A DNA stretch of 64,000 bases, taken from contig CM067356.1 of the NCBI GenBank assembly GCA_034190875.2, forward strand, positions 17,732,206-17,796,205. The letters are read 5' to 3'. Shown in pieces: positions 1 to 64,000 of this stretch (position 1 is its first letter; each line of letters starts with the position of its first letter). Origin of the DNA: Urechis unicinctus (taxonomy: Eukaryota; Annelida; Polychaeta; Xenopneusta; Urechidae). Below the pieces are notes generated by a model. It made no database searches, was not told the DNA's origin, and worked only from the letters and a program-made list of their open reading frames with translations. Made by a program: the position numbers and the translations under genes.

Positions 1-2199
1 GTATGGCAAAATATAATGAAGTGGCATATCACTAGTTATCAACTCTCTTCGTTGTTAATTGTAGTTAACTTTGGTTGAGTGATTGCAATCTGTTCAAATG
101 AACAAAGGGAATGGTTTTGTAACGATTGTTTTCGATGGCTGCCTTAGAGGATGGCTTTACATTTCGCTCCCTATTATTGTTATTAACCCAATCCCAATTC
201 CAAATGTTCCCTCAACAAACCTAATGTGATGATTAGTGAGGGCCCAAAGTATCAGATATGGAAGTATTTGATCGCCCATGTGTCATGCTCTGAGCAGCCT
301 GTAAGGCTGGCACGGAAACTGTGTGGATCTTACTGCATAACCGCAATTACTGTCAGCAACATTAAGGAGTTAAAACGGAAAGGATGGAGGTGGTGCATCA
401 GCAAGGTTGATAGCATCACGAGCGTACTTTATTACCACGAGACCAAGTTGCTGTGTTCTTGAGTGAGGCAGCTTTATACCGAGGCTGCAGTCCTGTTAAC
501 AGGCTAAGACGAGTCCACCAAATGAAGATATTCCTGAAGTTAGTTATTATGCTTGTAGAAAAGGTATTGTGTTTCAATAGGCATATTCGTTGTTGGTTAC
601 TGTGTTGGTAGAACATATTTGAGAGGGCAATAACCATCTGATAAATGGATACTTTTCGAAATCACATTATTTTGCTAACAATCGTGGCGGGAATTGATCT
701 CGGATCTCTACTGATCGACAACAGTATGAACAGCTGTGTACGATTGTTTGGCGTCTTTTACTAGAGGTGCGACTCCACACAGACAAGGGCAAAGTGTATT
801 TCTTGTGTTCTGCGTTCTGAAGTAGAGCTGTGATTGCAACAACATTTCCTGTATTGTTTTCCAATGCAGTTTTGTTATTTAGTTCAGATACGCTTGTTAA
901 TGTGACTCTCATGTATATGGGAAAAAACAAATAGATTATTAAGACGTGGCGAGTAGCCGTCGCTTAATTCAACGGCAGTTGCTATAAACGAATCAAATGA
1001 CAGCAAGCACATTCACGTTATCTATGCAGATAATCATACCATACCTTTGACGTGACATTTCGTTTGGTTATACGTGGATGGTTGATATCTTACATGATCA
1101 TGGATAGCAACATCGGCATTTGAAGTGGGTATATATTAGCACGTTTGCTTGCATGTCGTAGTTATCTGCCCGAACCTCGATGATGAGCACCTCGACCCCT
1201 TGGTGTTGGGCGTCTACCTAATAATAGCTTTCCGTGAATCCAGCTATATGTGAATCACACAGATATGCCACATGATTGTACTGCCGTCTGGTGAACAATG
1301 GTATTCGAAGTCTTCGTTATTGATCGAGATTAAATGTGCATCTATACTGCAGCTTATTCTTTGTCATCAACCGTAATAGTGTTATAGATGGTGATACTCG
1401 TCATATAACTATTTCATGGCTGCACGAATGAGCTTTATTTTTACTATTAAGACTCTGAATAATAACATGGCAACAGAACAACGACTGTTCCCTGTGAAGC
1501 ATTCCTGCTAATGACTGTTTTGAAAGCACCAGCAGCAATAACAATAAATGTCTGCAGATTGCATATGTAGCTGGTACGATGTAAGAGCAAATTTTAGCTT
1601 GTGAACCCGTCAAACGTTTTATTATAATCTTTGCTGCAGACAACGTTGGGCCAGAATAGTGACATGACCGGCTTTGTCTAGTGCACCAGAATATTGATTC
1701 CCGCTATGACAGCGAGTTATTGCCGTAGAGAGTCACGAGGCGAATGGTCCTAACGATTGACAGTAATCATTTCGCTATAATACGTCGAATATTAAGAAGC
1801 AACCTCATCACATTCCTTTTGCAGATACCGTCAGGAATTCTCGTTAACGTCCCTAGCACCGACCTTATGGCCGATAGACGTTTCTGCTCTCAAATAAAAA
1901 GGCCTATTATCAAAATTTTTAATAAACAGCAACACACAGTCTATAATCCACTTCCGGTTAGTGGTGATTACCTGTGTTGCAGGTGGTTTCACCAATAGCG
2001 GAAACGTATCACAAAACAGACAACTAAGGCAAAGTAGCGCAACTTCTCAAAAGTTTATCTTGAAACATCCGCAGGTTTCTCATGAATCGATGCATCATAT
2101 ACGCATGCTTATAGGGCGTGGCTTGGATCAACTAAATGATCTATTTTGCATCGGATCAACCGATCATCAGTTATGCATGTTGAGGTAATCTCCAAATTA
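1..2199. repeat. Direct segmental duplication, copy A (cut by window edge)
   Basis: This segment matches 4031-6193 almost base for base in the same orientation. Differences are scattered substitutions and small indels, for example about 13 extra bases near 607-620 and about 28 extra near 1289-1316 that copy B lacks. The match begins at base 1, so the true left end probably lies outside the window. It stops sharply at 2199, after which the two loci share nothing. Reading frames inside are short and resemble no protein I know. No reverse transcriptase, transposase or terminal inverted repeat was recognised. Confidence 0.9.
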
Positions 2200-3164
2200 A
2201 CATAACCAACTTTCGCTGCACATCGCAGCAATACATAAGAAGACCGGTGTACGAACTTTTGTTTTACAGTCTGTAAAAGCCTCCTTCAGCGAAATGTAAT
2301 GACCAGATCAGATGAGTGGCATCGATGGACCACAAGTCGCCCAACAGCATACCTCAAAGTTGATGGAATACAAAGCCAATAAAGAATATATGTGCCGGTA
2401 TATTCTACTAAAGTACTCTTTTTCACGAATCTGAATGGATAGTTCTCATTCCCATCATGAGTAACACGTAAGGTGAAGCTATTTAGAAATCGTTATACAG
2501 TTCAAAACAGTTAATTGCTCAGATTGATGGCTTCAAAAGTTATCATGCAGCTATACATGTGCCTTTTCCTCTGAATACATTCAATATATAAAACGTGCAG
2601 AGGCCAGAATTCATCAGACGACATGTGCTACACAGTACCGTCTTCTTGTTATAGCAGCGCGCAATGCCGATAGTTTAAAGATGCACTCAAATATAACACA
2701 ATATCGTCACCTCGTTGAGGCTTTCTATTTGCAGTCCAATATATATTCAGGCACTTTTCAAGTTTATCTTGCAGATATGGAGACATAGCAACATATTTTC
2801 TTGGAACTTGTAATGAATCAATAATCTGCAAACATAATCAGCAAGCGTTCCGAGGTTTAGAAGTAATTGAGATCCCGGATGACGTAATTGCAATGCATAA
2901 TCGAGGCACTTATTTAAATGATACCATGTGATGCTGCTATTTAATTGTTCTCACTCATCGCACTCGACGCAAAAAGGTGAATTGTTTCGTAGTACAAAGG
3001 CAATTGCAATATATGTGCATGACAACCTCACCTAGAAAGCTTAATGCGCATATTAATTTCGTTGCTTTTTGGTTGGGTTTTGCTCACAAGGGTTGATACC
3101 GCAGTCTACAGAACAACGCTCAGATGGCCAAATAACAATATCAAACGCAAACGTTATTATTATA
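2200..3164. other. Non-coding spacer between the duplicate copies
   Basis: No convincing coding exon or RNA gene was seen. A short motif near 3099 (CCGCAGTCTACA followed closely by ACAACGCT) recurs near 8159, suggesting the tip of a dispersed repeat. Confidence 0.5.
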
Positions 3165-3745
<581 letters not shown>

Positions 3746-4030
3746 CACACGCACACACAAATAATGCATGCACGATAGACCTGTTTTGTGATATGCATGT
3801 ACGTCAATACCGATAATAACTTCTACACCTAGTAGGCACGCCGTGTTGCCTGAGGTGCCTGTTTTATCCTGCATAATCCATCCCTTAGGCGATCAGAAAT
3901 TTTCCGGGTTGCACTTGACATTATGCGTAATATAGTGTTTCTTCTCCAAACCTTCTCTATGTTATTGGGCGGCCGTAGTGTATAGTGTGCCATAGCCACA
4001 CACAATGTGATATTAAGCATTGTCTATAAG

Positions 4031-6193
4031 GTATGGCGAAATATAATGAAGTGGCATATCACTAGTTATCAACTCTCTTCGTTGTTAATTGTAGTTAACT
4101 TTCGTTGAGTGAGTGCAATCTGTTCAAATGAACAAAGGGAATGGTTTTGTAACGATTGTTTGCGATGGCTGCCTTAGAGGATGGCTTTACATTTCGCTCC
4201 CTATTATTGTTATTAACCCAATCCCAATTCCAAATGTTCCCTCAACAACCTCATGTGATGATTAGTGTGGGCCCAAAGTATCAGATATGGAAGTATTTGA
4301 TCGCCCATGTGTCATGCTCTGAGCAGCCTGTAAGGCTGGCACGGAAACTGTGTGGATCTTACTGCATAACCGCAATTACTGTCAGCAACATTAAGGAGTT
4401 AAAACGGAAAGGATGGAGGTGGTGCATCAGCAAGGATGATAGCATCACGAGCGTACTTTATTACCACGAGACCAAGTTGCTGTGTTCTTGAGTGAGGCAG
4501 CTTTATACCGAGGCTGCAGTCCTGTTAACAGGCTAAGACGAGTCCACTAAATGAAGATATTCCTGAAGTTAGTTATTATGCTTGTAGAAAAGGTATTGTG
4601 TTTCAATAGGCATTTTCGTTGTTGGTTACTGTGTTGAGAGGGCAATAACCATCTGATAAATGGTTACTTTTCGAAATCACATTATTTTGCTAACAATCGT
4701 GGCGGGAATTGATCTCGGATCTCTACTGATCGACAACAGCATGAACAGCTGTGTACGATTGTTTGGCGTCTTTTACTAGAGGTGCGACTCCACACATACA
4801 AGGGCAAAGTGTATTTCTTGTGTTCTGCGTTCTGAAGTAGAGCTGTGATTGAAACAACATTTCCTGTATTGTTTTCCAATGCAGTTTTGTTATTCAGTTC
4901 AGATACGCTTGTTAATGTGACTCTCGTGTATAGGGGAAAAAACAAATAGATTATTAAGACGTGGCGAGTAGCCGTCGCTTAATTCAACGGCAGTTGCTAA
5001 AAACGAATCAAATGACAGCAAGCACATTCACGTTATCTATGCAGATAATCATACCATACCTTTGACGTGACATTTCGTTTGGTTATACGTGGATGGTTGA
5101 TATCTTACATGATCATGGATAGCAACATCGGCATTTGAAGTGGGTATATATTGGCACGTTTGCTTGCATGTCGTAGTTATCTGCCCGAACCTCGATGATG
5201 AGCGCCTCGACCCCTTGGTGTTGGGCGTCTACCTAATAATAGCTTTCCGTGAATCCAGCTATATGTGAATCACACAGATATGCCACATGATTGTACTGCC
5301 GTCTGGTTGTTGATTGAGATTAAATGTGCATCTATACTGCAGCTTATTCTTTGTCATCAACCGTATTAGTGTTATAGATGGTGATACTCGTCATATAACT
5401 ATTTCACGGCTGCACGAATGAGCTTTATTTTTACTATTAAGACTCTGAATAATAACATGGCAACAGAACAACGACTGTTCCCTGTGAAGCATTCCTACTA
5501 ATGACTGTTTTGAAAGCACCAGCAGCAATAACAATAAATGTCTGCAGATTGCATATGTAGCTGGTACGATGTAAGAGCAAATTTTAGCTTGTGAACCCGT
5601 CAAACGTTTTATTATAATCTTTGCTGCAGACAACGTTGGGCCAGAATAGTGACATGACCGGCTTTGTCTAGTGCACCAGAATATTGATTCCCGCTATGAC
5701 AGCGAGTTATTGCCGTAGAGAGTCACGAGGCGAATGGTCCTAACGATTGACACGAAGTAATCATTTCGCTATAATACGTCGAATATTAAGAAGCAACCTC
5801 ATCACATTCCTTTTGCAGATACCGTCAGGAATTCTCGTTAACGTCCCTAGCACCGACCTTATGGCCGATAGACGTTTCTGCTCTCAAATAAAAAGGCCTA
5901 TTATCAAAATTTGTAATAAACAGCAATACACAGTCTATAATCCACTTCCGGTTAGTGGTGATTACCTGTGTTGCAGGTGGTTTCACCAATAGCGGAAACG
6001 TATCACAAAACAGACAACTAAGGCAAAGTAGCGCATTTTCTCCAAAGTTTATCTTAAAACATCCGCAGGTTTCTCATGAATTGATGCATCATATACGCAT
6101 GCTTATAGGGCGTGGCTTGGATCAACTAAATGATCTATTTTGCATCGGATCAACCGATCATCAGTTATGCATGTTGAGGTAATCTCCAAATTA
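4031..6193. repeat. Direct segmental duplication, copy B
   Basis: Second copy of 1-2199, in the same orientation and offset by 4030 bases at the start and about 3994 at the end because of net deletions. Both boundaries are visible here: it starts at the GTATGGCGAAATAT motif and ends at CTCCAAATTA. The intervening 1.8 kb is not repeated after copy B, so this is not a simple two-unit tandem array within the window. Origin unknown: segmental duplication, a large satellite unit, or two insertions of one non-coding element. Confidence 0.9.
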
Positions 6194-7306
6194 TGGGATG
6201 ACACTAGAGCCACTCTTTATTTGTTCAATAACATAATGAACAGATATATTATTCCCCAATAGATCGATATATGCGAATAAGGTCACATTATTGGACCATA
6301 TTAAATCAAGACTATGACCTGTAACATATGAATAAACCTGAACAGCCTATCTTGCCCTACACTGTTGTCCTCTGCGCAATCTCATAACCTGCTTTCTATT
6401 GGTACCCAGTGGTTGTCGTTCGCTAAGCAATCACGCCATTTTCTAGTTTGTCTTGCTGATGCAGAGGCGTTATATGTGACAAATCTCACCAAAAACTGCC
6501 GATATGTCTATAATGACAGTGCACCTCTGCATCAACACAGCATCTAGTATTGCCCTCACGACGCTCTTATCATATATCTAAATCCAGGTGCTAACTATGT
6601 TGTATATATTCAGCGCCATATAACCTGATTGTATCGCTGGTGTTCGTTATGCCTCACGTGTGAAATGAATTCCTCCTGCTGTATCTCCATGGTGTCGAGA
6701 TGACGCGGGGCGTGGGATAACAATAACGTGACGCGTCAAAGTAGAATTACCACAAACGTTCTCAATTACACCAAATACAATAATGCATGGATGGTTGAGA
6801 ATTGATCATATGTCGTCACGGATATAAAAAACATCGTTTCAAGTATTCTTGTATGTCTAAGTAAACCCGTATGTCTCAGCAAACCTCCATTACCAAACAT
6901 GACACTATGTGTTTACAAACGATTTGAAAAAAGGCAAGCATTTACCCCTCCTGATTGAGTAATGATGCTTCACATATCATAATAATCCGTAGAACTTGGT
7001 CACTGCGCTGCAATCTTTGTTTAAGACATGGAGCAAAATGTGGTATATACGTATAGCATAAATCCTGCACCTTAAAGTAAAAATTAATCGAATGTTAATA
7101 AAGTCATAACAGTTGTGCGAGCCATTCTATCAGGTGATTATCTGATTCCTGGAATGCTAACTACCTGACTCCATGTGCCATTTGGCTGATAATGCAGTTG
7201 TCGTATTGCAATGATAACCAGTGGCAGAGAGATCCGCGATCATCAAGGGATAGGTAGCATACATATAGTTGGATGACTCCTCATTATATCGAGCAACTCA
7301 TCGTTG
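6194..7306. other. Intergenic DNA, no gene seen
   Basis: No coding exon recognised. A 10-bp inverted pair (GATGCAGAGG near 6457, CCTCTGCATC near 6523) could form a hairpin but is not tied to any known element. Confidence 0.5.
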
Positions 7307-7470
7307 GATGGCTGTGTAAGATGTTCCAGCTGTTTACTTTGATGGCTGTGTAAGATGTTCCAGCTGTTTACTTTGATGGCTGTGTAAGATGTTCCAGCTG
7401 TTATCTTTGATGGCTGTGTAAGATGTTCCAGCTGTTATCTTTGATGGATGTGTACGATCCTCCAGCTGCG
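7307..7470. repeat. 34-bp minisatellite, about 5 copies
   Basis: Tandem units start at 7307, 7341, 7375, 7409 and 7443, each beginning GATGG and containing GTAAGATGTTCCAGCTG. The last copy is degenerate. No coding role. Confidence 0.9.
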
Positions 7471-7816
7471 TTCCCTGCTTTAATAATTCATTTAAACTTC
7501 CTAAACATGCTTCTTTATTTGCTTTTTGAAACCCATGCACTATTTGTGTGGTATATACTTCATCTTTGGATGAATGAATGAACAGTCTTGTCAGTATTGC
7601 AGTTGATGGTACTCATCACAATCTAATGTACATCTATATGAATGTCTGAAAGTTGATACAGAGCAACGAATAATAAGATGAGTGTATGGTTATCATTTTG
7701 CTAAAAGGCGATGATAAATGAGGAAATGGTTTATCACATTCATTTCATGTTTCAAGTTAATTAACGTAAATCGTTTCTTTCTTTGCTATCTCAGCTGGTG
7801 TCTGTTTAAAGCAAAA

Positions 7817-13002
<5,186 letters not shown>

Positions 13003-14242
13003 ACCTTCATGGTTTTCATCCTCGCAATGTTGTAAGTTAACAGTTCTATTTTGCAATTATTCTAGATTTGTGACCAGCGGATATGGAATCATTTTAACGG
13101 TTGTATCGCTCATACTAAGACTGGTGCGGAAATTGAATGAGTGACTCCTGCCTGCTGTTTGGTGTGGTTCTGGTAACAGGTGAGGGTGAGGCGAACTAAC
13201 AACAATGATTTGCCTGGATTCTGTCACTGTTAATGTGTGGGCGGGACTAATTGAGTGGATATCCACAGTAAAATTTAAACCCTACACACCGTCATACAGC
13301 TAGTCATCTGTTTGTACTGCCAAAATTGACGTATTTATGATTCCTCTAGTGGTTACCATTCATTTACAAGTCACCATAAACTTATCCCATGATGATCACA
13401 CAAAGATGATACGATAAGTGGTAGTATAGATGGGCAAGGTACAGTATTCAAAGAAGAGGCTTTGTAACAAAGCACCTTAAGATGCTCAACATCATGAATT
13501 ATTGTTGTTGCAATACAAAGCCGATGATGAATGACTTGCTTATAATTACACGGTTTGTTATAGATGTTTTTACCTCTAGGTAACATCGAGCGAGTGCATG
13601 CCTGAATCCTTTCAACAGACCAGTGGGATCACATTGGCGTAAAATATACCCAAAGTGCAGAATAAAAGAGATTCCACATAGTAGACTTTCTATTCAAAAC
13701 AACTAAACTCGGAAACCCCAAGCACCAAAAGCCACTATCCCTATCAGTATGTTAATATTCAGACCATCGGTCGCTATATATATACGAAATATTTTCCTAC
13801 TGTCTACAAAACCTTATATTTAATCATCACAATACCTCTGTTGTCACATTTTATTCAATACCCTAATGTATGATTAGTGATTGTAGCGCGTTATTTGTGA
13901 TAAGGTATCCACATCGGATATCTCGTCTGTATATATGTTGATTATTTTTTCCTTTTATTATAAAACAGATGGCGAATCCTTAGTTCATGAACAACTCACA
14001 ATGAATTAATCCGCGGATGTCACCGCCACACTTTGTCCCTCTGACTGCGCGACATACTCATTTTAATGATTTGTCTTGATTTTGTCCTGACACAACTTCA
14101 TTCGACCGCCGCACGAGCTCTTCTGGTATGCTATCACAAGTGAACATCTATACCAAGTTACTTTTGCACTTGAAGCAGGAACCTCGTAATGACCACGCAT
14201 GGGTAGTAATGCACACGAAAGACAAATCCATTAACTTCCAAT

Positions 14243-14352
14243 GCTTCCGTCACTGATTTGCCAGGTGGCCGCTTTCATCACTGATTTGCCAAAGTGGCCG
14301 CTTCCATCACTGATTTGACAAGCGGTCGCTTGCATCACTGATTTACCAGGTG
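14243..14352. repeat. About 32-bp tandem repeat, about 3-4 copies
   Basis: Units contain ATCACTGATTTGCCA followed by a variable GGTGGCCGCTT-like segment. Degenerate copies; no gene nearby. Confidence 0.85.
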
Positions 14353-15180
14353 GGATAGAATATGCTCATCCATTTCGAATTTATTCGGACTAATTTTTGT
14401 CAATGGCAGTCGTGAATTGTTTACTTACGCTAGTTGATATGACTCGATCGGTGATTGTTCCAATACTCAAAAACAAACATTTCTAGACAACTGTGTCGTA
14501 AACATAGAGGTAGTGTGTATTGAATTTGGAGTTCCTCAGAACAAATAATCATCACCACACCTCCGTTACCTCATCCGACCGCTGTCTTTATGCAAGATGG
14601 TGACGCTGTAGCTCGCTGTGCGACACATTGAGCAGACGAAACAGGAAACACTTTAACAATGGTTCAATTTGATATTTGTAAGTCAACCTGCAGCAGTGAG
14701 CGAAGTCGCGTGGCTGTGGGCGGGGCGGGGTGGGGAATGTCGCGTGGCTGTACGCGTGTGTCGCGGCTACTGTACATACTGTTGACAAATGCAGTCCTAG
14801 TTGTAAACTAGAATGTGATTGTATATATAATTACTGACGACAAACGGGGGCCGAATGTGGACATACTCCATTCATATTTACTAAATGTATAATGATTGTT
14901 TATCCACTAAATGTCATTGACGTCAGTCCTGACTCAACAAATGATTCTAAACTGGGTGAAAGGGAATGAGGTAGCAAACACTCTTGACCAGCTAACGATC
15001 AATATTAAGTGTTTCATTAAGCAGCCAATCTCTTGTTACATTGTAGCATACAATGGCTTTAAACACATGCCAACTATAATCACATGAGGAGGAATAATAA
15101 TCTTTGCAAAAACATACAAATCTGTGTTGCGAATTGGCAACAAGCATAATATATTAACATTCTTGCACTGCAAACAATAA

Positions 15181-15382
15181 CAGGCCCGTAGCTAGTGGGG
15201 GTTCGAGTGGTTCGAACGAACCGCCCACTTTGCCCAGAAAGGTCCGCCTTACTCTAGCGCATAGATATATCGTGTGTCGATGGTACCTTTAATTATGGTC
15301 AGTATGAGCCAGGAGAACGGTCCACAATTGAGGGGAAAAGAACCCCCCCACCCCCCCACTAAAAATCCTGGCTACGGGCCTG
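15181..15382. mobile_element. MITE with 12-bp inverted ends and AATAA target duplication
   Basis: The element starts CAGGCCCGTAGC and ends GCTACGGGCCTG, a perfect 12-bp terminal inverted repeat. It is flanked on both sides by AATAA (15176-15180 and 15383-15387), which reads as a 5-bp target-site duplication. At 202 bp with no coding capacity it is a non-autonomous DNA transposon. The superfamily cannot be fixed from this one copy. Confidence 0.85.
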
Positions 15383-17805
15383 AATAAACATGCTCACATT
15401 TTACTGAAATCAATATATTTCTTCAAACCGTGCAAGAGATTGCAATACGACCAATGCTATCCACATGAAATTCCAATTGAAGTTGAATGAGATTAATTTT
15501 GTGTCATTTGGAGAGTAAAATTACAACCATTCCGCTTCAACGCCACTGCACAATGACTAATGCAGGACGACGGGCTCGTGTTGATTTGAGTTGTGCTGCA
15601 AGCATCAGGCTCATTATCACAAATGAGTTCTGCATTTTATGAATTTTAAAAACTGTTATTTGAGTCCTGAGCAAGGGCATCTACGTAATGATTATAGATG
15701 ATGTAGAAATGGAATGTGAAGTCGATGTACGAAATGATACTTATGACGTTTGTGATTTGACTTCGAAATTAGCACACCCACTCAAATCGCATGTAGGCAA
15801 ATCCCGATATATTCAACCATGTACATGATAAAACGTGCATCATCGCCCTCAATAGGGTTCTATCTTACATGACCTAACTTGCCGTAATTGGATAGTCAAG
15901 AAGTTGAAGGTTTCGTTTGATGCTCGAATATTTGTGAACGCTTATATCTATCTGTCTGCCTGTGTTTCTGCCTGTGTTTCTGCCTGTCTATTCTCGATGC
16001 ATATGAATATGGGGCGCTCTAAAAATGTCAAAATAACTTCATTTAGGGTAACTTTATATGCTGCAAATCAATAGTAGATTGCATTTGTTCTCAGATCTAA
16101 TCTGAGATCGAAGGAGAAAAAATATGAGACCTAAGTGTGTGAAAAATGCGTTGCCATCTACAATGGGAGGCGCCACGTAGTGGCAGTAGAGAAAGAGCTG
16201 ATAATCATGTTGAAGCCTAATGGTTTCATTACACCGAAAATACGGGGATAAAGGGGAGGGTCACTGCGAGGGTTTTGGTGGGGTCACATCGGGGATCGCC
16301 GCGGTGTCACGGCAGGATTAGGGCGGGTACAAGGAAGAATTCGGTTCGGGCCACAGCTGGGATTAAGGTGTTGTCACGACGGGGATGACAGTGGCAGTAC
16401 GGCAGGTATCTGGGGATCCCGCCATTAACTGTCGCGTTGCAATTAACCTTGCGAACGTATCTTCATGAACGAAACGTCCGAGTCATTAACAGGTAATCGC
16501 CAGGTAATCGACAACAATGATATTTTTATCATATATGTTTTTTTCTTAATTCAAAAGCCCTTCATCAACTCAACAGCTCTTTTTACTTTACTTGTCAGCA
16601 AACATCTTCAGGGTTTCTGTATCAGTCAGCCAGTCATAAGTGTAACCTAGTCATTCATCTCATAGCTCAAACAGCCAACATAAATACCGTCATGAACAAA
16701 ACTTCCGGGCATTAGGAGATGCCGTACTCAACTGTCGCATTACGCAGAATAACCATGGTAATTTATATGTATATTTATATCTGGACAACGCCATGCTGAC
16801 ATATAAACATAATGCGCTTCACAAAAATTATTTATCTAGAATCTCCTTAAAGGGTTTTTTTGTATATTTGTCTCAACCAAGATGTATATTTCCCTGGCAG
16901 TTAATGCCGGGCTTCCTGCTGGTGAGTATTAAACAAACGCTTTGGATGCAGTGTAAGTGCAATCAAGGAATATAAAGGTCTCAATGAGTACAACAAGAAA
17001 TTCAGACGTCGCTGCATTCTGACGAAACACCTGAATTGTGTTCCTGTTGGACTATTTCTATTTATATCTAAAACATACTGAAACATACCAGATATTTAAG
17101 GACAGGGTCATCAACAATGATGCCCAAGTAAGCATGATTATTCCAAACGCCCGATGGCCAAAAAGGACCAATCGGTTGATTTGTAATTCATGGGATGGTC
17201 TTACGTTACTAATCCAAATAGCGGAGTGAAGACAGATGTAATTAATTTCATCAAATAAATAAGGTCACAAGTAGAACTTTGGAACATTTATTGGGTCTAT
17301 AAAAAATAGGAAGCCTGACATGGGGGATTTAGTTTTACATCTGTGTTGACAGAATGTTGGGGCCATCATTGTAACAAGATCTAATTATACCTGCCTCTTA
17401 CTCGTCGTGGTGGTTAGGTACTGGAGAGCATAGAGAACTGGGGCTTAAGTCACTTAAAGTGATGAGGTGATATCGTGACGGTGATGGATGGGGACGATTG
17501 CGATGATTGGCCCGTGCTATTTACCCCAGAGCACAACCCCGTTACTCAAACCGCTGCTGGGATGCCAAACCAGAAAGGGAAAAACACCAGTTAATTATGC
17601 AAACCACGTGGTCTGTTATAACGTTAAGCAGAAACGCCAGAATAGGCCATCGGCTGAGAATTGACAGCTTATCATTGCCTTCAACCTTCTCTTGTACTAC
17701 AGCAATCGACTTGACAGTATCAAAAATGGTTATACATGTGACAGCGAATGCCTGCTTTACGAACACCTTTCTTTCACGGACGCTCTCAACAGTACTATAT
17801 TAGAC

Positions 17806-17806
<1 letters not shown>
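15383..17806. other. Intergenic DNA, gene-poor
   Basis: No recognised gene. Around 16240-16420 there is a G-rich patch with a loosely repeated GGTCAC...GGGAT pattern, which may be a degenerate tandem repeat. A possible mini-exon near 16901-16919, between a good acceptor and a GTGAGT donor, has no partner I can find. Confidence 0.45.
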
Positions 17807-17839
<33 letters not shown>

Positions 17840-17863
17840 ACCCCCCCCCCCCCCCCCCCCCCC
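17807..17863. repeat. Poly-C tract interrupted by one A
   Basis: 33 C, one A at 17840, then 23 C. The complementary strand is a G tract able to form a quadruplex, the C strand an i-motif. The overlapping proline-rich frames are artefacts. The exact length is likely polymorphic and sequencing-sensitive. Confidence 0.9.
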
Positions 17864-18808
17864 AATCATCCCCCGCCCTAGGGCCTCCAATCCGCCTGTC
17901 ATGCATAACGCACAACGAATACATGTTCTGGGCCAATGTTCAAGATATCATTGCTGGCAATAACCCAACCAAAGTTGACACCGCAAATGGTAAGCTGAGT
18001 AATTTGATAACGACGAAACCCAATTCTCTGTCAAGATTCCATTTTCTAATCCGGTTGTCTATGATGCCTAAGACTTTGCTTTTCTGAGTGGAGTTCCAGG
18101 ATGTGCGATCTCAAAACTTGCATGGCGATAATGAACATTCATTAACTTCATTTGAAACATTACAGAGTAGAGCTTTAGAGAAAAATAAACGATCTAGCAC
18201 GGGAGACATAGTTCTTGTTGCCGTTTTTGGATAAAGATACGCAGTTGAATTATGACGAATTTATATCATTCAATCAGCGTTCAAAACAATATTCATGATT
18301 GTACGAGCAGCTCCATTGGCTTATATGAGTGTTCAATTCCCTGCGCGAGCTCTGAAGCCAATCACTCAGGGAAATTGTCTAAAACTAAATGTTAAGTCGG
18401 TGATCAAATTTTAAAATGTATGAAAATGACTCCAAACACCGATAGATAAAGATTTAAAGGTGACTACCGTTCGCGGACTCAAGTGAAGACGACTCTATTT
18501 AAGATTCTTTATGGATACGGCCCCAGACGTTCCCATTCTGTGGTAACTACATGCTTGGAGTGAATAAGTAAATGAGAAAATTGCATTTTTATGTTGATGA
18601 TTCTCGAAACAAATCTTGCTAGACAAGTTAAATATCATGATAGAATCATGAGGTTTGTGGGGTGATTGTCTAATCCTGGCTCAATGGTCAATATAATTGG
18701 GTGTCAAGCCGACAATTGATTGTAGCGTTGACAATGTTTAACCTTAAAGCTATCTTCTGAAGAGCTCGCGCCCTGCGTGGATTTGTGCGCAGCTTGCATG
18801 TGATCAAA

Positions 18809-18818
18809 ATTGGCCAAT
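18809..18818. promoter_or_regulatory. Palindromic CCAAT box upstream of ERK
   Basis: ATTGGCCAAT lies about 50 bp upstream of the ERK start codon, so it carries a CCAAT box on both strands (NF-Y type, from general knowledge). Its closeness to the ATG implies a short 5' UTR or a position within it. No TATA box is evident. Confidence 0.45.
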
Positions 18819-18866
18819 GACAGAGCGCAAATCCATTAGCATCACAACTATCCTGATTCAACCAAA

Positions 18867-24955
<6,089 letters not shown>

Positions 24956-26825
24956 TCTGGAGCCGTGTGGCATCCCACTAGTGCTGCATGCAACATTCCT
25001 CATCCTTACCTGCCATCTTGCCCGGGAGGCTGAGCCCAGAGCCAGCTGTCATGGCAACCAATTATTAGAAGATGAAGAAGACATTCTACCAGCTTGGGAA
25101 TTGACAGTACATACTGTGGCTTGTTGTTCTGCTTTTCCTTCCCTCTGTGTCGAGGCAGGGCGAGGGACAGAGGTGTATGTTAACTGCATCTAACAATGTG
25201 GACAGGAATTCACTGTTCCTATCTCTATATTTTCTCCTCTTTTAGAGGTCATCAAATGCTCTGTTTGTCTCAAGATGTCATGACATGTGCTTAGGATATG
25301 TGTATTATATATCTATATGTGTGGAACTTATGTTGTTCATATATAAATATTTCAAATGTTATGTATACATAAATGGAAATATATGATTCTCAACTGTGAA
25401 TATTTTGCTACTTTTACATATGATTGTTCAGAGCTTTGTTGAAGTAACCCTGTGTCTTTGTTATTGAGCTTGTGTTAGTAACGCGCAGTAGCAATTTTCT
25501 GTTGGCGCTCGTGTTGTTGTGGAGGAATCACTGTTGTGTTGGAGAATATGTGTGTGTTGGAGGGAGGCGATTATTGTATGATACTAATCTGATTGATATT
25601 TCCAACACCAAATTAGATTTCTGTCCGTGGTGCATGTCATCAGGTGGGTGAGATCATGTGGTTCAATAAATTATTCCATTTAAGAATCTATTATGCTTAT
25701 CATGGTGTGTGTATGTAGAGCCTGAATTTTCTAAATTACTAGAGATTTGGAAAACTTGTTCCATGTACAGAGAGTGAGCAAATTTTTGATACATGAGAAG
25801 TATCTGATGAACATGCCATCAGAAAGCTGGCAATTCATACCTTTGTCATCTGTTCTCCATAGCATTAGTGATGACATTTCTGGACCGAATTGTGAGCTCT
25901 CAAAGAACTACAGAAGCTCCACAGGTGTTCATTGTACCTTAGGACTAATTGTACATGGTGCTTGAAGCTGTGCTGTGTGTTTCGTTTGTTGTTCCTGCTA
26001 ATGTTAGGTCAGTTTTCACGAAAGGAAAAGGTGTCCCTCAGCTCGACTTCAACTGCCCTGAAATTGTCAAGTAAATGACTCTTTTAACAGCTTACATTGT
26101 TAATTAGAATTATTCTGCTTGTTAATGATAATGAATGAATGCATAGTAGTTGCAAACTTGTGCTGGCAATTGTAGAACACTTGTCATGTATTTTGCACTG
26201 GTTATACTACAACTAGTGTAAACAATTAGTTGATATTGTGTGGACTAGTTTGTTGGTTGTGGAAATGTCATAGCATGTCTGAAGTAAGAGTTATTTTGCC
26301 TCCTTATGATAAAGGCTGCGTTTTTGTGGCATTCAGTTGTGTTTAAACTTCATGACACCTCACTTGAGATATTTTCCTATTGTAAAGTTCAATTTGTAAT
26401 TTCTGGTGTGATATACGTATAAAAATTGTTTTTTCAGTCGGGACCTTTCTGATAAGTTGATAACGCTGTTGCGTGAATTTGTGTTGGATCACAGTTTTGG
26501 CCAATCATGTTTAAGCAGTTGTTGTCACTTTATTGTAACCCCTCTCCCCCCATTGCTTGTATCCCATATTGTATCCCATAATTTTCCTGCATTGATGTTG
26601 AAGTAGCTGACATTGCTAATTCTGGGACAATTTATGGTATACTGCTAAGTGATTCTGCACCGACAAATGTAGTCCTTTGCGGACAGTGCAATTTGGCTTC
26701 TGTTGAATAAATTAATGGTTACTAATTTCTCTCCTTGGTTGTCAAATGATTTCATGTAGAGCACCTGTCTCATTTGGATAGAATGCTAGTTGATCTGCAT
26801 ATCTTTATCTTCGAGACTTGAGTGT
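24956..26825 (+). other. ERK 3' UTR and downstream intergenic DNA
   Basis: Begins with the ERK 3' UTR. Its end cannot be fixed: AATAAA-like hexamers occur at several places, for example near 25667 and 26706. No further coding exon was recognised. ERK intron 10 upstream (near 24483) holds CCTGCATGACCTTTGACCCC, a motif that recurs near 41135 and so belongs to a dispersed repeat. Confidence 0.5.
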
Positions 26826-26990
26826 ATAAATATTTATATATATATATATATGTATATAAAATGTTTTCTTGTATATATATATATATATATATACAGGGAT
26901 CGAAATTACCACCCGCCCGCCTGCCAATGGCGGGTGAAATTTGAGTCGGGCGGGTAAATAATCACAACCACCCGCCCCACTGGCGGGTAG
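26826..26990. mobile_element. TA tract followed by a GC-rich transposon-like terminus
   Basis: (TA)n tracts at about 26835-26895 abut CAGGGATCGAAATTACCACC. After this come alternating ACCCGCC and GGCGGGT blocks that can fold into hairpins (about 26910-26990). A CAGGG-type end with subterminal hairpins is typical of hAT-like non-autonomous elements. I could not find the opposite end, so this may be a truncated copy. Confidence 0.4.
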
Positions 26991-28879
26991 ATTTTTTCGC
27001 GCTAACACCTCGCACCCAGTTCAATACAACAGCAGTTGGGCTCGCGTGATTAAGCGCCGCTTGAACCATAAACCCGACAAACACACGAGATAAGAAAGCT
27101 TCCCGGCTGTATACTATCGTGTCTTGCATAATGTATTGACCTATAGTGTATAAACTGAAAGTAAACTGTTTAATAAACCGATGGCATAGATAGGCTCACA
27201 GAAAAAGTTATACAACTAACGTGCCTTGATTGTTTGGGAAGACTTTATAATCCATAGATCAGGGATCAGCTGGCTGCAGTCAGTGTATAATTTTGACCCA
27301 TCACGGTATCTGGTGTGAAGACAAGAACATGGACAAAAGCCCACCCCACTCCCTCCCAAGCTATCTAATGGCAGCCTCTCGTATTTGAATACAACATGCA
27401 CCTACTGACCAGAATAAGTCGAACGGTTACTTGGCAACAACGAATCAACGAGACTCCCCATTTCCTGTCTGTTGACAAATTTTATGTAACCGCTTTTCCA
27501 TCGCATAAAGGCATTTGTATTTTAATTCATTAATTTGATTTACCATGTATCATCTGTGAATGGTATTCATAAGACAAGTCAACTCTTCTCGCGCCAGTAA
27601 CAGTTGTAAGTGACGCGACGGAAAAACGTATCATCACCCATATGCGCGCGATGTTTTCTTCGCGTTCTCCTCGTGACTATTCTTCAGCGTCTGCTTTGCG
27701 AATGCAGTACGTTCTAATTGCATTTAACGATAGGCCCACCTACAGTTGTATGACTTACGTAACGAGCGTGGCGTTTCTTGTGAGTTGACTTCCAAGCCGT
27801 CAGTAAGCATACCTATATAACTGCATGCGATTTGTTAACGGTACAACATTTCTGAAGATGTCGTGCCTTCAGGACTAAGAGGTCGCAGACTATATATAAG
27901 AAGTGATGATGTAGATGAGGAAAAGTATGTGTGTGTTGGAAAATTGTGCTGTTGACCTCATTGAATAAATGCTTGCTTTTTGTATGTTTTTACATACATA
28001 TATATATTGTATATACTTACATATGTGTATCAAAAATGCATTTGTACTGTATATGCCATGCGATGAGTATCAAGGCACCCTCCTCTCAGCCTATCGAGAA
28101 AAAGCTGGGTCTTTTTCCCATATCGCCTCGAGCTCGTAGCTGGGCGTGCGAAAACTGCGACTTAGCTGCATCCAGATTTGAGAAGGTCCCTCACAGAGCA
28201 CCACAGCTATAACATTGCAACAATGGAGGTGCTTTATATCAGGCACGCCTTGCAAGTATTATAGCGGGGTTTTCTCAAGAGTCATTTGTTTGCCAACCGT
28301 TAATCTGGTTGCGTATATGAAACAGATCATTTGAATGAACGAAAACGCAACCCCACATAATATTTATGTGATCAAACATTGAAAAAAATGCTACTTTCTG
28401 AAATAGTATTTTGACTTGGTCCACTCAATTAATCCTTATAGTTATCCTGAACTTATAATTTATGTTACCTCGTGTTCTTTTCCCATATCACCCACGTGAA
28501 CATGCAATAACCTAACACATAGTAGAGAGCGGCCGGCCAATGCAAATCCTGTACCCTGATGCATGCGTTCTATTTATAGACTCCCAGGGACAATAACTTG
28601 TCTGTGTACCGTGGAGCTCTGCTTGTTCGTGGAGCTAATGTTTTATCGTGAATCTTTACGTTTCATTTTTCTTAAAGCATATCTAACCTTGCTTCTTTGA
28701 AATTAAACAGGGGCATGTGGGATAATTCATATAGTTTACCATTGCCACCTTATAGTAGTGTTTCTCTTTTTAATTATTGCTTTTGTCACTACTTGTGGAC
28801 TCCTCGATCGTAATGTATGATTCACTTTAAATCCTATCAGTGATTTCATTATTCCACTAATACTTTCAATTGGTGGATG
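26991..28879. other. Intergenic DNA, no gene seen
   Basis: No exon recognised. AGCGGCCGGCCAATGCAAAT at about 28528 matches an arm of the palindromic element at 40585-40692, so part of that family is present here. Confidence 0.45.
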
Positions 28880-29326
28880 TCAATAGGCCCACTGTATCCT
28901 CCTGCATGTCGCCAGAAGCGACCAACAGGGGTCCGTTCGCCGTGGGTTGCGAGTCGTGTCGGTGGACAATGGGATCCAGGTGGTTGAGGGGAGGGGTCCT
29001 TATGGGGGCAATGTTTGCAACTAGCCCTATCGAACCAAATAAGGGAGCTGCTGCTGTGCTCCCATCTTTACAAAACCTGACGTTGGTCTGTTGGGCTATC
29101 TGCAACTCACTACTCTATGTCGGATTCGGTCGGTTTGTGGTAACTTGCCCAAATATTTTTTTCATCATCATCCACATGTATTTCCCCCATCACCCCTCAC
29201 CCCCCATTTATCCTTCAGGACGGCTGCCTGGTCAAGTCAGTCTGATCTATTCACATATCTAGCTACCATATAACACATAATTGTTTGTGTGCCATTAACA
29301 TGATTAAACCCTATACTTTCCTTAGT
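28880..29326 (-). mobile_element. SINE-like dispersed repeat, long copy
   Basis: This segment shares blocks with 55285-55645, 54290-54650 and 62968-63030. Shared pieces include GGGTTGCGAGTCG-like and CAATGGGATCCAGGTGGTTG (reverse-complemented in the other copies), and at the far end ACCATATAACACA and TTAAACCCTATACTT. The copy at 55285 reads in the opposite orientation. It is about 450 bp with no coding capacity. I cannot tell whether it is tRNA-derived. Confidence 0.7.
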
Positions 29327-29854
29327 AATCCATTATATATAGCGTCTTTTATCTAGTGAAGCCGCTTAACCTTGACCTTGTTTCCAGGTTACAAGTTTCT
29401 CCTCAAACCCTACATCATCTGATTATCAAAATTACACCATTCTCAAATCTTCTTTAGTTGAGTAACGGTCACCAATGACGCATGCTTTGTTGGCATTTTA
29501 ATGTTCCTGTATCTCTTTACATTCTGTTCATACTTATTATATATGATATTGTCTCATATGTTTACCTTTAACTTTGTATTTTAATGCTCCTGTATCGTTT
29601 TATATTCTGTTGATTGAATAGTAGGCATCTTTAGAGAACGAAAATGATTTCTTAAAGGGAATTGCTACATTTCACTGCCGCGCCACCCAGCGGCCGTCGC
29701 GTAACTGCACGTCCTTTGGCGGGAACCACCTTTGACGCGCTGCGCGTAATTTCGCGCCCGGTGCGCCCGCGTCTGCGCTGCAACGAGTTGATTTCAAAGT
29801 AATTTGTGCGCACATAGCGACGAATTATTTCCGTTGAGTTAAGAACAAATTCAC

Positions 29855-30430
29855 ACCTCATGTACCAAGTTTACTTGAAAAGTCAGTGGTCAATTTTTTT
29901 TGAATATTTTATAGACCACACTCACGGAATACAACAGAAAATCCATTGTGGCTTCCTATAGACTACACGGACCTATAATTTTTTTCAAATTCTGCTCATA
30001 GTACATATATCACTGCACCATATTACCAAGTTTACTTCAAAAGTCAGTGGTCAAAATATTTTGGGGTAGGTTTGAATATTGTAATAGACCGCACTCATGG
30101 AATACAACAGAAAATCCATTGTGGCTTCCCATAGGCTACACGGACCTATCATTTTTTTAAATTCTGTTCATAGAACATATATCACTGCACCATATTACCA
30201 AGTTTACTTCAAAAGTCAGTGGTCAAATTTGTTTTATGGAGGTTTGAATATTGTAATAGACCGCACTCACGGAATACAACAGAAAATCCATTGTGGCTTC
30301 CCATAGACTAAGCCGCAAGCGGACCTATTATTTTTAAAATTTCTGTTCATAGTACATATATCACTGCATCATATTACCAAGTTTACTTCAAAAGTCAGTA
30401 GTCAAATGTATTTTATGGAGGTTTGACACC
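29855..30430. repeat. About 160-180-bp satellite, 3.5 copies
   Basis: The block TACCAAGTTTACTT / AAAAGTCAGT recurs near 29862, 30023, 30195 and 30374, a period of about 160-180 bp. Between these, ACAACAGAAAATCCATTGTG and GACCGCACTCA-like blocks recur in register. The array is AT-rich and non-coding. The GC-rich stretch just left (29660-29800) is not part of the unit. Confidence 0.9.
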
Positions 30431-31359
30431 ATTCTGGAAAAAAATTAACAATAAATTTATAGATGGCCTCTGTAGAGTGCTACGAGACATCATTTTTTTC
30501 TTGATTTTTTGTAAAGCAGATATTGTTCTGTCTGTATGTCAAATATAATATAATTCGCTGTATCAACTTTTCTATAGAACCAAAATATTATCAAAAACGC
30601 AGAATTCCCATTGGCTTAACATGTGGATCTTAAATTCGTCATTCTCGGAAATTTACATCAATGACCTATACTTTTTATTTGACATTTCCTTAGCTTTATA
30701 TACGAGCTTACTCTGTGCAAAAAATCGTGAAATTCTATGCACGAATTTAGAACTGTCGCAATTGTCTTTAAGGCAGAAATCTGGTACAGCCGTTCTGCGC
30801 GGCTCACCTGAATTGACGCCACCGCCCGCAGCACGATGGAGGTATAGCAGATTATCCACGTTATACGGGTTATGACCTTGACACAACACAGTCTTCATAT
30901 GTAATTTGTTATTCCGAGCATGAAGGGGTTTGACCTACATACATAAGGCCGAGCCAAATATGGTTTATTTGCATATCACTATACCTGTAGGTCTACTGCA
31001 TTCTCTGTTTTTCCTCCATAAGACATTCACACTGTAGTGATCACCTTATTCGGCGAAGTAACAAAAATACACCAATTCTAGCTGTATAACATAAGCAAAG
31101 TTTATGATAGCTGGGGAAGAGCGCTGAAAATTACAGAAGAGTTGGTCTTTAGCAATATGAAGTTTTTATGAAGAAGGTTAAACTAGGGTAATCATCAAAT
31201 ATAACAGTAAGTGAATTGAGCGTTTTTCAATCCACCACAATTGACTTGGCATTGTGCTAAAGAAACTGGACTGAAGTGCGTTTCATAATAGATCAACTCT
31301 CCAAAGGGCGTTTCAAAACCAACTCATCCACGGCCCCCAAGGTCAAGGTTGGATACAAC

Positions 31360-34300
31360 ATGGCGGTGAACGTTTCGATGAATCTTCGCAACCACCTCAT
31401 CAAATATTGTCTTTGTTCACGCCAACCTAGAAGTATTTTTTCACCTAGGTATGTTCATATCAATTCCTCAAAGCATGGGGCAGCTTCTTCTGTTTCCTTA
31501 GACGAAGTCGATGTGAAAAGAAGTAACAATCCACCAAACAAGCTGCATCAAGTTGACGATCCTGCCTTCAAGCGAATTGACCTCACTTTCGAAAATGCAT
31601 CTGAAGCTTATAAAAGTCGTACAAACTCAGAGTTGCTGCGAGCGTACATGGTCTTCCAGCTCTGCTCTGTTAATAAATTGGTGGAAAAGAACAAGGAGGT
31701 GAGTGTCATAAAATGTAATGAAGTTGACACGTGTCTGATATTTTTGTAAACACGTGACGACGATGCTTGTGGCTGCAGCGCAGGTGCTGACCAGCCTCCT
31801 GACATCGTTGCCATGGTCACGATATCTCGAGGCTTTCACACAGTTGTATAGTAATCTTATCGGGCCATTGACATTGAAGTCCTTATCAGCTGATTGGGAG
31901 CCCCAATCAGTTGTGATATCTCTCCACTTAATCTGATAAGGAGATGGTCTATTATGTATGTACTCAGCCAATCATGTTCAAGTTATACATTAGTTACTTC
32001 CCTTGTTTATAGGGCTACAAAGTGGTGTCGTCATAATTCCATCTGAACCCACAAACCCCCCTCCCCCCCCTCACCCCTCCTGATGCCCCTGCAAAAAGGT
32101 GTGAAAATAGCAAGATTGGCTCCAACAACATGGGGTCTCTTTAGGTTTACTATACAAGATAAGAACCTTTAACGCCTTGTATTTTGAAACGTTTCTACCT
32201 GATAAATCATCTGTATGTTGTAGACGCAGTCATTCTGTAAATATTCATGTAAATTTGATATTCAACCTATTCATCATCCCTGAGATATTACCTCCCTGAC
32301 TTGACTAGCATGCTACAGTGAAAAGGTTCACAATGTATTGTACTCCATGAAATCAGAGGGAATTCTTTTCAAAGAGATAACAAAAAAGACTGAAGCTTCC
32401 CTGCATTAATTTACGAGGTCACAATGGTGGCAGAGGTTATGCGGGCTTATTCTGAGCAGGCCCTCGGGACAGTGTATATGCTATATACGCACTCTCAGTT
32501 TAACATCAGGACAGTATATACAAGTTTATATGCAATATACGCAGTATCAGTTTAACATTAAGGTTTACTCTTGTGTCCTCAATTTAACCAGTATTTGATG
32601 AAGGAACACTTTCACCGTAAACAATCAACCCCAAAAGATCCACAATTAGTCATTGCAAAGTCTGGTTGTAAAACAGTTTAATTACTACCGTTATATGTAA
32701 AATTGTTCTTTGTAATTAATATCTCCTCACATCATTGGCTTGCACTGCAGATGATGACATTGGCTCGGCGTGTGTTTGGAAAACAGCTCTTTGAGCGCCT
32801 TATGAAGGCTACATTTTATGGTCAGTTTGTGGCTGGGGAGGATGAAATCAGAATTCAGCCTGTGGCCAAGAAGAACCGAGGTTATGGAGTGAAATCCATC
32901 CTGGATTACAGCGTGGAGATGGATCTGAGCCGAGAGCAAGCTGTGGATGTGGAGATGGAGTGAGTGTTGTGATAATCTGGCTATAGCAAGCAACTGGTTA
33001 TGATAAACTCATGTGGTTTTATCATGGCTGTGGTTATGCTGCGTAGTTAACGTTATCCTTCCCCTGTGTCACATGTATTAAAACTTTATGTAACCTGGTG
33101 TTAAAATAGGCCCAAAGCTCACTATGAGTTAGAGGCTTGTTGCAAGCAACCCAATAACATACCAGTCATCTTCCATCATTGCAATAGTCAGGTTGTTATT
33201 ATGTTCTTCTCATGTTATGAGTGTGGTTTAAAGGCTTGTGTGTATTTACCTGTTTGCACCTACAGGGGTAGTGGAACTGCGGTGGAAGTGGAAAATCATG
33301 GTGAGTTGATGTTGTGATAATAAATACATTTCAGGTGAGAAAAGGAATGTTCTAAGTTTACAGGCCTGTAGATAAGATTAGTCAGCTTGCCTGTATATAA
33401 GATAAGTTTTACTGGCCTGTATATATTATTAGATAAGCCTGTAAATAATATTAGTTTACTGGCCTATATATGACATTAGTTTGCTGGCCTGTAAATAAGA
33501 TCATTTTTTTTACTGGCCTGTAAATATGATCAATTTACTGGCCTGTAAATAAGATTAGTTTACTGGCCTGTATATAATATTTGTTTACTGGCCTGTTTGT
33601 AATATAAGTTTACTGGCCTGTTTATTATATAAGTTTACTGGCAAGTATATGACATTAGTATACTGGCCTGTATTTAATATTTGTTCACTGGCCTGTTTAT
33701 AAGATTAGTTTACTGGCCTGTTTATAATATGAGATGATACTGGCCTGTTTATAATATTAGTTTGCTGGCCTGTATATAAGATTAGTTTACTGGCCTTTAT
33801 ATAAGATTAGTTTACTGGCCTGTTTATAATATGAGGTGATACTGGCCTATATTTGACCCACCTTGTTGGTCCCCTTTTTTCGTCAGAGGGAGAAGAGACA
33901 CGGTTCCGTGCCCATCGGGAGTTTGGTGACCGGCGTGAGAAAGTCACCAGTGCTCGGACCTATTTCTACAAGGATGAGAAGATGTGCGATGAGAATCTGA
34001 AGCACTTCCTGGCTGGAATTGATGCTGTATCAGGTGGGTAGCTGGTATTGATGCTGTGTCAGGTGGTATTGATGCTGTGTCAGGTGGCATTGATGCTGTG
34101 TCAGGTGGTATTGATGTTGTGTCAGGTAGGTAGCTGGCATTGATGCTGTGTCAGGTAGGTAGCTGGTATTGATGCTGTGTTTGGTGGGTGGCTGATATTG
34201 ATGCCGTGTCAGGTAGGTAGGTCGTATTGATTCCGTGTCAGGTGGCATTGATGCTGTGTCAGGTGGGTAGGTCGTATTGATTCCGTGTCAGGTGGTATTG

Positions 34301-37300
34301 ATGCTGTGTCAGGTAGGTAGCTGGTATTGATGCCATGTCAGGTCAGTAGCTGGTATTGATGCCATGTCAGGTCAGTAGCTGGTATTGATGCTGTGTCATG
34401 TGGCAATGATGATGTGTCAGGTGGGTAGCTGGTATTGATGCTGTGTCAGGTCAGTAGCTGGTATTGATGCTGTGTCAGGTAGGTAGCTGGTATTGATGCC
34501 ATGTCAGGTCAGTAGCTGGTATTGATGCCGTGTCAGGTGGCATTGATGCTGTGTCAGGTGGGTAGGTCGTATTGATTCCGTGTCAGGTGGTATTGATGCG
34601 TGTCAGGTAGGTAGCTGGTATTGATGCCATGTCAGGTCAGTAGCTGGTATTGATGCCGTGTCAGGTGGCATTGATGCTGTGTCAGGTGGGTATTGATTCC
34701 GTGTCAGGTGTATTGATGCCATGTCAGGTAGGTAGTGGTATTGATGCCATGTCAGGTCATGTGCAGTGTCAGGTGGCATTGATGCTGTGTCAGGTGGGTA
34801 GGTTGTATTGATTCCAAGTCAGGTGGTATTGATGCCATGTCAGGTCAGTAGCTGGTATTGATGCTGTGTCAGGGTAGCTGGTATTGATGCCATGTCAGGT
34901 GGGTGGCTGGTGTTGATGCTATGTCAGGTAGGTAGCTGGTATTGATGCTGTGTCAGGTCAGTAGCTGGTATTGATGCCATGTCAGGTCAGTAGCTGGTAT
35001 TGATGCCGTGTCAGGTGGCATTGATGCTGTGTCAGGTGGGTAGCTGGTATTGATGCTGTGTCAGGTGGGTTGCTGGTATTGATGCTGTGTCAGGTGAGTA
35101 GCTGGTATTGATGCCATGTCAGGTGGGTGGCTGGTATTAATGCCATGTCAGGTGGGTGGCTGGTATTGATGCTGTGTCAGGTGGGTAGCTGGATTGATGC
35201 TGTGTCAGGTGGGTTGCTGGATTGATGCTGTGTCAGGTTCTTGGCTGGTTTTAATGCTGTGCTAGGTGGTTAGCTAGTATTGATGCTGTGCTAGGTGGGT
35301 AGCTGGGCCATCTTTTGCCTCTACACCTGTCAGTTTTCGATTAGTGGTTGAGACTGTGTCATCACATTGAGTAAGTCTGGTGAAAAATGAGTGTACCTGT
35401 TCTGATACAGGTTGTTGTCTGCTTTCAGGGGCTACCAATGCTACTGGCTTTGCTGCTGTCAAACTGACTGCTCTGGGCCGACCACAGTTTTTGGTATTTT
35501 GTTTTCTACAGTATGTTAAATGGTTTACGGGTATAAAAAACATGGAAATATACTATATAACTAGTCAAAATACAAATTAAATAAGGAGAAGACAAAATTC
35601 CCAACTTAACTGTGTTTCTGTTGTTTAATGCATCATATAACAATTACTTCTATCAATCTCTTAAGATTTTGTTGAATTGATATGAATTAATGTGGATTTC
35701 ATTGTTGTGTTACAGCTACAATTATCGGAGGTTCTTGCTCGTGTGAGGGAGTACTTTTCGCGCCTCTCAGCTGGCTACGGCACTGGGACCCTACAGAAGG
35801 CGGACTTTGAGAGACATTTAAAGAGTTTCAACCTGGGACGTGAGGAACGTCAACAGTGGTTCACCATCCTCGACATCAGCCAGGATGGGTATGTGGTTAT
35901 ATGACCCCATACGAGGTGGTTATGTGGGTGGCAAAATGACTCCATATGTTGTTGTTATATGTGTTATGTAACACCATGTGATTAGATAGGTGGTTATATG
36001 ATCCATATTTTGCAGTTATAAGAATGGTTATATGATTGATCACACAAGATGTGGTTAAATGAGTTGTTGCCCCTCAGTCCCTGCATGTATCCATCATCTT
36101 ACATCATGTTCTCCCCAGACAAACTGGGTCACAAAAGCCAGACATGCTTCTATGAATGTCATTCCAGATATTTTCTATCAAATTATAGCATCATTAAGTG
36201 ATTCAACATGATGAGAAATATATGTTTGTGTGTGTGTGTGTTTTGTACATAGAGAAATAGACTTATTGGACTGGCACAATCTACTTGAGGTGCATGTGAG
36301 CCTGGCCAAATTGCTCTATATTCCTAACCTCCAGGTCAGTTACACCATGACTGGGCGGTCGATTGAGCCAAATTGGAATGTGAATTGAATGAATCAATGA
36401 AGAAGTCTGTCATGCTGTGACAATTGTGTTTGTCTGTTGCTGTAACAGACAGGGAAACTTGAGCCTCTGGTGCGCCCTCTGGAGGCACTGGAAGAGGAAC
36501 AGATGAGGAACATGTTGGTCAGAGTCGACACCATTGCTCAGGTAATTATCTCACCTGTTCCACTCATCAGGTAATTATCTCACCTGTTCCACTTGTCAGG
36601 TAATTATCTCACCTGTTCCATTTGTCAGTTAACCAGCTTCTGTTAATTAGCACCAGAAGTGGGATTTGTAATTTGCTGGTTACAAAAAGGTCTGCTGGTT
36701 ACAGAAAGGTCACTGGTTTAAATCCCGCTGCGTTCTTGATATGGACGGGCAAATAGCATGTTGGCCACGTGGAACCCATTATCTGTTCATCTCCATACTC
36801 ATTGGTCCAAGTCACAGGAGTTGGCAGAAATGTAATGAGTGTTGATGTGTTGTTGTGCAGCACGCCAAAGAGAAGGACGTGAGGGTGATGATTGATGCTG
36901 AGCAGACCTACTTCCAGCCGGCCATCTCACGTCTGTGTATGGAGATGATGCGCAAGTATAACCGCGAGAAAGCCCTCATCTTCAACACCTACCAGTGCTA
37001 TCTCAAGGTAGCTTAACGACCCTCATGTCACACTGGCTTGTGGCTACAACATGTATTTATTGATGTGTAAGTGATGTGGCAGTGACTGTAGTGTTTGTCT
37101 TGTATCTCCAGGATACTTACAGCATGATCACCACAGACTTTGCTCTGTCCAAGCGTGAGAACTTCTACTTCGGCGCAAAGCTCGTGAGGGGCGCCTACTT
37201 GGAGCAGGTGCAGCTCGCATTCAACGCCCATTAATTCTTGCCTATTTCACAGTTTATATCGTCTACAGAGGAGTAGTCTAGAATCTCATCATTTGATCGG

Positions 37301-38419
37301 GGTTCATTTGGTGGGTGCTTGTGGGTGTATAGAGGCTGTGACCTCTTGTTGACCTGACCCAGTAGCATGTCTGAGTGTATGGTGTGCAGGAGCGTGAACG
37401 AGCAGCAACACTGGGTTACGAGGATCCCATCAACCCGTCGTACGACGCCACCACAGCGATGTATGAGCGCGTCCTCACCGAGTGCATGGAGCAGATACAA
37501 CAGCGACCACGAGGGGAGATTGCTATCATGGTGGCCAGTCACAATGAGAACACTGTCCGCTTCACCCTCAACAAGTACGTACATTCACCGTCTCCAGCCA
37601 CCTCCTTGTTTATTATGATTCAAGTCAGCATTCATTCATTGTTCAAATGTCTATAGTATCACATATGACTGTAAGTATATCCATAGTGAAGTCACTATAA
37701 CTTGGCTTTGATCTGTTTACGGTACTTCTATCTGTATCAATCGAACTCCTGTCCGGTCCTGAACCACCTGTAGTTGTGTATGTTTATGGTTGTGTAGAAT
37801 GCAGGAGTATGACATCCACTCCACAGACAAACTCATCTGCTTTGGGCAACTGCTTGGGATGTGTGATCAAGTCAGCTTCTCTCTCGGTAATTCCCATTTA
37901 CCTCATAGCTCCTCCCATTTACTGTCTCTATCATTGTTAAATGCCAGCTCAGCTCATAGCTCCTCCCCTTTATATGAACCTTAATATTTAAAATTCCCTC
38001 TGCCATGCCACATAGTGTTTCAGACGGAGATTCTGTGGACGGTTAACAGTCTAGTGAACTCTAGTGACCTCTAGTGCTCAGGAGCTAACCTTTACTCCAC
38101 CCCTATCTATCACTACTGTTCGGGTGGTGTCAAACCTGTCGTTTTATTTCTCAACGTGTTTTTGTGATTATTGTGTACAGGCCAAGCGGGGTACTCTGTG
38201 TACAAGTACGTACCATACGGACCAGTGGAGGAGGTCCTTCCGTACTTGTCCCGGAGAGCCATTGAAAACAGGGGCATGCTTGCCAAAGTGCAGAAGGAAA
38301 AACGCTTGTTAAGAAGTGAACTCTTCAGGCGCTTGAAGTCCTTCCAGTGGTTCTATAAACCCACTCCCCCTGAAGTGTCTCCCATTGATGAACTGGCGGC
38401 CGCTGGTCAGAAGCAGTGA
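31360..38419 (+). CDS. PRODH: Proline dehydrogenase, mitochondrial
   Basis: FAD enzyme of the inner mitochondrial membrane that oxidises L-proline to pyrroline-5-carboxylate, the first step of proline catabolism. Coding exons: 31360-31698, 32751-32959, 33266-33300, 33887-34033, 35429-35493, 35716-35888, 36253-36334, 36449-36541, 36861-37007, 37112-37207, 37390-37574, 37798-37886, 38181-38419. All phases agree; 632 aa, near the ~600 of human PRODH. The start is the first ATG in its frame (AACATGGCGG). The basic N-terminus fits a targeting peptide. Recognised motifs: [83 protein letters not shown] and [20 protein letters not shown]. An EF-hand-like loop DISQDGEIDLLD spans exons 6-7. Minisatellites fill introns 3, 4 and 8. 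Confidence 0.97.
33340..33850 (+). repeat. About 25-bp minisatellite in PRODH intron 3
   Basis: About 20 degenerate units built on TTTACTGGCCTGTATATAA and AGATTAG, filling most of the intron up to about 35 bp before exon 4. Confidence 0.92.
34034..35300 (+). repeat. 21/29-bp minisatellite made from the PRODH exon 4 splice donor
   Basis: Exon 4 ends ATTGATGCTGTATCAG and the intron begins GTGGGTAGCTG. The array starts in the first intron base and repeats GGTATTGATGCTGTGTCAG / GTGGGTAGCT for about 1.25 kb, with several dozen units of about 20 or 29 bp. Each unit re-creates the exon end plus a GT donor. In frame, reading past the true donor meets TAG within three codons, so use of a later donor would truncate the protein. 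Confidence 0.95.
36542..36628 (+). repeat. 29-bp repeat (3 copies) starting at the PRODH exon 8 donor
   Basis: Exon 8 ends GCTCAG at 36541. The intron then reads three consecutive 29-bp units of GTAATTATCTCACCTGTTCC plus nine bases ending TCAG. The first two are followed by GT, so each re-creates a TCAG/GTAATT donor. Confidence 0.95.
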
Positions 38420-39339
38420 TGAATGAGGAGTCCTGCCGAGCCCAACTAGACCAGAACAGACCTGCAAGTGGCTCTAATTAGTAGCTCCATTGGGGAGATG
38501 TTTCAGTGTCTACCCAATTTAACAATTTCAACTCCCCTCATCAGTGTATTTATTCCAGGGAAATAGTATTAACTATGCAACTTAAGTTTTCTTAAAGGAA
38601 ATATGGCCTAATGTTGGTAGCTCGGTTTCATATACAGAAATCTGTATTCATGCATAATATCTCTCGGGGGGGTGTACGGGGGAAGTGGATCTTCTTGATG
38701 CACTACAGTCTGCTGATACTCAAATATTCTAAGACATTTGTGCCGGTAAAGCCATTTTGTTATTGTCTTGCTTTTAGTTGCATTTCTTTGGCAAATTTAG
38801 AGCCATATTTGGCTATGTTATTTATTGCCACTGTACATACATTGTGAGGTCCGGGGTGCTATTGTACAAATTGATTTGTAATCATGTCAACCAGCATGGT
38901 AAGTGATTGGCTATTGATTGTATAGTGGACTCACATCTTAACCATTGGGGCCCCTCTGTTGGCAGTTAATTTATGCTAGAAAGGGTTTAGTTTATGATTG
39001 ATATATTCCTTTCCTTAAGCCTTTATTAATTTCGCATTTTTTTTTGTTATCACTTCATATACTCTTTGCTAAGCTTTCTCACCTTACATGTATAAGCATA
39101 TTTTGTTTCAAGTTTTATTATTTGTCTTCATTGAAGAGGATGGGTGATCATGAGCTCAGTGATCTTATTTTAGAACTGAAAGCATTCTTTTATGATACTT
39201 GCTCATGTTTTATTGACTTTCGTTGGAACGTTAGCTTGTTTTGGTTATGTTTTAAATGCAGGTGCTCTGTTTTGTTGTTATGGTAACTGGTGAAAATCCG
39301 ATGTTGATTTTTATTATTCTAATTCAGCAGCCCCCTATA

Positions 39340-39680
39340 GAAGATGTGCTCCTGTTAAACTCTGCTGTCACCCTGGCTTCATTCAGGAGATGTGCTACTG
39401 TTTAACGCTGCTGTCACCGCAGCTTCATTCGGGAGATGTGCTCCTGTTTGACGCTGCTGTCACCGCAGCTTCATTCGGGAGATGTGCTCCTGTTTGACGC
39501 TGCTGTCATAGCAGCTTCATTCGGGAGATGTGCTCCTGTTTGACGCTGCTGTCACCGCAGCTTCATTCGGGAGATGTGCTCCTGTTTAATGCTGCTGTCA
39601 CCACAGCTTCATTTGGGAGATGTGCTCCTGTTTGACGCTGCTGTCACCCTGGCTTTATTCAGGAAATGTGCTCCTGTTTA
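39340..39680. repeat. 46-bp minisatellite, about 7 copies
   Basis: Units start GAGATGTGCTCCTGTTTGAC and contain GCTGCTGTCACC and CAGCTTCATTC. The period is exactly 46 bp in the central copies (39433, 39479). The outer copies are more diverged. Confidence 0.93.
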
Positions 39681-40584
39681 ACTCTCATATTTTTATCTTG
39701 TTAATGGAACTTTCTTCTAAATCTTTCGTCCAAGTGAATAAAGCGATGGAAACTATTGGCCACCTATCTGTATGTATGGATGGAAACGTGCATGTTAGAG
39801 GCAGGTTGATATGTTTATTGGTGCCATGTAATTCTGTTGTCCCAATATGCTTGTACATAGTCATCTATTTAGGCTTGACTGTGTGTGATAGTGTACATGC
39901 TTCTCTGTCTGACCTTTGTACCTCAACCTCTCAGCATTTATATTGTTATCATCATAGTGCAGCTGAAATATGTGAACAGATCTGTCATGTGGTAGGTTCC
40001 TACAAACCTGTACACTATGCCTGCCATGTGAGTGCTCATACAATGCAGTGTTTATATAACACTGTTTTCATGTAACACTGTGCTCATTTAACACAGTTTA
40101 CTCTAGAGCTATTGTTGTAGCAGCTGTTCACCTTAGACATATCAGGTTGTCCGATTGTACCAGCCTAGGTTTGTCCTGTTACACCTGGTGCCATTCTATT
40201 GGTCTGACATGTATGATATGAGATTGGCAGGTCATTTGTTGTTTGTTTTGACTGGGAATGTTGCACTGTTGTGGTGGTGTGGCGATTGTCATAGGGCATC
40301 AACATTAGTTGCTGTATTCTTGCCTGGTCACTAACGGAACTTACTTATGGAGACCATGATGATCATGTGGTCATAACGTTCATTAATAAATACCATGGCA
40401 ACTGAGTTAGCTGTGTGAGAAATACTCAGTTCATGTGAGGGTGTTTCTTATCCAGTTCGATGTCGCCTGCTATGGTATTACCTCAAAGAATGCAGAAAAA
40501 AACTGTAACATCATGGCAATAGTCGTCCCATCTTCTTTACTAAGTTGAATATAGACCTTAATTCTGGTAATGGTCAACTTACTA

Positions 40585-40692
40585 TGAATACACAGGGTTT
40601 TGCATTGGCAATGCCTGGCTGGCTGCTATCTTTTATGTATACATACAAGATAGCGGCCGGCATGCCAATGCAAATCCCTGTGTATGAATATA
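40585..40692. mobile_element. Short palindromic (foldback) MITE-like element
   Basis: The left half (about 40585-40632) and right half (about 40646-40692) are imperfect reverse complements, sharing TTTGCATTGGC and GGC/GGCTGCTATCTT blocks around a TGTATACATA centre. A related arm is present near 28528, so it is dispersed. About 108 bp with no coding capacity. Confidence 0.75.
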
Positions 40693-41490
40693 TCAATATT
40701 CTTCAGAGGTAGATGACCTGTTCTGATCCCTGAATAGTCTGCTATTGAAACTGTTTCTAGCATTTTTTGAATCTTCAGAAGTTGCAAGCTTCCAAATGTT
40801 CAGGGCAAAAAAATGTAGGACAAAGTCAACACCCAATTTACATGTATGATTGCTTAAGCTGTATGCTTATGAAAGACAGAACAATTCAACATCCCTCCAT
40901 GCTTTCACCTGTTTGACAAAGGTTCATTTTATCTTGGCAAAATTGACACCTGTTTATTGTTAGGGAAGTATAATGAAAGTATCATGACTTCGGTCAGCAT
41001 ACATTTAAGCTCTGCTGATCACCAGAGCTGTTATATACCACATTTCTTATATGGCACTTTTTCTTATAAAGCGACCTGGCCATGCTAAATTGCACACGGA
41101 CTCCTCTTATGTTGGCAGGCCCTTGCGAAATGAAAACTCAGCCCTGCATGACCTTTTACCCTTCAGTTATCAGAGAAAAACTTGCATAAATCTCTCGTTC
41201 TTTGTAAACCCAAAGAAGAAGAATTTTTGATGACATGTTTTTCTTATAAAGCAAGTCAGCAGCCTAAAATTAAAGATGGACTTCTTAGGAAAATGGGTAT
41301 TTGCTCACATAAAATCAGCTCCGCATGACCTCATAAAGCTTGTAATTGAGAATCATGTCAACATAAGCAGAGTTTCAGGGCTTTATTGACCTAATCTTTT
41401 AACAAGAGAAATTGACGTGAATTTTCATCATTGAAATTTAGCATTGACCATCACAGATGAGAGACTCTAACTTAAAAAGAGATCTTCCCC

Positions 41491-41496
41491 TTTATT
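41491..41496 (-). terminator. Possible VPS29 polyadenylation signal
   Basis: AATAAA on the minus strand, about 310 bases beyond the VPS29 stop. An alternative AATAAA lies slightly further on (about 41371-41376). Confidence 0.35.
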
Positions 41497-41806
41497 TAAT
41501 TGATGGACACAGATTATTGCACCAGCCTGTAGCATATTTACAGCATACAATGATTTTGATAACCATGGTTACATACAGACCTGCACAAACATGACATTAC
41601 AAATCTCTCTTTCACAAAATATTCCTAATAACAGTTGGTGGTTCACTAAGCTAACAATGGGTTGATCACCATGGCAACCACTGACTGCATGAATAGTGAA
41701 CTTTTGGAGTACATGGGTCAGAATATACACTAACACATCACAAGTAACAGAACAGGATCTTTGAATAAATGGAATGAAGTAACTACATGACATCAACTTG
41801 AAGTTT

Positions 41807-44800
41807 TCATACAGTTTTTTTGTACTCTATTCTTTCGACCTTGACCTCATCCCCGACTAGCTGGTAGACGTAGGCCACTACGGTAGACTGCTGGATGTCA
41901 AGCAGGACGAATGATGGGTGCACATTGCTGTTAACACAAGTCATTCACAGGTAGAGAATATCAGGAAAAGTTGACATATATACTGGTGATTTTCAACAAA
42001 AGAATAAATGTTTATGGAGGAAGGACAAAAACAGACAAAGATAGAGCAGACATACGTGTCAAGGGCATTGTAAGCACCGGTGGCGGATCCAGGATTGATG
42101 TAAAATTTGTTCTCATGCTCAAAAGCTTCAAATTTGTGGGTGTGTCCACTGATGAGGATATCTACGTCCAGCTGCCTCTGAACAATAGCCAGACTCTCCA
42201 TGTCACCCCATGGCACCACCTGGTGGCCATGACATAAACCGATGCGGAACTGACCCACGGTTACGACCTTCTGCTCTGGATAATTCATGTTCTGTAACAG
42301 GCAGCTTCGTTAAACAACTGGCGGTTAACTGATCCTACACCTGTCTGTACGTCTCTGTACTGAATTGATTAAGATGTCTCAGTGGTTTAATGAGAATAAA
42401 TACACAACAAAAGTTGAAAGCAAGTTAAACTTGTAATGGAAACAAACTAGTCTACAACATGTATCAACTCTTAGTTTTTATGCCAAATATTCCAAACTAA
42501 CCTCATCAAAATCCCCTCTCACTACATGGACATCACTTGCTAGCGTCTTCAGATAATCAAATGATTCCTTTGTGCAGAGATTGCCGGTACATAGGATGTG
42601 CTGGATTTTGCCTGGCACCAGCAGCTTCTTGAACTTAGCGGGTACCGTGCTACATCGGTGTGGGATGTGAAGGTCACCGAGAACTAACACCAACTGAAAT
42701 CAGCAACAACTATACAACATGCAACTTGGAAAAGCATTTTGCAAGCAGAAATACGTCTTACTTTGTTTAACTCCAATTACCTTTGCAGCAGTATAAAATA
42801 TCAATGTTCACAGATTGTTTAAGTATTAACTTCCAACTTTGACTCGCAGACTTAATTCATTCTAATAGTACATATGTTTTGTTTTGTTTTACAATCCAAA
42901 GTTTAAAACTTAAAGAGTAACTTAATATTGTAACCAAATATTCCAACAGCACAGGGTGAACTTATATGAATACTAAAATGTCCCATACTGCCTGATTAAC
43001 CAAATAATTCAGCGAAAGTAACAAAGGTACTCAGTTAACCCCACATATCCTAATACAGAAAATAAATTCAACTACACCTGTTATCACTGGACCTTACTTA
43101 TCCTCAAAAGCACAACTTAATTGGTGACCCATCCCAAAGCTTCTGATGCTCAGGTTGTGGTTTCTATTATTTCAAACTCACATGTAAGTTGTCAAATAGG
43201 CTACCTAAGCTTTCTTCCTAATACATATTACATACACATGGCAGAGAATAGACCAACATAATATAGGAAATGCTTGTTACTGTGACATCATGAATAATTA
43301 ATTAATTATTATGTGTGAATAACAACATCATATCCCTCAGCAAAAAGAGGTATGAATCGGATTTCACAGTTAATCAATGACCTGGATTTCTTTCAGAAGT
43401 TCACAGCAAATAAATTTTGGAGACAACCTTGTAAGCAAGAACAGATATTGTTGTTGCTTGGTTTGGTGGTGAGGTAATTAGTAATGAGGTGTGTGTTATG
43501 GTTTGGTGTTCCTCTGTAGGCTATCCAGCTAGTTGCCTGCAATTTTCTATACGCACAGTTAGTGCAAAATGGAATCTTCAGACATCCAACTCAGCTAGGA
43601 CTGGCATATTTATACCTCAATTGAAAAACTAGTTCTTAAACTAGTGCCTCTCTATTCCAATGGGCTTACCGGGTATATGTCCTGATCCTAGTCTCTTGTT
43701 TTCCAGAGCAAACCAGTTTATTCCAGTCATTCCAGAGCAAACCAGTTTATTCCAGTCATTCCAGAGCAAACCAGTTTATTCCAGTCATTCCAGAGCAAAC
43801 CAGTTTATTCCAGTCATTCCAGAGCAAACCAGTTTATTCCAGTCATTCCAGAGCAAACCAGTTTATTCCAGTCATTCCAGAGCAAACCAGTTTATTCCAG
43901 TCATTCTCTACACCAACACTCCCATACTAATTTTGGGGGAAAAAATGGAAAGCCCAATGAAGTATAAAATCTCATTTCTACAATTTAAGTCCTCCATGTG
44001 GGATGCTGGAGCAAGAAGAGTGGCTATCAAGATCAAAGCTAGGTTTGATAATTGAAACCTTGTTGCCTATATCTTACAAGATTCTTCTGCTGGTTAGGTT
44101 TTTACCCTACTGAATATGATCAAGCTCCTAGAAACTCATGGAAATTATTCTCACAAGCAAAAGAAAAGAATGATGGTAAGTATTAGCAAAGGAAATACTA
44201 TAAAATTATCGATAGCGGGAATCACTATGAGTTACAGTTATCATTGTCAGAAATCGCTATCAATGCATAGCATCAAGACGCCACCATCACAATGCATTGC
44301 TGTTTCCATCTATCGCCACATCCCTATATACAGTCCAACCCAATATGCCACATTGATCAAAAGAATGAGATTTTACGCCAAATTCAATCATGTTTATTTC
44401 ATTATCTTAATATACAGCTCACCTATGACTGCAAGGGCCCATTTCTTTATGGAAATCTCAGTTATACCCATTGATCGGGCAACATTATGATTCACACTTG
44501 GTAACATGGTTGTGCATAACTAAAACAATGCAGGAACTAACCCAAGTCTGACATAGAAGAAATACTGCCCTATAATGTTGTGGGAGGGAGGGTTTCAAAT
44601 ATGTATTTGTAAATCTTTATTCAACAAGATCAGGTGCAGTTTAAAAAGACAAGCCTAGCAACTCCCCATCTAGGCAAGGCACTCGCCCCTGGTGTTTTTA
44701 TAATCTGATGCCACCTTAGGGGCGAGGGTCCGTATGGCAGAATCTTTTGAGTTATAAGCAAATTTGCTCCTTCTCGCAATGCAGACAAGGGACAGTTTAA

Positions 44801-45906
44801 AAAACATACATTTTCATATCCATAAATGTCTTAGCATCAATCTTGCCTAGAGTGCAACAACAGTCATACTCCTTAATTAACAGAATCAACGAAATCCTAC
44901 ACAATTTTAGAATTGTTGTCCAACATGGCTACCGCGCGAATCAAAAACACGAGCGATATCACAGCGAATTAACGAGAATTAACTCAATTATGTTGCATAG
45001 TGGGAGTCTTTGAACAAAGTTTCATGATGTGCCGTATATTAGTGCTCAAACAGAACAATGAGACAAAACTGTAGTAATAGAAACAGTCCTCGTGTCATTT
45101 TGTCATATAACCTTTCATTTTGTCACAAATTTCCTAGATGGCTCTTTGCCTCTACAGTGCGGATCTGAGAAATCGAAAGTAGTAAATAGCGCAGAGCTGT
45201 CAGAGGCCGAGTTTCTTTGCCTACTCCCCACCCCCACCTCTAATGTTAAGGAGTGCGAATCAAGTCTTACTCCATGGCGCGATCCGAAGCTAGGTGAGAT
45301 ATTAAAGGGTAATCAGGATTATTTTATCTTTGGATGTGTTTCGCCATCAAAGACAGTGAGATGAAACTTTGATTGTCGACCACATTATGTCTTGGACTAT
45401 CGTCAGACCTATCAGAGTCGTAGCCCCGGTGGGACGGTAATATAAATATATACAAAAAAGACTTCGTGCACGGCTTACAGAGTCGACGATAATCGATAGT
45501 TATAGTGTCTATAGGGGGTGTGGTGTTTTGCCAGATCTGGATTTAGTTCAGACTTGCCCAATTGTGAACCGTACACTCCTGAATCCTGGCTTGGGCGTTA
45601 AAATCCTGAAATAGTTCAAATAGTCCCTAGTTCAATATCGTATTGTGCACTAGTCTACCCCCGGTCGAACGGTAATATAAAAAATATGTCTAATCGGACG
45701 TCTTGTAGGGCTAGCACTAGTCAAAACAATCTGAAAACGCTGAGGACCCAGATTCAGACAAAACACGGTTGATTTTTATCGCTAGCCAGTTGATAACAGT
45801 GATGGTCTTCAAGTGAGAACTTAATTAGGCATCTCTAAACAGTGACATCAAATAATATTCCGGACAAATAAAGCGTATGATTAAGATAAGATGAACAAAT
45901 TACCAT
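41807..45906 (-). CDS. VPS29: Vacuolar protein sorting-associated protein 29 (retromer subunit)
   Basis: VPS29 joins VPS26 and VPS35 in the retromer coat that retrieves cargo from endosomes. Coding exons on the minus strand: 45906-45904 (ATG only), 42693-42502, 42291-42056, 41927-41807. The phases close to 183 aa; human isoform 1 has 182. Metallophosphoesterase-fold motifs: [56 protein letters not shown]. The C-terminus is [12 protein letters not shown]. Exon 2 begins directly with Leu-Val-Leu, so the initiator must come from upstream. The only candidate I found is an ATG followed by GTAATT at 45906, leaving a single-codon coding exon as I recall for the human gene. Exons 2-4 are certain; exon 1 is inference. 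It is head-to-head with RAD9. Confidence 0.93.
43701..43906. repeat. 29-bp minisatellite in VPS29 intron 1, about 7 copies
   Basis: Near-perfect units of TTCCAGAGCAAACCAGTTTA plus TTCCAGTCA. Because the 29-bp unit has no stops in the plus-strand frames, a false repetitive ORF covers it. The very low divergence between units suggests recent expansion. Confidence 0.95.
43907..45903. other. Remainder of VPS29 intron 1
   Basis: No exon recognised. Two copies of a dispersed motif, GACGGTAATATAAATATATA near 45433 and CCGGTCGAACGGTAATATAA near 45661, recur near 9410. TTCGTGCACGGCT near 45464 recurs near 60847. A CpG-containing patch with ATGGCTACCGCGCG near 44934 may be regulatory, but nothing ties it to a transcript. 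Confidence 0.4.
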
Positions 45907-46000
45907 TCTGATAGGTTTCACAGCGGAATCACTGATCACTTGACACCTCCTGCTTGAGGAAGCTGATAAACATTAACCACCCGGCGATGGATGTTGATTT

Positions 46001-46008
46001 TGACGTCA
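46001..46008. promoter_or_regulatory. Perfect CRE (CREB/ATF site)
   Basis: TGACGTCA, a full palindromic cAMP-response element, sits about 100 bp upstream of the proposed VPS29 ATG and 370 bp upstream of the RAD9 ATG. Full CREs are typically promoter-proximal, which supports promoter function here. Confidence 0.5.
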
Positions 46009-46248
46009 TCAGTTTTGGTGCATATCATCATACACTGTTGCGGGTTAAGGTGGGGTTACTTGTTCAATAAAATGAACAAAGATTATATTTATTGTTATAT
46101 TAATGAATTATTTTTTTCTGAAACTTTGAGATAAATCATTTTCAAAATAGAAGATAATCTTAACTGAATATGATATTCTACATAGAAAAGCATACACGTA
46201 AAAGATAAAGAAACAATTGCTACAGTGCCACAACACAACATTCGACAC

Positions 46249-46267
46249 GGCGCCAAACGGCGCCAAA
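46249..46267. promoter_or_regulatory. Tandem E2F-like sites
   Basis: Two copies of CGGCGCCAAA sit head-to-tail with a 10-bp period, one helical turn. The core matches the TTTGGCGC E2F consensus read on the minus strand. Position just upstream of RAD9 suggests cell-cycle control; this is inference. Confidence 0.5.
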
Positions 46268-46379
46268 CAGTCAAAGGCTGAAAGATGTTGACAGTTCGTT
46301 GATAAAGTTACCTGTTTACTGTGGCAACAATCAACTTGTCCACAAATATCTCGTCTCATACGGGAAACAATATTTTGCA

Positions 46380-49300
46380 ATGAAGTGCGATATCCCAGGG
46401 GCACACATGAAAGGTATTATCATTTGTCAGATAACCGTATGAAATGTTAAACAAATATATAGTCTAGTGACGATAATATGATTGATTATTAATAAGTGCT
46501 GTTGTTTGTAGAGAAGGATTCTTTTATTTACAAATAATTGGGGGAAAAAACAGAAACGACCGTACAATAATACAGACTCGCTTCTAAAAGTGCACAGTTT
46601 TTTTAGGGACGCATGTTGCGTGGATTGACGTCTTGTCTAACTTGACTCGACATACAGTTTTAATAAAACTTCGCCAAACAATCAATTTATTTGCCTTTTA
46701 CCACCAGGAACATAAATTATAATTCTGGATAGAAGGTTACTGTGAAATTAAAGACTTGAAACATAGCAACGACTTCCAGTGAGGAAATGAGGCTGGCTGA
46801 AATCAGATAGTGCAGAACCCCTACGTGACGGGAGAACGTTTTCGTGGGCTAAATATAGTTCATGATGTCATTAACCCATTTAAACGATTGTGATTTGATA
46901 CAAACCTTTGTGAATCACCCAAAATTAGGTTAATCAAGTGCATGTTGCCTCCAACCGTCGATCGAGGGGCAGCTTATGTTGAACGAAGTACGTCCTTTGT
47001 TTAAGGACGTTCATCAATCTGCAGTGATCCTGAACCTGTTAAACTTCTATGTCTGCCGCTGCATCCGTGTATAAAGTTATCGCTTATGTTTCAGTGTTTG
47101 GGAGGGCCATCCATTCTCTGTCAAAGATAGGAGATGAGTTGTACTTTGAACCACTAGATTATGGGGTGAGTACTGTTTACTATAATACGACTTCTCTATT
47201 TGCCTCTTGGTATGCTTCATATTTGTAGTAAATAGTTTGACCTTCTCCAGACCTATTGTGACCTCTACAGCTTGCCTTGAGGACTGTGAACATGTCCAGG
47301 TCGGCGTATGCTTGTTTCACATTTGCACCGTCCTTCTTCTCCTACTACAATGATGGCCAGCCTCCTAGAACTGGTGGGTGGGATGCTGAGCCTGAGGTTA
47401 TTAAGTGCAAGATAGGGATGAAGGTTTGTTCCAGTTTGCAAGATAGTCCGACATTCTCTTCATAGTTATGAAAATAAATCTACATTTATGTTAACCTGAT
47501 CACCATGTTTCAAATAAGTGTTTCAGTGTCTCTTGTTTCAGTCATGTCTGTCTGTCTTCCGGTCATTGGCATCTCTTGAGAAAACCGTTGAGAAGTGTTC
47601 TGTATCCCTCAACATGGATGCCTGTCGACTTGTCTTCCAAATGCACTGCAGACATGGTCAGGGTGTTTATGGAAGATATATAAGTATTACGATGTCCCTT
47701 GAAAATGATCATATCTCCATATATTTGCTAGTCTGGATGAGGTCCTTTTTAAACATGCTCTTCTCCTTACCTTCTTTGAAGTATGTCATAATTCAATGAA
47801 CCATTCAATGAACCACAATGCTCTGGCTATCTGAGGTGCAGATCTTAATGGTGTATTCATGCCAGGAGGCCTTTACTCTGGTCATTCCATATCACTTGCT
47901 TGTCACTGTAACCTGTCACTGTGATCTGTCACTAAGCCACCCTATCAACACGTGTATATTGTATTATCTTAATAATTATTGTTGTGATGATTTACAGGAA
48001 TCGTAAAAACACACAACCTGGCCTTCATAGAATGTGAAACCCTTCAAGCAGTTTTCTCAAAGACACTTGTTCCCAATGTTCTCTCTGCCCATAGCAAGTA
48101 GGTCACTGGCAGCAGTTTCTCAGTTGACAATGTTGATTTGTTGAGTATTATTGGATTTACTGAAACAACATAGCAGCTTGGAATGTTGCTGCCATTGACA
48201 TTGAGTGTGTAGCCATGTGTTATGCTCATAGAGTACTGAGTGATGCAGTCATGAACTTCCAAACCACTCAAGAGGAAGTCAGCCTTTTTGTTACCCCTGA
48301 GAAAGTTGCATTTAAGAATTACATTGAGGATGAACCAGGTATTGTATACTTTACACGTATTACCAATTATTTTTCTTGAACTGACCCCTGCAAGTGGCTA
48401 CTTGGATGTGTTTTGTTGTGTTGTGGTTTGAGACCCTAAGAAGGTGGTTCACACAGAGCTGCTCTTGTTGCCTGCCGAGTTTGAGAACTTCCAGATCGGG
48501 GTTGATACTGACGTTACATTCTGTCTCAAGGAATTCAGGGTCAGTCTAACATTATGACATAAGCTATGTGTAATATACACAGCCATGCACTTAAACTAAC
48601 CTACCTGTCCATTTGTGGTCGTTTAGGTGTGACATAAGTGGAATTTTCATAGTGTATCCATGTTATATTAGGACTTCTCAGTGTTTTTGTACTCTGTTTC
48701 CAGGCTATAATTGGTTTTGCTGAGGCCATCAATCTCCCTGTTTCTATGCATTTTGAAGGCCCTGGAAAGTAAGCCACGCATGCTCACAATCTCGTGATGA
48801 TTTATCTGTTTATCTATGATCTTTGTTAATCCTGCCCAAACCCAAACCACCCCCCACCCCACCCCATGTAGGTTTCACTCAATTCTCTTTATTCACCAGT
48901 CACTCTTTTCCTCTATTACTGTTACACCTATTTTTATTTCTGCTGTAATGATCACAGTCTGTATTCTCTTGCTGATCCAGGCCTATCATCTGTTCGGTGG
49001 AGAGCAGTACAAACTTTGAAGCTAACTTTGTGCTGGCCACTCTGGCAGAAGCAGTCTCCCAAGCATCACAGACATCACAGCTCCAAGCATCACAGATGAA
49101 TCACAGTCTTCAACCACAAACCAAAACCCAGTCACAATTTACCAGGTAAACAGCTTGTTTAATGGAAAATAGAAGGAGAAACCCTATGAATAGATTCATG
49201 TTTCTCCTGACCTAGTTGCCCAATGGTGTTGTGATGGTCCTTATTCCTGTGGGGTTAGCAACACAATTTGAGAAGTGAGTATGTGCCAAGTCGGTGTGGG

Positions 49301-51654
49301 TGTGGATTGAAACATAAGACAATTATGGTCACCAATACCCATTGGTACTTGACCAATATAGGGGAGTTTTCATAAGTTGAGTTTGTTTTAATATGTAAAT
49401 TTTCACTAAATTATTCACCATGGAAGCAGCCATTACCATTTAGGGACGTCACTGGTGTAGCCAGCATTTATAATATGTGTGAAAGATTGTCTGTCAATGC
49501 CTGCGGCCTTTAGATCAGTATCAATCGAGGTCAGCTAAACTGCAATTTACTGATAACAGTGCCTGAACCAATCATACATTAAAACATGTGAGCTTGTGTA
49601 AACACTTTTAACCTTTTGTCAAAAGAGCGTTCATTTGAAGGAAAATCATGGGTTTTTTTCTCGAGTGGAACATTATAAAATATATTCTATTGATTTCAGA
49701 CCCGCAACATCTGAAAGCATCCGATCAAAAACAGTAAGAAAGAACCCAGCCAAGACCAATGTGGACTCTCATGCTGCTGATTCATCAAGTGCATTTTCAC
49801 GTCTGCATGATGTTCTATCCTCGGTTGACAAGTAATCTTTCAATATTTATCATAGGTTACATCTGTATGGTAACACTGGATTCTTCAAGCAGCAAGTTGG
49901 CACATAACTCTACTTCAGAGATATTTTGTTACTTTTGGTGTTTAACATGAATAGTTGATAAAAATACATTCACATACCACCTTTTCACGATCACTGACAG
50001 TCATGTAATTCCTGTCTCAGACCAGACATCACACGACAGCAGGGGGAGGGTGATCAGCTAGACCAGGCCCAGGTTAGACCCTCACCAGCTGACAATACTG
50101 GATCAGGAGCTTACTTGAGTCCTACCATCCCTGTCCTCAATGAACCCAGACCCACAGAAAAGGTAGGATTTAAATAAGTCCATGTAATTTATGTTTTGAT
50201 GTTTAAATTCATTTGCCACTGATCCATTATTTTTAAATAAAATGGCTGTAATAATGATTTCAAGTATACAAGAGTTTGACTAGCGTGTTTTGTGCTAATT
50301 TAGTCGGAGGATGGCAGCCGTGAAGCAAGTGACGAGGAGGCGGTACCTGGTACCCCGCCTACCACTCCACCTCGCAAAAAGGTTCCTTCTTTCTCATCAT
50401 ATCTCTCACACCTGCTTTCTCATCATATCTCTCACACCTGCATTCTCATATCTCTCACACCTGCATTCTCATATCTCTAACACCTGCTTTTTCATATCTC
50501 TCACACCTGCATTCTCATATCTCTAACACCTGCTTTCTCATCATATCTCTCACACCTGCTTCCTCATTATATCTCTCTCATATCTCTCACACCTGCTTTC
50601 TCATATCTCTCACACCTGCATTCATATCTCTAACACCTGCTTTCTCATCATATCTCTCACACCTGCTTTCTAATCATATCTCTCACACCTGCTTTCTCAT
50701 CATATCTCTCTCATATCTCTCACACCTGCATTCTCATATCTCTAACACCTACTTTCTCATATCTCTCACACCTGCATTCTCATATCTCTAACACCTGCTT
50801 ACTGATCATATCTCTCACACCTGCTTTCTCATTATCTCTCTCATATCTCTCACACCTGCATTCTCATGTCAATGTCTGTGGGGAGGAACTGTCATTTCGC
50901 TTGGCTGCCAATGGCTACAGCTCTACCACGATTACTCCCGCCAATCCGGATCCATATATTGTAGGAGCGAGGTAAATGAAAGTCAAGTTAGCAAATTTGG
51001 GTCCAAAGTAGTGCCCCTAACGAATAGAGGGAAAACTAGCTTGGCGCATTATCCGCCTTTTTCGGCAGGTTAAACTTGTCAGTAGGATTGCTATGCGGAT
51101 AAGGAATGAAAATGAATTTTATTGATTCATTTAGAGATGACTGTCGATGGGAAATGCAAAATGAGCTTTATTTCATTTAGTGGGGGCCGATTTATATTCA
51201 CCCCAAGCGCCAAACGTTTTCTCACATTATTCTCACCTTATTCCTGTGGCGTCAACACCTCGCCCAGGGAGGCAAGTTGTGAAGTGCGCTCTTATGGATG
51301 GCGGATGTCAACAGACTAACGGTTTTGTTCCAATTTTGTTAAAAAAGAAGGTCTAAGTTATGCAGATTCACGAGTAATCGCATTGAGAGTTATTGGGACA
51401 GAGCTGTATTATGGATGTCATAGTAGCACTTGGCTGGTATTAAGATGTAACATTAAAGAACCGTCTCAGGGTGAGATTTGCAAGACTAACAAGGTTAATT
51501 TCCTTCCGGTTTAAGGCTCTTCTTTTTTGTGTTGCAGTTCAAGTCACTGTTTTTTGGACTCTCGCAATCGACCACATCAGGTTCACAACCGCCCACTTCT
51601 AAAGCACCACCTGTCTACCAAGTTCTGGCCGAGGCTTCTGATGACGACGATTAA
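46380..51654 (+). CDS. RAD9: Cell-cycle checkpoint protein RAD9 (9-1-1 clamp)
   Basis: Subunit of the RAD9-RAD1-HUS1 clamp that is loaded at damaged DNA and activates ATR through TopBP1. Coding exons: 46380-46413, 47095-47165, 47271-47423, 47542-47656, 47998-48097, 48232-48338, 48433-48539, 48704-48768, 48981-49145, 49700-49831, 50021-50162, 50304-50381, 51538-51654. Phases agree; 461 aa. The N-terminus MKCDIPGAHMK joined to VFGRAIHSLSKIGDELYFEP matches the family. A later in-frame ATG (47050) without the MKC start is less likely. The PCNA-like region covers about residues 1-270 (RTVNMSRSAYACF, SVFRSLASLEKTVEKC, TFCLKEFRAIIGFAEAINL). The tail is polar and ends with PRKKFKSLFFG and an acidic SDDDD: a probable nuclear signal/RAD17-contact motif and a CK2-type serine site like the one that binds TopBP1. 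Confidence 0.96.
50383..50865 (+). repeat. Pyrimidine-rich minisatellite at the start of RAD9 intron 12
   Basis: Units of about 20-25 bp combine TCTCACACCTGC, TTTCTCATCATATC and ATTCTCATATCTC. The array starts within about 10 bases of the exon 12 donor and runs for about 480 bp on one pyrimidine-rich strand, which mimics polypyrimidine tracts. Confidence 0.93.
50866..51537 (+). other. Remainder of RAD9 intron 12
   Basis: No exon recognised. There is a sharp change from the minisatellite to mixed-composition sequence with scattered CpG. The final acceptor is TTTGTGTTGCAG before 51538. Confidence 0.5.
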
Positions 51655-51715
51655 ACAACTCAATTGTTTCATAGTTGTTGTCATGTTTTTATTGAACTTT
51701 GTTTCAACAGTAATG

Positions 51716-51721
51716 AATAAA
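51716..51721 (+). terminator. RAD9 polyadenylation signal
   Basis: AATAAA 62 bases after the RAD9 stop codon, followed by a T/G-containing region. The implied 3' UTR is under 100 nt and leaves about 500 bp to the PPTC7 stop on the other strand. Confidence 0.7.
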
Positions 51722-52246
51722 TAACACAGATTGACACTGTTCTATCATCACCTTCTCACAAATTATGACAACGCTTGCACAGAAATATCACAGAAATAAG
51801 TACAAAATAAGCTAAGAATCTTACACAAAAGCCAGGTACTGAAGATATATCCCAGCAGACGTTAATTTGAAGAGTCTTAAGCTATGAAGTTCATCCACAA
51901 TCTGTTAACCGGATCAAGTAACCATTGATATCAGGTTTTGTATTGAGGGAACGATGAACTTCTTTGTACCAGAGTCTTGCATAAAACCGAGAAGGTAGAC
52001 CCAACATAAATAAGGAACAAACAAAACACTCTATATACACATCCATACCAATTTCACTGAGCTACATACTAATCCAAGCAGAAATGACAAGCATCCTGAT
52101 TCTTACTACACAAATGAACATCTACACTGAAACCATCAATTGCACTCATGCCTGATAGAAATAGTGGAGGAAGTGTCCTGTGTGACTTGGACACAAGTTG
52201 ATTGAGAAAAGCACCTTGGGTAGATATATGCTAAGGAGAACCAGTG

Positions 52247-55200
52247 TTAGGACACTACGTCACCCGCTGCCACTCGAGCTAACAGTACGGTCACGTCATC
52301 AGGTTTACCTCCTGCACACATCAAGCAAACAGCCATCAGGATGCAAATAAGTGTATGCTAATGAGTGTATGCAAAACTTGACAATTACCAAAGAAGCACT
52401 GTTACTGATGAGAACAAACTTACCCAAGACAACTACGAGCAATGCACAGTGGTAATTTACCTTTGATATTGAAGCCATTCTCAGCCGCATTAAATGCAAA
52501 TGGTGACATGTAATCAGGATCAAAGGCTAATGTATGCGCCTCGTGAACGAGAGCGTTCGCCGTCTTCTGTATGCTCTCCAACTTATGATCCTACGCGGCA
52601 AGACAAATTACAAGTCATGTCAAACAGACATGTCTAGTCACATTACTTCTCACTCTCAGCATTGTTACTGTACAACCGATTGACTCAAGCATATTGTATT
52701 CAAAACACAATGATTATTGTAGAAGAGATACATTATCAATGATGCATGATGTCAGAAGAGCATCATACCTGGACGAGTCAGGGACAAACCTAAACAGCAC
52801 CATGAATGGAGCATGAAGGGAGTTAGCAAACTGCGCACCTTGAGTTTGGTGATGTGATGAAGAATCATATCATCGCTGAGGTTGTCAAACAATCCATCGG
52901 TCCCCACCACGATGACATCCCCCTCTCGTACAGGAAACGAGCTGCTGTCAGCTGACTGAGGACTGAAACCAGCCAATCAGAGTGGTTTATATCAAAAATA
53001 CAGGCTATGCATGGCAGTTCATAAGTTGTCATCATAGTAGTCATGAAAAGACCATGGAAGTTTTCCCCAAACTGAGTTATTCGCAAGTATCACCCAATAC
53101 CGATTCCACTCACCTGTCACTGAGTACTTGACCTTGGAGAACTGTGGGTGCTATTGATAACTGGAATGGCGTATTGAAATAATGCTGCTGCTCTTCTGAG
53201 CGGTGTACAACTTCCCCTCGTCGGATGATAAGAAAGCCACTGTCCCCCAGATTGGCAGAATAGAGGGTTTTTTCATCCTTGTGTAATGCAACAATGCATG
53301 CTGTACAGCTTCCTGTCACACCAGAACAAATACCCTATATTCCAAATTAAAAAAGTGTTAATGATATGGAAATGTTGTTGGAAATGATATGGAAATGTTG
53401 TTTATATAGAATTGGTCACAATAAGAAAACAAGAGGCCAATAGACCTTGAAGCTCAGCTACAAGTGACATGATTTTCAAAAATAAGAAATGGCAAGATGG
53501 AATGATGGTGCTTTAAATAGAAAGGGCAAGATTTCAAACAATAACTTGGGGGTCAAAGGTGATGCTTAAATGATTTTTAGTATGCAAAGATCCAATTTCA
53601 AAAGAAATACTATTTGGGGCAGCTGGCTGGCTTTATAAGAAATTGGATGATACAAAATTCATGAAGTGACATAGAGCTCGATTAAATGGTCATACAGACA
53701 ATCACATGAGTGGAGGTCTATTATAAACTTTGTTGAATAGCAATGATAAAAACGTGCCATAAATATTATCCCACCCCCCTGTGATTACACTGCAGTGTAA
53801 AATAGATTTTCTAAAATACCTCTGAGGTTAAAGCTCACACAGGGCTGATTTTTAGGGTGCAAGGAACCATCAACTTCAGTAGTTATTCTCTGCGTTAACA
53901 TCCGGGGTCCATGCGTAAATCGGGGCTTCCTTTATAAGAAAACGTGCCATGAAAAGTAATTCTCCATTGTATTTAGATAGTATGACTATGAGATATTTTT
54001 AACAAGTTTTTCACAAAATAACTTAGGGGTCAAGGTCACATGGAGCTGATTTTTGGTTGTCAAGGAGCCATCAACTTAAGTGAGGTCCATGCATAATTTG
54101 GGGGTGAGCGCTTGCTTTATAAGAAAACGTGCCACAGAAACTGTACAAACAGATGGACAAATGGAAGTAAGTTGGAACAAAGGAATACAACAAGCTCTCC
54201 TAATAACTAGCTAATAATATCATGTTTCTTGTGTCCAGTTTACCAAAACAGGTAGCATAAGGAGGACTGTTTAACATGATATAACTCTCACAAAGACCTC
54301 TCCACTCAACCACCAGGATCCCATTGTCAACCTACACAAAAAAGAGGGAAATCGATGTTGATGAAGATGCACAAAACAATATGGAGACAAATATTCCAGG
54401 GCATGCCACTACCAGCTGATTGACAGGACCAGGCCATTCCAGCCTCTCATCTAGACGAAATCTGGGCCAAAGTGGTGTGTTGAAGATATGGCCCTCGCAA
54501 GGACGTCTCCTCTCAACCACCAGGATCCCATTGTCCACCAACTCCAATCGCGACCCACAGCCAACAGGGTGCCCCCTATTACTTTATTATGACATGCAGG
54601 GGACCTATTCTACCCCCAGACTCACAGCAGGTTGTTGGTGACAGACTCACATCCATGACTGATAAGTCTAGTGACTTTATTCAACAGGTTTCAGAAACAA
54701 TGGCCTTTAATTTTGTTTTCCAACTTGGATTAAGTTTAACACAAATGACATATGCAGCACCAAAAACATGGTTCATCAGCTTCTCTACTCACCTAAAAGG
54801 GGAGCCTTGCTCTCATGGATCTCATTGTACCCCTGCACAATGATATCTTTGGGCCGATGGGGAGCAAAACGACCATTTATTATGAGTCTTTCGCATGTGT
54901 CCATGAGGAAGCGAGGGAAATGGGAAGGGTCGATGCCATAACTTCTCCAACCCCCAACGCCATCAGCAACACCTGCAAATCATTACCATGTTAAACACAA
55001 TTCATTGATCATGTATATAAATAAATTGAGCAGTTCTTAACTTCTTTCATTTTAAAATTCCTATTTTTTAGTATTTTTTTTTTTTTTAAAGAACATTCAC
55101 TTTTAATAGATATGGGAAATATGGGACATACAGAGGTGGGGTAGTAGGAAAGTATGTGACCTCCAAAGGCAGGGCTGGGATGTTATATAGCCCAACAGGA

Positions 55201-57422
55201 CATCTATGGGTTATAATGAAATGTTATGTTCATGCACAACTAGGGTGTTATAAAGACTTGCTCCTTAAACGGAGCAGACAAATTAAGTAAGTAAGTAAGT
55301 ATAGGGTTTAACAGCACTTCAACACTAATATGTTATATGGTGCCTACAAAGGTGAATGGATAAGATTGACCTGAATAAGCAGCCACCTTCTAGGATAAGT
55401 GAGGGGAAAAGAGAAAATGATAAAAATACTTAAACTATCCTAGGGCAAGTCACCACCAGCTGATTGACTGGACCAACCTCTCATCTAGGCAAAATCCGAG
55501 CCAGAGTAGTGTGTAGTAGTAATGGCCCTTACAACGACCACTCAGCTCAACCACCTGGATCCCATTGACCACCTACACAGGTCGGAACCCACGACCAACA
55601 GGTTGCCCCCTATTAGTTGCCTCTTAGGACATGATGGAGGATAAAGTGGGCCTAAGTGTGAAAAAGTGTTTCCTGTGACTTTTTGAAGTCGACTTAACGA
55701 AGTCAATTGAGCATAGCAAACTACATGCGTTGCCGGGGGATTTTCTGGGGATATCCTGGGATTGCTTAACTTGTCTGTTGTCCTGGGTTTGTCTGTTGGC
55801 AGCACATTGAGTTGATGGTGAAATTTTATTCCTTGGATGAGAAACATTTTTCCACTAACCCTGCTTTATTCTCCAACTCAGTGGCCAATCAATGAAAGGG
55901 ATGAATGTTGATGAAAGCACATGTCACGGGCCCTTTTGATGAAACATGAAAACTGTCAATACGATATCTGAATGTCTTCTTGTTGAAAACCTCATCACTA
56001 GATGCTTACGCTACATAAATCATTGGCCATCAGCTTTTCTTGATTGTGTTATTCTGAGAGTATCAATATTGTCCGCCAGCACAGGCACTCAAGCCTGTCT
56101 TCAGAACTCCTCCGAGTGACAAAGAGCTGTATACTATCAGTTTATATTCAAGAGTCAGGCAAAACAGAACACTGCACTCGCAGAATTAGCTGACTTGGGT
56201 GCCTGTGTCTGCCAGCACATAGATTTTGGGATGCTGGTCACAAGGTCAACACATTGATTCCCACACAAGCAGTTCTTTAAAAACCTGATATGGCAAATTT
56301 GCCCATGATGGAGGCCAATGACAACCCAGGACGTTAGATTACGGGTCAAAACGCCCCCGTGATGAGACGCCGCCGGGACAAAACGCCCTAAACAGGGCCA
56401 AAACATCCTCAGGGGTGCCTGAGGTTAGTCCGCCTGGCATGAGGTGTGTGAACATGATCTCAGTAATTTGTATGGCATTGTGAGAAATTGCACACAGGAC
56501 GGACCAAATCCAACAGATAAAATCTGATATGTTACAATAACAGTTGCAGTATTCGTATATTAGTCTTGAGGTCTCAAAACGCCCTAACCCCGGTCACCTT
56601 CAAGGGCGTTTTGACCCGGGGGGCGTTTCGACCAGATACCAAGACGTCATAATGAAATGGTACGTCCGCGCAGGCCTATGCCTATGGCTATGCTGGGATA
56701 TAGCTTGTGCTCCCTAACCTGCTAACCACTGCCTCGACAGGGAATTGATCTGACTGTTTGGCTACTGGGGTAGGCCTTTACTGCAGACATAGTAGGCAAA
56801 GAAACTTCCCCTCTGACAGCGTCCGCACAATTTACTACTTTAGATCTCTCACATCCGCGCTGTAGAGGTGGCATCAGATCAGATCATCAAAACCAGGGCC
56901 AGGGCCAGTGTCTTGCCTACAGACATACGAGATAGAGGTCTACCCACAGTGCTGATAAACTGATAAATGCTGTCCCGGCTATGCTGAATCCAGTTAATCA
57001 GCAGTTTGTTGCAGAGAGTACGAAAAGACTGCTGTCAGAGTCAGTGATCGGCTGGTGATTTGTGCTTGGCCAAGATCGTGTCTCGCAAGGTCATGGTTAT
57101 CAAGTTATCACTATCAGGTTTTGTGGTTATAAAATATATAATATTACAAACATATAGCGTCATTTTGGGCGCACTTACCGATGACATCGGCCAATTTCTG
57201 TGAAGTCAGGAAACAAGCATCATCCCCGAAGGACCACTTGTGTCTAATTTGGGCTGGAGATTGCGATTTGGCGATACCAGACAAGGCGGTGACTAAATGT
57301 AAAGGACGCGAAGAACACTTGGAGCACGATGCGTTAGCTTGCGAAGGTACACCAAACTCATTATTCAATCCTGACACGAAAGCGCGAGCCAGTAGCCTTC
57401 CGTAAACAGCCAGAGATTGCAT
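52247..57422 (-). CDS. PPTC7: PP2C-type protein phosphatase PPTC7, mitochondrial
   Basis: Metal-dependent Ser/Thr phosphatase; in mammals PPTC7 acts in mitochondria on matrix proteins, coenzyme Q synthesis and mitophagy control. Coding exons on the minus strand: 57422-57179, 54972-54793, 53312-53114, 52962-52839, 52590-52461, 52311-52247. Phases agree; 313 aa against 304 in human. The N-terminus [15 protein letters not shown] fits a targeting peptide. Motifs: [23 protein letters not shown] (metal-binding Asp), [72 protein letters not shown]. These are the family's diagnostic blocks in order. Introns 1 and 2 are large and hold dispersed repeats. A short upstream reading frame precedes the start codon. 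Tail-to-tail with RAD9. Confidence 0.96.
53315..54289. other. PPTC7 intron 2, repeat-derived sequence
   Basis: No exon seen. Two related blocks with GAGCTGATTTTTGG / AAGGAGCCATCAACTT and TTTATAAGAAAACGTGCCA recur near 53840-53950 and 54040-54130. They mark a diverged tandem or dispersed repeat. Confidence 0.5.
54290..54650. mobile_element. SINE-like repeat, diverged copy in PPTC7 intron 2
   Basis: Contains CAACCACCAGGATCCCATTG twice (about 54308 and 54520) and ACCAGCTGATTGACAGGACC, matching the element at 55285-55645 and, in reverse, 28880-29326. The duplicated block suggests a nested or internally duplicated copy. Confidence 0.65.
55285..55645 (+). mobile_element. SINE-like repeat, copy in PPTC7 intron 1
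   Basis: Begins with a short (TAAG)n run and GTATAGGGTTTAACAGC, then TTATATGGTGCC. Further on it has ACCAGCTGATTGACTGGACC and CAACCACCTGGATCCCATTG. This is the same order of blocks, in the opposite orientation, as 28880-29326. No coding frame. Confidence 0.7.
56344..56636. mobile_element. MITE-like element with GTCAAAACGCCC inverted ends
   Basis: Left side: GGGTCAAAACGCCCCCG then GGGACAAAACGCCCTAA. Right side: CTCAAAACGCCCTAA, then GGGCGTTTTGACCC and GGGCGTTTCGACC. The ends are inverted with respect to each other, with tandem sub-repeats near each end, and a CCTCAGGGGTGCCTGAGG hairpin lies inside. About 290 bp in PPTC7 intron 1. Confidence 0.6.
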
Positions 57423-57479
57423 ATTCACGTAATATGCAACCAAAACAATACAACTCAAAGGTCGGAAGTTTATTGGCAG

Positions 57480-57527
57480 TTAATTCCAAATTTGCTGCCT
57501 CAATGTCAGTTCGATGGTCGCCGCCAT
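57480..57527 (-). promoter_or_regulatory. Upstream ORF in the PPTC7 leader
   Basis: ATG at 57527 (in AACATGGCGGCG) opens 15 codons and stops at TAA 57482-57480, about 57 bases before the PPTC7 start codon. If the transcript begins upstream of 57527, this frame could reduce main-frame translation. The ATGGCGGC core also resembles a YY1-type promoter site, in which case it may not be transcribed at all. Confidence 0.4.
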
Positions 57528-60065
<2,538 letters not shown>

Positions 60066-60517
60066 GGGTCAACTCGTCCCCAAACCAACTCGTCCCCAGA
60101 CCAACTCGTACCCAGACCAACTCGTCCCCAAGTTCTAAGATTAATACCGGACTTGCGTGTGATTCAATCATGTACAATAACGTTGAGTTAAACATAATCA
60201 ACATACATTTCTATTATGTTGACATGCAATGTTGTCCTCCTAAACAGCTTAACTACGCTCGGTGCCGACGCACCATGCCTAGCCTCCTAGCTTGCCAGTC
60301 ACAAGCGGCCAGAGCGCGGCGGCACCGAGAGTCGTTAAGCTGTTTAGGAGGACAACATTGCATGCCAAAATAATAGAAATGTATGTGGATTGTACATAAT
60401 TGAATCACACGCAAGTCCGGTATTAAACTTAGAATTTGGGGACGAGTTGGTCTGGGGACGAGTTGATTTGGGGATGAGTTGGTCTGGGGACGAGTTGGTT
60501 TGGGGACGAGTTTACCC
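60066..60517. mobile_element. Foldback element with long inverted arms ending in tandem repeats
   Basis: The left arm (about 60066-60270) and right arm (about 60325-60517) are reverse complements over about 200 bp. The left arm starts with three to four tandem units of about 16 bp based on CAACTCGTCCCCAGAC. The right arm ends with about five of the complementary GGGGACGAGTTGGT units. Inner arm blocks include ATACCGGACTTGCGTGTGAT and CAATGTTGTCCTCCTAAACA. The left arm has about 20 extra bases near 60177-60198. The loop is about 50-60 bp and GC-rich. No protein is encoded. Confidence 0.92.
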
Positions 60518-61180
60518 GATCCCACTTGTCCGTCAACCATTTGCTTGGACGGTGTTAGATAAATTATTTAACAACGCACATTTGAAGCCCTGTAGAGGCG
60601 TAAAAGATCCCCCCTCACCAAGTATTATGCAATGTTCAACTTTTTGGGTGCATGCTGTAATGAGTACTTGAAGACACGCCCCTATTAAGGTTCACACTAG
60701 GTTCATCTGGATGACCTGACCACTAACAATGGTGTCACCACTGGTTCAACAGGATTTCTTTCTGGGCCCGTCTACTATACAAACATAGGAATTTCTTAAC
60801 CCAGCTCCTGTCTGAGGGTAGTATACATATAATCCAACAAGATTTCGTGCACGGCTAAGACAATCCATAATAACAGCTAAACCCCACATGTTCAACTTTT
60901 ATCAATGCTACAGTTTCACTTCAGTTCATCAGCCGAAGTAGAGAACCTCAATGCTGTTATAGAAGGTGGCACAAGTTCTCAGACTAGACACTGGCTTACC
61001 TACCAAATTACTGTTCCTGGTCCTCTTTTTTTTCTCAAACTCAGTAGCTTAGCCAATAAAAAGTATGAATCATAGCTCACTTCCAAATATGATGACACCC
61101 CTTGGAACTATGGTGTAATAGTTAATTTATATTGACTATTCAATGATTTGTGGCTTCAGGATAAAGAATACTTGCGTGTT
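60518..61180. other. TCHP upstream region / 5' UTR
   Basis: TTTCGTGCACGGCTAAG near 60845 is the dispersed motif also found near 45464. A good acceptor (TTGTGGCTTCAG, ending about 61159) precedes the start codon by about 20 bases, so TCHP probably has an upstream non-coding exon that I cannot place. Confidence 0.45.
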
Positions 61181-63952
61181 ATGGCCCTGCCACATTTACC
61201 CACTACTTATACCACCCGTAAAAATATCTATGAAGCAGCATTGGTGAATCGGAGAACAAAAGAAAATGATTTCCGTGATAAATGGAGTAATCATGCCGAT
61301 TACTTCAACAGAGAAAATGTCACTGCCAATGTCAAGAAAACCTGGGAATCAGATGGTTACTTTCAAAGCAGGTAATATGATTATAGAAGAATTGAAAGGT
61401 TTCTAGAACTTTGGCCATACTGGTACCTAATGATATCAGAAGCATACATCCCTGTTACTTATGTTTTGCACTGATATATATTAATATTATCAAGCAGAAC
61501 CAATTTGACCAGTTCTCCCTTGGCTTTTCATATTAAATTAATTGAATATGTTTCATCTGTTGTTTCAGACTTAATTGGTTAGTAGATAGTAATGTAAGCT
61601 GTGGGCCAAATTCTTGATTTGTGATGTATGTTTTCTTTTGCAGTATGAATGCATTCAAATCAAATTATGACAAAGACACTAAAGCTGTTAATTTGAAGCG
61701 CCGGCGATTGAGATTGGCAGAGATGCTGAAGGAAGAACAAGATTCCTTATGTGTAAGATCTGAATCTTGACCATGTTTTGGATAACAATTATTATTGTCT
61801 TAGATGATAAAAGGTGGTATGAAAACCACCTCATTGTCCATAGACTTATATACATGCATATCTCATGTTTCGTGCACATCATTTCTTGTCCTATTCCTTC
61901 ACTAATCAATGTTTATTGTTAGCGTACCACTACTATTTATAGCTTTTATTTGAGTGTTATTTGTTGCCCAATTTCTTGTTTATTTTCTGCTTTTTCCTTG
62001 AACTTTTAGGCCGAGCTGAAGTGTCTATCGGGCGATAATTACCATCGCCTGGCTGATATGAGAGATCGCAGTGAAGCGCTGCGAAGTGCCAGAGAAGAAA
62101 AACGACAGCAATTAGCTCAAGAAAAACTTTATGAACATTGGAGGGTTAACAGTCCAGACATTCGGCAGGTAGAATGGCATTTTGGCTGATTGTAATGAAG
62201 CTTAACCTTATCAGCCCTGTTTCTCGGTTTACTGCCTAGTATGTCCTTCACCTTCTATTCTGGGTCTACTTGGAAAAGTGACCTTTCATCTCAATACAGT
62301 GAATTTTCAATTTTCTTGAGAGGCAGTCCTTGTTTTAATATCACAACATCTATTGGTGCTATTTTCTTTGATAATGCACTGTATGTTCTCAGTGAAAATA
62401 ATCAACTTTGTAAGGGAACCCTGTGGTATTTACAGAACAACTGGTTTCTATGAACCAGACATTGTATAATTGGTCTGATTGGATGTAAATATGGTACATA
62501 GGATGAAAGGGTTAACTGTAGTTATGATAATGGACTGTTTCAGCCTCATTTGGAACATGATAATGGACCATTCCAGCCATATTGGGAATATTAAGGGTGT
62601 CTTCCAAATGAATAGGCGTAGCACATTAATGTCATCAAATTGTTCTGGGAATGTGTTTGAGTTAATCAAAGGTGACTCGTTTAATGATTAGTTGCCCTCA
62701 TTAAGTTAGGGTGATCAGGTCAAAAAGTCACTGGCTGTATATTGTGGGATATGAATTATTGCCAATAAGATATTATTGAATCAATCTCATTAGCCTTTGT
62801 GCTACAAGTCTAGCCTTATATATAGATGCATATGTTATTGATGAGTGATATGTGATGTGTGAAGCTGGAATCTGCTCGACACGAGAAGCATGTGATAGAC
62901 AAGTGGGGATCACAAGTGACGGAGAACATGCAGGTACAACCCAATCTCATCATGTGATGACTCATGAAAGCATTTAGGCACCATATAACACACTAGTGTT
63001 TGTATGCCGTTAAACCCTATACTTACCTATACTCATGAAAATTTGACCCAGTGTACAACTAGTGGGGTGTTTATTGAACAAAAGAACAGTTGATGTACAT
63101 AGACCGTATCTCTTTAATGGTCTATCACCTGTTGAATTAGCTGACTAGGTATATTTTCTGACTGGGTATTGATATTTAAGTCCTTGATGCAATTGTGGAT
63201 CAAAGTTGAATTCTTCCTTGATGCAATTGTGGATCAAAGTTGTATTCTTCCTTGATGTACAATCAATCAAACATTTTTTTGGCCGAATCCTAGAAATTGA
63301 GGAGGAGAAAGAGAGGCTGAGAGAGGAGGAGCTGAGGATGGAACGGGTTCGGCAGCTGGCATTAGAAGATGAACGCCGTCGAGAGCTGGAGCGCTTGGAG
63401 GAGGAGAAACAACTAGCTGTAATGTTGAAGAAACAGATGCATGAACTCAAACACAGGGAAGATGAAGTAAGTTTTGTATACTGGAGCAGTTTGTAGCTCA
63501 TGAATTTGAGTTTCAGCAGCACACTTTACTAATTATATGCCTATAGCAATTCACTTGCCAGTGTGTAAGATGTTGAATTGATTGATGTGTGTGGTGTAGT
63601 CAAAGAGGCTCAAGCGGAAGGAAGAGTATTTAATGCGTGAACAGTGGGAGCTCAACCGATTGGAAGAAGAGCGGAAAGCAATGGAAGGAGAGCGCAGAAA
63701 AGTGGAATTTGGGTCAGTTTATGGTTCACAAACCACAGTCTTCTTATTCTGTTTTGATTATTAATTGCGTATATAAGACAGCTGGTGTTTCCTTGAGTAT
63801 TTCATCACTGAAACCCTTGCCTTGTCTCCATTATTATCATGTCTTAAGCCATTTAAGGTTCTCATGTGAGTGATGATCTATGCAGGCGCGGTCTGCTCAG
63901 ACAGCATGCAGCAGCCTTAAGACGACGCTCAAAACAAGTTCAAGATGAACTC
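61181..63952 (+). CDS. TCHP: Trichoplein (TCHP), 5' part, runs off the window
   Basis: Trichoplein is a coiled-coil centriolar and keratin-binding protein; in vertebrates it activates Aurora A and restrains primary cilium assembly. Coding exons: 61181-61371, 61644-61752, 62010-62168, 62865-62933, 63302-63466, 63600-63712, 63886-63952, then a GTAAGA donor. That gives 291 codons so far of about 500 expected. The start is MALPHLPTTY, close to the vertebrate MALPTLPSYW. Further matches: REEKRQQLAQEKLYEHW, ARHEKHVIDKW, KQMHELKHRE and EQWELNRLEEERKAMEGERR. Almost the whole product is charged helix with an Arg/Glu-rich coiled coil. The acceptor of exon 5 is uncertain: the obvious CCTAG breaks the frame, while TTGAG just inside keeps it, so 63302 was chosen. 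Confidence 0.9.
62968..63030 (-). mobile_element. SINE-like repeat, short fragment in TCHP intron 4
   Basis: GGCACCATATAACACACTAG and GTTAAACCCTATACTTACC match the terminal block of the elements at 28880-29326 and, inverted, 55285-55645. Only this end is present, so the copy is truncated. Confidence 0.6.
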
Positions 63953-64000
63953 GTAAGATATTCTGTTATCTAATGACCTCAATTGTTCCTTGCTCGTTTG

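Follow-up and report, generated by a model that had tools for sequence, protein, structure and literature searches.

A mirage-type minisatellite across a splice donor of the proline dehydrogenase gene of Urechis unicinctus

Results

Genes and repeats of the window

The window analysed here is a stretch of 64,000 nucleotides of the Urechis unicinctus genome (assembly GCA_034190875.2, contig CM067356.1, positions 17,732,206 to 17,796,205 of the forward strand), in which tblastn with human queries located three genes: an ERK-type MAP kinase gene (about 18867-24189, + strand), a proline dehydrogenase gene, PRODH (about 31588-38362, + strand), and a VPS29 gene (about 42693-41816, - strand). Exon edges were drawn from these alignments to the human proteins and from inspection of the AG and GT dinucleotides. 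In Pfam, Pro_dh matches one PRODH exon (E=1.6e-10) and Metallophos_2 matches VPS29 (E=1.4e-13), and one ERK exon compared with the kinase models gave matches under the model cut-offs. A PDB search with one PRODH exon as query gave 0 matches, and an RNA family search gave 0 matches at gathering scores.

The PRODH exon that concerns us is the third found by homology (tblastn; 33887..34033, + strand), with acceptor ...TCGTCAG and donor CAG|GTGGGT. It terminates CTGGAATTGATGCTGTATCAG|GTGGGTAGCTGG, 34033 being the end of the exon and 34034 the first intron base. The next exon (35429..35493, + strand) follows the acceptor TGCTTTCAG|GGGC, and a splice from 34033 to 35429 leaves the frame open and yields a protein that resembles human PRODH.

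Minisatellite loci with a period of at least 10 number 27 and cover 8.3% of the 64000-base window (TRF rows merged by hand). The window also holds a 2.2-kb direct repeat (1-2199 and 4031-6193), the two copies of which are 96.7% identical and start 4.03 kb apart, and an almost pure C run of 57 bases at 17807-17863.

Anatomy of the main PRODH donor array

A minisatellite built from the PRODH splice donor had been predicted at this exon, and the anatomy of its units bears this out: a GT directly follows 48 of the 49 unit ends, the authentic donor counted. TRF reports this main array (34012-35306) as a single one, with period 29, 48.2 copies, 75% matches and 14% indels. By wraparound alignment it is made up, on the + strand, of an exonic block of 22 bases (34012..34033), which is its first unit, of 48 intronic units of 17-29 bp (34034-35294) with 47 decoy GT donors, and of a closing partial unit of 12 bases (35295-35306). 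It was expected to begin at the first intron base; its actual start, 34012, lies 22 bases inside the exon. The full unit of 29 bp comprises 21 exonic and 8 intronic bases, so that the expected donor GT in the units held for 48 of the 49 ends and the expected length of some 16 copied exon bases did not. Most units measure 29 bp or 21 bp, with a minority of 17-28 bp, and the 21-bp units lack 8 bases beside the donor and retain the GT.

Distinct sequences account for 34 of the 48 intronic units, and a search for exact repeats of three- to ten-unit blocks found a single block, of three units, present twice. The tail of the array, GTGGGTAGCTGG, abuts the unique intron sequence GCCATC; were the array taken out, what remained would be GCTGG, 24 bases, GCTGG.

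Over 22 common bases, the exonic unit and the array consensus disagree at just two places, 34017 and 34029, each a third codon position. The changes are synonymous, and either version codes AGIDAVS. In column tallies made on ungapped unit ends, where deletion-bearing units stand slightly out of register, none of the 48 intronic units has either the A that the exon carries at -17 or the one that it carries at -5, and GIDAVS is still encoded by only 20 of them. As to a possible escape of border units from homogenisation, the exonic unit has its two private bases, and at the other border the two final full units agree with the consensus at 21/29 and 25/29; interior 29-base units match it down to 23/29. 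The differences between exon and array are as expected if the exon is held by coding constraint and is not overwritten from the array, two differences being few.

Donors and reading frame in the main array

The ends of the units (n=49) read CAG|GTGGGT 13 times, the authentic donor included, CAG|GTAGGT and CAG|GTCAGT 8 times each, CAG|GTGGCA 6 times and CAG|GTGGTA 5 times, with nine other types once each, one of them without GT. The original prediction named GTGGGT and GTAGGT, both of which are present, but the set proves wider than these two.

Donor strength and accessibility were scored for the main array alone, the position weights being vertebrate frequencies and not those of the host. On this scale the authentic donor, CAG|GTGGGT, scores 5.47, and its U1 duplex is computed at -13.1 kcal/mol; 21 of the 47 decoys equal or exceed this score, and for 16 of the 47 the computed duplex with U1 is equally stable or more so. 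The decoy at 35094..35099 (+ strand), after position 35093, reads CAG|GTGAGT, matches CAG|GTRAGT and tops both scores (8.02 and -13.9), outdoing the authentic donor. With the same vertebrate weights, decoys that equal or surpass the authentic donor in score reach 16.5 per kb in the array, as against 0.23 such sites per kb on the + strand of the 60.3 kb of window outside it. Several dozen near-identical competing donors are thus present, as anticipated. The GC skew of the bin 34001-36000 is +0.377.

The predicted probability that the donor 9-mer is unpaired is 0.0014 for the authentic site; over the later ends (n=48) the median is 0.014. An RNA structure that sequesters the decoys is unsupported, 33 of these 48 ends being predicted more accessible than the authentic donor.

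When the 49 ends are joined in turn to the exon at 35429, the authentic donor alone gives an open frame, in line with what had been predicted for the first donor, and the remaining 48 all read GG*. This is because an in-frame TAG (34039..34041, + strand), which ends any frame extended to a later donor, is the third codon of the extension. The early stop therefore stems from the first intron bases, common to all later ends, and not from each unit.

Companion arrays in PRODH and ERK

A second PRODH donor array (36538..36632, + strand) has a 29-bp unit in 3.3 copies and starts at the TCAG that closes the exon, 4 bases from its end. Two of its decoys match the authentic CAG|GTAATT across all 9 bases, and an early stop follows from 2/2 GT decoys. 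In the ERK gene it is an acceptor that is repeated: the array at 23362..23716 (+ strand), with units of ~38 bp holding ...GATAG|CTCTGGA, reaches 11 bases into the exon starting at 23706. The acceptor motif is present in nine copies spaced 34-45 bp, the last being the authentic one by homology; of the eight copies upstream, seven have AG and one AA, and all eight (8/8) would lead to an early stop. Judged by eye, the border repeats of these two smaller arrays (TCAG and CTG) look weaker than the GCTGG of the main array.

The spans of ERK and PRODH hold five minisatellites, three of which straddle splice sites; those at 33355-33852 and 36674-36718 do not. The former (+ strand) occupies the preceding PRODH intron and ends 34 bases before exon 33887-34033, and its 25-bp unit is by eye not a copy of the edge of that exon. 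The exon is thus sandwiched between this minisatellite, 34 bases upstream, and the donor array that starts inside it.

Placement of arrays relative to splice sites

Enrichment of copies at splice sites was not found: a close copy, defined as at least 20 of 24 bases within 1.5 kb, exists for 3 of 37 splice-site 24-mers and for 8.7% of 4000 random control positions (P=0.64), and with a looser cut-off (at least 17 of 24) the figures are 4/37 and 14%, the last PRODH acceptor having been placed at 38179 for 38180, one base off. When the 27 loci are placed uniformly against 41 mapped sites, of which four in VPS29 are unrefined tblastn edges and among which the first two PRODH exons are omitted, a mean of 1.8 arrays straddle a site, as against 3 observed (P=0.27); exonic overlap by arrays amounts to 37 bp where a mean of 245 is expected (P=0.13), and no exon is covered whole where the expected mean is 1.1. 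For the five arrays of the ERK and PRODH spans, with the first two PRODH exons counted (first exon start 31330, end 31700, estimated), uniform placement gives a mean of 2.6 straddling arrays and P(3 or more)=0.56. For the same five arrays with exon overlap limited to 25 bases, a limit chosen after seeing the data, the mean is 0.38 and P=0.004, three straddling arrays being more than such exon-sparing placement would give. All these counts are small. Since three straddling arrays are close to the uniform expectation, we see no sign of splice sites attracting arrays.

Discussion

Minisatellites that lie across exon-intron boundaries are known in amphioxus as mirages. They were described in Adh3 and in the globin genes BflGb6 and BflGb9 (PMC3087553), and PMC3902484 adds PGBD5 and troponin C. 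The first, a globin paper of 2010, reports mirages at 5' and 3' boundaries and notes their instability in length and a model of intron gain; the second cites the Adh and troponin C mirages as regularly spliced and infers correct splicing for PGBD5, for which one gene prediction, unsupported by ESTs, treats repeats as an exon. The main PRODH array is a mirage by its structure. As in amphioxus, the unit spans the boundary (21 exon and 8 intron bases) and one copy is authentic, most units keep their splice signals (48/49 ends with GT), and donor and acceptor edges are both affected among the arrays of the window. The units of 21 and 29 bp fall within the range of 10-72 bp given for the Adh3 mirage (PMC3087553). 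The array is longer than the globin and PGBD5 cases compared, with 48 intronic units as against 6 and 3 in the two haplotypes of BflGb6 (PMC3087553) and 2 or 7 and 3 or 6 in two assemblies of PGBD5 (PMC3902484). Literature queries worded without the gene names returned no published description of the PRODH and ERK arrays.

Tandem duplication of AGGT-bearing segments is also a proposed source of new introns, as reviewed in PMC3443670. The PRODH array resembles such events in that most unit ends carry AG|GT, usable in principle as donor or acceptor; unlike them, it shows no evident new intron or exon and, in the homology model, which needs the exon-bounding donor and acceptor alone, it lies inside one intron and is removed whole. 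Some intronic VNTRs are reported to alter splicing, the ABCA7 VNTR (PMC5954066) being an example. Both it and the main PRODH array are intronic tandem repeats in protein-coding genes; the PRODH unit is itself a splice donor.

We propose, with a probability of about 0.85, that the main array is of the mirage type, that it arose by repeated tandem duplication across the splice donor and that the site bounding the exon is still the one spliced. Minisatellites are recognised to arise through slippage between direct repeats of such short length, and in PRODH slippage or unequal exchange would have taken place between the GCTGG direct repeats (5 bases) that bound the 29-base segment 34012-34040, one copy of the pair lying in the exon and the other at the far end of the array. 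The GCTGG border repeat is short and may perhaps be a partial last unit. After this seeding, one lineage of units would have dropped 8 bases before further expansion. Splicing would still take the outermost, exon-bounding site and the copies would be removed with the intron, which would be why the array persists. By analogy with the haplotypes of Adh3 and the globins (PMC3087553), it is plausible that the length of the main array is unstable between alleles.

What, then, would single out one site among so many? The exon-bounding site is probably the one used in all three arrays, because it alone yields the conserved protein. Strength fails to explain this choice in the main array, many decoys there being equal or stronger, and accessibility, as predicted, would likewise fail. 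A rule by which the first site wins does not hold for all three arrays because the presumed ERK acceptor is the last transcribed: the order of transcription would speak for the authentic site in both donor arrays and against it in the acceptor array. A rule by which the site bounding the exon wins (exon definition) would fit all three. While choice among near-identical splice sites is usually studied with engineered minigenes, nature offers here a test with 48 GT donors in PRODH and nine acceptor copies (eight of them AG) in ERK, the frame being open in the PRODH and ERK arrays from the exon-bounding site only. If RNA confirms clean splicing, that site wins whatever its strength and order. It is tempting to speculate, although we hold this as tentative, that in these three arrays of two genes proximity to the exon prevails over strength, accessibility and order, that mirages are natural experiments in splice-site choice and that their occurrence in a host other than a lancelet points to a wider phenomenon.

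The same arrangement can be read in other ways. The original prediction saw a plausible hotspot of aberrant or allele-dependent splicing. On such a reading a measurable share of transcripts would use decoys and be sent to nonsense-mediated decay, allele length tuning the output of PRODH. The 47 decoy donors, 21 of them equal to or above the real one in score, and the early stops from all later ends are what such a hotspot would have, and cryptic use of the copies was raised as a possibility in amphioxus (PMC3087553). However, the Adh3 data and the globin RT-PCR in the same source are reported to show regular splicing, even if products removed by decay could escape such assays, so that decoys may be used at a low rate. 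The hotspot is unsupported in PRODH, and we judge it unlikely because amphioxus mirages are described as leaving splicing undisturbed. One may also imagine that the array is of use, its successive U1-binding sites near the head of the intron aiding exon definition or blocking premature polyadenylation. The excess of strong decoys in the array (16.5 as against 0.23 per kb elsewhere on the + strand) and the positive GC skew around it (+0.377 in the bin 34001-36000) would agree with this; yet the density of donors follows from the unit itself being a donor, and donor types differ between units, some being weak, so that no selection for strength is visible. We give such a positive role hardly any credence.

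The array might finally owe its form to the assembly, through a wrong copy number or a false duplication. Tandem arrays are prone to misassembly. The draft-genome copy of one amphioxus mirage is called aberrantly assembled in the legend of Additional file 4 of PMC3087553, and the copy number given here is that of a single assembly. The 34 distinct sequences among the 48 intronic units are nevertheless not expected from simple false duplication, and we consider an artefact very improbable.

As to the occurrence of arrays on exon edges, the most economical and likely reading is that minisatellites arise without regard to exons, are selected out of exons and survive at exon edges as their extra copies become intronic; arrays would be tolerated there since the splice site in use is the one that bounds the exon. 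A shortage of exonic overlap is to be expected on this reading, and the overlap observed deviates that way but falls short of significance (P=0.13). For mirages to occur, a minisatellite-dense region and selection against exonic arrays may thus be enough, with no mechanism aimed at splice sites.

Other minisatellites of the window deserve mention. The consensus units of those at 7307-7468 and 11841-12172 share, by eye, the donor-like GTGTAAGA; both lie where no gene was mapped, and they are possible further boundary arrays. Past the mapped 5' end of VPS29, at 43701-43906, a 29-bp minisatellite of 7.1 copies with 100% matches looks recently expanded.
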